Shown here: piece by piece, positions 1 to 64,000 of the stretch
Numbering within the stretch: position 1 is the stretch's first letter
How the letters are laid out: each line of letters starts with the position of its first letter
DNA from: Gemmatimonadaceae bacterium
Lineage (GTDB): Bacteria > Gemmatimonadota > Gemmatimonadetes > Gemmatimonadales > Gemmatimonadaceae
Direction: 5' to 3'
Assembly: GCA_030835125.1 (NCBI GenBank)
Contig: JAUQWM010000033.1
Span: forward strand, 161,009-225,008
Length of the DNA stretch: 64,000 nt
Notes under the pieces: generated by a model
Database searches by the model: none
Told to the model about the DNA's origin: nothing
The model's input: the letters and a program-made list of their open reading frames with translations, nothing else
Translations under genes and position numbers: made by a program

Positions 1-523
1 GCATCTCGATCCAGTGCCCCAGGATCATGATGGTGACGAGCGTCGCCAGCTCCCACCAGAGGTCCGTCCCCTCATAGCCGAGCGTGACCGCGACGCTGAA
101 CACGAAGGCCACCGTGATGGCGAGCGCAATGAGGGTCATCATCCCCGGGCGGCGATCGGACAGCTCGCGCCAGGCGCCTCCCAGAAAGATGGAACCGCCG
201 TACAGGAACACCGCCGTCCCCAGCACCGCGGCCGCATAACGAGAGCCGGGGAACGCCGGGGCGCTGACCTGGAGCCAGTGCTGGATCATGGGTGACCAGG
301 CCAGCGTCGGGATGGTCAGCGCCAGCGTGAGCCAGAAGCGGCGCCGGAACATCGCCACGCTGTGTCCTTCATGTCGATCGAGGTGTCCGCCGTGACCGTG
401 CGCCGGCTGGCCGCGACCGCCGAGTGCTACGGTGGCAGTCGCGGGATGTTGCAGCAGCCGGTCGTCCTTCACCTTCGACGCGGCATCATGCTGGCCGTCA
501 TGCCGGTGATCTTCCATTGCCAT
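1..523 (-). CDS. Heavy-metal translocating P-type ATPase, CopB-like, N-terminal part (truncated by window edge)
   Basis: Reverse-strand reading gives MAMEDHRHDGQHDAASK...HGHGGHLDRHEGHSVAMFRRRFWLTLALTIPTLAWSPMIQHW...FLGGAWRELSDRRPGMMTLIALAITVAF...LWWELATLVTIMILGHWIEM; His-rich N-terminus plus typical P1B ATPase TM helices. Not in the ORF track because it runs off the window. Confidence 0.8.
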   Translation of the reverse strand, partial: MAMEDHRHDGQHDAASKVKDDRLLQHPATATVALGGRGQPAHGHGGHLDRHEGHSVAMFRRRFWLTLALTIPTLAWSPMIQHWLQVSAPAFPGSRYAAAVLGTAVFLYGGSIFLGGAWRELSDRRPGMMTLIALAITVAFVFSVAVTLGYEGTDLWWELATLVTIMILGHWIEM

Positions 524-556
524 CCCGGAACAGGGTTGGGGCGCCTGACGATCCCT

Positions 557-3500
557 TTACGTCACCTGGACTGCAGGCCGGTGGCCAGTGGACTCCGCTG
601 CCACCGGTCGCCGTAACCCGCGCTCCCGCCACAGCGCATACACCGCGGGAATCACCACCAGCGTCAACAGGGTACTGCTCACCATCCCCCCGACCATCGG
701 CGCGGCGATTCGCTTCATGACACTGGCGCCGGCGCCTGAACCCCAGAGGATGGGAAGCAGCCCCGCCATGATCGCGGTCACGGTCATCATTTTCGGTCGC
801 ACGCGCTCCACCGCCCCTTCGACCACCGCGTCGTACAGATCGCGACGCGTCGGCGCAGTGCCAGACGCCATGCGGTCGCGCCAGGCATGGTCGAGATAGA
901 TCAGCATCACGACGCCCGTCTCCGCCGCCACGCCAGCGAGCGCCACGAAACCGATCGCGACCGCGACCGACCAGTTGTACCCGAGCGCCCACACGAACCA
1001 GATGCCACCCACCAGGGCAAACGGCAGCGACAACATCACGATCAGCGTCTCACCAACATTGCGGAAGTTGAAGTAGAGGAGCAGGAAGATGATCGCCAGC
1101 GTCGCTGGAATCACCAGCTTCATCCGTGCTGCGGCCCGCTGCATGTACTCGTACTGGCCGCTCCACGTCATGGTGTATCCCGCTGGCAGCGTGACCACGG
1201 ACTCCACCAGGCGGCGCGCCTCCTCCACGTATCCGCCGATGTCCCGCCCAGTGACGTCAACGTAGACCCACGAGGTCGGCACGGCATCCTCGGTGCGAAC
1301 GACCATGGGGCCGGGAACCTGGCGGATGGTCGCGACCTGGCCGAGTGGGACCTGCGCCACCCGCGCGGCCGGCATGGGAGCGGGCGCGCCCATCGCGCCA
1401 GCGCCTGCCGACATGGCCTGACTTGGCGCTCCCGCGTTGTTCACCGGGATGAGCACCTGCGCCAACCGCTCCGGGCTGTCGCGAAGTTCCTGCGGGTACC
1501 TGACGCGCACTCCGTATCGCTCGCGCCCTTCCACCGCCTGCGTGATGGTCATGCCGCCGATCGCCGTCGCGATCACGGCCTGCACGTCGCTCACGTTGAG
1601 GCCGTACCGCGCAGCCGCCTCGCGGTCGATATCGATGTCGAGGTAGTAGCCTGACACGGAACGCTCGGCGAAGGCACTTCGGGTTCCGGGCACCATCGTC
1701 ACCGCGGCCTCGACTTCCTTGCCGAGCCGTTGGAGCTCGGACAGTTCCGGGCCGAAGATCTTGATGCCCACCGGGGTCCGGATCCCGGTGGCGAGCATGT
1801 CGATGCGACCCTTGATCGGCATCGTCCATGCGTTCGTTACGCCCGGCATCCGCACGGCCGAGTCCATTTCCGCGATGAGGGCGTCGAAGGTCATGCCCGG
1901 CCGCCACTCGCGCTCGGGCTTGAGCGTGATGGTCGTCTCGAACATGTCGAAACCGGCCGGGTCGGTCGCCGAATTCGCGCGGCCCGACTTCCCGAAGACC
2001 GTCTCAACCTCGGGGATCGACGTCAGGATGCGATCCTGTACCTGGATGATCCGGCGCGCCCTGGCCACACTCACGCCGGGCATCGTGACCGGCATGTAGA
2101 GCACCGTCCCCTCGTCGAGACGGGGCATGAACTCGCTCCCGATGCGCTGCCACGGAATCCAGGTCAGGACGAGGACGGCCAGGCTGGTGGCGATGACCGG
2201 CACGCGATGGTGGAGCACGAAGTCGATCACGGGTCGGTACAACGCGATCAGCGCCCGGTTGAGCGGGTTCGCACGCTCGCGGAAGATGCGCCCGCGGATG
2301 AACAGCCCCATCGTCACCGGCACCAGCGTCACCGACAGGAGGCTCGCCGCCGCCATCGCGAACGTCTTGGTGAATGCCAGCGGCTTGAACATCCGCCCTT
2401 CCTGCCCCTCCAGCGCGAAGACCGGCAGGAACGACACCGTGATGATCAGCAGCGAGAAGAACAGCGCCGGCCCGACTTCCCTGGCCGACGCGATCACGAT
2501 CTGCGTCCGTTCCGCGACCGAGAGCGACCCGGTGCTGAACGACTTGCGACCATCAGCCCCCTGGGACGGATCCTTCGCCAGCACGGCGCGCTCGAGGTGC
2601 TTGTGCATGTTCTCGATCATCACGATGGCCGCGTCGATCATGGCGCCGATGGCAATGGCAATGCCACCCAGCGACATGATGTCGGCACCGACTCCCGCCC
2701 ACCGCATGCCGATGAACGCGATGAGGATTCCCAGCGGCAGCGTGATTATCGCGACGAGCGCCGACTGCACATGCAGCAGGAACACGACGCAGACCAGCGC
2801 CACGATAAGGCTCTCCTCCAGCAGCTTGCCGCGGAGGTTCTCGATCGAGCGCTCGATCAGGTCGGAGCGATCGTAGGTCGGGCGCACCACGACGCCTGGG
2901 GGAAGCCCGGGCGCCACTTCGGCCAGCCGGGCTTTCACGCGGTTGATGGTCGCCAGCGCGTTTTCGCCAGATCGCATCACGACGATCCCGCCGACGGCAT
3001 CGCCGCGACCATCGAGGTCGGCAATCCCGCGCCGCACGCCCGGCCCAACCGACACGCGGCCGATATCGGCGATGCGAATGGGTGTCCCGGCCGCATTGGC
3101 GCTTACCACGACACTCTCGATGTCACTGGTGGACGCGAGGTACCCGAGTCCGCGCACCATGTACTCGCGCTCGGACAGCTCGACGACCATGGCGCCCACC
3201 TCGGCGTTCCCATTGCGCACCGCGTTCATCACGGCGGTGACGGAGACGCCGTACGCCTGCAGGCGCGTCGGGTCGAGGTCGACCTGGTACTGCTTCTCGA
3301 ATCCGCCGATCGACGCCACCTCTGACACGCCGGGCACGGCGGTCAGCGCATAACGCACGTACCAGTCCTGGACGCTTCGGAGCTGGGACAGGTCCAGCCT
3401 GCCCGTCGTGTCCTCGATCACGTACTGGTAGACCCACCCGAGACCCGTCGCGTCGGGCCCAAGCTGCGGGTTCGCGCCTGGAGGCAGCTTGCTGGCGATG

Positions 3501-3856
3501 CCGTTCAGGTACTCCAGGACCCGCGTGCGCGCCCAATACAGGTCGGTGCCGTCGTCAAAGATCACGTAGACGAACGAGACGCCAAAGAACGAGTATCCGC
3601 GCACAACGCGCGCCGCCGGCACCTTGAGCATCTCGGCGGCGATCGGGTACGTGACCTGATCCTCGATGATGCGTGGCGCTTGCTCGTTGAAGTCGGTCTG
3701 GATGATCACCTGCACATCGGACAAGTCGGGCAAGGCCTCGAGCGGCGTCGCTCGAACGGCCCAGATCCCGCCGGCCACAGCGGCGACGGAGAAGAGCACG
3801 ATGAGGAGCGGATTCACCACCGACCACTCGATGATTCGCTTGAGCATGGTCATCAA
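557..3856 (-). CDS. cusA: CusA/CzcA family heavy-metal RND efflux pump
   Basis: 1099 aa; MLKRIIEWSVVNPLLIVLFSV..., full-length RND architecture with LGGIAIAIGAMIDAAIVMIENMHKHLE. Confidence 0.95.
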   Translation of the reverse strand: MMTMLKRIIEWSVVNPLLIVLFSVAAVAGGIWAVRATPLEALPDLSDVQVIIQTDFNEQAPRIIEDQVTYPIAAEMLKVPAARVVRGYSFFGVSFVYVIFDDGTDLYWARTRVLEYLNGIASKLPPGANPQLGPDATGLGWVYQYVIEDTTGRLDLSQLRSVQDWYVRYALTAVPGVSEVASIGGFEKQYQVDLDPTRLQAYGVSVTAVMNAVRNGNAEVGAMVVELSEREYMVRGLGYLASTSDIESVVVSANAAGTPIRIADIGRVSVGPGVRRGIADLDGRGDAVGGIVVMRSGENALATINRVKARLAEVAPGLPPGVVVRPTYDRSDLIERSIENLRGKLLEESLIVALVCVVFLLHVQSALVAIITLPLGILIAFIGMRWAGVGADIMSLGGIAIAIGAMIDAAIVMIENMHKHLERAVLAKDPSQGADGRKSFSTGSLSVAERTQIVIASAREVGPALFFSLLIITVSFLPVFALEGQEGRMFKPLAFTKTFAMAAASLLSVTLVPVTMGLFIRGRIFRERANPLNRALIALYRPVIDFVLHHRVPVIATSLAVLVLTWIPWQRIGSEFMPRLDEGTVLYMPVTMPGVSVARARRIIQVQDRILTSIPEVETVFGKSGRANSATDPAGFDMFETTITLKPEREWRPGMTFDALIAEMDSAVRMPGVTNAWTMPIKGRIDMLATGIRTPVGIKIFGPELSELQRLGKEVEAAVTMVPGTRSAFAERSVSGYYLDIDIDREAAARYGLNVSDVQAVIATAIGGMTITQAVEGRERYGVRVRYPQELRDSPERLAQVLIPVNNAGAPSQAMSAGAGAMGAPAPMPAARVAQVPLGQVATIRQVPGPMVVRTEDAVPTSWVYVDVTGRDIGGYVEEARRLVESVVTLPAGYTMTWSGQYEYMQRAAARMKLVIPATLAIIFLLLYFNFRNVGETLIVMLSLPFALVGGIWFVWALGYNWSVAVAIGFVALAGVAAETGVVMLIYLDHAWRDRMASGTAPTRRDLYDAVVEGAVERVRPKMMTVTAIMAGLLPILWGSGAGASVMKRIAAPMVGGMVSSTLLTLVVIPAVYALWRERGLRRPVAAESTGHRPAVQVT

Positions 3857-5229
3857 TCCTCGCGGCGGACCGGGAGCTTCGGTGTCGCGAGCGTGTCAGC
3901 CATCCCGTGACTGGAGTGATCCACGGCGGGCGGGTTCTTCCTTGGCGGTTCCATCTTCATTCCCGGCATTGCCGACGTGTCCGGTCCGGCCGGAACCGGC
4001 CTTGCCCGTGGCGCGTCCATGCCCGGCATGCCTGCCATGCTGCCCAGCGCGGCCTTCAGGTTCGATTCCGCATCGATCAGGAAAGTCGCCGAGGCCACGA
4101 CCGTATCTCCGGCGATCAGGCCGCTCCGAATCTCCAGGCGATCGTCGCTGGCGACGCCAGCCACAACGTCGCGCGGCTCGAGCGTGCCGTTCGCCGCCTT
4201 GAGGAAGACAATCGATCGCGCACCCGTGGCGAGCACCGCCGACCGCGGCACGCTGAGCACGTTCTGCCGAAGGGAACCAGCGAGCAGCAGGGTCGCGAAC
4301 ATTCCCGGCTTGAGCCGCCGTCCCGCATTCCCGAGTTCAACGCGGAGGCGCGCCGTTCGAGTGGCCGGATCGATGAGCGGGTAGACGTAGGTCACGGTGC
4401 CCGTCCAACGCTCCCCCGGATAAGCCTGGATCTCGACCGACACGCGCTGACCCGTGCGCACCAGTGCGAGGTCGTGCTCGAAGACCTGGCCGTCGACCCA
4501 GACGGTGCGCAGGTCGGCGAGGCGGTACAGGGTCTCGCCCGCCATGACCTTCTGGCCACTGATCACGGACTTCTCGACGACGACACCGCTGGAGGTGGCG
4601 CGCAGGGTGATGACCCTGCTGGCCCGGCCCGCGTGCTCGATCTGCTCGATGTCGGCGGCCGGAATGTCCCAGTACTGGAGGCGCCGGCGCGCCGAGGCGA
4701 GCATGTCCTCGGCGCCGCGCCGTGCCTCGTCCGTGCCGCCAGCAACGTCCTGGACGAGCCTGGCGGCGAGGAGCAGCTCCTCCTGCGCGGCCACGAGCAT
4801 GGGTGAGTAGATATCGAGCAGGGCCTCGCCCTCGCGCACTTCCTGGCCGGTGAAATCGACGTGGAGCCTCTCGACCCAGCCTTCGACCTTCGGCGCGAAG
4901 GCGGTGGCGCGGGTCTCGTCCCAGGTCACCTGGCCTAACGTCCTGACGTCCGTTGTTATCGGTCCGGCGGTGACGGCGGCAAAGGTCACGCCGATGCGGC
5001 GCGCGGCTTCTGCGTCGAGCGCAACCGGCGCGGCACCGGCGCCGGCCGAGGCGGCGTGGTTGTGCCCCGCCGTGGCGGCGACGGGCGCGTCGCGCGTGAG
5101 GAGGAGCGCGGTGACGATCGCCGTCGCGACGAGCGCCACGGACAGGGCAATCCGGAACGCCCGCCGCGCGCGCGTGGGCGTGGGCCCCTCGAAGGGCGAG
5201 GGTTCGACCCCGGTGTCGATGTCAGTCAT
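3853..5229 (-). CDS. cusB: Efflux RND periplasmic adaptor subunit (CusB/HlyD family)
   Basis: 458 aa, VEGWVERLHVDFTGQEVREGEALLDIYSPMLVAAQEELLLA; next to cusA; Met/His-rich C-terminus. Confidence 0.92.
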   Translation of the reverse strand: MTDIDTGVEPSPFEGPTPTRARRAFRIALSVALVATAIVTALLLTRDAPVAATAGHNHAASAGAGAAPVALDAEAARRIGVTFAAVTAGPITTDVRTLGQVTWDETRATAFAPKVEGWVERLHVDFTGQEVREGEALLDIYSPMLVAAQEELLLAARLVQDVAGGTDEARRGAEDMLASARRRLQYWDIPAADIEQIEHAGRASRVITLRATSSGVVVEKSVISGQKVMAGETLYRLADLRTVWVDGQVFEHDLALVRTGQRVSVEIQAYPGERWTGTVTYVYPLIDPATRTARLRVELGNAGRRLKPGMFATLLLAGSLRQNVLSVPRSAVLATGARSIVFLKAANGTLEPRDVVAGVASDDRLEIRSGLIAGDTVVASATFLIDAESNLKAALGSMAGMPGMDAPRARPVPAGPDTSAMPGMKMEPPRKNPPAVDHSSHGMADTLATPKLPVRRED

Positions 5230-6598
5230 GGTTCCTCCCGCTCGGCGTCGAGACCGACCAGGGGTCGAACAGCTCCCGGCCGGCCAGCATCTCCAGTTCT
5301 GCCCACGACGTCCCCTGCTCCGCCTGCAGCTTCACCAGCTCTTCCCGGTAACGACTGACGGTCATTCGGTTGTCGAGGACCGTCATGAAGTCCACCCGTC
5401 CGACTCGATAGGCGGCGACGGCGGACGCGACGGCGGCCTCGGCCTGAGGCAGGATCGTCGCCGTGTAGAGGTCCACCAGGCGACGCGCGCGATCGAGCGT
5501 GGCGATCGCCTGGCCGACGCGGCCGCGCGTGTCGGCCTTCATGTACGCGAAGTCGGCCGCGGACATCGCGCGCATCGCGTCCGCCTCGTCGCGCCACTTG
5601 AGCTGGCGTCGCCCGGCCCACAGCGGGATCGAGGCGCCGAGCATGAGGCTGCCCATCCGGTCGGTGCCCATCTCCGCGTTGCTCTGCGCGTACTGCACGC
5701 CGACCACGAGGTCGGGGATCAACTCACGGCGCGCGCGAAGCGCCATGGCATCCGCGGCCGCCACCTCGGCCTCGCCGGCCCGGATCATCGGTCGCGACCG
5801 CAGGGCCATGCCGAACACGGAGTCGACCGGCGGGACCACGGCAGGGAAGAGTGGCAGCACGGCGACGCCGATCGTGGCAGTGGCCGGCTCGTCGAGGAGC
5901 GCGTTCAGCCTGGCGGCGGCGGCCGATCGCATCGCCTCCATGCGGGCGATCTCCTCGGTCATGCGAGCCGTCTCGACCTGGGCGCGGAGCACGTCGGCCT
6001 GGCTGCCCTCGCCGACCTCGTACATCGACTGCGCCATCCGGGCGATGTCCTGGACGAGACGGCGTGTGCCGGTGGCGATGGCGATACCCTGCTCGGCAGC
6101 CCAGCCCTCGTAGAATGCCATCGCCGCGCGGGTGCGCAGCTCCCACGCCACGTCGGCGGCGCGCTCCCGTTCCGCCGCCGCCTGGTGCGAAGCGATCCGG
6201 CCGGACAGCGGCAGCTTCCCGCCCAGCGGCAGCATCTGCATCACCTGCACCTGGACCATGCCTAACCGGTCCATGGGGCGGAGGGCGGGCAAGGCGTAGT
6301 TCATGAAGCCGAGTTGCACCTGGGGATCGGGCAGCAGCCCGGCCGCGGGCACACGGGAGGCGACGGCGTCCGCGAGCGACCGGGCTGCGGCGGCCTTCGG
6401 GTTGCGATCGCGCACACCGGCATAGACGGCCCCAAGGCGCAGCCGGCGGACCGTATCGGGCGCCGTCGCCATGGCCGTCGCATCCTGCGCCGCCGTGGGA
6501 GCTGCCGCGGCCAATGCGGTCGCCAACGCGGCGGCGATCAGGAATGCCGGCCGAACATGTGGCGCCAGGACGCGGCGCCGAATTTCCGGGACTGACAT
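5222..6598 (-). CDS. TolC-family outer membrane efflux protein
   Basis: Signal-like N-terminus from MSVPEIRR; coiled-coil TolC features; cusCBA synteny. The longer ORF start at 6682 is less likely. Confidence 0.88.
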   Translation of the reverse strand: MSVPEIRRRVLAPHVRPAFLIAAALATALAAAAPTAAQDATAMATAPDTVRRLRLGAVYAGVRDRNPKAAAARSLADAVASRVPAAGLLPDPQVQLGFMNYALPALRPMDRLGMVQVQVMQMLPLGGKLPLSGRIASHQAAAERERAADVAWELRTRAAMAFYEGWAAEQGIAIATGTRRLVQDIARMAQSMYEVGEGSQADVLRAQVETARMTEEIARMEAMRSAAAARLNALLDEPATATIGVAVLPLFPAVVPPVDSVFGMALRSRPMIRAGEAEVAAADAMALRARRELIPDLVVGVQYAQSNAEMGTDRMGSLMLGASIPLWAGRRQLKWRDEADAMRAMSAADFAYMKADTRGRVGQAIATLDRARRLVDLYTATILPQAEAAVASAVAAYRVGRVDFMTVLDNRMTVSRYREELVKLQAEQGTSWAELEMLAGRELFDPWSVSTPSGRNHD

Positions 6599-6712
6599 CG
6601 TTGAGTTCTCCTGGCACGCGGCGACCGCGCTGGTCGCGTCGCGTGGGTCCATCGTGCGCCGGCGGGAATCGCCAAGGCGCACGTCACCCGTGGGGCGATG
6701 AGGCTGGGAGAA

Positions 6713-7087
6713 CTACGACCGCGGGGGTGGTCGGTCGGGAGCCAGGAATGGACTCAGGTGTGCCGCGGACACCGCGGACGGCACGAGCGGCGCCCGGATC
6801 GCGGGGATGTCCAGCATTGTCCCGGCGACGAAGCTCGGCGACAAGCACCCGAGCATCGTCAGGCACATGGCCCCGCATCCGTCGTCGCGGTCACCACCGG
6901 GTGGCGCGCCCGAATCCGGACAATCGGACTCATTGGTGGCCCCGTGTGCAGCGTGCCCCGGACCATCCATCGCCGTGGCAACATCCGTCCCGGCCGCTGT
7001 CGAGGACTCGCACGCGGCCAAGGATGGCGTCACCATCGCCAGGACGAGCGCGACGGCGGCAACCAGCGACGAAAGGAGACGGATCAT
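6713..7087 (-). CDS. Small secreted Cys/His-containing protein of unknown function
   Basis: MIRLLSSLVAAVALVLAMVTPSLAACESS... with GPGHAAHG and DDGCGAMCLTMLGC; within the copper island. Confidence 0.6.
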   Translation of the reverse strand: MIRLLSSLVAAVALVLAMVTPSLAACESSTAAGTDVATAMDGPGHAAHGATNESDCPDSGAPPGGDRDDGCGAMCLTMLGCLSPSFVAGTMLDIPAIRAPLVPSAVSAAHLSPFLAPDRPPPRS

Positions 7088-7225
7088 GCGACGAGGTTGG
7101 CTCGAGGCGCCGCGGCCCCGGTCGGGGCCGCGACGTTCCACTGAAACAACGCGCGGCCCGGCAGGTTTCCCGTCCGCCGAACTCCCCGAACCCGGTAGGA
7201 GATAACCCGACACGGCGCAGGCGGC

Positions 7226-7699
7226 CTACGGCCGGCGGGCCCGAGAGGACCAGTGGATGGCGGAGATCTTCCATCCACCCGGCGTACGCACCAGTACCAT
7301 CAGCTCCGCGCCACTGGAGTTGATGGCACGACCGTTCATCTCACCCTGGGTCGTGCTCGTTGAGCTCGCCCAGGCGACGTCACCGCGGACGCGCACAAGC
7401 ACGGAGCCGCGCTGGCTCCTGACGGCCTTCGCGAAGGCGATGTCGCCGGGAAGGTGATGGGAGCGATACTCGGCGCGTGTCTCGACGCCACCGCTCTCGA
7501 GGATCACCGCATCCTCCGAGAGCAGCGCGAGCACGGCCGCACTGTCCCCGGAAGTGAGCGCCTCGTGGTACTTCGTCACGACCGACGCGACCGCGGACGA
7601 GTCGACCATTGCCGCGTGACCTTCGTGCTGGGCGATCGCGCCTGACGACGACGTCGCCAGGGCAGTCGCCATGATCACCACCAGTGTTGTGGTCTTCAT
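7226..7699 (-). CDS. Secreted SnoaL-like/DUF4440 (NTF2-fold) protein
   Basis: MKTTTLVVIMATALATSSSGAIAQHEGHAAMVDSSAVASVVTKYHEALTSGDSAAVLALLSEDAVILESGG... Confidence 0.75.
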   Translation of the reverse strand: MKTTTLVVIMATALATSSSGAIAQHEGHAAMVDSSAVASVVTKYHEALTSGDSAAVLALLSEDAVILESGGVETRAEYRSHHLPGDIAFAKAVRSQRGSVLVRVRGDVAWASSTSTTQGEMNGRAINSSGAELMVLVRTPGGWKISAIHWSSRARRP

Positions 7700-9084
7700 G
7701 ATCTCCTCCAGGAGAAGGGGGCCTGCGAGGGTGACGTGCTCCCCGTTGGCGGCGCGGTACCCGTCAGGAGGGCAGTCAGGACAACGACGGTAAGGACGAG
7801 GAGGACGTCGATCGCGACGGATACACGCAATCGCACCATGGACCGCTCCGTGCCAAGGGATGGCTGGGCGATGCGCCAATGATACGCGCCGACGACCACG
7901 ATCAACCCCACTACGACCACCTTCCTGAACAGGATGAAGCCGTATGGGCTGTCGAAAACGAGGCTGATGTCGCGCAGCTGCAGCCACGCCCCCGCCACGC
8001 CGGTAGCCAGCAGCGCCGCCGCACAAGACAGCGCGAGCGGCGAGAACGCGCGAAGGAGTTCACGTATGACAGCAACCCGATCGTCCGGCGCGAGGGACCG
8101 CACGAGCGGAAGCGCGGCGAACGCCAGCATGAGTATCCCTCCCGCCCATCCTCCGGCCGTCAGTCCATGAACTGCATCGAGCCCCATGGCGAGGATCGGC
8201 ATGTCCACCACCGCCGCCGGGTGACCGAGCATCGACGCGGAGATGCCGAGCGCCAGGGTGACACTCCCGGCCATCCACCATCGCCATGGGCGCTCGGATC
8301 GAAGACCGGAGAGCAGCGCGAGCGTCGCCGCCACCTGTAGCAGCCAGCCGCGGCCCCAAGTCGAGCCGGCGATGAGGTCGGCGAGATCGCCCAGGCGAAG
8401 CGCGTCGAGCGATCCGCCGAGGACGACGCCATGACTCAGGAGCCGCACCATCGCCAGTCCAAGCAAGACCCAGGCGCCGGCGACGCAAAGCGCTCGAACG
8501 CGGCCGTCGATCGCCCTGCGGAACTCCAGGTCCGAGACGCCCGGCACGACGAAGAGGGCGAACGCGATCGAACCGATCACCACCACCATCGTGAGCAACG
8601 AGAGGAAGCGGATGCCTGACTGGATACCCGAATCGCCCGCAGCCGCGTCGACAGGTACATCCGGAGCGGCGATGGCCGGCGTCGTGTCGACCGACTGAGC
8701 GGCGGGAAGCGAGTCCACCGTGAACCCGAACTCGCCCGTGACCGCGTGTCCATCGGGTCCGACCAGTCGCCACTCGACGCGAAACTCGCCGGTGCGTGAA
8801 AGCGGCGGCACCGCAGCGAGCAACACTGTGGAATCCCCGATGTCGGCGCGCAACATGAGGCCGAGGCGCTGCGAGTCCGGTCCCACCAGGTCCACGCGCG
8901 ACGTCCGCGGCACTACGGACTCGCTGAACTCCAGCCTCACGTCGGTGGGGGGAATGGGTACGTGTGCGCCTGACGCCGGCACCGAGCGTACCAGCCGCGC
9001 ATGCGCCCAAGCGACACCATGCGCCACCGCCATCATGAGCGCACCAATCACGAGTGCCCTGAGGCCGCCTCGGAGGGCGCTCAT
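7696..9084 (-). CDS. CopC-CopD fusion copper resistance protein
   Basis: N-terminal CopC (AHARLVRSVPASGAHVPIPPTDVRLEFSESV), C-terminal multi-TM CopD. Confidence 0.9.
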   Translation of the reverse strand: MSALRGGLRALVIGALMMAVAHGVAWAHARLVRSVPASGAHVPIPPTDVRLEFSESVVPRTSRVDLVGPDSQRLGLMLRADIGDSTVLLAAVPPLSRTGEFRVEWRLVGPDGHAVTGEFGFTVDSLPAAQSVDTTPAIAAPDVPVDAAAGDSGIQSGIRFLSLLTMVVVIGSIAFALFVVPGVSDLEFRRAIDGRVRALCVAGAWVLLGLAMVRLLSHGVVLGGSLDALRLGDLADLIAGSTWGRGWLLQVAATLALLSGLRSERPWRWWMAGSVTLALGISASMLGHPAAVVDMPILAMGLDAVHGLTAGGWAGGILMLAFAALPLVRSLAPDDRVAVIRELLRAFSPLALSCAAALLATGVAGAWLQLRDISLVFDSPYGFILFRKVVVVGLIVVVGAYHWRIAQPSLGTERSMVRLRVSVAIDVLLVLTVVVLTALLTGTAPPTGSTSPSQAPFSWRRS

Positions 9085-10427
9085 CTCATGCCTGACGCGA
9101 CGGCGTCAGCGAGCGGCGGAGACGGCGGCGGTGCGCGCAGCAGCATCCGGTAGTGATCCTGATGCTCGGCGGGAATCACCGGGAGCAGGTCGAGCAGCGA
9201 CCGCCGCAGTGCGCTGTCGGCTCCGACCCGCTGCTGCACGCCCGCGTCCTCCAGCAGCCGGAAGAGCGCGTTGACGAGCCGCTCACGCGCCACCGAATCC
9301 GACAGGGGACGGGAAAGCGTGTCGGCAAGCATGGCGACGGAATCCGGAGTGGCGCGATGCGCCGCGTGTTCGTCGTGGGCTCCCGGCCTCATGACCGCGC
9401 CGAGCTCCACGGTCGGCTTCGGTGGCATCGCCATCACGCCGACGACCGGCCCACCCTGGTTCTCGACCCCCATCGCCTGCGCCATACCCAGCCAGGCCTC
9501 CCGGGTCATTACCTCGGTGGTGTCGTCCCGGTACCGCGCCGCGGCCAGCAGGATCTCCGCTCGCTTCCGGTTCCTCGGCACCGCATCGTTGGCGAGGATG
9601 TCGGAGATGACGTCGTGCATGCTGTGCAGGTTGTCGAAGATCGCCGCCGCATCGGAGTAACGACGCGTGAACGCCGGCGCGATCGCCGGCGTCATCGGCA
9701 TCACGTACGGCATCGTCCGCGGCGCATCGTGCAGCATCTGGCGGAACCGCGACACCGCGGCAGCCACGAGCGACGAACGCTCGTCAGGCGTCCGTCCTGC
9801 CAGCAGGGCATCGTAGAGCCCTACCTGCATCCAGTGATACGCCCAGATCAGGCCATTGAACTTCGGGTACTTCCGGCGGAACGCCAGCGAATAGGGCTGG
9901 CCTTCCATGAGCGACATGCCCTTGGGCTGTACACTGAACGCAAGGTCGGGGCGACTCCGGTAGTACGCGACCAGGCGCGCGACCTCCCGGTCACGCTGCG
10001 CCTCATCCAGGCGGTTGTCGGCCAGCACGTCGTAGATCTGGCGATGCAGGATGTGCGCCCACTCGAACATCGCCTTCGCCTCCGGTGCGAGGCGGCTGTA
10101 CTGCGGTGCGATGGCCGCTTCCTCCAGGGGGAGCCGAGGCGGGTTCACGAGGAGTCGTCGGGTGATGAAGGCGTACTCGTTGTCCTCGAGCACCGACGCA
10201 GGCGCCGATCGCCTGGCCCACAGGACCTCGTAGAGGATCGCGTGGCCATAGTCGAACGCATTGAACAGGCGGTCGGCACCCGGGTGCTCGGCGCGAAAGA
10301 CCCAGTTGTGGGACGCCGGCAGGTAGAATTGCTCGTCCACCGTCGTCCACTGTGCCTCGGCGCTCACCGACACCGCGGTCGCCAGGAGGCTGGCGCCGAG
10401 CAGGCAGGGCAAGGGAATGCGCGTCAT
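9081..10427 (-). CDS. Secreted protein of unknown function in copper island
   Basis: Signal from MTRIPLPCLLGASLLATAVSVSAEA; 448 aa with no family I recognise; overlaps neighbouring CDSs by 1-4 nt. Confidence 0.7.
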   Translation of the reverse strand: MTRIPLPCLLGASLLATAVSVSAEAQWTTVDEQFYLPASHNWVFRAEHPGADRLFNAFDYGHAILYEVLWARRSAPASVLEDNEYAFITRRLLVNPPRLPLEEAAIAPQYSRLAPEAKAMFEWAHILHRQIYDVLADNRLDEAQRDREVARLVAYYRSRPDLAFSVQPKGMSLMEGQPYSLAFRRKYPKFNGLIWAYHWMQVGLYDALLAGRTPDERSSLVAAAVSRFRQMLHDAPRTMPYVMPMTPAIAPAFTRRYSDAAAIFDNLHSMHDVISDILANDAVPRNRKRAEILLAAARYRDDTTEVMTREAWLGMAQAMGVENQGGPVVGVMAMPPKPTVELGAVMRPGAHDEHAAHRATPDSVAMLADTLSRPLSDSVARERLVNALFRLLEDAGVQQRVGADSALRRSLLDLLPVIPAEHQDHYRMLLRAPPPSPPLADAVASGMR

Positions 10428-11251
10428 CAGCGACCTCCCGGCATCAGTCGCAGGAAGCCAAAGGCCCGCGCCGCGCCAGCCGTCAGCGACCACTCACGGT
10501 CGTCGCCGAGTGACCGACCGAGGCCTGCGTCGAACGCCCAGGTGGGACTGGCCTGCCAGCGAACTCCGGTGGCTGCGCGCCATTCGACGTCCGCCCCCTC
10601 GTGGATCGGTAGGGCCGCCACGACCTCGGCGCCGACCAGGAGCGAACGCAACGGCAGGGCACGATCGACCGCCATGCCTAACGTCCAGCGCGGCAGCTCG
10701 TCCTCGCCGGGCCGGAGGTCCTGGCCTGGCGCGATCGACGACCCCGGAGTGGCGTCCGCGTTCAGGTGGACCCGGCCGATGGGCGTCGTCCGCGTGAGGA
10801 TCGCGCCGAGCGTGGCGCGGGTGCGCCGCGGCCCGTAGTCCCCCGCGGGGATGGCCACGGCGACGCTGACCGCGAGGGCCGGGATGCCGAGCGTCTCCAC
10901 GTTGAGCGCATGGAGCACGGAGACGTGGACGGCGCCGACCCCGGTGCGCGAGCCGTCACCGATGCCTTCCGCGATGTACAGCGGGAGCCCGATCTCGAGC
11001 TGCGTGCGCGGGAGCACGCCGTAGGCGATCTCCGGTTCCACCGACCACAGCACGCGCGCGCCCGGTGAACGCTCCCACCGCAGCGGCGCCGCCTGGAGCT
11101 CGAACGCGTACCGCTCGATCGCCGTGGCGTCCTGCACGTGCAATGGCCGGCCGCGATCGGTGTTGAAATAGTCCGTCTGTGCACCGGCAACGGCCGGCAG
11201 CAGCAGCACGCCGGCAGCCAGCGACCGGCGCGCGGCATCGATGATGCGCAT
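10427..11251 (-). CDS. Outer-membrane beta-barrel transporter-like protein
   Basis: MRIIDAARRSLAAGVLLLPAVAGAQTDYFNTDRGRPLHVQDATAIERYAFELQAAPLRWE...; porin-like alternating pattern. Confidence 0.65.
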   Translation of the reverse strand: MRIIDAARRSLAAGVLLLPAVAGAQTDYFNTDRGRPLHVQDATAIERYAFELQAAPLRWERSPGARVLWSVEPEIAYGVLPRTQLEIGLPLYIAEGIGDGSRTGVGAVHVSVLHALNVETLGIPALAVSVAVAIPAGDYGPRRTRATLGAILTRTTPIGRVHLNADATPGSSIAPGQDLRPGEDELPRWTLGMAVDRALPLRSLLVGAEVVAALPIHEGADVEWRAATGVRWQASPTWAFDAGLGRSLGDDREWSLTAGAARAFGFLRLMPGGR

Positions 11252-11345
11252 GCAACGTCCCCCGTCATGAGTGGTGGCCGGCGCCATCGGCGCCGGCGAA
11301 CGAGAACCGGCATCGCACCGCGACAGCGATGCGAGCGGAAGCTCG

Positions 11346-11714
11346 TCAGGCCCTCGGAGGGGGCAGCTCGGGGGCCGGTGCCGGCGACGGCGGCAGGTGA
11401 TCCGACACGGCCAGCAGGCGATCCGCGCGCGGCGCCGGACCCGGCACAAGGCCGAGCGGCGTGATGTCGACCGCGATCACGCACGGTCCCATCGTCAGGC
11501 AGGTCGGCGCCGGAGACTGGTGATCCGGCGCTGGAGCCGGTTCCCGGGGCGACGAATGATCCGCCACGTGCCCGTCGTGCGCCCCGCCCCCGTTTGCGGA
11601 CGCCGTCGCCACACCCTCGTGGCCACCCGGCCCCAGCGGACAACTCCAGCCACCCTGGGCGAACACCAGGTTGGCCAAGGCAAGCAATCCGAGGGCGGCA
11701 ATCACGCGGCGCAT
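11346..11714 (-). CDS. Small secreted His/Cys-containing protein of unknown function
   Basis: MRRVIAALGLLALANLVFAQGGWSCPLGPGGHEG...HDGHVADHSS...CLTMGPC. Confidence 0.6.
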   Translation of the reverse strand: MRRVIAALGLLALANLVFAQGGWSCPLGPGGHEGVATASANGGGAHDGHVADHSSPREPAPAPDHQSPAPTCLTMGPCVIAVDITPLGLVPGPAPRADRLLAVSDHLPPSPAPAPELPPPRA

Positions 11715-11752
11715 GCGCTCAATCTACTGTTTCGAAGCCCGAAAGATCGAGT

Positions 11753-11780
11753 CTCTCAACTCTCAACTCCCAACTCTCAC
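11753..11780. repeat. Heptanucleotide tandem array ctctcaa/ctcccaa/ctctcac, 4 units
   Basis: ctctcaa ctctcaa ctcccaa ctctcac; nearly the reverse complement of the array at 63947-64000; overlaps the csoR stop codon. Confidence 0.88.
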
Positions 11781-12157
11781 CTGATACTCCTGTACATGAG
11801 GTCGATCAGCTCATCGTACATCGGCTCGGCGTGCTCAGGGCCCGCCTTGATCGCGGAAGTCGCGCAGTGCTTCAGGTGGTTGCGCATGAGTTCGCGGCCC
11901 ACGCCGCGCAATGCCTCGTGGACCGAGGAGATCTGCGTCAGGACGTCGGCGCAGTACCGGTCCTCCTCGATCATCTTCTGCAGGCCCCGCACCTGGCCCT
12001 CGATGCGCCGGAGTCGTTTCAGGTTCCGGTCGCGGACGTCCGTGTCGACCGCGACGGCCTTCCGCCCGGTGCTCTCCTGCACGGCGCATCCACACGCACA
12101 CTGAGCGGCTGAATCCGCTGCCATGGGGACCTTCCTGGAATCATGGGTCGTGGTCAT
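11777..12157 (-). CDS. csoR: CsoR-family metal-sensing transcriptional repressor
   Basis: RNLKRLRRIEGQVRGLQKMIEEDRYCADVLTQISSVHEALRGVGRELMRNHLKHC: Cys-(His)-Cys metal site. Confidence 0.93.
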   Translation of the reverse strand: MTTTHDSRKVPMAADSAAQCACGCAVQESTGRKAVAVDTDVRDRNLKRLRRIEGQVRGLQKMIEEDRYCADVLTQISSVHEALRGVGRELMRNHLKHCATSAIKAGPEHAEPMYDELIDLMYRSIR

Positions 12158-12172
12158 CTCAAGTCTCCCATC

Positions 12173-14542
12173 TCATCGCCCGAGCCTCAGGCTGTTCGTC
12201 ACCACGCTCACGGAGCTCAACGCCATCGCCGCGCTGGCGAGGATGGGGCTGAGGAGGATGCCCATCGAGGGATAGAGCACACCGGCAGCGATGGGTACGC
12301 CAATCACGTTGTAGACGAACGCCCAGAACAGGTTCTGGCGCATGGTGCGCATCGTGCGGCGCGACAGCGCGATCGCGTCCGCCACGCCGCCAAGGTCGTT
12401 GCGCAGCAGTGCCATGTCACCCGCCTCGATGGCCACGTCGGTGCCGCTGCCCATCGCGACGCCGACGTCGGCGCCGGCGAGCGCGGGTGCATCATTGATG
12501 CCATCGCCGGCCATGATCACGACGCGCCCCGCGCCCTGCAACTCACGCACGGTGTCCACCTTGCCCTGGGGCAGCACGCCCGCGACGACGCGATCGATCC
12601 CCACCTCGCCAGCGACGGCCTGCGCCGTGGCGGCGATGTCACCCGTCAACAGCACCACGTCCAGTCCCATCGCCTTCAGGCGTCGCACCGCGGCCGCCGA
12701 CGTCGGACGCACCGGATCGGCGATGGCGACCGCGCCGGCCAGCTCCCCGTCGACATCGGCATAGACGACGGTCTGCGCCTGACGAGCGCGCTCCGCCGCC
12801 CACCCGGCCAGGGCGTCGACGCCGATCCCCCACTGCGCCATCATCGTGGCGCTGCCGACGACCACCGCGCGGCCGTCCACGGTGCCCGTCACGCCGCGGC
12901 CGGTATCCGACGAAAACCCTTCCACCGGCGACAATCGCAGCCCCCGCGAGGCCGCCGAGCCGGCGATGGCGGCGGCCAGCGGGTGCTCCGACACCTGCTC
13001 CAGCGAACCGACCACCCTTAACAACTCGTCAGGCGACCAGGTGCCGAGCGCCTCCACCGCCACCACGGCGGGACGCCCCTCGGTCACCGTGCCCGTCTTG
13101 TCGATGACCACGGTGTCGGCGCGCGCGGCCCGTTCCAGCGACTCGCCTCCCTTGATGAGCACGCCCATCTTCGCGCCCTGCCCCGTCGCCACCATGACGG
13201 CGGTCGGCACGGCAAGCCCCATCGCGCACGGGCAGGCGATGATCAGCACCGAGACTGCCGCGGTGAAGGCACGCAGCACCGGCGCGGTGTCCGCCAGGAA
13301 GTACCAGGTGATGAACGTGATGGCGGAGATCACGATGATCGTCGGCACGAACACGGCGCTCACCCGGTCGGCCAGCCGCTGGATGGGAGCGCGCGATCCC
13401 TGGGCGTCGCGCATGAGGCGCACGATGCGCGACAGGACGCTGGCGGAGCCAAGCGTCGTGGCGCGATAGGCAAGGCTCCCGGTCCCGTTGATGGTGCCGC
13501 CGATGACCCGATCCCCTGCGGTCCGGCTCACCGGCATCGGTTCGCCCGTCAGCATCGACTCGTCGATCGCGCTCGCTCCCTGCTCGACGACCCCGTCCAC
13601 GGGCAGGCGCTCCCCCGGCCTGACGACGACGAGGTCGCCCTCCATGACGTCGTCGAGCGCGACATCCCGGTCGCCGTCCGCACGGCGCACGCGCGCGATC
13701 GACGGGCGCAGCCCGATAAGCGCCCGGATCGCCTTCGACGTGCCGGCCTTGGCGCGCGCCTCGAGCGCGTTCCCGCCAAGGATGAACGCGATGATGATGA
13801 TGACCGCTTCGTAGTACACGTCAGGCGCCATGCCCCGCTCGATGAACAGGCCGGGCGCGGCGGTCGCCACCATCGAGAAGAGGAACGCCGACCCGGTCCC
13901 GATCGCGATGAGCGTGTTCATGTCGCTCGAGCCATGGCGCAGCGCCTTCCACGCCCTGACGTAGAAATGCCGCCCGGCCCACATCATCACGATCGCGGTG
14001 AGGACGAGGAGTCCCCACGAGAGGGTCGCCGCCGGGATCGCGTAGAGCCATGGAAAGACGACGCGCAGGCCCGGATCGAGGCGTTCCATCGTCCAGCGCA
14101 TGAAGGGATCCGACGTGCCGGCGCCGTGGTGCGCATTCGCGGCCATGAGCGGCATCGAGGCCAGCATGGCGACCGCTCCGGCCGCCAGGGCAATCAGGGC
14201 CTTCCGCCTGAGGACCTGCATTTCCTCGACGCGGGCGGCCTCCTGTGCCTCCTGTTCCTCCACCGCACCCCGCTCATCCAGCGGCAACTCGGCGCCGTAG
14301 CCGCTGTCCCGGATGAGCTCGACCAGGTGGTTCGCCGGCACGACACCGGGATCGAAGCGCACCGTGGCCGTGTTAGTCATCAGGCTGACCGTGGCCTGGT
14401 CCACTCCCTCCGTTCGCTCCAGCACGCGCTGCACCCTGGCCTGGCAGGCTGCGCAGGTCATCCCCGTGACGGGAATGTTCAGCCGGGTCGAGCGCGCGGG
14501 CGGCGCGGGCTTCACGGCCATGCCGCCCCTCGGGCCTGCCAT
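12173..14542 (-). CDS. copA: Cu(I)-translocating P-type ATPase
   Basis: HMA motif GMTCAAC; CPC motif [34 protein letters not shown]. Confidence 0.95.
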
Positions 14543-14543
14543 G

Positions 14544-14753
14544 TCAGGCGACCTCGCTCGCTGCGTAGCCGGCGTCCGCGACCGCGTCCACCAGATCACC
14601 GACGGTCGTCGTGTCTTCATCGAAGGTGACCGACGCGGACCCGATCTTCACGTCGTCGACCTTCACTCCCGGGACGGCGCCGAGCGCCTCGCGGACGGCA
14701 TGCACGCAGTGTCCGCAGCTCATCCCGGAGACTTCGAGCTTCAGCTGTTTCAT
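14544..14753 (-). CDS. copZ: Copper chaperone, HMA domain
   Basis: [35 protein letters not shown]... Confidence 0.93.
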
Positions 14754-14793
14754 GGCTTGTTGGGTGAGGGGTTGCCGATAGCTCCACCAAGCT

Positions 14794-14813
14794 ATATACC
14801 CCCTCCCCCTATC
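14794..14813. promoter_or_regulatory. Candidate CsoR operator upstream of copZ-copA-csoR
   Basis: tatataccccctccccctat: C/G-tract flanked by AT-rich TATA/ATA, about 45 bp 5' of copZ, resembling the C-rich pseudo-palindromes bound by CsoR. Confidence 0.4.
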
Positions 14814-14834
14814 TGCAAGCCCGGGAATCCCCGG

Positions 14835-15095
14835 TCATCCGTCGGTGAATCCCGCCTGGCTGAGGACGTGCATGACCCGCGACCGCACGGCGGGCGGCAT
14901 GAGTCGGCGGGCCCGGGCGTCGCGCAGAGCCGCGAGAAAGCGGCGGCCGAAGTCGGCGTGCGGCAGGCAGGCCTGGCACGTCTCGAGGTGGCGCCGCACG
15001 TCGTTCATCCGGGGTTCGTCCAGCTCCCCGTCGAGATAGTCCCAGAGTTGGCGGACCGCCGAGGTGCAGTCGATCGAGCGCGCGTCGTCAGGCAT
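14835..15095 (-). CDS. Zinc-finger (ZAS/HC2) anti-sigma factor
   Basis: WDYLDGELDEPRMNDVRRHLETCQACLPH: HxxxCxxC motif; follows ECF sigma. Confidence 0.8.
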   Translation of the reverse strand: MPDDARSIDCTSAVRQLWDYLDGELDEPRMNDVRRHLETCQACLPHADFGRRFLAALRDARARRLMPPAVRSRVMHVLSQAGFTDG

Positions 15096-15684
15096 GTCGC
15101 CCCCCGTGGCCGGCGCCGCCGTGGATGCCGGCGTCCAGGGCATGAAGCCGGAGTTGTTCCTGGAGTTGGCGCCGTGCGCGAAACAGGCGTGAGCGCACGG
15201 TCCCGATCGGGACGCCGAGGATGCCAGCCGCCGCCTCGTACGACTGGTCCTCGATGTCGACGAGTTGCACGGTCGCCCGGAAGGGCTCATCGAGGCTGTC
15301 GAGGGCGCGGTCGAGCGCGGGGCCCAGGTCCAGCGTGGCCAGGAGGCGGTCGGTGCCGTCGTCAATCATGGCCCGATGGTCCCTTGCGGCGGCGACGGAT
15401 TCGGCATCGCCGTCGATCACGTCGACTTCGTGCCGCGAACGCTGGTGCGCTCGCAGGAAGGCATTCCGGCAGATCGTGAAGAGCCAGCGACGGCAATCGC
15501 TGCCGGGCTCGAACGTATGCCACGACCGGTAGGCACGAAGGTACGTCTCCTGGACGATGTCCTGCGCGTCGGCCGGGTCGCGGGTGAGGGAGAGCGCGAA
15601 GCGGTAGACGTCATCCATCCACGGGATGGCATCACGCGCGAAGCCCTCGTCCTTCGCCTTGCCGTCGGCGCGTGGATCCGACAT
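15088..15684 (-). CDS. RNA polymerase ECF sigma factor
   Basis: WMDDVYRFALSLTRDPADAQDIVQETYLRAYRSWHTF...EAAAGILGVPIGTVRSRLFRARRQL. Confidence 0.92.
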   Translation of the reverse strand: MSDPRADGKAKDEGFARDAIPWMDDVYRFALSLTRDPADAQDIVQETYLRAYRSWHTFEPGSDCRRWLFTICRNAFLRAHQRSRHEVDVIDGDAESVAAARDHRAMIDDGTDRLLATLDLGPALDRALDSLDEPFRATVQLVDIEDQSYEAAAGILGVPIGTVRSRLFRARRQLQEQLRLHALDAGIHGGAGHGGRHA

Positions 15685-15815
15685 CACAACCAAGCCATCT
15701 GAGGAGGCATTTGTTCCCGGGACTGCCACTGGGGACCGGTAAAGTGGGAAGGCGCAGCCGGATTCGGGAGTCCCCGCGCCTCACCGCCGGCGCCGCCATC
15801 GGGTAAGTTCACCGC

Positions 15816-16451
15816 ATGTCGCCCGCCGACCTTCGCCGCGAGTACGCCATGGCCGCGCTCGATGTCGCGGACGTGAAGCCCGACCCGCTCGACCAGTTTC
15901 GTCACTGGTTCCACGATGCCCAGGCCGCCGGGGTGCGCGAGCCGAACGCGATGACCCTGGCCACGGCCACGCCCGGTGGCCGGCCTTCGGCGCGCATCGT
16001 CCTGCTGAAGACGATCGACCACCGCGGGTTCGGGTTCTTCACCGACTACCGCAGCCGCAAGGCCGCCGAACTGGACCGCAACCCGCAGGCGGCGCTGGTC
16101 TTCGCATGGATGGAACTCGAGCGGCAGGTGAGGATCGAGGGCACGGTCGAGCAGATGGACCGCGAGGAGGCGGCCGCCTACTTCGCGTCGCGCCCGTTAG
16201 GCTCCCGGCACGGGGCGTGGGCGTCCGTGCAGAGCTCGGTGATCCCGGACCGCGCGTGGCTCGAAACCGCGGTGCTGGAGGTGGAGCGCCGTCATCCCGA
16301 CGGCGAGATCCCGCTGCCCTCCCACTGGGGCGGGTTCATCCTCGCGCCGACGATGTGTGAATTCTGGCAGGGACGGCCGAGCCGGCTCCACGACCGGATC
16401 CAGTACCGGATGAGCGCCGGTCAGTGGGTCGTGGAACGGCTCGCCCCGTAA
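15816..16451 (+). CDS. pdxH: Pyridoxamine 5'-phosphate oxidase
   Basis: MSPADLRREYAMAALDVADVKPDPLDQFRHWFHDAQAAGVREPNAMTLATATPGGRPSARIVLLK... Confidence 0.95.
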   Translation: MSPADLRREYAMAALDVADVKPDPLDQFRHWFHDAQAAGVREPNAMTLATATPGGRPSARIVLLKTIDHRGFGFFTDYRSRKAAELDRNPQAALVFAWMELERQVRIEGTVEQMDREEAAAYFASRPLGSRHGAWASVQSSVIPDRAWLETAVLEVERRHPDGEIPLPSHWGGFILAPTMCEFWQGRPSRLHDRIQYRMSAGQWVVERLAP

Positions 16452-16482
16452 GCGCGCCTCCGCCGGGGCGGCCGCCCGCCCG

Positions 16483-17394
16483 TCAATACCGCTCCGACTG
16501 CTTCGCTTCCTCGAGAAGCTTCTCGTACGACACCATCCGCGCGGCACTGACATCGCCGCGTGCGACCGCGGCCTGCACGGCGCACGCCGGTTCGTTCAGG
16601 TGACTGCAGTCGGCGAAGCGGCACTCGTCGCGCAGGGCGCGAATCTCCGGGAAGCAATCGTCGAGCCCCTGCGACGGCACGCCCCACATCCCGATCTCCC
16701 GCAGGCCGGGCGTGTCCACGACGAACCCGCCGTCGGGCAGCGGGTGGAGAAAGGCGCCCACGGTGGTGTGTCGTCCCTTGTTCACCGATGCGCTGATCTC
16801 CCCCACGCGCAGCACCAGTCCGGGGTACAGCGCGTTGAGCAACGACGACTTCCCGACCCCCGACGGACCGGTGAACACCGAGGTGCGCCCGACGAGCGCG
16901 GCTCGCAGCGCATCCAGGCCCTTGCCGGTCCGGCAGCTCGTCAGGTGCACGGGATACCCGATCCGTTCATAGGCGCCGAAGAGGCGCAATGCCTCGGCCT
17001 CGTCCGCGAGGTCCACCTTGTTCACCACCACCCGGGCCGCGATCGCATTCGCCTCGGCGATCACCAGGAAGCGGTCGAGCATGGCGGGGTGCGGCTCGGG
17101 CTGCCGCAAGGCGAAGACCGCGACGACCTGGTCCACGTTGGCGACGATGACGCGCTCGCCCCGCGTGCGCGCGGGGTCCCGGCGCGCCAGCCGCGACCGC
17201 CGATGCAGGATCTCGGTGATCGCCCACCCCGACCCCTGCCCGTCCTCGACCAGCACCACCTCGTCACCGACCGCGAGCTTCACGCCGCCCTCATGCTTGA
17301 CGCGCCCGCGCAGCGCGGCCACGACGTCGGCGCCGTCCTCCCGCTGCACGTGCCACGCACCACCGGTGCCGTGGAGGACGACGCCGCGGGTCAC
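16483..17394 (-). CDS. rsgA: Ribosome small-subunit-dependent GTPase A
   Basis: GTG start; GPSGVGKSSLLNAL G1 motif; DTPGLREIGMWG; C-terminal CRFADCSHLNEPACAV zinc-binding motif. Confidence 0.94.
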   Translation of the reverse strand: MTRGVVLHGTGGAWHVQREDGADVVAALRGRVKHEGGVKLAVGDEVVLVEDGQGSGWAITEILHRRSRLARRDPARTRGERVIVANVDQVVAVFALRQPEPHPAMLDRFLVIAEANAIAARVVVNKVDLADEAEALRLFGAYERIGYPVHLTSCRTGKGLDALRAALVGRTSVFTGPSGVGKSSLLNALYPGLVLRVGEISASVNKGRHTTVGAFLHPLPDGGFVVDTPGLREIGMWGVPSQGLDDCFPEIRALRDECRFADCSHLNEPACAVQAAVARGDVSAARMVSYEKLLEEAKQSERY

Positions 17395-17783
17395 TCGCCC
17401 TCGTCCTTCATGACATCCCACCATGTCCGCGACGGACGCGGCGCGGCCTGCCGGATGCGGTCGTCGAGGATGGCCTTCACTTCCACCAGCGACATCCTGC
17501 CTAACGCTTCCACGGCCTCCGCCGGCGTCGCCGCGAACGCCAGGAACGGGGTCTCGAGGTGGCCTTCGACGCCCTGGGCGCCCAGCCGGCGCCAGCGGAC
17601 GAAGAGGAAGTAGGCGCCCCACGGCCGGTCGGCGTCGCCGGTCCGGTCGGACTCGATGGCGACACTGTACGACAGGCCGTCGCTTCCCTGGAACGCGGCG
17701 GGTCGGGCATGGACCGCCATGTAGCCGGCGATGGTGGACTCGTCGCCCCGCGAGGGGTCCGGGGGGAGGAACCTGCCGGGCAT
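17391..17783 (-). CDS. Conserved hypothetical protein
   Basis: 130 aa, overlaps rsgA by 4 nt, sensible coding composition. Confidence 0.6.
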   Translation of the reverse strand: MPGRFLPPDPSRGDESTIAGYMAVHARPAAFQGSDGLSYSVAIESDRTGDADRPWGAYFLFVRWRRLGAQGVEGHLETPFLAFAATPAEAVEALGRMSLVEVKAILDDRIRQAAPRPSRTWWDVMKDEGE

Positions 17784-17800
17784 GAGCGGGACGCCGGCGC

Positions 17801-19579
17801 TCAGGGGCTGTTGGACCGCGGCAGGGCGGTCATCGACACCGGCGGTGCCGACTGCAGTCGCACGACCGGAGCGGTGCCGGCGCCGCCTGACGAGCGGCCC
17901 CCCACGTCCCAGGCCACGATCCCGTCATCGCTCTCCGGTTCCAGCAGGTACATCGCCAGCACGCCGAGCGGCTGGTTGACGCGGACCACGACCGTGCCGG
18001 CGGCCAGGGTGACCTGACGACCGGCCACCCACCGCCCGGCCAGGCGGACGAGCCGGTGTCCCTCGAACGGCTGGGCGGCGACGATCGTGGAGTCGGCGGC
18101 AAACTGCGGGCCGGCATCGCCGCGCCACTCGGCATCCAGCCGCGACATCTCGAGGCCGTGCCACCGCGCGAGGGTGATGGCGGCGGTGTCGGAGGCGGCG
18201 AGGGCGTATCCCCAGGGGGCGGGCCGGGTGAGCGTCGGCGTGAACCGATCGAAGATCCGCATCGGCGCGGTGCGGAAGCGGCCGGTGCGGCGCGCGCCGA
18301 TCGGCATGCCTGCTTCGTAGCGCGTGGAGTCGCCGAGTCGCTCGATCTCCTCGTACGACACCGGCTGGTCCACCGGCGCCGCCGCCATCACGGCGCGCAC
18401 CGGCACCGGGGGCAACGCCGGTGATCCGCTGCGCAACGCCGCATCCGACTGGCTGGCAATGCCCAGGATCGACTGGCGCCGTTCGGCCACCAGCGAGAGC
18501 AGCTCCTTCGTGAAGGCGTAGGTGGCCCGGACGCGCTTCTCGAACGGGTCGTGCGAGTACGCCTCGCTCAGGATCGACACGCGCCCGCGGAGCGCGTAGT
18601 AGTTGCTGCCGAATCGCGGCGTGTGCTCGTACGTGCGCCACTCGGCGGGCGGCGTGGCGGGCGTGATGCCGGTGGGCGGCGGACCGCCGCGGCCGCCGCG
18701 CCCCGCCCCGCCCCCGCGCGCCGCACCGCCACCGGCGAAGTCGCCATAGTCGAAGGTCTCGACCTGGTGGCGCTCGCGCACCCGGCGGCGCAACTCGGGC
18801 AGGAAGGAGTCCCGGGCCCATGCCCCGCCGAACGTGATCCCCGGCAGCGCGGCGGCGGGATTCAGCGACGGCGCGTACGTGAGGTTGTAGCCGTGGTAGC
18901 TGCCATTGGTCGTGTGCAGGTCCACGAAGACGTGCGGGTCCCACCGGTTGAACAGCGCCAGCGACGCCCGGGTCTCCGGCGCATCGGCCTTCATGTAGTC
19001 GCGGTTCAGGTTCAACCCGGTCGCGTTCGGCCTGGTGCCGACCATCTCGGGCCCGTTCTGGGCGCCGCGACTCCTGGCCTGCGGCGCCAGCCGCTCGTTG
19101 CCATCGGCGTTGTAGTTCGGCAGCGCGATCAGGACGATCGAGTCGAGCACGTTGGGACGCGGGTCGAGCAGCAGGTCGCGGGCCAGCGCCTGGAGCGCCT
19201 CCTTCCCCTCGACCTCGCCCGAATGGATGTTGCCCTGCACGTACACGATGGGGCGGCCCGAACGGCGCGCCGCCTCCGGCGTGTCGAACAGCGGGCGCGA
19301 GAGGACCACGTACGGCAGGTCGCGTCCCTCGGTGGTCCGGCCCATCACGCCGCGCCCGATCGGGCGGCCGAGCCGCGACAGGCCGTCGAGGAAGGCGACC
19401 ACGCTGGCGTGCGACGACGTCTCGAGGAAGCCGGTGCGCTCCGCCTGCGTCCGCGGCCCGGCCGGCGTGGACACGATCGTCACGGCCGGCTTCGTGCAGG
19501 CCACGGCGAGGATGCCTAACGAAGCCGCCCGGAGGCGGAAGCGGGACCCGGCGGGCAGGCGCGACGAGGGCAGGCGCAT
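17801..19579 (-). CDS. Secreted M14-family zinc carboxypeptidase
   Basis: QGNIHSGEVEGKEALQ (HxxE zinc motif) and VDLHTTNGSYHGYNLTY; start chosen at MRLPSSRLP. Confidence 0.88.
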   Translation of the reverse strand: MRLPSSRLPAGSRFRLRAASLGILAVACTKPAVTIVSTPAGPRTQAERTGFLETSSHASVVAFLDGLSRLGRPIGRGVMGRTTEGRDLPYVVLSRPLFDTPEAARRSGRPIVYVQGNIHSGEVEGKEALQALARDLLLDPRPNVLDSIVLIALPNYNADGNERLAPQARSRGAQNGPEMVGTRPNATGLNLNRDYMKADAPETRASLALFNRWDPHVFVDLHTTNGSYHGYNLTYAPSLNPAAALPGITFGGAWARDSFLPELRRRVRERHQVETFDYGDFAGGGAARGGGAGRGGRGGPPPTGITPATPPAEWRTYEHTPRFGSNYYALRGRVSILSEAYSHDPFEKRVRATYAFTKELLSLVAERRQSILGIASQSDAALRSGSPALPPVPVRAVMAAAPVDQPVSYEEIERLGDSTRYEAGMPIGARRTGRFRTAPMRIFDRFTPTLTRPAPWGYALAASDTAAITLARWHGLEMSRLDAEWRGDAGPQFAADSTIVAAQPFEGHRLVRLAGRWVAGRQVTLAAGTVVVRVNQPLGVLAMYLLEPESDDGIVAWDVGGRSSGGAGTAPVVRLQSAPPVSMTALPRSNSP

Positions 19580-19634
19580 CACGGTGAAGCCTCCACTGAC
19601 GTTGGACCGCGCGGGACGTCCGGGAAGCCCCCGG

Positions 19635-21626
19635 TCACGGGCGCGCGGCGCCCGCCACCGCGGCGGGGCCGGCGCGCCAGGCGTCCAGGACCTCCAGCAA
19701 CCCCGAGATCGAGGAAGCGGCCCGTGTCCCGCCCCCGGCGACCAGGATCCGGTCCCCGGCGAGCACGGGAAAGATACCATGGCGACCCGTCGGCATCCGC
19801 GGTCCCTCGCGCCAGCTGTTGGTCGCCGGGTTGAAGATGTCGACCCGATCGAATACGCCCTCCGGCGTCGCGCCGGGTCCGTCGAGCGTCTCGCCACCCA
19901 TGACCCAGAACTCGCCGTCGACATACACGGCCTTCCCCATGCCCCCGCGCGACAACGGCAGCGCGGCGGGTCCACCCGCCTCCCCGCTCACCAGCCACCG
20001 GTCGGTCGCCGGATTGTAGACCTGGACGTCGTTGAAGCCGTTGGCGAGTTCATTCCGGTCGCCGCTGCCGGGACCCCGCCCGCCAAAGACATAGAAACGC
20101 GTCCCGTCCGTTCCAGACGCTGCGTGGTTCCGTGCGCGTGGCATCGGCGCGATGGAGGACCAGGTCCCGGTGATCGGGTCCAGCTTGAACGCGAGGCGCG
20201 TCGTGGAGTCGCCGGCGATGCCACCCGCCAGGTAGATAATCCCGCCGATCGCGGCAGTCGCCGCCGACCCGACGCCCAGGGGAAGGTCCGGCCCGAAGGA
20301 CCACGAATTCGTGACTGGATCGAAGACCTGCACCACGGACTCGACACCGCCAAGCCCGCCAATCAGGTACCATCGCCCCGCGACGACTTCGGAGGCATGG
20401 TGGTGCCCGGCCGCAACCCGCACCGACTGCTGGTGGCGATCGTCCCACTGGCCACTGCGAAGGTCGAGGGCCAGCGTCTCGACCGCGTCGTGGCCCACGA
20501 CATACATGCGATCGCCGATGATTCCCGCCGCCACCTCGCCGAGCGGCATCGGCATTGGCCGTCCCGGCGACCAGGACATCCCGAACTGCCCGATCCACGA
20601 CTCCTTGCTTCGCGGCAGGGCTCCCGCGTCGCCACCGGCCGCCACGAGCACGCGATCCCCGATCAGGGCCGCGATCGGCGCGACACGCCCCCTTGGCAAG
20701 GGCGCGAGCCCCGTCCAGCGGTTGGTCGCCGGGTCGTATTCGGTCACCGACGCCGAGGCCTCGGTGCCGGTGGGACGCGAACGCCCGCCGATCACCAGGA
20801 TGCGTCCGTCGCGAACGAACGTGGAGGGCTCGGCATGCGAGCGCGCGAACGGGAGTGGCGCGACCGTCGTCCACGAATCGCTCGAGGGATCGTAGCGGTG
20901 CACGTCGGCGATATCGATCTGGTAGGGATCGTGGCGGATCGCACCACCGATGGCGTACGCGTAGCCGCCGAGCGCGACGCCCGACAAGTGACCGCGGCCG
21001 ACCGGCAGCGGAGCCGCTTCCAGCCAGCGTCGAGCGGAGTCCGGCGCGTCGAGGTCGAGGCGCCAGTGCGTCGTCGACACCGTATTGCGGTCGGCGAGGT
21101 AGCCACCGTAGTAGTGCAGCGTGTTCCCCAGGGCGACCAGCGCGCCCGCACCACGGATCTCGGGAAGCGGCGGGCCCGACGACCAGGAATCGGAGTCGAT
21201 CTCGTAGCGCCACACGGCGGTGGTGCCCGGCCCGGGATGCTGGCCCGTGAAGCCACCGGCAATCCAGATCGATCGCCCGATGCGCACCGCGTTGGCGTGC
21301 GTCAGGGACGTCGGCATGTCACCCTTCCGAACCCACGTATCCGTGACCCCATCATAGACGTGCACCGCGGCCGACGCATGGCGTTCCACGTCGATGAACC
21401 CGCCGAACACGAAGGCGCTGTCGCCCAGGGAAGCGACGCCGGCCTCGTACACGGTGAACGGGGCCGGTGATGTCACGTTCCAGAACCAGTTCCCCGGCGT
21501 CGGCAGGTACCGGTCGAGGAACGAGAACGGATACCGCCGGCCGGCCTCGAAGCCCACCGCCGCGGTCGCGGCGGCGGCACCGAGGCCAAGGACGGCGGCG
21601 AGGAGTGCCCGGGAGGTGCGTGTCAT
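19635..21626 (-). CDS. Secreted Kelch-repeat beta-propeller protein
   Basis: Repeated ...VYDGVTDTWVRKGDMP..., ...YVFGGRGPGSGDRNE..., ...NPATNSWREGPRMP motifs. Confidence 0.9.
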   Translation of the reverse strand: MTRTSRALLAAVLGLGAAAATAAVGFEAGRRYPFSFLDRYLPTPGNWFWNVTSPAPFTVYEAGVASLGDSAFVFGGFIDVERHASAAVHVYDGVTDTWVRKGDMPTSLTHANAVRIGRSIWIAGGFTGQHPGPGTTAVWRYEIDSDSWSSGPPLPEIRGAGALVALGNTLHYYGGYLADRNTVSTTHWRLDLDAPDSARRWLEAAPLPVGRGHLSGVALGGYAYAIGGAIRHDPYQIDIADVHRYDPSSDSWTTVAPLPFARSHAEPSTFVRDGRILVIGGRSRPTGTEASASVTEYDPATNRWTGLAPLPRGRVAPIAALIGDRVLVAAGGDAGALPRSKESWIGQFGMSWSPGRPMPMPLGEVAAGIIGDRMYVVGHDAVETLALDLRSGQWDDRHQQSVRVAAGHHHASEVVAGRWYLIGGLGGVESVVQVFDPVTNSWSFGPDLPLGVGSAATAAIGGIIYLAGGIAGDSTTRLAFKLDPITGTWSSIAPMPRARNHAASGTDGTRFYVFGGRGPGSGDRNELANGFNDVQVYNPATDRWLVSGEAGGPAALPLSRGGMGKAVYVDGEFWVMGGETLDGPGATPEGVFDRVDIFNPATNSWREGPRMPTGRHGIFPVLAGDRILVAGGGTRAASSISGLLEVLDAWRAGPAAVAGAARP

Positions 21627-21632
21627 GGAGTC

Positions 21633-23609
21633 CTAACGATCAAGGTCGCCGGCGAGCGTGAAGGCCACCAGTCGGCCGTTTTCACCCGACCCGAACCCGA
21701 CCACGATGAACTGGCGTCCCGAGCTCGTCCGGTAGGTCATGGGGTTGGCATTGCTGGTCTTCCCGAGCGGTCCCTCCCACAGTTGGGCACCCGTGCGCGA
21801 ATCGAGCGCGAGGAGGGATTCCCCGCCACCGGTGAGGAAGACCAGGCCGCCGGCGGTGACGATCGGTCCGGGGGGACCGGGCGCGCCGAGGGGAGGCAGC
21901 GCGAGCGACGGAAAGGCGAGGCGGACGCGGGGCGAGTCGCCGACCGTGAGATTCCAGTCGATCGACCCGTCGTTCATGTCGTAGGAGGCCAGCGTGCCGT
22001 ACGGCGGCTTGACGATCGGGATCGATTCCGGAATCCGCGGAAAGAACGGCAATCGGTGGCGGCGCGGCACAGTGATGTCGAGCGCGCGGTGCGGCGGCTC
22101 GCGATAGTCGGTCACGAAGCCGGCGCTGTCCCCGTGGAACGCCGGATCCGCGGGTACCACGCGCGCCAGCACGGGGTTCCGCGTTGCCTTGACATACAGC
22201 CTCTGCTGCGTGGGGTCCCAGGCCCCGCCTCCCCACCCGGCACCGCCAAGCCATCCCGGGAGGAGGACGGTGCCCTCGCGGGACGGCGGGTCGAACAACG
22301 CGCCCAGCCGCATCCCGCGCACCTCGTCGAGCGCCTGACGCCGGACCTCGGGCGTGAAGTCGACGAGGTCCGACTCGGTGATGCCCTGCTGCGTGAAGGG
22401 CGGCGGCCAACTCGGGTGTGGCTGGGTGGGCCACGCTTCCTCGCCAGGCACGTCACTGGCCCGCACCGGCCGCTCCTCGATCGGCCACACGGGAGCGCCG
22501 GTCACGCGGTCGAACGCGTAGAGGAACCCTGTCTTCCCGGGGACCACGACGATATCGCGAAGCCGTCCGTCCCGCGGGATCGAAATGAGCATCGGCGGCG
22601 CGGCCGCCTCGTAGTCCCACAGTCCGTGGTGGAGGTACTGGAAATGCCATTGCAGTCGACCCGTGGCTGCATCGAGGCAGACGAGTGACTCCGAGTACAG
22701 GTTGGCGCCCTTGCGCCGTCCCCCATAGAAGTCGTTGCTCGCGGCGCTCACGTTGGCGTACAGCAGCCCGCGCGCCGGGTCGACGGTCATCGGGCTCCAG
22801 ACGTTGGCGTGTCCGACCCGGTCATTGGCGCCGGCTTCCCAGGAGTCGCCCCCGGGAGCATCCGCCGGCGGGACGGAATGCCAGGTCCACCGCGGCGTCC
22901 CGGTCGCGACGTCGAACGCCATGATGGCTCCGGGCGGGTCACGGTCGTGAACGAGGCGATCGGGAATGGCGCTCCCGACGATCACGACATCGCCGGCAAC
23001 CACCGGTGCCGAGGTACTGCGCACCTTCTCCGCCTCAGCCGGCCACCGGAGGCCGTCGTTGAGGTCCACCGAACCGGAGTCGCCGAAGTCCGTCACTGGC
23101 GTCCCGGTGGCGGCATCGATCGCGTGCAGCCTGGCGCCGACGTTCACGTAGATGCGCCGACCACCGCGGACGACGGCTTGTGCGACGCCGCGATGGACGA
23201 GTCCCCAGCGTGCGTCGGATGGCGTCGCCCCCAGCGCCAGCTCCGGCACGAACGTCCAGAACGCACGGCCAGTCTCCGCGTCCAGGGCAACGACGCGCCC
23301 GAGCGCGGTCGACAGGAAGAGGGTGTCGCCGACCATGATCGGCGTCGCCTCGAAGCTCCCTGGTTCCGTCACCTGGTCGCCCGACCGGAGCAGGCGATCG
23401 GGCGAAGACCACAGCCACGCGCGCTCGAGGCGCGCGACGTTGGCACGGTCGACCTGCGACAGCGGGGAGTAGTGGCGTGCCTCGTCATCCCCCCCGACGA
23501 CCGGCCATTCCACCCGCAGGGTGTCGGTCCCTGAGGCGGTCGCGGCTCCGCGCGACTCGCACGCCGCGCAGGCGACCAGGAGGAGGAAGGGTGCGTCACG
23601 AAGGGACAT
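21633..23609 (-). CDS. PQQ-dependent dehydrogenase (quinoprotein)
   Basis: EWPVVGGDDEARHYSPLSQVDRANVARLERAW...; propeller repeats with VVVPGKTGFLYAFDRVTGAPVWP. Confidence 0.9.
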   Translation of the reverse strand: MSLRDAPFLLLVACAACESRGAATASGTDTLRVEWPVVGGDDEARHYSPLSQVDRANVARLERAWLWSSPDRLLRSGDQVTEPGSFEATPIMVGDTLFLSTALGRVVALDAETGRAFWTFVPELALGATPSDARWGLVHRGVAQAVVRGGRRIYVNVGARLHAIDAATGTPVTDFGDSGSVDLNDGLRWPAEAEKVRSTSAPVVAGDVVIVGSAIPDRLVHDRDPPGAIMAFDVATGTPRWTWHSVPPADAPGGDSWEAGANDRVGHANVWSPMTVDPARGLLYANVSAASNDFYGGRRKGANLYSESLVCLDAATGRLQWHFQYLHHGLWDYEAAAPPMLISIPRDGRLRDIVVVPGKTGFLYAFDRVTGAPVWPIEERPVRASDVPGEEAWPTQPHPSWPPPFTQQGITESDLVDFTPEVRRQALDEVRGMRLGALFDPPSREGTVLLPGWLGGAGWGGGAWDPTQQRLYVKATRNPVLARVVPADPAFHGDSAGFVTDYREPPHRALDITVPRRHRLPFFPRIPESIPIVKPPYGTLASYDMNDGSIDWNLTVGDSPRVRLAFPSLALPPLGAPGPPGPIVTAGGLVFLTGGGESLLALDSRTGAQLWEGPLGKTSNANPMTYRTSSGRQFIVVGFGSGENGRLVAFTLAGDLDR

Positions 23610-23672
23610 CCCCCGGAATGTGGCGACGTCAACCGTGACGGGCCAGAGGCCCGCGACGGGCCTAACGCGAAA

Positions 23673-23695
23673 ACGCCCCGCGCAAGGCGGGGCGT
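23673..23695 (-). terminator. Rho-independent terminator of the TonB receptor gene
   Basis: 9-bp stem acgccccgc / gcggggcgt with 5-nt loop, followed on the minus strand by TTTTC; 15 bp past the gene end. Confidence 0.8.
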
Positions 23696-23710
23696 CTTCC
23701 TCAGCGAGCC

Positions 23711-25882
23711 TCAGAACCAGGTCGTGAGGCTCACCACCAGGTTGCGCGCCGGCTCCGGGCGGAAGAACCCGGCATTGGCCACTTCGGCATACAGGGCGTT
23801 GCCGATGTTGTTCACCTGCACCCCGAGTTCCTGCCGGCGCTGTCCGTTGTGGAAGGACAGCCCGCCGCGCACGGAATGGACCGTGAAGGCAGGCAGCTTG
23901 TCGCCAACGGGGCTCGAGCCGGCCACGATCTCCTTCTGCTCACCATTGCGGCGGACGGCGTACTGGGCCCACCACGGGCGCGCCGCCGGCCTCCACCCCA
24001 GCGCCACGTTCACCTTGCTCGAGAAGACGTCGCCCACCGGCAGCGCCGGGTCGCTGAGGTTCTTCGACCAGAGCCGCGACCAGTTGCCGTCGGCCGTCAG
24101 CCCCGCGCCCAGCCTGGCCGTGACGCCCAGTTCCGCGCCCCGCATCCGCAGCGTGGTCACGTTCACGTTCTGATAGCGGGGCAGCGGACCGACGGAGTCA
24201 CCGGCGAACGCGATGCGGATCCCGTCCTCGATACGGTTCTGGAAGAGGAACAGCTCGGCATCGACGCGGTCGCCCTGCAGGCGCGCGCCCACGTCGACGT
24301 TCAGGCTCCGCTCCGGGCGAAGCCCGGGCGTGGCGCTCTGGTACGCCGAGCCCTCGGGGGTTGGGCCGTCGAAGTACCGTTCGACCAGGTTCGGCGCCCG
24401 GAAGCCACGCCCGACCGTGGCCACCAGGTTGAGGCGTGGCGTTGCCCGGAACAGCGCGTTCACCGCAAAGACGCCGGTCGAGTTGGTGGCGCCCTGCGGA
24501 AGCGTCTGCCCCGTGCCGGACGCGCGCGGCTTCGAGTCGGTGGACTGGTACCGGCCGCCGACGATGAGCGAGAGGCGCTCGTGGAGCCGCATGTCGTTCT
24601 GCGCGAACACGCCCAGCGACGACAGCGTCGCGTTCGGGACCTGTGAGCGCGTGCTCGCCTCCGACTGCGGCGGTCCGAAGCCGACCACCGTCGTCAGCGA
24701 CGAGTCCCGACCCGTGGCGTCGTCGCGGAAGAAATCCGCGCCATACGTGACGATGCTCCCGCTGAACACGCGCATCGCCTCGGCACGGAAGCCGATCGTG
24801 GTCACGTCCGTGTGGTTGCGCGTCTGGATATCCACGCCGGCACCTGGTGGCGTCCCTGGCCCGAACGGAACGAAAATGCCTTGCGAGAGGTCACGCTCGT
24901 TGCGCTGGCGATAGGCAGAGAAGCTGGCGCGGGTCGCGAAGGGACTGGACAGCACGCCGGAACTGGCGCCGGCCGTCACCTTGTTGAGCACCTGGTTCGG
25001 GTACTGGATCCGGATGCGCGTGGACTCGCCGATGAGTTCCGGCTCCACGAACCCGAAGCCGGCGTCGTCGGCGCGGTACCGCTCGGCGCGCGCGAAGACG
25101 GAGTGTCCGCCCGTCGAGCGCCATGACGCATGGAGGTTCACGGACGCATCCTTCACGCCGGAATCCTCGACGCGCGCGGCGTCGCCGAGCGTGATGTCGC
25201 CGTAGCTCCCCTTGGGGGCGCGATAGCTGCCCGCATCGCGAAGCGACCCGCCGAGCTGAAGCGCCAGTCCCCCGGATTGCCAGGCCAGCATACCGTCGCC
25301 GCGATTGCTCGCGCCGGCGTCACCATACCGATAGCCCACACGCCCGCTGACGACGCCATGGTCCGTCCTGCCTGACGGGTGGGTCGTGATGAGGTTCATG
25401 ACGCCCCCGATCGCGTCGGTCCCGTACAGCACCGACGACGGCCCGCGCACCACCTCGATCCGCTCGATCGACGCGGGATCCACCAGCGACGGCAGCTCAC
25501 CGAAATCCTGCTGGCGGCGCGTGTTCCCGAGGCGAAGGCCGTCCTGCAGGAGGAGGATGCGCTGGCCGCGCTGACCGCGGATCGACGGCCGCAACTGGTT
25601 GGCCCCGACGCCGATGACATCCAGTCCCGCGTATTCGCGGAACAGGTCGGTCACGGCTAGCGGCGCGCGGCGCTGCAGGAGCGCGGCGTCGAGCACCGTC
25701 ACCGGCGCGGGCACGTTGTAGACGTCGGTCGCGCTTCGCGTCGCCGTGACGGTCACGGCCTTGAGCGTTGTCGTGCCGGAATCGGCCGGGGGCGATTGTG
25801 CGCCGGCGTGGGAGGAACTCGCGAGCACGACGGCGAGGCCGACGCCGCGAGCAAAACCGGATGGGAGAATGGAGGTTTTCAT
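23711..25882 (-). CDS. TonB-dependent receptor
   Basis: Plug domain (RQQDFGELPSLVDPASIERIEVVRGPSSVLYGTDAIGGVMNLIT), barrel, C-terminal NLVVSLTTWF. Confidence 0.93.
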   Translation of the reverse strand: MKTSILPSGFARGVGLAVVLASSSHAGAQSPPADSGTTTLKAVTVTATRSATDVYNVPAPVTVLDAALLQRRAPLAVTDLFREYAGLDVIGVGANQLRPSIRGQRGQRILLLQDGLRLGNTRRQQDFGELPSLVDPASIERIEVVRGPSSVLYGTDAIGGVMNLITTHPSGRTDHGVVSGRVGYRYGDAGASNRGDGMLAWQSGGLALQLGGSLRDAGSYRAPKGSYGDITLGDAARVEDSGVKDASVNLHASWRSTGGHSVFARAERYRADDAGFGFVEPELIGESTRIRIQYPNQVLNKVTAGASSGVLSSPFATRASFSAYRQRNERDLSQGIFVPFGPGTPPGAGVDIQTRNHTDVTTIGFRAEAMRVFSGSIVTYGADFFRDDATGRDSSLTTVVGFGPPQSEASTRSQVPNATLSSLGVFAQNDMRLHERLSLIVGGRYQSTDSKPRASGTGQTLPQGATNSTGVFAVNALFRATPRLNLVATVGRGFRAPNLVERYFDGPTPEGSAYQSATPGLRPERSLNVDVGARLQGDRVDAELFLFQNRIEDGIRIAFAGDSVGPLPRYQNVNVTTLRMRGAELGVTARLGAGLTADGNWSRLWSKNLSDPALPVGDVFSSKVNVALGWRPAARPWWAQYAVRRNGEQKEIVAGSSPVGDKLPAFTVHSVRGGLSFHNGQRRQELGVQVNNIGNALYAEVANAGFFRPEPARNLVVSLTTWF

Positions 25883-25950
25883 GGTTCGGACGTTCGCAGG
25901 CGCCGAACCGGTCCTCCATTGTGTGTTCTACGGAGACGGCTGGTAGGGGA

Positions 25951-26604
25951 TTACCCGGTGAGCAGTCCGTGTTTCATGCAGAACCGTGTAAGGCCTGCCG
26001 CCGTCCTGATGCCGAGCTTGCGGGAGAGCGAGTCGCGATGGGCCTCGACGGTGCGCCGGGAGATTCCGAGCTTCGCCGCGATCTCCTTGTTCGCGAGACC
26101 CTGCGCCACCAGCACGATCACCTCGCGCTCGCGGCGGGTGAGCAGTTGCGGGGTGGGCTCCGGATCGGGCGAGGAGGTGTCTGCCAGGGCAGCGGTCACC
26201 TGGCGCGCCACGTCGGGGGACAGGGACAAGGCGCCGCCGTGGATCGCATGCACCGCGGCGCGCAATTCTGCCGGGGACGAGTCCTTGCGCAGGTAGCCGT
26301 GCGCGCCGGCACGAATCGACTCCAGGACGTACTCGAGGTTCTCGTGCACGCTCAGCATGAGCACCCGGGTCGCCGGCGACCGCTCGATGACCTCCGGGAT
26401 GGCCTGGAGCCCGGAGCCATCAGGCATCGTGATGTCGAGGACAAGGACGTCGGGATGCGCCGATGCCGCCGTGGCAATGGCATCGGCGACGCTGGCTCCC
26501 TCGCCGACGATCTCGAAGCCGTGTGTCGTATCGAGCACGGTGCGCAGGCCCTCGCGCACGATCGCGTGATCGTCGATGACGGCAACGCGAATGGGCGCGG
26601 TCAC
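25951..26604 (-). CDS. NarL/LuxR-family response regulator
   Basis: Receiver (VAVIDDHAIVREGLRTVLD) plus HTH LTRREREVIVLVAQGLANKEIAAKLGISRRTVEAHR. Confidence 0.95.
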   Translation of the reverse strand: MTAPIRVAVIDDHAIVREGLRTVLDTTHGFEIVGEGASVADAIATAASAHPDVLVLDITMPDGSGLQAIPEVIERSPATRVLMLSVHENLEYVLESIRAGAHGYLRKDSSPAELRAAVHAIHGGALSLSPDVARQVTAALADTSSPDPEPTPQLLTRREREVIVLVAQGLANKEIAAKLGISRRTVEAHRDSLSRKLGIRTAAGLTRFCMKHGLLTG

Positions 26605-27902
26605 GGCGCGTGATCCTCCTCGACGGGGACTTCGATCGTCAGGGTGACCCCGGAGCCCGGGGACGACCGGACGTCGAGCCGGCCGCCGACGGCGGCGGCA
26701 CGCTCACGCATGCCCGCGAGCCCGAGGTGCCCGTGTTCCTCCAGCTGCGCGAGCGAGCGGCCGGAATCGAATCCGGGGCCGCCATCGCGGATTTCCATGC
26801 GCAGGAGGGCGCCGGTCGCGGCCAGCGTCACGCGGACCACCGGCTCCGCGGTGTGCCGGGCGAAGTTGGAGAGTCCCTCCTGCAGCGCGCGATACACCAC
26901 GACTTCGCCTTCCTCGGAGATGACCGGCAGCGACTGCGGGGCGACAAGCGCCACGCGGCGCCCGTTCTGCGCCTCGAAGTCGGCGACCAGCGATCGCAGG
27001 GCGGGGAGCAGCCCGAGGTCGTCGAGCAGGGCAGGCCGCAGGCCGTTGGTGAGGTTGCGGATCCCGCGGATGCTGGTGTCGACGAGTGTCACCGCGCGGT
27101 GGACGCGGTCGCGCACGGGCGCATCGACGTGCTCGGCGACCGACCCGAGCTGCATCTTGAGCGCGGCCAGCACCTGCGCGGTCTCGTCGTGCAGCGCCAG
27201 CGACAGCCGGCGGCGCTCTTCCTCGTGCTGCCGAACCATCCGGCGGGAGAGGTGCTCGAGCTCCGAGGTGCGCGCGAGCAACCGTTCGTTCAGCTCATGG
27301 TTCACGAGGAGCAGGATGCCCGCGCCAACGCCAAGGGTGAAGAGGATGTCGAGGTAGTAGCCCCACGGCGTCCAGATGCCGCGGGCGCGCAGGAGCGGAT
27401 AGTCGAGGTGGTGGAGCGACCAGAGGATGAACGTCGCCGCCAGGACCATCGCGCCGGCAGAGGGGTGCCGCTTCCGGTAGCGGAGGAACGTGACGCCGGT
27501 GACGAGCGTGGCGATGCTGAGGAACGCGACGGCGGGACCGGCCGCGAGGAAGAAGTGCTGGAGGCGGTAGATCGCGATCCACGACCAGACCGGAGGGAAC
27601 AGCACGAAGACCGCGTACCACGGCTTCCACCGCGTGACGTCCGCGAAGACGAACGCGGTCCACAGCAGTGCGAGCGCGGTCCATCCGGTGAAGACCTGGT
27701 GCCAGTACAGCCAACCCGGCGCGCGGGTGGACAGGAAGGCGCCGATGGCGAGCAGCCGCGCGAAGTAGAAGCCCCACGCGATCGCCCACCACCCGAAGTA
27801 CGCCCGCCTGGTGCGGGCCCACAACCCGGCGCAGAGGGCCAGCACCAGGAGGGTGATGGTCGCCTGGAGGATGGCGGCGTCGAGTTCGGCGATCGCGGTC
27901 AC
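26601..27902 (-). CDS. Membrane sensor histidine kinase (HisKA_3 type)
   Basis: Multi-TM N-terminus; EEERRRLSLALHDETAQVLAALKMQL; C-terminal HATPase; overlaps the response regulator. Confidence 0.93.
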   Translation of the reverse strand: MTAIAELDAAILQATITLLVLALCAGLWARTRRAYFGWWAIAWGFYFARLLAIGAFLSTRAPGWLYWHQVFTGWTALALLWTAFVFADVTRWKPWYAVFVLFPPVWSWIAIYRLQHFFLAAGPAVAFLSIATLVTGVTFLRYRKRHPSAGAMVLAATFILWSLHHLDYPLLRARGIWTPWGYYLDILFTLGVGAGILLLVNHELNERLLARTSELEHLSRRMVRQHEEERRRLSLALHDETAQVLAALKMQLGSVAEHVDAPVRDRVHRAVTLVDTSIRGIRNLTNGLRPALLDDLGLLPALRSLVADFEAQNGRRVALVAPQSLPVISEEGEVVVYRALQEGLSNFARHTAEPVVRVTLAATGALLRMEIRDGGPGFDSGRSLAQLEEHGHLGLAGMRERAAAVGGRLDVRSSPGSGVTLTIEVPVEEDHAP

Positions 27903-27906
27903 GCGC

Positions 27907-29073
27907 CTACCGCACGAGGACGAGGGCGACCTGGCCGAGGAACTCGTCCTTCTCGCGGGGCCAGTTCATGGGGATGTCGATGTCGCGGCTGTCGAGGCGC
28001 AGGTTCAGGCGATGGAGGCCGGCGGGAACACGATAGTAGCCTTGCCATTCGCCGCCGGGCTGCCGGATGAGCGGCACCGGGATCCAGTCCACGAAGTCCG
28101 CCATGAGTTCGACCACGGCCGCGCCGGGCGCCCAGACCTTGACCTCGCGGATGCCCGTGGAATCCAGCGCCGGCCCCATCACGAGCGCCAGGCGCAGGCT
28201 CACCGGCAGGTCCGGCGTGCGCGGCGGGGGCGGCGGGGGCGGGGGCGGGGGGGCGCGGAACCGCGGGATCTTCCCGTTCGGGAGTCGCACCGCCAGGCCG
28301 AAGTACCGTCCCGCCGGGAGGTTCTGGACCAGGTCGGCCGGGTAGCTGCCGATGCTGGCCGTGAGCCAGGCGTCGAAGAAGGCCGGCCACGTCACGGTGA
28401 AGCCGCCCCACCCGGTGATGCCCCGCAGTGCCTCGCCCCCGCGCACGCCTAACGACGCGCTCATGACCGAACGGCCCGACACCCATTCCACCTGCGCCTC
28501 GGTGTCGTCGAGCACGTCACCGACGCCCAGCTGCATCGGGGTCGTCCGGAGCGAGGCGAACAGGTTGCCGCGACGCACCCACGCGCTGGCCTCGCCGAGG
28601 AGCACGGTCTGCCACAGCCGGCCATCGAACGCGCGCGCCACCGCCGCCTCGGCGTGGCCGCCCTGCTCGTCGTGCTCGAAACGGACGCGCGCGCGACCGG
28701 TGACCGCGACCGTCGGCATGAAGCCCGTCTGGATGGTGGTCGCCGCATCGAGCAGCATCTCGCCACGCAGCGCGCGGACATATCGCGACAGCCCGGGCAT
28801 GACGGGAATGGGGGCGGAACGACGCGCGCCTTCCAGGCCACCCTGCATGCTGACGCGCCCGTCCTGGAAGAGCGAAAGCAGGCTGTAGCCCGCGCGCGAG
28901 GTGCGCTCGTTGGCGACGACGACCGCGTCGAAGAGGGTCATGGCGGCGGCGGTCGGTCCACCATCGTACCGCACCACCGCGACGCTGGCGTCGCGGGTCC
29001 GCACCGGCGCCTGCGATCGAGCGCTGGTCGGGACCCACATGCCCAGAAACAGTGGCGCGGCGAGGTGAACCAC
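27907..29073 (-). CDS. Secreted protein of unknown function with Pro tract and C-terminal CBM48-like domain
   Basis: RAPPPPPPPPPPRTPD then IREVKVWAPGAAVVELMADFVDWIPVPLIRQPGGEWQGYYRVPAGLHRLNLRLD; start uncertain. Confidence 0.65.
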   Translation of the reverse strand: MVHLAAPLFLGMWVPTSARSQAPVRTRDASVAVVRYDGGPTAAAMTLFDAVVVANERTSRAGYSLLSLFQDGRVSMQGGLEGARRSAPIPVMPGLSRYVRALRGEMLLDAATTIQTGFMPTVAVTGRARVRFEHDEQGGHAEAAVARAFDGRLWQTVLLGEASAWVRRGNLFASLRTTPMQLGVGDVLDDTEAQVEWVSGRSVMSASLGVRGGEALRGITGWGGFTVTWPAFFDAWLTASIGSYPADLVQNLPAGRYFGLAVRLPNGKIPRFRAPPPPPPPPPPRTPDLPVSLRLALVMGPALDSTGIREVKVWAPGAAVVELMADFVDWIPVPLIRQPGGEWQGYYRVPAGLHRLNLRLDSRDIDIPMNWPREKDEFLGQVALVLVR

Positions 29074-29113
29074 CCCGCCGCGCAGAAGGAACCGGCTGAT
29101 GACCGTCGGTGGG

Positions 29114-29884
29114 TTACGGGCGCTTGATGTCCTTGCCGCGAGGTGCGGGTGGGCGGGCCACGTCTCCCTGATTGCCAACGGCGGATCCACGCAGGTTTCC
29201 ATTCGCCATCGGGTCAGCCGGCCGTGCCGTGCCGCGCGGCGAAGTTAATGCAGCGCCCGGGGTGACGCCATCACGCGTGCCCGCCTCCATCGCCTCGAGG
29301 ACGCCGCGCGCGCGCGTGACCGCCGCCAGGCCGCCCGGCGTGCCGGCGCCGATGTCGCGCTCCACGTCGGCCTGGAACGCGCGGAGCTGTGCCTCGCTGG
29401 CCGATGCCAGCGCGAGGTTCACCAGTATGGTCGAGGCTGTATCAGCCGGGACCCCGAGCGGAATGACATACGCCATCGTGTTGAGCGCCGAGGCGTAACG
29501 CTGCTCGGAGCGCGACTCGCGAAGCTTCTCGAGCTGCTTCTCGTTGACGCCCGCGCGCAGGGCCTTGGCCCCGGCACCGACCTCGTCCGGCGTCGCGTTA
29601 GGCCCCAGGAGCTGGCGGGAGCGACGGAGGTCACGCGCCCAGCGGCGCACGCCGGCCAGGATCACGTCCGGACTGCCGCCCTTCTCGGTGCCCTCGAGCG
29701 CATACTGCACCAGCGGCTCGGCCTTGATGCCCTCGCGGGAGAGCGAGTCGTAGATCGCGGCCACCGTGCCGCGAATCCGCTTGTCGACGCGCGTCTCGAT
29801 CCGGAAGTCCGACGTCGCCAGCGTGAACCCGAACGCGACGAACGCCGCGGCGAAGACCGAGCCAGCCGACGCGAGGCGCCGCAT
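29114..29884 (-). CDS. Hypothetical secreted protein
   Basis: MRRLASAGSVFAAAFVAFGFTLATSDFRIETRVDKRIRGTVAAIYDSLSREGIKAEPLVQYALEGTEKGG... Confidence 0.65.
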   Translation of the reverse strand: MRRLASAGSVFAAAFVAFGFTLATSDFRIETRVDKRIRGTVAAIYDSLSREGIKAEPLVQYALEGTEKGGSPDVILAGVRRWARDLRRSRQLLGPNATPDEVGAGAKALRAGVNEKQLEKLRESRSEQRYASALNTMAYVIPLGVPADTASTILVNLALASASEAQLRAFQADVERDIGAGTPGGLAAVTRARGVLEAMEAGTRDGVTPGAALTSPRGTARPADPMANGNLRGSAVGNQGDVARPPAPRGKDIKRP

Positions 29885-30489
29885 CAGGGCACCTTCGGGC
29901 TGATGGTGACCACCGAGTTCGGCGATCCGAAGTCGCTCTCCACCTGCGGAACGGCCGGGTCCGTCTCGCGCTTCGTGCCATCGACGATGAACTGGTACTG
30001 ATAGACGCCGGGTCGCAGCGGCACCGAGACGGTCCACACCCCCTTCGAAACTTCGGTCATCGGCGTCGCGGTGTCGTCCCAGCTGTTGAACTCGCCGACG
30101 AGCGCCAGCGACGTGATGTCCTTCCGGTAGAGCGTGAACTGGTGGACGACGAGCGGTTCCTCGGCCGTGTTGGAGACCGGGAGGAGGTTGCCGCCATCGA
30201 TCGGCTGCATCGCAACCTGCACCTGGTCGACCGGTCGCAGCTGCCAGGCGCCGATGGCGACCACGCCAACCAGCGCAGCGGCGATCCCGATGGCGATTGG
30301 CGACACCCTCACGGTCCAGGTGCGGACCAGCCACGGCCGGCGAGTCTGGCGGCCCGGATGCAGTGGAATGACGGCGGGCGCATCGAGCGCCGCCATCACC
30401 CGCTCGTCAAATCGCGGGTCGAGGCGCACGGGGCGCCGCAACTCGTTCGCGACCTGCTCGATGAATGGATCCCTCGCCTGTTCAGCCAC
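29884..30489 (-). CDS. Anti-sigma-like membrane protein with AMPK1/CBM48-like glycogen-binding domain
   Basis: GTG start overlapping the sigma stop; single TM; LYRKDITSLALVGEFNSWDDTATPMTEVSKGVWTVSVPLRPGVYQYQFIVDGTKRETDP matches the AMPK-glycogen-binding pattern. Confidence 0.78.
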   Translation of the reverse strand: MAEQARDPFIEQVANELRRPVRLDPRFDERVMAALDAPAVIPLHPGRQTRRPWLVRTWTVRVSPIAIGIAAALVGVVAIGAWQLRPVDQVQVAMQPIDGGNLLPVSNTAEEPLVVHQFTLYRKDITSLALVGEFNSWDDTATPMTEVSKGVWTVSVPLRPGVYQYQFIVDGTKRETDPAVPQVESDFGSPNSVVTISPKVP

Positions 30490-31051
30490 CTTGCACCTCA
30501 TGGAGCAGCATTCGCAGCCGCTCACACGCTCGTTTGACCCTCATTTTCAGGGCGGACACCCCGACCCCGGTGATGACCGCCATGTCGTCGTACCCGAGTT
30601 CTTCCACGTGTTTCAGCAGGAAGGCTTCCCGCTGGTCCACGTCCAGCCGCTGCAGGGCGCGCGCCAATTCCTCACGCCATGCAGCGCGTTCCGCCGGGTG
30701 CTCCTCGGAGGCGCCGTGGAGGGCGAAATCGTCACTGACGAAGGTCCGCTCCCGGCGACTACGCCGCGTTCCGGCAGTCCGGCAGCGATTGGCCAGGATG
30801 CGGAAGAACCAGGGACCGAATCGGTCCGGGTCATCGCACTTGGCCAGCGATCGATAGGCTCGCACGAAGGCGTCCTGCAGTGCCTCCTCCGCGTCCTCCC
30901 GACTCCCGAGCATCCGCACGGCATAGCGCCCGTACTGTGCCCGGTACCTCGCCACGATGATGGCGTATGCCCCGGATTCTCCTGCCAGGACACGAGCCAC
31001 GACCGCGGCATCGCTGTCGTTCTGGATAGGAAGACCCCGCGATAGCGTCAT
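30482..31051 (-). CDS. RNA polymerase ECF sigma factor
   Basis: VRMLGSREDAEEALQDAFVRAYRSLAKCDDPDRFGPWFFRILANRCRT... Confidence 0.92.
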   Translation of the reverse strand: MTLSRGLPIQNDSDAAVVARVLAGESGAYAIIVARYRAQYGRYAVRMLGSREDAEEALQDAFVRAYRSLAKCDDPDRFGPWFFRILANRCRTAGTRRSRRERTFVSDDFALHGASEEHPAERAAWREELARALQRLDVDQREAFLLKHVEELGYDDMAVITGVGVSALKMRVKRACERLRMLLHEVQGG

Positions 31052-31279
31052 CCGTCAACCCGACGTAACAAATGAGTCTCCACCAGGCGGCGCCCTACGG
31101 TCGGAAATTGCGGAAAGACAAGGACTTGCATGAACAGGACGTCCGGTGCGCGAGCGGCCTCAAAGATGAGGCATCCGGCCGGTGGCGAACAGTGGCCGGG
31201 CGGTTCCAGCCGGTCGAGGATGCCGTGCGAGTGACCGGCTCGCCACGTCCCAGGTCACAAACGGCTCCCGGCGCCAGCT

Positions 31280-33418
31280 TCACACGGGCTTGCCCTCTGC
31301 CGGATAGAAGCGTTCCTCGCGGCGGGCCATCGAGACCAGCAGGTCGCTGGGCGTGAAGCGCGGCGCATAGCGCGCGCTGAGTTCCTCGAGTGCTTCGACA
31401 ACCTTCGCCACCCCCATCGCATCCATCCACCGGAACGGTCCGCCCCGGAAGGGTGGGAAACCTATCCCGAAAACCGCCCCGATGTCGCCATCCCGTGACG
31501 AACGGACGATTCCCTCCTCCAGCGTCCTCGCTGCCTCGTTCGCGAGGGCCAGCGCGCACCGCTGCTGGATCTCCTCCACCGGGAAGGGCGACCGGGTGGC
31601 ATTGGGCAGCAGGGCGTAGACCGAACTGTCGACCGCGCCTTTCTTGCCGTTCTCATCGTACAGGTAGAATCCCGACTTTCCCTTCCGTCCCGACCGCCCC
31701 GCCCCGACGATCGCGCGCATCGCCTGCGAGGGCGCCATGCGCTCGCCGAATGCCTCGTGGAGGATCGCCCCGGACCTGGCCGCGATGTCGAGCCCGACCT
31801 CGTCGAGGAGCGTGAACGGCCCCACCGGGAAGCCGAAGCGCTCCATGGCGTCGTCCACGGCGTCGATCGCCGCGCCGGCATCGAGGAGCGCGCCGGCCTC
31901 GTTCAGGTACGGCGCCAGGATCCGGTTGACGTAGAACCCCGGCGCGTCGTTCACCACGATCACCGTCTTGCCTAACGACCTGCCGAACGCGACCGCGCCG
32001 GCGGTGACCTCGGGCCGCGTCACCGGCGTCGGGATCACCTCGAGCAACGGCATCCGGTGCACCGGCGAGAAGAAGTGCATGCCGAGCACCCGCTCCGGGC
32101 GCCGCGACGCCTCGGCGATGCGCGCGATGGGGATGGTGCTGGTGTTGGACGCCACCACCGCCCACTCGGGCACGACCGCCTCCACCTCGCGGACCACGGC
32201 GTGCTTCACCGCCAGGTCCTCGAAGACGGCCTCGATCACCAGGTCCACCCCGCCAAACCCCGCGTAGTCGACCGTCCCCCCGACGAGCAGCCGCTGGTCG
32301 GCGAACTCCTGCCGGGTGATGTGCCGCCTCGTCAGGCGCTCCTGCAACAGGTCGCGCACCGCGGCCAGGCCCTTGCCCACCCGCACCAGGTCCGCGTCCT
32401 TGAGCCGCACCATGGTCCCCGCCTGCGCCGCCACCGCGGCGATGCCCGAGCCCATGAACCCCGCGCCCAGGATCCCCAGCCGCTCCACCGGCGCCGGCGC
32501 GACGCCACCGATGGCCTCCTTCTTCAGCGCGGTCGTGGCGAAGAAGAGGAAGATCAGCTCGCGGCACTGCGGCGTCATCGCCATCTCGCCGAAGAGCCGC
32601 GCCTCTTCCCGGAACCCGTGGTCGCGCCCGTGGAACGACGCCGACACCGCGTCGATCGCGGCGAGCACCGCCGGGTAGTTGCCACGGGTCTTCTTCAACG
32701 CCTGCTCGCGCGCCTTGCGCAGCACGACCGACCGGCCCACCGGGTTGTCGTCGAGCAGCACGGTTCGCATGCCACCCGGACGGCTGCGCGCGTTCCGCTT
32801 CCGCGTCCCCGCGGCCAGCTCGCGGGCCCGCTGCACGGCAACCTCACGGAGGATGGCGGGATGCACGACCTCATGGACGAGGCCCGTCTGCAGCGCCTTG
32901 CGCGCCCGCACGTTCTTCCCGGTGAGGATCATGTCGAGCGCGACCCGCAGCCCGACGGTCCGTGGGAGCCGCTGCGTGCCGCCGGCGCCGGGGAACAGCC
33001 CGATCTGCACCTCGGGAACGCCGAGCACGGTCTTCGCGTGGTCGGTGGCGATGCGCCAGGCGCAGGCGAGCGACGTCTCGAGCCCGCCGCCAAGGCAGGC
33101 GCCGTTGATCGCCGCGACGACCGGCGTGCGCAGCGTCTCGAGGCGATCGAGCAGCGCGTGCCCCTCCCGGCTGGCCGATTCCGCCTGTGCCGCCGTCTTC
33201 CACTCGAGGAACTCCTCGATGTCGGCACCGGCGACGAACGAGTCCGGCTTGCCGCTCATGAGCACCGCCGCGCGAATGGACGCGTCGGACTCGAGCTGCT
33301 GGAACAGCGCGATGAACTCGTTCTTGACCGCCCGGGAGATGATGTTCACCGACTCGCCGGGCGCGTCGAAGACGATGACGGCGATGCCGTCGTCCATCGT
33401 GACCGTGAGCGCGCTCAT
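31280..33418 (-). CDS. fadJ: Fatty-acid oxidation complex alpha subunit (enoyl-CoA hydratase / 3-hydroxyacyl-CoA dehydrogenase)
   Basis: N-terminal crotonase (AINGACLGGGLETSLACAWRIAT), GAGFMGSGIAAVAAQAG NAD site, C-terminal 3HCDH. Confidence 0.93.
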   Translation of the reverse strand: MSALTVTMDDGIAVIVFDAPGESVNIISRAVKNEFIALFQQLESDASIRAAVLMSGKPDSFVAGADIEEFLEWKTAAQAESASREGHALLDRLETLRTPVVAAINGACLGGGLETSLACAWRIATDHAKTVLGVPEVQIGLFPGAGGTQRLPRTVGLRVALDMILTGKNVRARKALQTGLVHEVVHPAILREVAVQRARELAAGTRKRNARSRPGGMRTVLLDDNPVGRSVVLRKAREQALKKTRGNYPAVLAAIDAVSASFHGRDHGFREEARLFGEMAMTPQCRELIFLFFATTALKKEAIGGVAPAPVERLGILGAGFMGSGIAAVAAQAGTMVRLKDADLVRVGKGLAAVRDLLQERLTRRHITRQEFADQRLLVGGTVDYAGFGGVDLVIEAVFEDLAVKHAVVREVEAVVPEWAVVASNTSTIPIARIAEASRRPERVLGMHFFSPVHRMPLLEVIPTPVTRPEVTAGAVAFGRSLGKTVIVVNDAPGFYVNRILAPYLNEAGALLDAGAAIDAVDDAMERFGFPVGPFTLLDEVGLDIAARSGAILHEAFGERMAPSQAMRAIVGAGRSGRKGKSGFYLYDENGKKGAVDSSVYALLPNATRSPFPVEEIQQRCALALANEAARTLEEGIVRSSRDGDIGAVFGIGFPPFRGGPFRWMDAMGVAKVVEALEELSARYAPRFTPSDLLVSMARREERFYPAEGKPV

Positions 33419-34716
33419 CGCTCCACCACCATGGCGAACCCCATGCCGCCCGCGGCGCAGACGGTCATCAGCCCGAACTGCCCGCCCCGCCGCGCCAGCT
33501 CGTTGCAGAGCGTCGTCGTTATGCGCGCGCCGGTCGCGCCGAACGGGTGCCCGATCGCGATACTCCCGCCCATGACGTTGAGCCGGGCACGATCGACCTC
33601 GCCCACCGGCTGCCGGACGCCGGCCCGCGCCGCCCACGCGTCGGAGTCCAGGCCGCGCAGGTTCGACAGCACCTGCGACGCGAAGGCCTCGTGCATCTCG
33701 ACGAGGTCGATGTCGCCCAGCGAAAGTCCGGCGCGGGCGAGCGCCACCGGCGCCGCCAGCACGGGCGCCATCAGGAGCTGCTCGGCGGGATCGAGGGCGG
33801 CGTACGCGTAGGACCGGATGTAGGCGAGGGGCTCGATGCCCAGCGCGCGCGCCTTCTCCTCGCTCATCAGGATCACCGCCGCAGCGCCGTCGGTCAGCGG
33901 CGACGAGTTGCCCGCGGTCACGGTCCCATACCTCCGGTCGAACACGGGCCGCAACTCGCGCAACTTCTCGATCGTCGAGTCCTCGCGGATCCCGTTGTCC
34001 GCCGACACCGGCTCGAAACGCGGCGGCGGCCACACCGGCATGATCTCCGCCGTGAGCCGGCCATCGTGGGTCCCGGCATGCGCCAGCCGGTGCGAGCGCA
34101 GCGCAAACTGGTCCTGCTCCTCGCGCGGGACATGGTTGAGCTTCGCCATCTTTTCGGCCGACTCGCCCATCGTCTCGCCCGTCGTGGGCTCGGCGATGGC
34201 CGGCGTGATCGGCACCAGGTCGCGCGGCCGGAGCTTTGCCAGCGCCTGCACGCGCGCCCCGAGCGACTTCGCCCGCGACGCCGCCACCAGCGCGTCGGCG
34301 AAGCCGCGCGAATGCAGGATGGGGACGTTGGACAGGGACTCGGCGCCGCCGGCGATGGCGCAATCCGCGTGGCCGAGCAGGATCTGGTCGGCGGCGTCCG
34401 TGATGGCTTGGTTCGCCGAGGCGCAGGCGCGGGAGACGGTGAACGCCTGCACGCCCTTCGCCAGGTGCGGGATCAGCGAGACCTCGCGCGCGATGTTCGG
34501 CGCCTGCACCGACGGGACCACGGTCCCGAAGACGAGCAGGTCGACGTCATTCCGGTCCAGGCCCGAGCGCTGGACCAGCTCGGCGACGCACAACCGTCCC
34601 AGCTCGATCGCCGACAGCGACCGGAGGACCGTGCCGGCTCGCGCAAACGGGGTGCGAATACCGGCGACGATGGCGACACGCCGTCCGTTGACCGCGAGCC
34701 CGCTGGCCTGGAGCAT
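33415..34716 (-). CDS. fadI: Acetyl-CoA acyltransferase (thiolase)
   Basis: VSRACASANQAITDAADQIL; GGSIAIGHPFGATGARITTTL; CAAGGMGFAMVVE. Confidence 0.93.
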   Translation of the reverse strand: MLQASGLAVNGRRVAIVAGIRTPFARAGTVLRSLSAIELGRLCVAELVQRSGLDRNDVDLLVFGTVVPSVQAPNIAREVSLIPHLAKGVQAFTVSRACASANQAITDAADQILLGHADCAIAGGAESLSNVPILHSRGFADALVAASRAKSLGARVQALAKLRPRDLVPITPAIAEPTTGETMGESAEKMAKLNHVPREEQDQFALRSHRLAHAGTHDGRLTAEIMPVWPPPRFEPVSADNGIREDSTIEKLRELRPVFDRRYGTVTAGNSSPLTDGAAAVILMSEEKARALGIEPLAYIRSYAYAALDPAEQLLMAPVLAAPVALARAGLSLGDIDLVEMHEAFASQVLSNLRGLDSDAWAARAGVRQPVGEVDRARLNVMGGSIAIGHPFGATGARITTTLCNELARRGGQFGLMTVCAAGGMGFAMVVER

Positions 34717-34841
34717 GATCAAAGCTACGCGGGCAACGGGCAGGGGGCAGCCCGGTGAATGGTGCAGAAGGGCCGCGCGGCTGTACCGTACTCCCCGTGC
34801 CTCACCCTCCGCGCCCGGATCCCGCACCTCGGACCCCGTGA

Positions 34842-36467
34842 ATGATGCCTGAGCCGCTGGGCTGGCGAGCGCTGGTCCGCGAACGGCTGCGCACCGAGTC
34901 GTTCGACGTCGCCATCATCGGGGGCGGGATCACCGGCGCCGGCATCGCCCGGGACGCCGCGTTGCGCGGGCTCCGCGTCGCGCTCCTGGAAGCGCGGGAT
35001 TTCGGGAGCGGCACGTCGAGCCGGTCGTCGCGGCTGGTCCACGGTGGCGTGCGCTACCTGGAACACGGGCACCTGCACCTGGTGTTCGAGTCGAGCCGCG
35101 AACGACGGACGCTGCTGCGAATCGCGCCTCACCTGGTCCGGCCGCTCCCGTTCACCTGGCCGGTGTACCGCGGCGAACGCGTGTCGAGATTCAGGTTGTC
35201 CGTCGGGCTGGGCCTCTACGACGCACTGGCCATGTTCCGGAACGTCGCCCGGCACGATCGACTGTCGCGTGCGGAGGTGATAGCCCGGGAACCCCACCTG
35301 CGCACGGACGAGCTGGTCGGGGGCGCGCGCTACTTCGACGCGTCCACGGACGACGCGCGCCTGACGCTGGCCAACGTGGTCGCGGCGGTCGAGGGCGGCG
35401 CCGCCGTGCTGAACCATGCGCCGGTAGTCGCGGTGGAGCGCGTGGGCGGCCGTGCCCGCGGCCTGCACGCGACGGACGAGGTGACGGGCCAGCGCCTCAC
35501 CGTCCGCGCGGCGACAATCGTCAACGCGACCGGGCCGTGGTCCGACGATATCCGTGGCCTCGAGGGCCACCTGGAGGGAGCGACGATTTCCGGATCGCGT
35601 GGGGCGCACATCGCCGTTCCGCGGGGCCGGGTCGCGAACCACGACGCGATCACCATGATCCATCCCGCCGATGGTCGGGTCCTCTTCACCCTCCCCGCCG
35701 GCGACCAGGCGATCATCGGGACGACGGAGGTGCCGACACGCCCGGGAGATCGCGACGTGCGTGCCAGCCGCGAGGAGGTCGCGTACCTGCTCGACGCGGC
35801 CAACGCCTACTTTCCCGCGGCTTCGCTGGGCGCGGGGGACGTCGTGGCGGCCTGGGCGGGCATCCGGCCGCTCGCGGCGCAGCTCTCGTCAGGCGACGTG
35901 GGATCCGCATCCCGCGAGCATGCCATCGTGCGCGGACCCGCCGGTGTCATCCACGTGACCGGGGGCAAGCTGACCACCTATCGCGCGATGGCCGAGGAGG
36001 TCGTGAACCTGTTCGCCGGCGCCGAGCGGCGCACGTCCCACACGGCACGCGTCGTCCTGCCAGGCGGGGAACGGCCGCGGGACGCGCTGCTCGAGGAGGC
36101 CGCGTCGGTGATCGCCGGCGACACGCCGCTCCGCGAGCACCTCGTCCGTGCCCATGGCACGCGGTGGCGCGACGTCTGTGCCCTGGCGGAGGCCCGGCCG
36201 GCGCTGCAGGCGCGCCTGTCGGCCGGGCACGCCGTGACCGGCGCCGAACTCGCGTGGGCGGTGACGCGCGAGATGGCAGTCACGTTAGGCGACCTGCTGC
36301 TCCGGCGCACGCACCTGGCCTTCGAGTGCCCGGACCAGGCCCTGTCGCTGGCGCCGGCCGCGGCCGCGGTCGTCGGACCGCTGCTCGGGTGGTCGCCGCC
36401 GGAGCGCGACGCCGCGCTCGCGGCCTATGAGGACGAGGTCAGGCGGGTGTTCGGCGATCCCGGCTAG
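34842..36467 (+). CDS. glpD: Glycerol-3-phosphate dehydrogenase
   Basis: FDVAIIGGGITGAGIARDAALRGLRVALLEARDFGSGTSSRSSRLVHGGVRYLEHGHLHLVFESSRERR. Confidence 0.94.
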   Translation: MMPEPLGWRALVRERLRTESFDVAIIGGGITGAGIARDAALRGLRVALLEARDFGSGTSSRSSRLVHGGVRYLEHGHLHLVFESSRERRTLLRIAPHLVRPLPFTWPVYRGERVSRFRLSVGLGLYDALAMFRNVARHDRLSRAEVIAREPHLRTDELVGGARYFDASTDDARLTLANVVAAVEGGAAVLNHAPVVAVERVGGRARGLHATDEVTGQRLTVRAATIVNATGPWSDDIRGLEGHLEGATISGSRGAHIAVPRGRVANHDAITMIHPADGRVLFTLPAGDQAIIGTTEVPTRPGDRDVRASREEVAYLLDAANAYFPAASLGAGDVVAAWAGIRPLAAQLSSGDVGSASREHAIVRGPAGVIHVTGGKLTTYRAMAEEVVNLFAGAERRTSHTARVVLPGGERPRDALLEEAASVIAGDTPLREHLVRAHGTRWRDVCALAEARPALQARLSAGHAVTGAELAWAVTREMAVTLGDLLLRRTHLAFECPDQALSLAPAAAAVVGPLLGWSPPERDAALAAYEDEVRRVFGDPG

Positions 36468-36937
36468 GCGCCGTTCTCGTGGATCGTCTTCAGCTCGATG
36501 ATCCGCAGTCGACGGGTGCGCGAGGGGAGCCTGAGGACGATGTCGTCGCCCACGACCTTGCCGATCAGCGCGCGGCCGATGGGTGACGACATGGTGACAT
36601 GCCCCTCGTCGAAGTTCTCGGAATCGCCGAAGACCAGGTGGTACGTCTCCTGGACGGTCGTTTCCTGGCATACCACCACGACGCGCGACCCGAGGCCGAC
36701 CTTGTCGAGCGGGATCTGGGTGATGTCGATCTGGGACAGCTTCGAGAGGCGCTGGCGCAGCATCTCGAGCCGCGCACGGACGAACTGCTGTCGCTCGAGG
36801 GCGGCCTTGTACTCGCTGTTTTCGCGGAGGTCACCCAGCTCGACCGCTTTGCGGATCTCGTTGGGCAGCACGACGTTCAGCTCGTGGGAGAGCTTCTCCA
36901 CTTCGCCGCCGAGTTTTGCCTTGAGTTCCTCGATCAT
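36464..36937 (-). CDS. greA: Transcription elongation factor GreA
   Basis: Coiled-coil (LGDLRENSEYKAALERQQFVRARLEMLRQRLS) and C-terminal SPIGRALIGKVVGDDIVLRLPS. Confidence 0.95.
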   Translation of the reverse strand: MIEELKAKLGGEVEKLSHELNVVLPNEIRKAVELGDLRENSEYKAALERQQFVRARLEMLRQRLSKLSQIDITQIPLDKVGLGSRVVVVCQETTVQETYHLVFGDSENFDEGHVTMSSPIGRALIGKVVGDDIVLRLPSRTRRLRIIELKTIHENGA

Positions 36938-36958
36938 GATGCGCCCGGGAAAAGCCGA

Positions 36959-36984
36959 GCGCCCGACCCCGCGAGGTCGGGCGC
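36959..36984 (-). terminator. Hairpin in the greA 5' leader (attenuator/terminator candidate)
   Basis: 9-bp stem gcgcccgac / gtcgggcgc, 8-nt loop, followed on minus strand by TCGGCTTTTCCC, ending about 20 nt before the greA ATG. Confidence 0.55.
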
Positions 36985-37122
36985 TTCCGTGGACTGGAAC
37001 CTAGCCTGCCGTGGAGTCCTTATCAATCACGCCACGCCGCGACGGGTGTCTCGCGTGCGACTCGGCGCGGTGGAGGTCGGCGTGGCTGGCGGACTTACGG
37101 CCGCATGTAGATTACCAACCTG

Positions 37123-38103
37123 ATGCCTGACGGACCTTCCGCCGCCTCGAACGGAGTCCCCCGGAACACCGGCGAGCCACTGGACCTCGACCGGGTCCTG
37201 GCGATTCGCGTGAACCGCAGCGCTGCCGAACGACGCGCCGCGACCATCCCGGCGCGCCGCACGGTCAAGAAGGAGTGGCAGGCGGCGTGGCTGCTGCGCG
37301 CCGTCACGCTCATGGACCTGACGACACTGGCCGGCGATGACACGCCCGGCAACGTCAGGCGCCTGTGCGCGAAGGCGCGTCAACCGCTGCGGCCGGACCT
37401 GGTCGAGGCGCTGCGGGTGGGCGCGCTGGCGCCGACCGTCGCGGCCGTCTGCGTCTACCATCGGTATGTGCCGACTGCCGTCGAGGCCCTGGCCGGCAGC
37501 GGGATCCCGGTTGCCGCGGTGAGCACGGGCTTTCCCGCCGGCCTGTCACCGTTCGGGCAGCGGGTCGACGAGATCCACGCGTCCGTGGCGGCTGGCGCGC
37601 GCGAGATCGACGTGGTGATCACGCGCGCGCACGCGCTCATCGGCGACTGGGCAGCGCTGTACGACGAGGTGCGCGCCTTCAGGTCCGCGTGCGGGACCGC
37701 GCATCTCAAGGTCATCCTGGCGACGGGCGAACTGGCGACGTTGACGACGGTCGCCCGCGCGTCGCTGGTGGCGATGATGGCGGGTGCCGACTTCATCAAG
37801 ACGTCGACGGGCAAGGAAGGCGTGAACGCCACGCTCCCCGTGTCCCTGGCCATGGTCCGCCAGATCCGCGAGTACGCCGAGCGCACCGGGTTCCGGGTGG
37901 GCTACAAACCCGCCGGCGGGATCCGCACCGCCCGCCAGGCCACCGACTACCTGTTGCTGATGAAGGAAGAACTCGGGCGCGACTGGCTCGAGCCGCACCT
38001 GTTCCGCTTCGGCGCCAGCAGCCTGCTGACGGACATCGAGCGCCAGCTCGAGATGTTCGTCACGGGCCGGTATGCTGCCGCCCACCGCCACCCGATGCCC
38101 TGA
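37123..38103 (+). CDS. deoC: Deoxyribose-phosphate aldolase
   Basis: HLKVILATGELATLTTVARASLVAMMAGADFIKTSTGKEGVNATLPV; GYKPAGGIRTARQA. Confidence 0.94.
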   Translation: MPDGPSAASNGVPRNTGEPLDLDRVLAIRVNRSAAERRAATIPARRTVKKEWQAAWLLRAVTLMDLTTLAGDDTPGNVRRLCAKARQPLRPDLVEALRVGALAPTVAAVCVYHRYVPTAVEALAGSGIPVAAVSTGFPAGLSPFGQRVDEIHASVAAGAREIDVVITRAHALIGDWAALYDEVRAFRSACGTAHLKVILATGELATLTTVARASLVAMMAGADFIKTSTGKEGVNATLPVSLAMVRQIREYAERTGFRVGYKPAGGIRTARQATDYLLLMKEELGRDWLEPHLFRFGASSLLTDIERQLEMFVTGRYAAAHRHPMP

Positions 38104-38108
38104 CGCCC

Positions 38109-40502
38109 ATGGCGACGGTCGCCGAACTCTTCGAGACGATGGAGTACGGACCCGCACCCGAGAGCGACGCTCCGGCGCGGACCTGGCTCGCCCAGCATGA
38201 CGGCGCCTTCGGCCACTTCATCGGCGGGGCCTGGACGAAGCCGGGGAAACGAGCCCGCCCGGCGACGTTCGACGTGATCGACCCCTCCACGGGCCGGAGG
38301 CTCGCCACGGCGACCCAGGGAACCGCGAGCGATGTCGAGGCGGCGGTGGCCGCGGCGCGGAAGGCGTTTCCCGCGTGGAGCCGCCTGACGCCACACCAGC
38401 GTGCCCGGCACCTGTACGCGCTCGCGCGCATGGTGCAGCGCAACGCGCGGCTGTTCGCGGTGCTGGAGTCGATGGACAACGGCAAGCCGATCCGTGAAAC
38501 ACGGGACCTCGACATCCCGCTGGTGGCGCGTCACTTCTACCATCACGCCGGCTGGGCCCAGCTTCGTGACGCCGAGTTTCCCGGCTACCAGCCGGTGGGC
38601 GTCATCGGGCAGATCATCCCGTGGAACTTCCCGCTGCTGATGCTGGCGTGGAAGGTGGCCCCGGCGCTGGCGGCCGGAAACACCGTGGTCCTGAAGCCCG
38701 CCGAGTTCACGCCGCTGAGCGCACTGCTTTTCGCCGAGCTTTCCCACCGCGCGGGACTTCCCCCTGGCGTACTGAACATCGTGACGGGGGACGGTGCCAC
38801 CGGGGCGGCGCTCGTGAACCACCCGGGGGTCGACAAGATCGCCTTCACAGGGTCCACCGAGGTCGGTCGCATCATCCGCAGGGCGACCGCCGGGAGCGGG
38901 AAGAAGCTGTCGCTGGAACTCGGCGGAAAGAGCCCGTTCATCGTCTACGACGACGCGGACCTCGACGGCGTCGTCGAAGGCGTGGTGGACGCGATCTGGT
39001 TCAACCAGGGGCAGGTGTGCTGTGCCGGGTCGCGACTGCTGGTGCAGGAGGGCATCGCCGACCGGTTGTACGCCAAGCTCAGGGCCCGCATGGAGCGCCT
39101 GCGCGTCGGTCCGCCGCTCGACAAGGCGGTGGACATGGGGGCCATCGTCGCCCCGGTGCAACTCGAGCGCATCCGCGAGCTCGTGCGGACCGGGCAGGAC
39201 GAAGGCGCCACGATGTGGCAACCGTCGTGGGCCGTTCCGAAGGAAGGATGCTTCTACCCGCCGACGCTGTTCACCGGCGTGTTTCCGTCGAGCACGATCG
39301 CCCAGGTGGAGATCTTCGGGCCGGTCATGGTGTCGATGACGTTCCGGACGCCTGACGAGTCGGTGGCGCTGGCCAACAACACGCCCTATGGCCTGGCCGC
39401 GTCGATCTGGACCGAGAATATCAACCTCGCCCTCGACATCGCGCCGAAGATCAAGGCCGGCGTCGTGTGGATCAACTCGACGAACCTGTTCGACGCCGCG
39501 TCGGGGTTCGGGGGCTATCGGGAGAGCGGATTCGGGCGGGAAGGCGGACGTGAGGGGATGTGGGAGTACCTGACGCGAGCGCGGGGCGCAAAGCGCAAGC
39601 CGCAAAAGGAACCGCGGGTGACCCCTCCGACCTCCGACCTCGAACCCCGGACCTCGGAGAGCGTGGATCGCACGGCGAAGCTCTTCATCGGTGGGAAACA
39701 GGTGCGGCCGGATTCGGGGTACTCGCGAGTCATCGTCTCCCCGAAGGGCAAGCCGATAGCGGAGGTCGGCGACGGCAACCGCAAGGACATCCGCAATGCC
39801 GTGGAGGCGGCGCACGCCGCGAAAGGGTGGGCACGCAGCAGCGGTCACCTGCGGGCGCAGGTCCTCTACTACATCGGCGAGAACCTCGATGCGAGGCGCG
39901 GCGAGTTCGCGGCGCGCATCGCATCCATGACTGGCGCGTCGACGCGCGACGCCGCGCGCGAAGTCGATGCCAGCGTACGACGGCTGTTCACCTACGCCGC
40001 CTGGGCAGACAAGTGGGATGGTGCGGTGCACAGCGTCCCGATCCGCGGGGTCGCCCTCGCGATGCACGAGCCGATCGGCGTCGCAGGCGTCGGTTGTCCG
40101 TTCGACGCCCCACTGCTCGGATTCATCTCACTGGTCGCGCCCCTGATCGCCACGGGGAATGCGGTCATCGCGATACCCAGCGAGCCGCACCCGCTAGCCG
40201 CGACGGACCTTTACCAGGTCTTCGAGACCTCGGACCTGCCCGCTGGGGTGGTCAACATCGTGACGGGCGCGCGCGATCCCCTGATGAAGGTCCTGGCCGA
40301 GCATGACGACGTCGAGGCGGTGTGGTACTGCGGATCCGCCGACGGGGTGAAGATGGTGGAACTGGCGTCGGCCTCGAACATGAAACGCACCTGGTGTCCG
40401 TCGTCAGGTACCGACTGGCTCGACGACGCCGAGGGAGAGGGCCGGGAGTTCCTCCGTGCAGCGGTCCAGGTGAAGAACATCTGGGTCCCGTATGGGGAGT
40501 GA
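38109..40502 (+). CDS. Tandem two-domain aldehyde dehydrogenase (ALDH16-like)
   Basis: 797 aa from ATG 38109. Domain 1 complete with catalytic GQVCCAGSRLL; domain 2 (from VDRTAKLFIGGKQVRPDSG) shorter. No stop between them. Confidence 0.88.
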   Translation: MATVAELFETMEYGPAPESDAPARTWLAQHDGAFGHFIGGAWTKPGKRARPATFDVIDPSTGRRLATATQGTASDVEAAVAAARKAFPAWSRLTPHQRARHLYALARMVQRNARLFAVLESMDNGKPIRETRDLDIPLVARHFYHHAGWAQLRDAEFPGYQPVGVIGQIIPWNFPLLMLAWKVAPALAAGNTVVLKPAEFTPLSALLFAELSHRAGLPPGVLNIVTGDGATGAALVNHPGVDKIAFTGSTEVGRIIRRATAGSGKKLSLELGGKSPFIVYDDADLDGVVEGVVDAIWFNQGQVCCAGSRLLVQEGIADRLYAKLRARMERLRVGPPLDKAVDMGAIVAPVQLERIRELVRTGQDEGATMWQPSWAVPKEGCFYPPTLFTGVFPSSTIAQVEIFGPVMVSMTFRTPDESVALANNTPYGLAASIWTENINLALDIAPKIKAGVVWINSTNLFDAASGFGGYRESGFGREGGREGMWEYLTRARGAKRKPQKEPRVTPPTSDLEPRTSESVDRTAKLFIGGKQVRPDSGYSRVIVSPKGKPIAEVGDGNRKDIRNAVEAAHAAKGWARSSGHLRAQVLYYIGENLDARRGEFAARIASMTGASTRDAAREVDASVRRLFTYAAWADKWDGAVHSVPIRGVALAMHEPIGVAGVGCPFDAPLLGFISLVAPLIATGNAVIAIPSEPHPLAATDLYQVFETSDLPAGVVNIVTGARDPLMKVLAEHDDVEAVWYCGSADGVKMVELASASNMKRTWCPSSGTDWLDDAEGEGREFLRAAVQVKNIWVPYGE
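39624..39658. repeat. In-frame heptanucleotide tandem array, 5 units
   Basis: cctccga cctccga cctcgaa ccccgga cctcgga between the two ALDH domains. Confidence 0.8.
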
Positions 40503-40504
40503 CG

Positions 40505-40535
40505 GAGGCTCGAGGCTCGAGGCTCGAGCCTCGAG
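40505..40535. repeat. Heptanucleotide tandem array (gaggctc x3) ending in palindrome gaggctcgagcctc
   Basis: Read directly; fills the gap between convergent genes ending at 40502 and 40536. Confidence 0.9.
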
Positions 40536-41789
40536 TCACGATTTCGACTTCGCGTACTCCTGCTTCAGTGCCTTCATCAGCTTCTCCCGCTGGTCATAGA
40601 GCCGGCGGAGCTTGCGCGGCTTCCGCTTCGCCAGCGCGTACGACGTGAGCACGGGGAGCGCCACGGTCCCGTCCAGGTAGCACACCACCGCGTCAGGCAG
40701 ACGGTCCGGATCGATCTTTCCCCAGCTCACCGCCTCGGCCGGCGTCGCACCCGACAGGCCGCCCGTGTCCGGGCGCGCGTCGGTGACCTGCAGGAAGTAG
40801 TCGTGCCCCTTCTCGTCGATCCCCAGCACTTCCTGGATCTGCGGCTCCGTCTGCAGCGCGAAGTTCTTCGGGCTCCCGCCGCCAAGGATCAGGATCGCGC
40901 TCTTCCCGCCGGCGCGCTTCGCGCCAAGCACGATCGAGGCCGTCTCGTTCACGTCCGCGTTCGGGTCGATCACGCACCGGTTTCCGTCGAGCGTCAGCGC
41001 CGCGACGTTCATGCCGATCGACGAGTCGCCCGGCGACGACGTGTAGATCGGCACACCGCTCTCGTACGCCGCGCCCAGCAGCGACTTGCTGCCGATGCCG
41101 AGCACTCGCTCACGCTCACGCACGTACTTCCCGCACAGCCAGTGGAACTCGGCGCTCGACATCGGGCGCTGGAACTCCTTCCCCTGGACGATCTGGCGGA
41201 AGAAGGCGTCCGTCGACAACAGCACGTCGTAGTCGAAGAAGACGTCGTAGATGCGCACCACGCCTTCCTCGCGCAGCACGATGTCCGATGTCTGCGGATT
41301 CCCCCGGTGCATCGAGAGCCCGAGGCCGAAATGGGTGTCGTGGTACAGGTTCGCCCCGGTCGAGATGATCCAGTCCACGAACCCCGCCTCGATCAGCGGG
41401 ATCACCGCCGCCATGCCCAGCCCGGCCGGGGTCAACGCGCCAGTCATCGTCAGGCCGATCGTCACGTCCTTCTCCAGCATCTTCTCGACCAGGAGCTGGC
41501 AGGCCTCACGCAACCGCGCCGCGTTATACGCGAGGAATGTCCCTTCGACCAGGTCCACCACGCTCTCCGAGCCATCGATGCGCCGGGGGTCGATGGCCGA
41601 ACCGCGAAGGAACCGGCTTCGCTCCCTGGTGACGGGCGCCGCGCCGGCGCGCTCGCGCGCTTCCGCCTGCTGTTTCTGCGCGGCCTTGGGCCCGCCCGCG
41701 GTCGCGTGACTGACGGGCCGCCCCACGCGCGATGCCTTGAGGCCCAGCGCGCGAACCGGCTCTGTCGATTTCTTCGAGGACTTCTTCAT
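40536..41789 (-). CDS. Deoxyhypusine synthase family protein
   Basis: [82 protein letters not shown]. Confidence 0.9.
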
Positions 41790-41908
41790 CGGGTCGGGTT
41801 CCGGAGCGGAGAACGCGGACGACACGGACAGCGACGGATACTACGCTGGGGAGAACCGGGGCGCACATGCCTCTGGCGCAGCCCCGGGGAATCGCCGGTC
41901 GTCGTCAC

Positions 41909-42868
41909 TCAGACATCAGGCTGCCGTCGATGGGACTCGAACGCGGCAATGACCGCGTCGGCCGCCTCACGCGGATCGTCGGTCAGGAGCACCAGGTCCA
42001 TGTCACCGGGGGAGATCTTCCGTTCCCCCAGCGCGCGGGAGTTGAGCCAGCGGACCAGGCCGGCCCAGTAGTGCCGACCGAAGAGGACCACCGGGAACTG
42101 GTTGATCTTCCCGGTCTGGATGAGCGTGAGGGCCTCGAACAATTCGTCGAGCGTGCCGAAGCCGCCCGGGAAGATGATGTACGCGTTCGAGTACTTGATG
42201 AACATCGTCTTCCGGACGAAGAAGTACCGGAAGTGCACCACGGTGTCGACGAACGGGTTCGTGCCCTGCTCGAACGGCAGCTCGATGTTGCAGCCGATCG
42301 AGCGGCCACCGCCGAGCTTGGCGCCCTTGTTGGCCGCTTCCATGATTCCCGGGCCGGCGCCAGTGATGATCGCGTATCCCGCCTGGGCGAGGAGCCGGGA
42401 CGTCTCCTGCGCCGCCTGGTACATCGGGTCATCGGGGCCGGTGCGCGCCGAACCGAAGACGGCGACGCCCTTCTCGACCTTGGCCAGAACATCGAACCCC
42501 TCGATGAACTCACCCATGATCCGGAGCACCCGCCATGGGTCGGTCTGGGTGAAGTCGGCGAGCTGGCGATCGGGTTGCTGGAGGAGCTTGGCGTCCTCGG
42601 TCAGGACCACCGCGTCCCGGATGGAGGTGTCGATGCTCCGGTGCGCGCCGCTTGTCCGCGGTGTGGAACCCTGGGACGGCGGTGTGCGACCGGCGAGAAG
42701 GTGGCCCTCCTCCGTGCGCTGCTTCAGCCACGCGCGGGACTTCTTCTCCGCCTCCGCCCGGCGCTCGGGATCGATCCGGGAGCGATTGCGCCCGCGAGCG
42801 GTCTTCCCGTCAGGTCGGGCGCCGGGGGAGGCGGACTTCGACCCAGTCGGTTGCTTGCGCTTGCTCAT
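41909..42868 (-). CDS. LOG-family protein (TIGR00730-like) with long basic N-terminal extension
   Basis: VAVFGSARTGPDDPMYQ; GAGPGIMEAANKGA; FPGGFGTLDELFEALTLIQTGKI. Confidence 0.9.
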   Translation of the reverse strand: MSKRKQPTGSKSASPGARPDGKTARGRNRSRIDPERRAEAEKKSRAWLKQRTEEGHLLAGRTPPSQGSTPRTSGAHRSIDTSIRDAVVLTEDAKLLQQPDRQLADFTQTDPWRVLRIMGEFIEGFDVLAKVEKGVAVFGSARTGPDDPMYQAAQETSRLLAQAGYAIITGAGPGIMEAANKGAKLGGGRSIGCNIELPFEQGTNPFVDTVVHFRYFFVRKTMFIKYSNAYIIFPGGFGTLDELFEALTLIQTGKINQFPVVLFGRHYWAGLVRWLNSRALGERKISPGDMDLVLLTDDPREAADAVIAAFESHRRQPDV

Positions 42869-42985
42869 CAGGCGTTCGTTGAGGGAACCGGCCGCCGCGG
42901 CGTGGCGGCGTCCCGGGCGTCCTGCGACGACGGAGTTTAGGCAGTCGATGGTCGCGCGCGCCAGCGAACAGCGCGGGAGCGGAGC

Positions 42986-44374
42986 GTGACAGAGCCATCC
43001 GTCGTCATCATCGTGGCCGATGGCCTGCGCCCAGACACGCTCGATCGTGCCATCGCCTCCGGCCTCGTGCCTGAACTGGCCGCACTGCGCGCGGCGGGCG
43101 GCCGCCACGTCCTGACGACGACGTTTCCCTCGGTGACCGGCGTCGCCTATGTCCCGATCCTGACCGGCCGGCACCCGGCAGCGGCTGGCGTGCCCGGGCT
43201 CCGGTGGTACGATCGCGCCCGGGGGCTCCCTGCCCTGCTTGGCCATTCGCGGAGTTACGTGGGACTCCAGATGCGCCGCATCGACCACGACCTGGATCCC
43301 GCGGTGCCGACGGCGTGGGACCTCGCCCGCGGATCGGCGTTAGGCTCGATGGCCATGGTCACGCGGGGCCTGCCGGTCCGCGGCCGGGTCGAGCACGGCT
43401 GGCGCTTCGCGACACGCGCGCTGGGGGCACACCTGGCCGGGAGCGTGGAGCGCTGGTCAGCGCTCGAATCGGAACTTGCGGGCCGGTTCGTCGACCGCGT
43501 CCGACGTGAACGCCCGCGGTTCGCGTTCGCCACGCTGACGACGGGCGACAAGGCCGCGCACGCCGAGGGCGCCGGGTCGGCTGCCGTCCTCGCGTCGCTC
43601 CAGCGCGTCGACCAGATCGCGCGACAGGTCCGGACAGATGCGGAACACGACGGGCGCTGGGCGTCGATGCACCTGTACGTCATCAGCGACCACGGACACG
43701 CGCCCGTCCAACGGCACTTCGACCTCGCGGACGCCCTGCGGGAAGCCGGGGTGCGCGTGCGTTCCCATCCGTGGACCGTACCGGACCGGTCGGAGGCGGC
43801 GGTCATGGTGAGCGGGAACAGCATGGCGCACGTCTACCTCGGGCTCGAGGGTCGGGCCCGCCTTCCCTGGCCATCAATGCGGTCCTCCTGGGGCCCGCGG
43901 ATCGACGATATCCTGGCCCATCCGGCGATCGGCCTGGTTGCCACCAGTCTCTCCTCCTCGGAAGTCGCCGTCGGTGACGGGAATGCCCGCGCCGTGATCC
44001 GTTTCGGCGAGCACGGCTACAGCTATCGCACCGAACGCGGGAACCCCCTCGCCATCGAACCCTTCGAGGACCAGTGTCCCCAGGCAGTCCACGAGCGAAC
44101 GATGGAGAGCCCGTACCCGGACTCGATCGAGCAGCTCGCCAGCCTCACGCCGGCACCACGGTCCGGCGACGTCATCGTCAGCGCGGCGCCCGGCTGGGAC
44201 CTCCGGCAGCGCTACGAGCCCATCGCGCACGTATCGTCCCACGGGGCCTTGCACGCAGCACACATGCTGGTGCCTTTTCTAGCCAACCGGCCCCTGGCCG
44301 TTTCGCCGCGGCGAACCGCGGATCTCTTTGGGCTGGTCCGCGAGGTGCTCGACGCGCCGAAGGGCCGGCCTTGA
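42986..44374 (+). CDS. Alkaline phosphatase superfamily / nucleotide pyrophosphatase-phosphodiesterase
   Basis: GTG start; VVIIVADGLRPDTLDRA; TTFPSVTGVAYVPILTGRHPAAAGVPG; ISDHGHAPV. Confidence 0.9.
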   Translation: MTEPSVVIIVADGLRPDTLDRAIASGLVPELAALRAAGGRHVLTTTFPSVTGVAYVPILTGRHPAAAGVPGLRWYDRARGLPALLGHSRSYVGLQMRRIDHDLDPAVPTAWDLARGSALGSMAMVTRGLPVRGRVEHGWRFATRALGAHLAGSVERWSALESELAGRFVDRVRRERPRFAFATLTTGDKAAHAEGAGSAAVLASLQRVDQIARQVRTDAEHDGRWASMHLYVISDHGHAPVQRHFDLADALREAGVRVRSHPWTVPDRSEAAVMVSGNSMAHVYLGLEGRARLPWPSMRSSWGPRIDDILAHPAIGLVATSLSSSEVAVGDGNARAVIRFGEHGYSYRTERGNPLAIEPFEDQCPQAVHERTMESPYPDSIEQLASLTPAPRSGDVIVSAAPGWDLRQRYEPIAHVSSHGALHAAHMLVPFLANRPLAVSPRRTADLFGLVREVLDAPKGRP

Positions 44375-44414
44375 CGATCACGAGCGCCCGGTCGCCTGGC
44401 GCGGGAGGGGGGAC

Positions 44415-44807
44415 ATGCGATTACCTGGAGCGGGAGCGCTGGTCGCACTGGCCTGGGTCTTCGTCGCGTGCGGGGGAGGCGGTGGCCAACCCAGCACGGA
44501 GCCGCGGGCGGTCCGGGGGCCCGCCGACCGGATCACGGAAGCGGAGATTTCGGCCGGGATCTACCAGAACGCGCTCGAGATCGTGCAGAACCTGCGTCCC
44601 GCCATGACGCGACCGAGGGGGACTTCGTCGACCCCGGTCCCGGTCGTCGCCTATGTGGACGACGTTCGGATGGTCGACCTCGGGGGGCTGGCCACCATCC
44701 CCGCCGGTCGGGTCAAGGAAATCAGGTACATCAGCGCCACCGATGCCACGACCCGCTGGGGAACCGGCCACGGCAGCGGGGTTATCCTTGTGACGACGAA
44801 GCGGTAG
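44415..44807 (+). CDS. Small lipoprotein with TonB-plug-like segment
   Basis: MRLPGAGALVALAWVFVACGGGGG lipobox; VVAYVDDVRMVDLGGLATIPAGRVKEIRYISATDATTRWGTGHGSGVILVTTKR. Confidence 0.75.
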   Translation: MRLPGAGALVALAWVFVACGGGGGQPSTEPRAVRGPADRITEAEISAGIYQNALEIVQNLRPAMTRPRGTSSTPVPVVAYVDDVRMVDLGGLATIPAGRVKEIRYISATDATTRWGTGHGSGVILVTTKR

Positions 44808-44885
44808 GCCCGCGCGGCCGACCCGGGACGGTTACCTTACCTTCAGGAGGGGCGCACCCGCGCCCCGGCACCAGGAGAGATCGAC

Positions 44886-45251
44886 ATGCGATTCGCTGTA
44901 TTGGCGTTAGGCATCGGGGTGGCCATGGCGGGATGCTCCGCGAAGCAGACGGCGGCGACCGACCAGTCGGCCACGGGGCAACGGACGACGCGCCGGACCA
45001 ACGTCATCACGCTCCAGGAAATCCGCGAGAACGGCACGGCACCGTCGCTGTCCGACCTGATCCGCCAGGTCCGCCCGGGCTGGCCGAGCAACGTCACGGT
45101 CTTCGTGAACAACGACCCGTTCGGCGGGCCTGAGAGCCTTCGCAACCTGTCCGTGTCCAATACGTCCGAGATCCGCTTCATCACGAAGTCCGAGGCCCAG
45201 ATGAAGTGGGGTTCGCGGTTCCAGGACGTCATCCAGGTCATCACCAGGTAG
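44886..45251 (+). CDS. Small lipoprotein with TonB-plug-like segment (likely paralogue of previous)
   Basis: MRFAVLALGIGVAMAGCSAKQ lipobox; VFVNNDPFGGPESLRNLSVSNTSEIRFITKSEAQMKWGSRFQDVIQVITR. Confidence 0.78.
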   Translation: MRFAVLALGIGVAMAGCSAKQTAATDQSATGQRTTRRTNVITLQEIRENGTAPSLSDLIRQVRPGWPSNVTVFVNNDPFGGPESLRNLSVSNTSEIRFITKSEAQMKWGSRFQDVIQVITR

Positions 45252-45254
45252 CGG

Positions 45255-45536
45255 GTGTCGACGGGCAGGACGGCGCGGCAGGGTGGCGAGGGCGGTTGGG
45301 GCAGGTTGGTCCTCGGGCTCACCGTACGCGCCGTCACGTCCCCTACCTTGGCGCGGGACCTCGTGCGCGTGGCCTGGCGCTTCCGCGCCCGCCGCTGGTT
45401 CCTGAAGCCACCCTTCCTCCCCGTGCCGTCGCTCGGCTACACGCGTTGGCGCATGTACACGGCCTACGGCGATGAACGCGCGGTGCCGCCGGTCCACGAC
45501 GTGATCCGCTACGCCCGATGGGCCGGCCGGCGGTAG
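45255..45536 (+). CDS. Small hypothetical protein
   Basis: ...RFRARRWFLKPPFLPVPSLGYTRWRMYTAYGDERAVPPVHDVIRYARWAGRR; start uncertain; directly upstream of queG. Confidence 0.5.
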   Translation: MSTGRTARQGGEGGWGRLVLGLTVRAVTSPTLARDLVRVAWRFRARRWFLKPPFLPVPSLGYTRWRMYTAYGDERAVPPVHDVIRYARWAGRR

Positions 45537-46687
45537 CCGCCGCCCGCCCCGTCCCGTCCACGGAGCGGATCAAGGCCCAGGCATTCGCGGCGGGCTTCGA
45601 CCTCGTCGGGATCGCCCGGCTTGGGCCGGCCGGCACGTTCCCCGCCTTCGAGCAGTGGTTGGCGCGAGGGAAGGCCGGCGAGATGGCGTGGCTCAGGCGG
45701 GATGCGGCACTCCGCCGAGACACGCGCCTCCCCCATCGCGGAGCGCGATCGGCCATCGTCGTCGCGCTGGACTACGGCGGGCGCCAGCCGGCTGGCACCC
45801 TCGCTCGTTATGCGCGCGGCCGGGACTACCACGGCGTCATGAAGGAGCGGCTGTTCGCCCTCCGGAAATGGCTCGGGGACGAGGCGGGGCGCCCGGTACG
45901 GGGCCGCCCGTACGTCGACACCGGCCCGGTGCTCGAACGCGACCTGGCCCGCCTGGCCGGCCTGGGGTGGTTCGGCCGGAACACGATGCTCATCAACCCG
46001 AAACGCGGGTCCTTCCTGTTCCTGGGCGCCCTGTTCGTGGACCTCGAGCTGGAGGCGGACGCGCCGTTCGGCGAGGAGCATTGCGGCTCGTGCCGCCGGT
46101 GCATCGAGGCCTGCCCGACGTCGGCGATCGAGGAGGACCTCGTCCTCGATGCGACCCGGTGCATCTCCTACCTCACGATCGAGAAGCGCGGCGACATCCC
46201 GATCGAGAGGAGGCCCGCCATCGGGGAGCTCGTGTACGGGTGCGACATCTGCCAGGACGTGTGCCCCTGGAACGTCCGGTTTGCGAGCGATGCACGCGAC
46301 CCGGACCTGACCACCGGGAGCCTGGAGGGGACACCAGATCCCGTGGCACTGCTCCGGATGTCCGAGGACGACTTCACGCGGCGGTTCGGCGGCACGGCCG
46401 TCACCCGGGCTGGTCGCCAGGGGCTCGCGCGCAATGCGGCGGTGGCGCTCGGGAACCGTGGCGGGCCGGGGGACACCGAGGTGCTGGCACAAGCGCTGGA
46501 GGAGGAGCGCGATCCCGTCGTTCGTTCCCACATCGCCTGGGGGCTTGGCGCCATCCGGACCCCGGAAGCGATCGATGCCCTGCGCGCCCGGCTTCCTCGC
46601 GAGACCAATGAGGAGGTGCGGCAGGAAATCGACGCCGCGCTCGGCCCGCGTTCGTCCGGAGAAAAGGTGCCCGGCGGAGTCGGATAA
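45518..46687 (+). CDS. queG: Epoxyqueuosine reductase with C-terminal HEAT-like repeats
   Basis: EEHCGSCRRCIEACPTSAI and YGCDICQDVCPWN cluster motifs; C-terminal VRSHIAWGLGAIRTPEAIDALRARL. Confidence 0.94.
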   Translation: MGRPAVAAARPVPSTERIKAQAFAAGFDLVGIARLGPAGTFPAFEQWLARGKAGEMAWLRRDAALRRDTRLPHRGARSAIVVALDYGGRQPAGTLARYARGRDYHGVMKERLFALRKWLGDEAGRPVRGRPYVDTGPVLERDLARLAGLGWFGRNTMLINPKRGSFLFLGALFVDLELEADAPFGEEHCGSCRRCIEACPTSAIEEDLVLDATRCISYLTIEKRGDIPIERRPAIGELVYGCDICQDVCPWNVRFASDARDPDLTTGSLEGTPDPVALLRMSEDDFTRRFGGTAVTRAGRQGLARNAAVALGNRGGPGDTEVLAQALEEERDPVVRSHIAWGLGAIRTPEAIDALRARLPRETNEEVRQEIDAALGPRSSGEKVPGGVG

Positions 46688-47190
46688 AGGCGCTGGTGCG
46701 CGACTGGCGTTCGGACTGTAGTTTCTGCTGCCGCTCAGTCCGCCGCCCCATTGCCAACGCTGTTTCGCCAGCGCGAGCGCTCGTCCGCGTTCCGTCGCCA
46801 CTCACCGCTCCGCACCACGAGCACCACACCGCCACCCCGGCGGACAGTGCGCGCGTGCGGCGCGGTGCCCGTGGCTGCGAAGTCCATCGACGCAATGCCG
46901 GGGGCCATCGGCGGCGGCGTGCCTTGCCTGACTGTCGTGTCGACGCAATTGGCCGCGTCACGTCCCCCGCGTGATGGAGCCGACCACCCCGCACTTTCTC
47001 GTGCCATTTCCGGCTTCGTGCTCGTCATGGAGCGAGGACCCGACCCGCTTCCGTCGGCCGACGCGGGACGACCCACATCATCGCTCGACGACGCGCACGC
47101 CGCGCGCCTCCCGGACGGCGGGCACCAGTCCAGCCGGGACGCACACGAGGACGCGCCGGTCGAATCGTCCCTGGCCGCAGACCGATCTGG

Positions 47191-47955
47191 ATGAAACGGT
47201 TCGACCTGGCAGTTGGCTCGGCGCTGATCGTCCTTGGCACCTTCGTCGCTCGCGAGGCGCTGGCGACACGCGCCCGCGTGGAAGCCGCGTCGCGACCCAC
47301 GGCGAGTTTCGGCACCGCGCGCGTGGACTCCAACACCCCGCGGCGGGACTCCATCCCCGTCATCAAGCGCCCCGCCTCGCCGGCCCGCGTCCTCGACATC
47401 AAGCGGCGCCTCGAGCTCTCGGCGCACGACACCTACATCGATGACGTGATCGCCGCCCACGACTCGGCGCTGGCACGATGGCCGGACCGGCCCGCGGACC
47501 CGTTGCGGGTCTGGGTCCAGTCGTCGTCGCGGAACGCGGCGTTCAACAGCGACATCGTCGGCGTCGTCCGGCGCGCCTTCATCGAGTGGTCCAGCCTCGG
47601 ACTACCCGTCGGCTTCACCTTCGTCGTCGACTCCGCCTCGGCCGACGTGCACGTGACGTGGGTCGACCAGTTCAACGAGTCGATCAGCGGCAAGACGCTC
47701 TGGTCGCACGATGAGGCGTGGTGGATCATCGACGCGAATATCCAGCTGGCCATCCGGCACCACACCGGCGAAGTGCTCGACTCGAGCTCGGTGCGCGCGA
47801 TCGCGATGCACGAGGTCGGCCACCTGCTCGGGCTGGATCACACGACCGACACCACGTCGATCATGGCGCCCAAGGTGCGCGTGCGGGACCTGTCGCCCGC
47901 CGACCGCGCCACCGCCCAGCTGCTGTATCGGCTCCCCGCCGGGAGACTGCGCTAG
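47191..47955 (+). CDS. Secreted matrixin-family metalloprotease
   Basis: Zinc motif AIAMHEVGHLLGLDHTTDTTSIMAP; N-terminal signal/TM. Confidence 0.9.
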   Translation: MKRFDLAVGSALIVLGTFVAREALATRARVEAASRPTASFGTARVDSNTPRRDSIPVIKRPASPARVLDIKRRLELSAHDTYIDDVIAAHDSALARWPDRPADPLRVWVQSSSRNAAFNSDIVGVVRRAFIEWSSLGLPVGFTFVVDSASADVHVTWVDQFNESISGKTLWSHDEAWWIIDANIQLAIRHHTGEVLDSSSVRAIAMHEVGHLLGLDHTTDTTSIMAPKVRVRDLSPADRATAQLLYRLPAGRLR

Positions 47956-47956
47956 G

Positions 47957-48035
47957 GATTGCAGATTGCAGATTGCTGAGTGATGAGTGAAGGACAGACC
48001 TGCACTCTGCGATCTGCGATCTGCACTCTGCAATT
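47957..48035. repeat. Two opposed heptanucleotide arrays between convergent genes
   Basis: gattgca gattgca gattgct gagtgat gagtgaa, then tgcactc tgcgatc tgcgatc tgcactc tgcaatt; second array is close to the reverse complement of the first. Confidence 0.88.
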
Positions 48036-48040
48036 TCTCG

Positions 48041-49225
48041 TTACCAGCGCAGCGTCAGCGTCTCCTGCTTGCGGTCGCGGAGGATCACCAGCGTCACCGT
48101 GCGATCGCGTGACCGGCTGATGACGCGCTGGAGGACGTTGACCGACCGCACCTCGATACTGTCGGCGACCAGGATCACGTCCCCGCCCACGAGGCCCGCG
48201 TCACGCCCTGGCGTCCCGGGGAGCACCGTGTTCACCAGCAGGCCGTGCGTGACACCGAACGCGCGGCTCGACTCCTGGCTGAGCTGAAAGAGCTGGACCC
48301 CCGCCACCGGGTTGACGCTGCCGCTGAAGTACTGCGCCATCGGTCCGGCGAAGACCCCCGGGGTCGCAGCCGGTGCGGTCACCGCCACGGCGCCCGTGTC
48401 CCTCCGCGCGCGCACGCCGGCGACCGCGTATCCGCCCTGGGGCGCGAGGCGCACCATCGCCGGCTCCTGGCCGGGCGTCGGCGACATCACGTAGACGATG
48501 CTCGCATCGACCAGCGAGCAGGGTGCCGACGTCAACGCTTCGGGCACCGCCTCCACGACCGGTGACACCGTGAACAGCTCTCGACCGCGCTGGACCCTCA
48601 CCGCGATCCGCTCGCCCGGTCGCAGCAGCTCGGCGAACACCACGTCGTTATGCAGGAGCGTCTGCCCGCCAATCTCCAGCAGGACATCGCCGGCCCGGAG
48701 GCCGACGCGGTCCGCGGGAGACCCGGGATCGACCGATGCCACGACCGGCTTCTCCATGAACCGGACGACCTGGGGCCCGTCCCCCTGGCGGTCATACGCC
48801 GTGAATCCGGTGGTGACGACTCCCAGCCAGCCTTGCGGCTTCTGCACCGTGGCGCACATGGTCTCGATCTGCCGTCTCAGCCGGACCTGCTGGTTGCTCG
48901 CCTCGACCACCTTCAGCGCGGCCAGTTGCGATTGGGCCTCCAGCACGCGGCTCGAGTCCGCCGACACCAGTTGCAGCCGCGTCTGCAGTGACCCCAGCGT
49001 CCGGCGCCACTCGACCTCCATCTTGCGCTGGCTCAACAGCTCCTGCTTCAGCCGGTCGACATCGGTCTGCCAGGTCGAAACCTGCCGCACCACGACGGAA
49101 TCACGCTGCTGCGCGGTCACCGGGACCGTCACCGTCACCAGGGTGACAGGCAACAGCGCCAGCGGCAGGCGGCGATACATCACGTCCCGGCTCGAGTTCC
49201 TCACGATGCGTCTCATAGGCTGCAC
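48041..49225 (-). CDS. Secreted PDZ-domain protein
   Basis: PDZ-like SPADRVGLRAGDVLLEIGGQTLLHNDVVFAELLRPGERIAVRVQRG and GLVGGDVILVADSIEVRSVNVLQRVISRSRDRTVTLVILRD. True start may be internal (MYRRLPL). Confidence 0.82.
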   Translation of the reverse strand: MQPMRRIVRNSSRDVMYRRLPLALLPVTLVTVTVPVTAQQRDSVVVRQVSTWQTDVDRLKQELLSQRKMEVEWRRTLGSLQTRLQLVSADSSRVLEAQSQLAALKVVEASNQQVRLRRQIETMCATVQKPQGWLGVVTTGFTAYDRQGDGPQVVRFMEKPVVASVDPGSPADRVGLRAGDVLLEIGGQTLLHNDVVFAELLRPGERIAVRVQRGRELFTVSPVVEAVPEALTSAPCSLVDASIVYVMSPTPGQEPAMVRLAPQGGYAVAGVRARRDTGAVAVTAPAATPGVFAGPMAQYFSGSVNPVAGVQLFQLSQESSRAFGVTHGLLVNTVLPGTPGRDAGLVGGDVILVADSIEVRSVNVLQRVISRSRDRTVTLVILRDRKQETLTLRW

Positions 49226-49232
49226 TGCACTC

Positions 49233-49949
49233 CTAGAACCGCGACAGCCGCGACCCGCTGGGAAGGGCTGACGCCAGCTTGCTCAGCGTCATGTTGCGGG
49301 CGCCGAGCGTGGTGAAGTAGACCTGGTTGATGATCGGATCGGCTGGCGCCTCGCTCAGTGCCCGGAGCGAGGTCTCGGCCATTTCGTCGAGGGCGGCCAA
49401 GGTGGTGCGATAGGCCGCGGTCGTCGTCTCGGAGGTGCTGGTGTCATGGTTGGCGAGGTACAGCGCGGCGCGCTCGTATTCCTGCTGCGCGCGCTGCAGC
49501 GACTGCATGGCGGCGGCGGTTGACCCGAAGTCCTCGGTGGTCATCGCGACCGTAGAGAGGCTCGTGCCGTCCTCGCTGCCTACCGCGAGTGCGGCGCTCC
49601 ATGGCATTCCGGCGGTCCGTCGGCCGGCGACGAGGCCCGTTGCGAGGATGAGGAACCCCGCCGCGAACCTGCTGGCGAACCGGGTCGCGGTGGCGGAGAA
49701 CTTACGTCGCGCCGAAGCCTCTGCTGGCGTTGTTATGACGCCCTGCTGGCGCAATTCGTCGCGCAAAACGCCCCAATTCGTGACCGGTGGCGCGATCCGA
49801 CGCCGTTCGTCCGCCGCCATCCCGACAATCCGCTGGTAGGCGAGGCGCTCCGAGGAGCACATCGCACACTCGGCGAGGTGAAGCTGTTCGGACATGGTCG
49901 GCTCGCCGTCCGCGAGTTCCGCCAGTCGCTCAATAGGCAGGTGCTGCAT
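49233..49949 (-). CDS. Anti-sigma-factor-like membrane protein
   Basis: LAELADGEPTMSEQLHLAECAMCSSERLAYQR (HxxxCxxC), one TM; overlaps ECF sigma. Confidence 0.78.
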   Translation of the reverse strand: MQHLPIERLAELADGEPTMSEQLHLAECAMCSSERLAYQRIVGMAADERRRIAPPVTNWGVLRDELRQQGVITTPAEASARRKFSATATRFASRFAAGFLILATGLVAGRRTAGMPWSAALAVGSEDGTSLSTVAMTTEDFGSTAAAMQSLQRAQQEYERAALYLANHDTSTSETTTAAYRTTLAALDEMAETSLRALSEAPADPIINQVYFTTLGARNMTLSKLASALPSGSRLSRF

Positions 49950-50502
49950 TCTCGGTTCCTTCAGTTCCTGGTACGTCCACAACGTGGGCGAGTAGCCGGC
50001 GGAGCTTGGCCCGTGCCTTGAATAGCTGCGACTTCGACCCGCCGGCGGTGATTCCGAGTTCGGTAGCGATTTCCTCGTGCGTATACCCCTCGACATCGTG
50101 CATCAGGAAGACCGTCCGGGCCCCGGGCGACAATTGCGCCGCGGCGGCGTCGATGACCGACCGAAGCATCGCGCGGTCCCCGCCGTGCTCCACCGAGACC
50201 GTTTCCTCCTCGATGTCCGTCTCGATCTTCGTCAGGCGCCGTGTGCGTCGAAGGGCGTTCAACGTCCGGTTGACCGCGATCCGGTGAGCCCAGGTCCCGA
50301 ACTGGGACTCCCCACGGTAGGTGGGCAGCGCCCTGAAGATCTGGATCCAGACTTCCTGGGCAATATCCTCGGCAAGGTCGGGATCGCCTGCGAGTCGCCG
50401 GACGACCGCATCGATATGCGGCGCGTGCTGTGACCAGAGGGCGCGAAGCGCCCTTTCGTCACCTTCGATGGCTCGTTGGATAGTCAGAAAGTCTGCTGCC
50501 AT
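49930..50502 (-). CDS. RNA polymerase ECF sigma factor
   Basis: DEDLAEDIAQEVWIQIFRALPTYRGESQFGTWAHRIAVNRTLNALRR; EGYTHEEIATELGITAGGSKSQLFKARAKLR. Confidence 0.93.
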   Translation of the reverse strand: MAADFLTIQRAIEGDERALRALWSQHAPHIDAVVRRLAGDPDLAEDIAQEVWIQIFRALPTYRGESQFGTWAHRIAVNRTLNALRRTRRLTKIETDIEEETVSVEHGGDRAMLRSVIDAAAAQLSPGARTVFLMHDVEGYTHEEIATELGITAGGSKSQLFKARAKLRRLLAHVVDVPGTEGTENAAPAY

Positions 50503-50668
50503 GGCGATTCGCAGTCTTGGTCACGCGGTGAAGCCTGGAGGTTGCCAGGTCCGTACGGTGACCAGACCAAACGGGCCGGATCGTCGAATGTTACGAATGA
50601 TGGTCCGAAGTCGTGTTGCTGCAAGGGGATGTGCGCTTACGAGCCTAAGGCCGTCCAAGGATTCTTTC

Positions 50669-50697
50669 TTGACAGGACTGTGGCGATTCCCTATCTA
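50669..50697 (+). promoter_or_regulatory. Candidate housekeeping-sigma promoter upstream of the serine hydrolase
   Basis: TTGACA - 17 bp - TATCTA in a comparatively AT-rich intergenic stretch. Confidence 0.35.
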
Positions 50698-50869
50698 GGG
50701 CCGGGTTCCGCAAGAGCCTGGATGACCCTAGAGAGTACTTGAAGGCGACTGCGGAACCTTTTCAGTCCCAATGCACTAAGAGGCCTCGTCCCGCAAGCCG
50801 GCGGTACAGTATGACTGCCGGCTCGACTATTGCCGGAAGTCCGGGTACGCATCAACGCTGGACCTGCCA

Positions 50870-52342
50870 TTGTTTCCCTACATCGCCGCCATCACGATCG
50901 CCTTCGCCCCGTCGGACGGCTTGCCCGCCCGGCCCGCTGCGTCGGTTGGCATGTCGGCGGAACGGCTCGAGACGATCGACCGCATCGTGAATCGCGGCAT
51001 GACCGCTGGTGGCTATCCGGGCGCCTCGGTGGTCGTTGGCCGGCGCGGCTTCTCGGTCTTCGAGAAGGGCTACGGCCGGCTCGGCTGGACGAAGACCACC
51101 GCGGCCGTGGTGCCTGACGAGTCGATCTACGACCTTGCCTCGCTCACGAAGGTCGTGGGCACGGCCACCGCGGCGATGATCCTCTGGGACGAGGGCCGCC
51201 TCGATCTCGATGCGCCGGTGTCCAGGTACCTCCCGTCATTTTCCGGCGGCCAGAAGGACCAGGTCACCATCCGCCACCTGCTCACGCACACCAGCGGGCT
51301 GCCCGCGGGGCGCGACCTGCGACGCCTGGCCGACAGTCCATGGGAAGCACGCAGCGTGGTGATGTCCACCCCGCTCGCCTGCCGTCCCGGTGCCTGCCAG
51401 GTCTACTCGGACCTCGGCGCCGACGTGCTGGCCTTCGCTATCGAGGCCGTCGCCGGACAGGGCCTCGACGGCTTCCTCGCCGAGCGGGTCTTCACCCCGT
51501 TAGGCATGGACGACACGCGGTTCCGGCCCGAAGCATCCGACCGGGACCGGATCGCGCCGACCGAGCTCTCGTCGCCGCGCGGGTACCCGATCCGCGGCGA
51601 GGTGCACGATGAAAACGCCTGGGCGCTTGGGGGCGTGGCCGGACATGCCGGGCTGTTCTCCACCGCGGCGGACCTCTCCATCTTCGCCCAGATGATGCTG
51701 AACCGCGGGACCTACGAGGGCGTCCGCATCGTCAGCGACTCGGCGGTGGAGCGATTCACCCGGCGCACCGCGGGGACGCGGGCGCTTGGCTGGGACACCT
51801 CCGACGGAGAGGGAACGGCCGGCGTCCACATGGGCGCAAGCGCGTACGGACACACGGGCTTCACCGGGACTTCCCTCTGGATCGATCCTGAGCGCGACCT
51901 CTTCGTGGTCCTGCTGACCAACCGCGTCCACGCGCCAAAGGCCCGGCGACCGGCCAAGGTGATCGCGGATGTCCGCGCCGACCTTGCCGACGCGGCGGTG
52001 CTGTCTGTCGTCGACGACAACATCCTGCGCATGCCCGCGTCGTTCCGCGCGGACAAGGCCGTCGGCTGGAACCGCACCGTGCGCCGTCCCGTCGTGCGGC
52101 GGAAGCCGACGGCGTCGAGGACGACGACGAAGAAAGCGACGAGCGCGAAAAAGACGACCGCGAAGCCGGTCGTGAAGACCACCGCGAAGAAGGCACCCAC
52201 AAAACCGACTCCGAAGCCCGCGACAAAGGCGGCGAGCACGAAGCCGGCTCCAAAGGCCTCGGCCGCGAAAAAGCGGGCCACCGGGACCTCTACCACCGCC
52301 AGGTCACCCAGGAAGTCGGGGAGCGAGCTCGAGGCAACCTGA
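50870..52342 (+). CDS. Serine hydrolase, beta-lactamase/class C PBP fold, with Lys/Ala/Thr-rich histone-H1-like C-terminal tail
   Basis: SIYDLASLTKVVGTATAAM (SxxK), VYSDLGADVLAFAIEAVAGQ (YxN-like YSD), GHTGFTG; tail KPTASRTTTKKATSAKKTTAKPVVKTTAKKAPTKPTPKPATKAAS... Confidence 0.88.
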   Translation: MFPYIAAITIAFAPSDGLPARPAASVGMSAERLETIDRIVNRGMTAGGYPGASVVVGRRGFSVFEKGYGRLGWTKTTAAVVPDESIYDLASLTKVVGTATAAMILWDEGRLDLDAPVSRYLPSFSGGQKDQVTIRHLLTHTSGLPAGRDLRRLADSPWEARSVVMSTPLACRPGACQVYSDLGADVLAFAIEAVAGQGLDGFLAERVFTPLGMDDTRFRPEASDRDRIAPTELSSPRGYPIRGEVHDENAWALGGVAGHAGLFSTAADLSIFAQMMLNRGTYEGVRIVSDSAVERFTRRTAGTRALGWDTSDGEGTAGVHMGASAYGHTGFTGTSLWIDPERDLFVVLLTNRVHAPKARRPAKVIADVRADLADAAVLSVVDDNILRMPASFRADKAVGWNRTVRRPVVRRKPTASRTTTKKATSAKKTTAKPVVKTTAKKAPTKPTPKPATKAASTKPAPKASAAKKRATGTSTTARSPRKSGSELEAT

Positions 52343-52433
52343 AGGGGGTACGGGATTGGCGGGAGGCGCTTGCCGAAGACCTTGTGTCTTCGGCAGTTTT
52401 CTTTCCCGACCGAAGTCTTCCCGTATTTCAGCC

Positions 52434-52793
52434 GTGTCAGAGAATCCCACTGCCCCAGACGCCGAAGACGTTGCTGCCGAGGAGCCGGCGAGCGAGGCAC
52501 TCACCGAGGACCAGGTGCGGCTCGCGCTGAGGCGCGTCAAGGACCCTGAGATCGGGCTGAACATCGTCGACCTCGGGCTGATCTACGACGTGTCGGTCGA
52601 CGGGGCTGACGTGAGCGTGGACATGAGCCTGACGTCTCCCGGGTGTCCCGCGGGCCCGCAGATCATGCACGACGCCGAGGAGCAGCTGAAGTCGCTGCCG
52701 GGCATCGGGGCCACCGTGGTGAACCTCGTGTGGTCGCCACCCTGGACGCCGGAACGAATCGAGCCCCGCGTCAGGGCGTATCTGGGCTTCTAG
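52434..52793 (+). CDS. MIP18/DUF59 metal-sulfur cluster biosynthesis protein
   Basis: GTG start; RRVKDPEIGLNIVDLGLIYDVSVDGADVSVDMSLTSPGCPAGPQIMHDAEEQL. Confidence 0.9.
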   Translation: MSENPTAPDAEDVAAEEPASEALTEDQVRLALRRVKDPEIGLNIVDLGLIYDVSVDGADVSVDMSLTSPGCPAGPQIMHDAEEQLKSLPGIGATVVNLVWSPPWTPERIEPRVRAYLGF

Positions 52794-52880
52794 TGGTTGG
52801 GCTGGTTGCTGATTGCTGCATGCTTGCGCTGCGTGCAGCGTATTCGGGCTGGTGCTGGGCGGCGGAAACCCGTTACCCCC

Positions 52881-54428
52881 CTATCCGCTCCCGGCAATCA
52901 CCCGCACGGCCGGCGACTCCACCCCGGCCCGGTCCACAGCGTTCACCACCACGAAGTCGGGCAGGTCACCAGCGGCGCCGGCCGGGACTGGAACCACCTT
53001 CATCGACGCATCCAGCAGCCGGGCGCGCCATCCATCCCCATACCGGGCCCGGACGAGCCACCACCGGGGCGCGGTTGCCGCGGTATGATCGGCCGCGGTG
53101 ATTGTCATCGACAGCCGGCCTGGAGCCCTCGAGAGCGACACGTCAGGCGCCTGCGGCGAGACTGGCGACAACCACGGTGACGCGGGGACCATCGCCGCTC
53201 CCGAGTAGGGGCCCAAAGCCAACCGGTCGGTGAGCTTGTCGGTCCCCCGTACCAGCGCCGACATGTTGTAGTGCACGTTGCCGCCCGCGCCGGGCTGGTC
53301 GCGGGTCAGCACGATCTGCTCGATCAACTCCGTCGCCGGCCAGCGCACCGCCCCCTGGTTCGTCACCTTGTACGTCCCATTTCCCGGCCACAGGTGGCGA
53401 CCGCGCCGGTTCTCGCTGGCCCACCACTCGAGCAATTCCGGGTAGCTCTGCTGGGCAGCCCCCACCGCCCAGTACAACTGCGGGGCGAAGTAGTCGAGCC
53501 ACCCCTCCTGCAGCCAGCGGCGCGAATCCGCGTACAGCGCGTCCCACGCGTCCAGGCCGCGCACCGACTCGGGATAGCCGGGTCGCCAGATGCCGAAGGG
53601 ACTGACACCGAACTTGACCCACGGCTTGGCCACCTTGATCTCGCGGTACAGCGCCTGGACCAGGATATCCACGTTCTGCCGCCGCCACGCGTCGCGATCG
53701 AGCCTGCCGCCACCGCGCTGGTACCGTGACCAGGATGCGTTGTCGGGAAACGGGATCTCGCGGCCGCGCCGATCGCGTTCCGGATACGGGTAGAAGTAAT
53801 CGTCGATGTGGACCCCATCGATGTCGTACCGCCTGACGACGTCGAGGATGACCTTGGTGGTGTGCGCGCGCACCGACGGCTCGCCGGGATCCATCCACAG
53901 GTATGGTCCGTACCGCTTCACGACCGACGCCATCGTGCGACTGACGTGCTGCCGCGACAGGGTGCCGCGATCGCCCCGGTAGCGGGCCCGGTACGGGTTG
54001 AACCAGGCGTGCAGCTCGAGCCCGCGGCGGTGCGCCTCGGCCACCGCGAAGGACAGCGGGTCCCACGCCGGGACGGGCGCCCGGCCGTTCTGCCCGGTCA
54101 GGTAGACGGACCAGGGTTCGTACGGGGACTTGTACATCGCATCCGCGGCGGTCCGCACCTGGAAGATCACCGCGTTCAGGTGCATGCGCGCGGCGTGATC
54201 GAGCAGCGCGACCAGTTCCGCCTTCTGCGTCTCGACCGGGAGTCCCGGCTTCGAAGGCCAGTCGATGTTGTCGACGGTCGCGATCCACGCGCCGCGGAAC
54301 TCGCGAGGCACCGGTGGCGCGTCGCGGTCCGACGCCAGCGCGGGCGCATAGGGCGCACCCTGCGCCCTCCCCTGCGAGAGCGCCGCCATCAGCGCCGCCA
54401 CCATGACTGCCAGCTGCGTCCGTCTCAT
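52881..54428 (-). CDS. Secreted glycoside-hydrolase-like protein (YngK/DUF187 type)
   Basis: REFRGAWIATVDNIDWPSKPGLPVETQKAELVALLDHAARMHLNAVIFQVRTAADAMY; DIDGVHIDDYFYPYP. Confidence 0.88.
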   Translation of the reverse strand: MRRTQLAVMVAALMAALSQGRAQGAPYAPALASDRDAPPVPREFRGAWIATVDNIDWPSKPGLPVETQKAELVALLDHAARMHLNAVIFQVRTAADAMYKSPYEPWSVYLTGQNGRAPVPAWDPLSFAVAEAHRRGLELHAWFNPYRARYRGDRGTLSRQHVSRTMASVVKRYGPYLWMDPGEPSVRAHTTKVILDVVRRYDIDGVHIDDYFYPYPERDRRGREIPFPDNASWSRYQRGGGRLDRDAWRRQNVDILVQALYREIKVAKPWVKFGVSPFGIWRPGYPESVRGLDAWDALYADSRRWLQEGWLDYFAPQLYWAVGAAQQSYPELLEWWASENRRGRHLWPGNGTYKVTNQGAVRWPATELIEQIVLTRDQPGAGGNVHYNMSALVRGTDKLTDRLALGPYSGAAMVPASPWLSPVSPQAPDVSLSRAPGRLSMTITAADHTAATAPRWWLVRARYGDGWRARLLDASMKVVPVPAGAAGDLPDFVVVNAVDRAGVESPAVRVIAGSG

Positions 54429-55702
54429 TCCCTGTACGGCGACTCCCCTGGTGGTTCCCTGCGCAGGGCGCGCAGGAAATCCTCGCCGAGCACCTCTGCC
54501 TGCCATCGACGGAGATCGGCCACTTCGAGCAACTCTTCCATGCTGCGCGGATTCCGGCGCGCGATGGCTTCCAGTCGTTCCCGCGGACAGAGCACCCCGG
54601 GATCGAGATCGAGTTCCGCCGCGTGGCGGTCTCGCACGGTCTTCAGCAGGGCGGCGCGGTCCTCGAAGTCGGGGTCCCGCGCCCAGCGCGCGCCACGCGG
54701 AAACTTCGGCAGGTCGGCCTCGGGAACGGCCTGGCCGCGGGCAATGGCGTCGAGGATGACCCTCGCGTGCCGCCCCGCCACGCTGCGCGACAGCCCCTTC
54801 GTGGATTCGATGGCTGCCTGGGTGACCGGCGCTTCCCTCGCCAGCGCGAGCAGGACTTCGTTGCCGGCGACGCGAAACGTGCTGCGGTCGAGTTCCTTCG
54901 CCACGCCGTCGCGCCAGGCGACGAGTTCGCGCAGCACCGCCAGTTCCCGTCGCGAAAGGTCACGAGCGCCCTTGAGCCGCATGAACGCGGTATCGTCACC
55001 CTCGTCCGACCAGCGCGTCCCTTCGAGCCGCTCGAATTCCTCCTTCGCCCAGTGCAGCCGGCCCTTCCGGTCCAGCGCGTCCTGCAGGCGTTCCTTGAGC
55101 TGCAACAGGTGCATGGTGTCCTGTGCGGCGTATTCGAGCATGTCGCCCGGAAGCGGCCGCATGGACCAGTCGGCGCGCTGGTGCTTCTTGTCGAGGCGGA
55201 CGCCGAAGAAGCTCTCGAGGAGCGCCGCCAGCCCGAAGGCCTTGATCCCCAGCAACTGGGCGGCCACGCGGGTGTCGAAGATGTTCGTCACCCGCCAGCC
55301 ATAGTCCTGGTGGAGGAGCCGCAGGTCGTAATCGGCGTCGTGAAAGACGACCTCCACCTCGCGTGACTCGAGCATCACCCCGAGCGCTTGCGGCGAGTCG
55401 ACCTTCAGGGGATCGATGATCGCGTGCCGCTGCTCCGTCGACAGCTGGAGCAGGTAGATCCGGTCGACGTACCGGTGAAAGCTGGCGCCCTCGGTATCCA
55501 GCGCCAGCGAACGGGCGTTCGCGATCGTACCGAGGAAACGGTCCGCGGCCTCGGCGGAATCGATATAAAGCGGCCCGTTGGACCCGGACACGACGTGTGG
55601 CAGGAGCAGGGTGAGTCTTGGGACTGCCGGAATCCCACCGGACGGTGGCGACAGGGACCCGACGCACCATGAATCTAGCAGGTGACCCACCGGAGAGCGC
55701 AT
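54425..55702 (-). CDS. rnd: Ribonuclease D
   Basis: LALDTEGASFHRYVDRIYLLQLSTEQRHAIIDPL (DEDD exonuclease) plus HRDC-like C-terminus; start uncertain. Confidence 0.88.
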   Translation of the reverse strand: MRSPVGHLLDSWCVGSLSPPSGGIPAVPRLTLLLPHVVSGSNGPLYIDSAEAADRFLGTIANARSLALDTEGASFHRYVDRIYLLQLSTEQRHAIIDPLKVDSPQALGVMLESREVEVVFHDADYDLRLLHQDYGWRVTNIFDTRVAAQLLGIKAFGLAALLESFFGVRLDKKHQRADWSMRPLPGDMLEYAAQDTMHLLQLKERLQDALDRKGRLHWAKEEFERLEGTRWSDEGDDTAFMRLKGARDLSRRELAVLRELVAWRDGVAKELDRSTFRVAGNEVLLALAREAPVTQAAIESTKGLSRSVAGRHARVILDAIARGQAVPEADLPKFPRGARWARDPDFEDRAALLKTVRDRHAAELDLDPGVLCPRERLEAIARRNPRSMEELLEVADLRRWQAEVLGEDFLRALRREPPGESPYRE

Positions 55703-55751
55703 GTTTGCCCCGGGGACGTCTGGCCTGGGGTCCGTTAGGCGACGCGGGAGC

Positions 55752-56549
55752 ATGATGATCGCACTGCTGGGTGACATCGAGATCGGATACGACGACGCGG
55801 GCGCCGGCGAAGCCGTGCTCTTCGTCCATGGCTTCCCTCACGACCGGACCCTCTGGTCCCCGCAGCTCCAGGGACTGGCCACACGCGCGCGCTGCATCGC
55901 TTGCGACCTGCGTGGGTTCGGGGAATCGACGTGCGCACCGCCATACTCCATGTCCCGGTATGCCGACGACCTGGTCGCGTTGCTCGACCGGCTCCGCCTC
56001 GAACGGGCGGTGATCGTCGGGCTCTCCATGGGCGGCTATGTCGCCCTGGCCCTCTGGCGACAGGCCCCGCAGCGGGTGCGCGGCCTCGTCCTGGCGAACA
56101 CGCGTGCCGGCGCCGACAGTGACGCGGCCCGGGAAAAGCGCCGCCAGATGCTGGCGATTGCCCGGAACGAGGGAAGCAGCGGTGTCGCCGTGGCCATGCT
56201 CCCCGGCATGCTGGGGAAGACCACCAGGGACAAGAACCCGGAGGTGATGGACGCGGTTCATCGCATGCTCACCGCGGCACCCGTGGAAGGGGTGATCGGC
56301 GGACTGGAGGCGATGTTGGAGCGCCCGGACTCGACGGCCACGCTGTCGACGGTCACGGTCCCGACCCTGATCGTGCACGGCGACGAGGACGCCTTGATCC
56401 CGGTGGAGGAGGCGCGCGCCATGCATGCGGCGATCCGCGGCAGCACGCTCGAGGTCATCGCCGGGGCGGGCCACCTGAGCAATCTCGAGCGGCCGGCGGC
56501 GTTCAACCACCTCGTGTCCGAGTTTCTGGGGAGGCTGACGCTGGAATAG
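55752..56549 (+). CDS. Alpha/beta hydrolase
   Basis: EAVLFVHGFPHDRTLWSPQL; VIVGLSMGGYVAL nucleophile elbow; VHGDEDALIPVEEA. Confidence 0.9.
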   Translation: MMIALLGDIEIGYDDAGAGEAVLFVHGFPHDRTLWSPQLQGLATRARCIACDLRGFGESTCAPPYSMSRYADDLVALLDRLRLERAVIVGLSMGGYVALALWRQAPQRVRGLVLANTRAGADSDAAREKRRQMLAIARNEGSSGVAVAMLPGMLGKTTRDKNPEVMDAVHRMLTAAPVEGVIGGLEAMLERPDSTATLSTVTVPTLIVHGDEDALIPVEEARAMHAAIRGSTLEVIAGAGHLSNLERPAAFNHLVSEFLGRLTLE

Positions 56550-56576
56550 GGTCGAGGGTCGAGGGTCGAGGGTCGA
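56549..56576. repeat. Heptanucleotide tandem array gggtcga x4
   Basis: Four perfect units beginning in the stop codon of the upstream gene, between convergent CDSs (56549 and 56581). Confidence 0.93.
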
Positions 56577-56580
56577 GGCT

Positions 56581-57303
56581 TCAGGCTCCCTGCGATCCGA
56601 GCAGGTACTTCACGAGGTCGCCGAAGCTGGTTGCCACGTACTCTGCGTTGCTCGAGCCGCCGTGCCGCACCTGGTCCAGCCTCACGGCTCGCATGCCGAC
56701 GGCGAGCGACCCTGCGACATCCGTCCTCTCGATGTCGCCCACGTGGACCGCCTCGCCAGGCTTCACGCCGAGCCGGTCGAGCGCCCGCTGGAATGGCTCG
56801 GGGCGTGGCTTGGCATGTCCGACGTCCCCCGAATAGACCGTCGCCTCGAAGCAGTCGAGCAGCCCGTCCTGCGCCAGCAGCTTGTCCTGCGCGCTTCCTG
56901 ACGCAAAGCCGGTGTCGGAGACCACCGCCAGCCGGAAGCGCGTGGCGAGGCTGCGTATGCCTTCTGCGGCGCCGGGCAGCAGCGGCGGCGGGAGCGCGGT
57001 CAGGGATTCATCCACCTCGGCGACGGCGCGCGCGATGTGCTCACAACTGGCGGGACGCTCGATCGCCAACTGGGCGAGGAGCCACCGGATCCGGTCGGCG
57101 GTCGTATACCCGCGATGCTCGTCACGCCACCAGCGATCCGCCTCGGCCGCTGACGCGCGGTACAGCCGGTCGAACTCGTCGGCGGGGACCTCGCTCCCGA
57201 TGCGGTGCAGCATCTCCCGCAATGCGGCCTGCCGCCGGGTCACCCGCTCCGGCGTTGAACCGGACTCGTAGATCGTGTCCCAGTAGTCGAGCGTGACGGC
57301 GAC
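56581..57303 (-). CDS. HAD-superfamily hydrolase
   Basis: TLDYWDTIYES; LAVVSDTGFASG; VGDIERTDVAGSLAVGMRAVRL; start uncertain. Confidence 0.82.
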   Translation of the reverse strand, partial: VAVTLDYWDTIYESGSTPERVTRRQAALREMLHRIGSEVPADEFDRLYRASAAEADRWWRDEHRGYTTADRIRWLLAQLAIERPASCEHIARAVAEVDESLTALPPPLLPGAAEGIRSLATRFRLAVVSDTGFASGSAQDKLLAQDGLLDCFEATVYSGDVGHAKPRPEPFQRALDRLGVKPGEAVHVGDIERTDVAGSLAVGMRAVRLDQVRHGGSSNAEYVATSFGDLVKYLLGSQGA

Positions 57304-57328
57304 CGGGGACAGGAGACCGGGGACAGGA
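57301..57328. repeat. 14-bp direct duplication (2 x [gaccggg gacagga])
   Basis: gaccggggacagga gaccggggacagga, a multiple of the 7-nt period; between fdxA and the HAD gene. Confidence 0.85.
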
Positions 57329-57341
57329 ACGGGACCGCTCC

Positions 57342-57605
57342 CTACTTCGTCGGGCGACCGGGCGGGTTGTCGCTCTTGAACACGTCCCGGTTGAGATCGA
57401 TGTACTGGCGCAGGTTCCCGGGCACGTCCTCCTCGGGAAAGATCGCCGTCACGGGGCACTCCGGCTCACACGCACCGCAGTCGATGCATTCATCCGGGTG
57501 GATGTACAGCATCTGTTCGCCTTCGTAGATGCAGTCGACCGGACAGACGTCGACGCAGGACTTGTCCTTGACGCCGATGCAGGCTTCAGTGATGACGTAC
57601 GGCAT
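57342..57605 (-). CDS. fdxA: 7Fe-type ferredoxin
   Basis: [56 protein letters not shown]. Confidence 0.95.
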
Positions 57606-57745
57606 TGGTGACCGGCTGGTGAGGTGTGCCCGGTGGGAGCGTGAATAATAGGCCCCTTGCGGTGCGCAATGAAGGCGCGCGACCCATGGGCATCGCCCCC
57701 GGGGCCGTACTGGACAGCCCTGCTCGCGCCGCCTATCTCACGACC

Positions 57746-58213
57746 ATGAAGCTGACCGTGAACGGGAGGGAGCGTGAGGTAACGCCCGACCCGGTGGAAT
57801 CGCTGGCGGACACCCTGCGGGCGCGGTTGCACCTGGGGGGGACCAAGGTGGCATGCGGGCGGGGGGAGTGCGGCTCGTGCACGGTGCTCCTCGATGGCCG
57901 GGCGGTGTACGCGTGCCTGACGATCACGCGCGCGTGCGAGGGCGCCGCGGTGACCACGATCGAGGGACTGGCGCCCCCGGGGGAGCTCCACCCGGTGCAA
58001 CGGGCATTTATCGAGCAGGACGCGGTCCAGTGCGGGTACTGCACGCCGGGCCAGGTGATGGCGGCGGTGGCGCTGCTGGCGGCCGAGCCGGCGCCTGACG
58101 AGCCGGCGATCCGGCGCGCGATGAGCGGCAACCTGTGCCGGTGCGGGACGTACCCGCGGATCGCGGCCGCGATCCGGTCGGTGGCGGGGCGCGGGGGCGG
58201 CACCGGTGCCTGA
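57746..58213 (+). CDS. Molybdenum hydroxylase 2x[2Fe-2S] subunit
   Basis: CGRGECGSCTVLLDGRAVYAC and CGYCTPGQVM...GNLCRCGTYPRI. Confidence 0.94.
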   Translation: MKLTVNGREREVTPDPVESLADTLRARLHLGGTKVACGRGECGSCTVLLDGRAVYACLTITRACEGAAVTTIEGLAPPGELHPVQRAFIEQDAVQCGYCTPGQVMAAVALLAAEPAPDEPAIRRAMSGNLCRCGTYPRIAAAIRSVAGRGGGTGA

Positions 58214-60569
58214 CGAGTCGCGGCGCTTCATCACCACGACGATCGAGGTCGAGGGGCGCGAGGAGACGAAGGTCGTCGAGCTCCCCGGCCGCGCGCTGGC
58301 ACCGTGGGAAGCGGACGCCGCGCTGGCGATCGTCGGGCATCCCGTCGCGCGCGTCGACGCGCTGGAGAAGGTCACCGGCGCCGCGGTGTACACCGCCGAC
58401 CGCGTCGCGCCCGGCATGCTCCACGCCGTGCTCGTGCGATCGACGATCCCGCGCGGGCGGGCCACGGTGGACCTCGAGCCGGCGCGGGGAGTGCCGGGTT
58501 TCATCGACGCGATCACGTTCAACGACCTCCCGTCCGGCAGCAAGCCGGTCCGTGCCGGTGGAGTGCGGTTCCTCGACCCCGACGTGACCTACGCGGGACA
58601 GCCGGTGGCCTGCGTGTGCGCCGAGACCTCTGGCCAGGCGCGGGCCGCAGCTCGCGCGGTGCGCCTGTCGTACGCACCGCTGCCCGGCGCGGTCACGGCG
58701 GCGCAGGCGATCGCCGGGGGGGCCCCGCCGGTGCGCGCGCGTGGGGGCAACGTGTCGCGTTCCTCGCCGGTCGAAGCGTCGCGTGGCGACGTCGAGCGCG
58801 GCCTGGCCGAGGCCGAGGTGGTGGTGCGGGGCCGGTACACCACGTCCAGCGCCCTGCACACGGCCATGGAGCCGCACGGCGCGCTGGCCGAGTGGCATGG
58901 CGACCAGCTCACGATCCACGAGGGGACCCAGGGCATCTTCGCGGTGCGCGACGAGGTGGCGGCGGCGATGGGGATCCCGCGGTCGCGGGTCCGCGTGGTG
59001 ATGGAGCACATGGGCGGCGGGTTCGGCGCCAAGAACCACGCCGGCGCGCACACGTACGCCGCCGCCTTCCTGGCCCGCCGCACGGGGCGGCCGGTGCGGT
59101 GCGTCCTCGACCGCGCCGGGGAGCAGGTCGACACGGGTCATCGCGCGCCCTGCACGATCGACGTGACGTTAGGCGCACGCCGGGACGGCACGCTCACCGC
59201 GATCGTGGCCGCAGCGCTGGTGGACCAGGGGATCTCGGGGTGGGAGGCGTCGACCACGAAGATCTTCCACGAGCTGTATGCGTGCCCGAACGTGCGGACG
59301 ACGGAAGTCTTCGCGCTCTCGAACACGCACGCCATGGCGGCGTTCCGCGGCCCGGGGCACACCGAGGGGGCGTTCGCGCTCGAGCGCGCGATGGACGAAC
59401 TGGCGCGCGAACTCGGGATGGACCCGCTGGCGTTCCGGCTGCGCAACCACGCGGACCACGACCAGGAGAAATCGCGGCCGTATTCGGGCGGCCCGTTGCG
59501 GCGCTGCCTCGAGGAGGGCGCGCGCCGTTTCGGCTGGGAAGGCCGACACGCGCGTTCGGAAGCTCCGGGGCGCGCGGAAACGATGCCGGGAATCGGCGAA
59601 CGGGCTGGTACCTTCCCGGCGGGGGGGCCCCCCCGGTGGCGGCGCGGCTTCGGGCTCGCCGCCCAGGTCTGGCCCGCCGGCGGAGGCCCGCCGGCCTATG
59701 CCACCGTCCGGCTCCACCCCGACGGTTCCGTCGACGTCCTCACCGGCACCCAGGACCTCGGCACCGGCGCCCGCACCATCATGGCCCAGGTGGCCGCCGA
59801 AGCGTTAGGCGCCCGCCTCGCCGACGTCCGCGTCATCCTCGGCGACACCGAGCGCACGCCCTACACGGGCAACTCCTGGGGGTCCATGACCACGCCCTCC
59901 GTCGCCCCGGCCGTGCGCATGGCGGCGGAAGAGGCCCGCCAGCACCTCCTCGAGGCGGCGTCCGAGGTCCTTGGCGTCGAGCGCGACCGGCTCGCCACCG
60001 GCGGCGGGATGATTACCCGGCGCGACGGCGGCGATCCCGTCCCCATCGCCGACATCACCTGCCGGCTGGGCGACGTCACCATCACGGGACATGGATCGCG
60101 GGGGCCGAACCAGCCCGGCGTGGCCTTCACGACCTTCGGCGCGCAATTCGCCGAGGTCGAGGTCGACACGGCGACCGGGCACGTGCGCGTCGTACGCATC
60201 ACGGCCGTCCACGACGTCGGGCGGGTGCTGAATCCGCTCCTCGCGCGCAGCCAGCTGGAGGGCGGGATCATCCAGGGGCTCGGCCTGGCGCTGTTCGAGG
60301 AGCGCATCATCGACGAGCGGCTGGGACGTCCGCTCACGACGGGCATCCACGACTACAAGGTCCCGACCATGGCGGACATTCCCGACATCGACGCCAGCTG
60401 CCTCGCAGCGGTCGACACGACCGCCAACCCGGTCGGCGCGCGGGGGCTGGCCGAGCCGCCGATCATCCCCACCGCGCCGGCGATCGCCAACGCGGTGGCC
60501 GACGCGTTAGGCGTCCCGGTGAACGACCTGCCGCTGGCGCCGTGGCGGATCCTCGGCGCGATTCGTTAG
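58206..60569 (+). CDS. Xanthine dehydrogenase/aldehyde oxidase-type molybdopterin-binding subunit
   Basis: Overlaps the 2Fe-2S subunit; GGFGAKNHAGAHTYAAAFLARRTGRPVR; FRGPGHTEGAFALERAMDELA; C-terminal GARGLAEPPIIPTAPAIANAVADAL. Confidence 0.93.
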   Translation: MPDESRRFITTTIEVEGREETKVVELPGRALAPWEADAALAIVGHPVARVDALEKVTGAAVYTADRVAPGMLHAVLVRSTIPRGRATVDLEPARGVPGFIDAITFNDLPSGSKPVRAGGVRFLDPDVTYAGQPVACVCAETSGQARAAARAVRLSYAPLPGAVTAAQAIAGGAPPVRARGGNVSRSSPVEASRGDVERGLAEAEVVVRGRYTTSSALHTAMEPHGALAEWHGDQLTIHEGTQGIFAVRDEVAAAMGIPRSRVRVVMEHMGGGFGAKNHAGAHTYAAAFLARRTGRPVRCVLDRAGEQVDTGHRAPCTIDVTLGARRDGTLTAIVAAALVDQGISGWEASTTKIFHELYACPNVRTTEVFALSNTHAMAAFRGPGHTEGAFALERAMDELARELGMDPLAFRLRNHADHDQEKSRPYSGGPLRRCLEEGARRFGWEGRHARSEAPGRAETMPGIGERAGTFPAGGPPRWRRGFGLAAQVWPAGGGPPAYATVRLHPDGSVDVLTGTQDLGTGARTIMAQVAAEALGARLADVRVILGDTERTPYTGNSWGSMTTPSVAPAVRMAAEEARQHLLEAASEVLGVERDRLATGGGMITRRDGGDPVPIADITCRLGDVTITGHGSRGPNQPGVAFTTFGAQFAEVEVDTATGHVRVVRITAVHDVGRVLNPLLARSQLEGGIIQGLGLALFEERIIDERLGRPLTTGIHDYKVPTMADIPDIDASCLAAVDTTANPVGARGLAEPPIIPTAPAIANAVADALGVPVNDLPLAPWRILGAIR

Positions 60570-60570
60570 G

Positions 60571-60882
60571 TCACTCGCGCCAGGCCGGCGGGGCCTCGGG
60601 CTTCCGGTGCAGTGCCGGGTTGTGGCGGTACAGCGTCGTCTTGCGGCCGATGACCTGGATCACCTCGGCCTGGCACTCGTCCGCCAGCGTGCTGGCCGTC
60701 TCGCGGACCGACAGCGGGGCGTTCCGCTCCACCTGCACCTTCACGAGCTCGCGCGCCTCGAGCGCCTCATCGAGGGACTGGAGGAGCGTCGCGGTGATGC
60801 CGTGGTGCCCCACGTGGACCGTGGCGCGCAGGTGGTGCGCCTCGGCGCGCAGCGCCGCGCGGTCCTTCCCGCGCATGCTCAC
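60571..60882 (-). CDS. yhbY: YhbY/CRM-domain RNA-binding protein
   Basis: RAEAHHLRATVHVGHHGITATLLQSLDEALEARELVKVQVERN. Confidence 0.9.
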   Translation of the reverse strand: MSMRGKDRAALRAEAHHLRATVHVGHHGITATLLQSLDEALEARELVKVQVERNAPLSVRETASTLADECQAEVIQVIGRKTTLYRHNPALHRKPEAPPAWRE

Positions 60883-61517
60883 GGGCGCCCGCCCGATCGC
60901 GTCAGGTAGGGATGCGGGTTGACCGGTTCCCCGCCCCAGTATTGTCCCCGTCCGCGATAGAGCATGACCTGGAAGTGAAGGTGGGGAAGGTTTTTCGGGG
61001 CGTTGCCCGTGGTGCCGACGAAGCCGAGGACGTCGCCGCGCGCGACCTTCATGCCCTCGGCGAGCCCCTGCTGGTATCGCTCGAGGTGCGCGTAATAGTA
61101 GACGAACCGCTCCTCCGGGTCGAGTTGATAGATCGTGATCCCCCCAGCCTCGTTCTGCCGGAGCTTGAGGACCGTCCCGGCGTCGGCGGCGATGACGGGC
61201 GTGCCACGGGACGCCATGATGTCCACCGCGTCGTGCGTTCGTCCGCCGCGGGCGGCCGAATAGGAATCATGGATCCGCGATGGGTCAGCGCCCTGGACCG
61301 GGATGATCAGGTCCTTCGCGGCCAGCATTTCCTGGGGCGTCAGGGGACGCGCCAACTCGGCCGGGGTGACGCCTCGTGAGGCGGACGCTGGAGCGGGTTG
61401 CGGCTCGGGTCGCGTCGCTGGACGGGCTCGACTGCAGGCGCCAACCAGCAGCGCGAGCACCAGCGGCGCGACGCGGACCTTCGAGCTTATCGCCTGTGCA
61501 CTCACCGGAAACCCCAT
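60879..61517 (-). CDS. M23-family peptidase lipoprotein
   Basis: Lipobox LALLVGACS; HDAVDIMASRGTPVIAADAGTV; LPHLHFQVM. Confidence 0.9.
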   Translation of the reverse strand: MGFPVSAQAISSKVRVAPLVLALLVGACSRARPATRPEPQPAPASASRGVTPAELARPLTPQEMLAAKDLIIPVQGADPSRIHDSYSAARGGRTHDAVDIMASRGTPVIAADAGTVLKLRQNEAGGITIYQLDPEERFVYYYAHLERYQQGLAEGMKVARGDVLGFVGTTGNAPKNLPHLHFQVMLYRGRGQYWGGEPVNPHPYLTRSGGRP

Positions 61518-61594
61518 CGAGAAACTGGACGACCTGGGCGGGCGGGACGAAACTGCGCGAGCGGACCCGGGATGCGGGAAGGGACCCTGCTCCA

Positions 61595-62638
61595 ATGATG
61601 ACACAGGAGGTCGGGCCTACCAACCCATTCGGAACACTGGTAGGATCACTCAGGCAGCATGCCCCCTCGGTCACCCGCCTCGCCTTGGACTACCAGCGTC
61701 CCCACGACCTTCGCCGCGCCACGGAACTGCTGTCAGTCGAAGGTGCGCAGGCACTCGGTGGCGGAACCGACCTCCTGGTGACGATCCGGGAAGGCCTCGC
61801 CCGGCCTGAGCAACTCGTCGACCTCCGCGGCCTTCCCGGCATCGACACCATCCAGAGGACGGCGGGTGGCGGGGTCCGGATCGGCGCCGCCGCTGGCGTG
61901 GCTGCGCTCGCCGCCGACCAGACGATCCGCGAGCGGTTCCCCGCCCTCGCCATGGCCTGCGATTCCGTGGGGAGCCCCGCCCTGCGCAACATGGGAACGA
62001 TCGCGGGAAGCCTCTGCCAGCGGCCGCGCTGCTGGTACTTCCGGTCCGGCATCCCGTGCCTGAAGTCGACCGGGTCCACCTGCCCGGCGGTCGATGGCCA
62101 GAACCGGCACCTCGCGATCCTCGGCGGGGGACCCTGTCACGCCGTGCACGGCTCCGACCCGGCGGTGGCGCTGGTCGCGCTCGACGCGACGCTCCTCCTC
62201 GAGGGACCCCAGGGCGCGCGGTCGGTGCCGATCGCGGAGTTCTTCGTCCTGCCTGACCCCGACCCCCGCCGCGAGAACGTCCTCCTTCCCGGTGAGTTCA
62301 TCACCGCCATCGAGCTCCCGCACGACTCGTCAGGCGGACGCCAGCGCTACACCAAGGTCCTGCACCGCGGCGCCTGGGATTTCGCGCTCGCGTCCATCGC
62401 CGTCACCCGTCGCCTCGATGGCGGCGTCCGCCTCGTGCTCGGCGGCGTCGCACCCATGCCCTGGCGCGTGAATCCCTCGGTGGAGGAAGACGTCGCCTCG
62501 GCGCCGCTCGCCGACGACGACCTCGATGCCCTGGCGGACCGTGCGTTGTACGACGCCCGCCCGCTCTCCGACAACGACTACAAGGCCACCCTCGCGCGCA
62601 CGCTGCTCCGGGACGCCATGGCCTTCGCCGCCGCCTGA
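61595..62638 (+). CDS. Molybdenum hydroxylase FAD subunit, four-Cys (probable [4Fe-4S]) type
   Basis: ALGGGTDLLVTIREGL; SPALRNMGTIAGSLCQRPRCWYFRSGIPCLKSTGSTCPAVDGQNRHLAILGGGPCHAVHGSDPA, as in PaoB/YagS-type subunits. Confidence 0.92.
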   Translation: MMTQEVGPTNPFGTLVGSLRQHAPSVTRLALDYQRPHDLRRATELLSVEGAQALGGGTDLLVTIREGLARPEQLVDLRGLPGIDTIQRTAGGGVRIGAAAGVAALAADQTIRERFPALAMACDSVGSPALRNMGTIAGSLCQRPRCWYFRSGIPCLKSTGSTCPAVDGQNRHLAILGGGPCHAVHGSDPAVALVALDATLLLEGPQGARSVPIAEFFVLPDPDPRRENVLLPGEFITAIELPHDSSGGRQRYTKVLHRGAWDFALASIAVTRRLDGGVRLVLGGVAPMPWRVNPSVEEDVASAPLADDDLDALADRALYDARPLSDNDYKATLARTLLRDAMAFAAA

Positions 62639-62662
62639 CGACCACCTCCTCCTGACACCCAA

Positions 62663-63946
62663 ATGAAGAAGCTCCTCGTGGTCATCGAGCGCGAGTACAT
62701 GGAACGCGTGCGCACGAAGTGGTTCCTCGTCGCGACGATCTTCGGCCCCGTCTTCTTCGGTGCCCTGATGTTCCTGCCCGCCTACATGACCACGCGCTCC
62801 GGCGCGTCGTCGGACGTGGCGCGCATCCGCATCATCGACGCCACCGGGACCGAGCTCGGGACCCTGGTAGCGGCGGAACTGAACGGCGGCCTGCTCGGCG
62901 ACACCTCGCTCACGCAGGTCACCGCGGTCCCGCCGTCGGGGATCGCCGATGCGGAATCGCTCGCCACCACCGCGGTCCGGCGCCGACAGGTGAAGGGATA
63001 CCTGGTCCTCGCGCCCGCGCTCTTCACGGGGGGCGGCGCCCGCTATGCCGGGCTGAACGCGACCGCGCTTGCCGACATGCGCCGCATCGAGAACGCCGTC
63101 TCGAGGGAAGTGATCGGACTCGAGCTCAAGCGCGCGGGCATGTCCACCGTCGAGGCCGACCGCCTGAAGCGCATGCGATTCACCATGCGCTCGGAGCGCC
63201 TGACCCTCTCGGGCCGCGGCGGATCGGGCAGCGTGAACCTCATCTTCGCGGCCGTCGTGGGCGTCCTGCTCTACATGACCATCCTCATGTACGGCCAGAA
63301 CGTCCTCAGGGGCGTCATCGAGGAGAAGCAGACGCGCGTCGCCGAAGTGGTCGTGTCGAGTATCAAGCCGACCACGCTGCTGGCCGGCAAGGTGCTCGGC
63401 GTGGGTGGCGTCGGGCTGACGCAGATGGGCATCTGGCTCGTCGCGTCGGTGCTCATGCTGCGGTATCGCGTGCCGGTGATGCGCGCGCTGGGACAGGATG
63501 CCACCCCCATCCCCATGCCGACCATCACGCCGACCCAGCTGGCCATCCTGCTGGTGTTCTTCCTGCTCGGCTACACGCTGTACTCGGCCCTGTTCGCGGC
63601 CGTGGGGGCCATGGTGAGCAGCGAGCAGGAAGCACAGCAGGCGCAGATGCCGGTGGTGCTGCTCCTCGTCGTTTCCATCATGTTCCTCCAGCCGGTGCTG
63701 CTGGAACCGGACGGTCGGCTCGCGCTCACGCTGGCGCTCCTGCCCGTGTCCTCACCGATCATGATGCCGCTCCGGATGAGTACCGTCGACGTGCCGCCAT
63801 GGGAGATCGGCCTCGCCCTGATCGGCCTGGTCGCGGCCGGGTACCTCGCCGTCTACTTCGCGGCCATCGTGTATCGGACCGGCCTGCTGATGCACGGCAA
63901 GCGCCCGACGCTGCGGGAGGTGTTCCGGTGGATCAAGGCGGCGTGA
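62663..63946 (+). CDS. ABC-2 type transporter permease
   Basis: MKKLLVVIEREYMERVRTKWFLVATIFGPVFFGALMF...; VIEEKQTRVAEVVVSSIKPTTLLAGKVLGVG. Confidence 0.9.
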   Translation: MKKLLVVIEREYMERVRTKWFLVATIFGPVFFGALMFLPAYMTTRSGASSDVARIRIIDATGTELGTLVAAELNGGLLGDTSLTQVTAVPPSGIADAESLATTAVRRRQVKGYLVLAPALFTGGGARYAGLNATALADMRRIENAVSREVIGLELKRAGMSTVEADRLKRMRFTMRSERLTLSGRGGSGSVNLIFAAVVGVLLYMTILMYGQNVLRGVIEEKQTRVAEVVVSSIKPTTLLAGKVLGVGGVGLTQMGIWLVASVLMLRYRVPVMRALGQDATPIPMPTITPTQLAILLVFFLLGYTLYSALFAAVGAMVSSEQEAQQAQMPVVLLLVVSIMFLQPVLLEPDGRLALTLALLPVSSPIMMPLRMSTVDVPPWEIGLALIGLVAAGYLAVYFAAIVYRTGLLMHGKRPTLREVFRWIKAA

Positions 63947-64000
63947 GTTGAGATGAGTTGAGAGTTGAGAGTTGAGAGTTGGGAGAGGCTCCTCTCAACT
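63947..64000. repeat. Heptanucleotide array (gttgaga/gttggga) with inverted copy, continuing past window end
   Basis: gttgaga units at 63947, 63957, 63964, 63971, then gttggga at 63978 and inverted cctctcaact. Confidence 0.88.

Follow-up and report, generated by a model that had tools for sequence, protein, structure and literature searches.

Within the window, by which we mean the whole 64,000-nucleotide stretch of Gemmatimonadaceae DNA analysed here, lies a four-gene cassette that looks like a variant of ECF/anti-sigma trans-envelope signalling of which the literature searched gives no description (Table 1). It is probable, in our judgment, that the four genes form one module that relays information over both membranes to an ECF sigma factor of its own. 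Among the ways in which bacteria transduce signals, ECF sigma systems rank as a major one, and few complete relays that run from the outer membrane to a sigma factor are known. Roughly 60% of the genomes sampled from its phylum have the cassette, often more than once; two of its proteins carry the AMPK beta domain, known chiefly from energy sensing in eukaryotes, and its defined promoter motif makes the cassette testable.

In the relay that we propose, the membrane protein P0002 would hold the sigma factor at the inner membrane by means of a short, two-helix cytosolic segment. On the far side, the CBM48 domain of P0002, the helical protein U3, and a CBM48-tailed barrel would contact one another in the periplasm and jointly read the state of the outer membrane or a glucan-like ligand there. 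Upon the signal, P0002 would let the sigma factor go, by proteolysis or by a conformational change, and the freed sigma factor would start transcription of its own operon at a GTGAC-N17/18-GGTMTA promoter. Since its own operon would be what the sigma factor transcribes, the barrel would be both a part of the sensor and an output.

The original prediction had put the locus forward as the best candidate for an undescribed system. The literature searched yielded no paper joining AMPK1_CBM with a sigma factor, the main ECF classification lying outside its reach, and none combining an early set domain with an anti-sigma factor. The sigma group may already carry a number in the ECF classification.

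Table 1. Features of the cassette and of its downstream flank, in window positions.
Feature	Position	Strand	Basis or remark
ECF sigma factor P0001 (regions 2 and 4)	30482..31051	-	Pfam Sigma70_r2, Sigma70_r4_2; own sigma group
ECF-type promoter-like element	31031..31058	-	TTGAC (31058-31054)-N17-GGTCTT (31036-31031); overlaps annotated sigma ATG at 31051
Putative anti-sigma factor P0002	29884..30489	-	Pfam AMPK1_CBM/CBM_48, adjacency to sigma, topology
U3 (P0003), exported all-helical protein of no known family	29114..29884	-	AF2 model, conservation
P0004 (BB), exported, probable outer-membrane beta barrel with C-terminal CBM48	27907..29103	-	Family-level CBM, weak Porin_4, amphipathicity
HisKA_3 histidine kinase, outside the conserved module	26601..27902	-	Pfam; absent from related loci
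NarL-type response regulator, outside the conserved module	25951..26604	-	Pfam Response_reg and GerE

Membership and inheritance of the cassette

The four open reading frames and their minus-strand order of sigma factor, TM protein, U3, and P0004 are as originally predicted, and so is the overlap of the first three genes, which amounts to 8 nt (30482-30489) between the sigma and TM genes and to 1 nt (29884) between the TM and U3 genes. The start of the P0004 gene is uncertain and falls at either 29103 or 29073.

The identity first assigned to the sigma factor is borne out by Pfam: P0001 (189 aa) matches Sigma70_r2 (E 1e-13) and Sigma70_r4_2 (E 6e-13), both above the cut-off. It has sigma regions 2 and 4 only, which is the hallmark of an ECF sigma factor, and its nearest solved chains are ECF sigmas. 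Cassette sigmas make up one group, in which 31 of 32 members are labelled as belonging to a cassette (support 89/96) and which contains no other sigma factor from the window's genome; a few distant class-level rows are placed outside it. On sequence grounds, the P0001 sigma is a separate lineage tied to the P0002-type TM protein.

Neighbourhood conservation had been proposed as a check on the system; the genes prove to be strongly co-conserved, and they are inherited together. Of 249 genomes of the phylum, 154 have a relative of P0002, 129 one of P0003, and 113 one of P0004, and a profile search detected U3 in 255 of 395 genomes. Among the 130 loci that were read, a set that includes the window and is not an unbiased sample, nearly all having been chosen by a match to the TM protein or to U3, 122 have the sigma gene immediately upstream of the TM gene. 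Of the eight exceptions, five coincide with the end of a contig, and three distant loci (L064, L066, and L067) are truly without an adjacent sigma gene. U3 was found beside 117 and the P0004-type gene, BB, beside 99 of these 122 sigma–TM pairs, counts that lack some copies cut by the end of a stretch as well as the window's own BB, which the profile missed. The genes are ordered sigma–TM–U3–BB in 84 cases, sigma–TM–BB–U3 in seven, and BB–sigma–TM–U3 in six, and a gene set that stays the same while its order changes points towards a functional module. The stop of the sigma gene overlaps the start of the TM gene in most cassettes, mostly by 8 or 4 nt, a count of little weight because the TM start was taken as the start codon nearest to the sigma stop, which biases it towards overlap.

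Two to four cassettes are carried by 18 genomes among those whose cassettes were read. In a swap test that controls for species relatedness, the distances of a sigma factor to other genomes were compared with those of its own partner or with those of a same-genome paralogue's. For the cytosolic part of the TM protein, the own partner gave the better fit in 71 of 74 comparisons, and so it did in 71 of 74 for the CBM48 of that protein, in 69 of 72 for U3, and in 35 of 38 each for the probable barrel and for the barrel's CBM48. Paralogous cassettes are inherited as units. A scan of contigs from other genomes with the TM protein returned one weak clostridial match. Viral contigs gave no match to U3, nor did plasmids, in which the matches of a TM homologue were mainly to branching-enzyme CBM48.

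Beyond P0004, the same-strand gene run continues with a histidine kinase and a NarL-type regulator that were absent from the first listing of the locus. The notion that the window's operon and these two genes constitute one regulatory unit is hardly credible: the kinase does start 4 nt past the fourth gene and on the same strand, yet it finds no match in the other 40 of the 41 related loci examined, the closest of which (L033) is included. The regulator has matches in eight of the 41 loci, by an iterated profile and as a member of a large family, and these are not cassette-adjacent as in the window. Both genes are placed outside the conserved module because the kinase is unmatched at related loci, where the cassette is complete without it, and as parts of the system they were accordingly rejected.

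A candidate promoter upstream of the sigma gene

When two-block motifs were enumerated upstream of the cassette sigma genes (n = 120 regions), TGAC-N16-GGGT was found in 37 regions, whereas no pair exceeded 14 in shuffled sequence. Aligned across the phylum, the regions give the consensus GTGAC-N17/18-GGTMTA. The pattern [GT]TGAC-N17/18-GGT[AC]T matches 40 of the 120, compared to 0.2 in dinucleotide shuffles, and 35 of these 40 matches keep a constant spacing to the coding region; an autoregulated ECF-type promoter is a common, not obligatory, trait of ECF systems, and to this extent the cassettes carry its mark. The motif is conserved and of ECF type, and its -10 block mostly lies 6 nt ahead of the sigma start codon, a placement to be expected of a leaderless, autoregulated ECF promoter. 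The motif indicates that the cassette sigma would drive its own, leaderless transcription through GTGAC-N17/18-GGTMTA.

The corresponding element of the window and of the five relatives nearest to it, TTGAC-N17-GGTCT, overlaps the first sigma codons, and since it does so we regard it in this clade as a promoter-like candidate. Codon changes within the overlapped sigma start look synonymous by eye across the clade, so the start at 31051 seems to be translated. Whole-genome searches with the strict motif returned few sites, close in number to a reversed-pattern control once the cassettes are set aside; as such, no large regulon is visible to a strict pattern, which would miss degenerate sites.

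The three envelope proteins

The AMPK/CBM48 domains that the original prediction had called on two proteins withstand an HMM search, in P0002 directly and in P0004 at the level of its family. Residues 118-198 of P0002 score 42.9 bits against AMPK1_CBM (cut-off 26.8) and 35.2 bits against CBM_48 (cut-off 22.4). P0004 alone reaches 15.0 bits for CBM_48 at residues 311-369, below the cut-off of 22.4, though AMPK1_CBM matches 25 of 28 of its homologues and hhalign aligns the P0002 and P0004 families with 98.7% probability over 80 columns. The two proteins carry matching CBM48 domains.

P0002 has one TM helix, at about residues 62-80, preceded by ~55 aa. A clear TM helix is present in 110 of 122 homologues, and in 82 more Arg and Lys residues lie on its N side, a bias by which the N-terminus would be cytosolic and the CBM48 periplasmic. 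An N-terminal Cys occurs in only 7 of the 122. Ahead of the helix, the family consensus DxxIERxAxELKxPVxxDPxFDxRVMAA forms two conserved, helical-looking motifs. By eye, the second of these resembles the final helix encoded by the ORF at 14835-15365, a likely-looking zinc anti-sigma factor, and we take the resemblance as a lead.

The description of this N-terminus as anti-sigma-like found no counterpart in any known anti-sigma family, be it in Pfam (27 members searched), in PDB profiles, or among the other sigma-adjacent ORFs of the same genome. We take P0002 to be, most likely, an anti-sigma factor that would bind the sigma factor encoded beside it. The usual place of an ECF anti-sigma factor is in a neighbouring membrane protein whose N-terminal segment is cytosolic. 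Residue coevolution between the sigma factor and the TM protein scores above shuffles, with 83 effective sequences and with phylogeny uncorrected, and is not drawn on here. The lack of a detectable anti-sigma domain could also mean that the TM protein is no anti-sigma factor and that the genes travel together for other reasons, for instance because a sigma factor that is itself controlled differently co-expresses envelope proteins. We hold this to be very unlikely, considering the sigma/TM adjacency at 122 of 130 loci, the co-inheritance seen in the swap test, and the customary placement of the protein; moreover, class II anti-sigma factors such as CnrY use two helices only (PMC7406223).

Among solved structures, the P0002 domain comes closest to the AMPK beta glycogen-binding domain and to starch enzymes. 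The residues that bind glucan are W100, K126, W133, and N150 in AMPK beta numbering. Across the TM family, the W100 equivalent is invariant (122/122), that of W133 is W in 88 of 122, and that of N150 is kept in 52 of 122, whereas the equivalent of K126 is A in 90 of 122. The window protein has W, R, N, and Q at the equivalents of W100, W133, N150, and K126, respectively. With its binding residues partly replaced, the CBM48 of the window's P0002 may possibly bind sugar, in weakened fashion.

These residues bear on a somewhat unlikely alternative, in which the module would act as an RsgI-like direct sensor of sugar: the anti-sigma CBM48 would bind periplasmic alpha-glucan or maltodextrin, the barrel would be a glucan porin induced by the sigma factor, and U3 would be an accessory. 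The invariant W100 equivalent, which stacks on sugar in AMPK beta, the frequent W at the W133 position, and the kinship with glycogen- and starch-related structures all fit it, and anti-sigma factors with carbohydrate-binding sensor domains do exist (RsgI; PMC12203970). Counting against it are the prevalent A at the K126 equivalent, the R and Q of the window protein, and the gene neighbourhood, as the immediate window flanking genes examined include neither a glycoside hydrolase nor a dedicated sugar transporter.

U3 has a signal-peptide-like start and neither a Pfam family nor a PDB relative, so that the "secreted unknown" of the original prediction holds as an exported protein without a family and can be refined to an all-helical one: its AF2 single-sequence model is helical throughout, with a pLDDT of about 80 over residues 31-200. 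Its predicted location is the space between the inner and the outer membrane. A function could not be read from the fold, as the best PDB matches, most of them designed helical repeats, had poor TM-scores and were uninformative. At one locus, L034, U3 and the barrel are fused in a single 646-aa ORF with an internal signal-peptide-like stretch; the fusion may be an effect of assembly or read-through and carries little weight.

P0004 combines a signal-peptide-like start, a Pro-rich linker, and the C-terminal CBM48 (about residues 311-398). Porin_4 matches 3 of 28 homologues, at best with 2.8e-4 and below the cut-off; beta-type amphipathicity exceeds that of shuffled sequences in 78 of 99, and there is hardly any Cys. 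The single-sequence structure model has a pLDDT of 34.7. Judged by its sequence features, P0004 probably forms a beta barrel in the outer membrane and exposes its CBM48 to the periplasm. Of the earlier reading as a second secreted protein with a CBM48-like domain, the domain stands at the family level, and simple secretion gives way to a location in the outer membrane as the better reading.

Homologous CBM48 domains on both membrane-anchored ends of the module, the partial loss of binding-site residues, and the helical U3 as a constant third partner would also suit a reading in which the CBM48s bind no sugar and serve as docking modules that tie the barrel, via U3, to the anti-sigma factor, the signal being damage to the outer membrane or its state of assembly. 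Set against this is the invariant W100 equivalent, which may be structural or may serve binding, and we entertain docking as a tentative possibility. It shares with direct sugar sensing the frame of the relay proposed above, from which both depart in the role given to the CBM48s. A further conjecture, rather unlikely in our estimate, would have the CBM48s of the barrel and of the inner-membrane anti-sigma factor bridged by the helical periplasmic protein or by a common glucan, such that the switch would measure the presence or loading of the barrel and the sigma factor would be devoted to the operon.

Comparison with known systems

The preferred relay over both membranes shares parts with several characterized systems. 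The AMPK beta glycogen-binding domain and the CBM48 of branching enzymes belong to the same Pfam domain as those of the cassette and are the best solved relatives, whereas the cassette domains are predicted to be periplasmic, are attached to a sigma regulator and to a barrel, and have binding residues partly replaced.

SigI/RsgI of Clostridium thermocellum (PMC12203970) likewise pairs a sigma factor with a membrane anti-sigma factor that bears an extracytoplasmic, carbohydrate-binding-type sensor domain, and occurs as several paralogous pairs per genome. However, SigI is not an ECF sigma factor, as the cassette sigma is, and RsgI, a Gram-positive protein, combines a periplasmic domain that cleaves itself with surface CBM3, CBM42, PA14, or GH10 sensors and operates without outer-membrane or periplasmic partner proteins. 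Pfam reports no RsgI-type domain in the cassette TM proteins, which places them outside SigI/RsgI.

In FecI/FecR/FecA (PMC9249621), as in the cassette, an outer-membrane protein, an inner-membrane regulator, and an ECF sigma factor are encoded together, and the outer-membrane protein is the output. The FecR domain and TonB-dependent receptor that mark FecIRA are absent by Pfam: P0002 has no FecR domain, and P0004 has neither a TonB plug nor a TonB receptor domain. In their stead, the link proposed for the cassette would be a helical protein and two CBM48 domains.

Cnr senses metals through CnrX, and it differs from the cassette in having no CBM48 and no detectable sequence similarity between CnrY and P0002. 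The class I anti-sigma domain (ASDI), a three-helix bundle plus helix 4 that often bears a zinc motif, is not found in P0002 either. A class I anti-sigma factor is reported to accompany about 79% of Gemmatimonadetes ECFs (PMC7406223), and, P0002 not being of class I, the cassette would fall among the remaining ECFs of Gemmatimonadetes. The closer likeness is to the class II anti-sigma factor CnrY in its pairing with CnrH, in which a very short cytosolic segment of two helices, predicted here for P0002, precedes the TM helix; sigma4 is the target of the first CnrY helix and sigma2 that of the second (PMC7406223). In its length and two-helix pattern, the cytosolic segment of P0002 recalls class II anti-sigma factors, an analogy that offers a lead as to how the sigma factor might be held.

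Promoter-like element at the sigma start

In the window and in L033–L037, five of the loci compared with it, the annotated ATG of the ECF sigma gene falls inside the cassette's promoter-like element, and the sigma codons lying under the element vary, by eye, mostly synonymously across this set. In this clade, the same bases seem to serve as both promoter and start codon.

Features in and around the cassette in the window
Feature	Window coordinates	Strand	Remark
Promoter-like element	31031-31058	minus	Overlaps annotated sigma ATG
HisKA_3 kinase and NarL-type regulator	25951-27902	minus	Directly behind cassette
Candidate acyl-CoA hydratase/dehydrogenase (FadJ-like) and thiolase (FadI-like)	31280-34827	minus	Sequence reading
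Further ECF sigma gene, then Cys/His-motif ORF	14835-15729	minus	Motifs judged by eye
Further ECF sigma gene, then Cys/His-motif ORF	49233-50502	minus	Motifs judged by eye
PDZ-like protein	48041-49225	minus	After the sigma and Cys/His ORF pair of 49233-50502

Variant cassettes and flanking genes

At L034 (6217-8157), a single 646-aa reading frame spans the exported helical protein U3 and the probable barrel protein, retaining the signal-peptide-like stretch of the latter internally; this joined frame may be either a natural fusion or the product of a lost stop. Each of the distant members L064, L066, and L067 has a CBM48-tailed ORF alongside a TM-like ORF with CBM48, the latter lacking an immediately preceding sigma gene.

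The HisKA_3 kinase has no match in the 40 related loci other than that of the window and, judged by this distribution, is a lineage-specific neighbour of the cassette. Upstream lie the FadJ-like and FadI-like candidates; ORFs comparable in size and orientation also precede the cassette at L033, L034, L035, L036, L037, L039, and L065.

Other ECF sigma genes

Elsewhere in the same genome (locus L124, G000:C8:12309), reading by eye suggests an ECF sigma gene followed by a TM protein lacking a zinc motif and then by a small secreted, Spy-like protein. The Cys/His motifs of both sigma-following ORFs in the window resemble, on visual reading, those of zinc class I anti-sigma factors.
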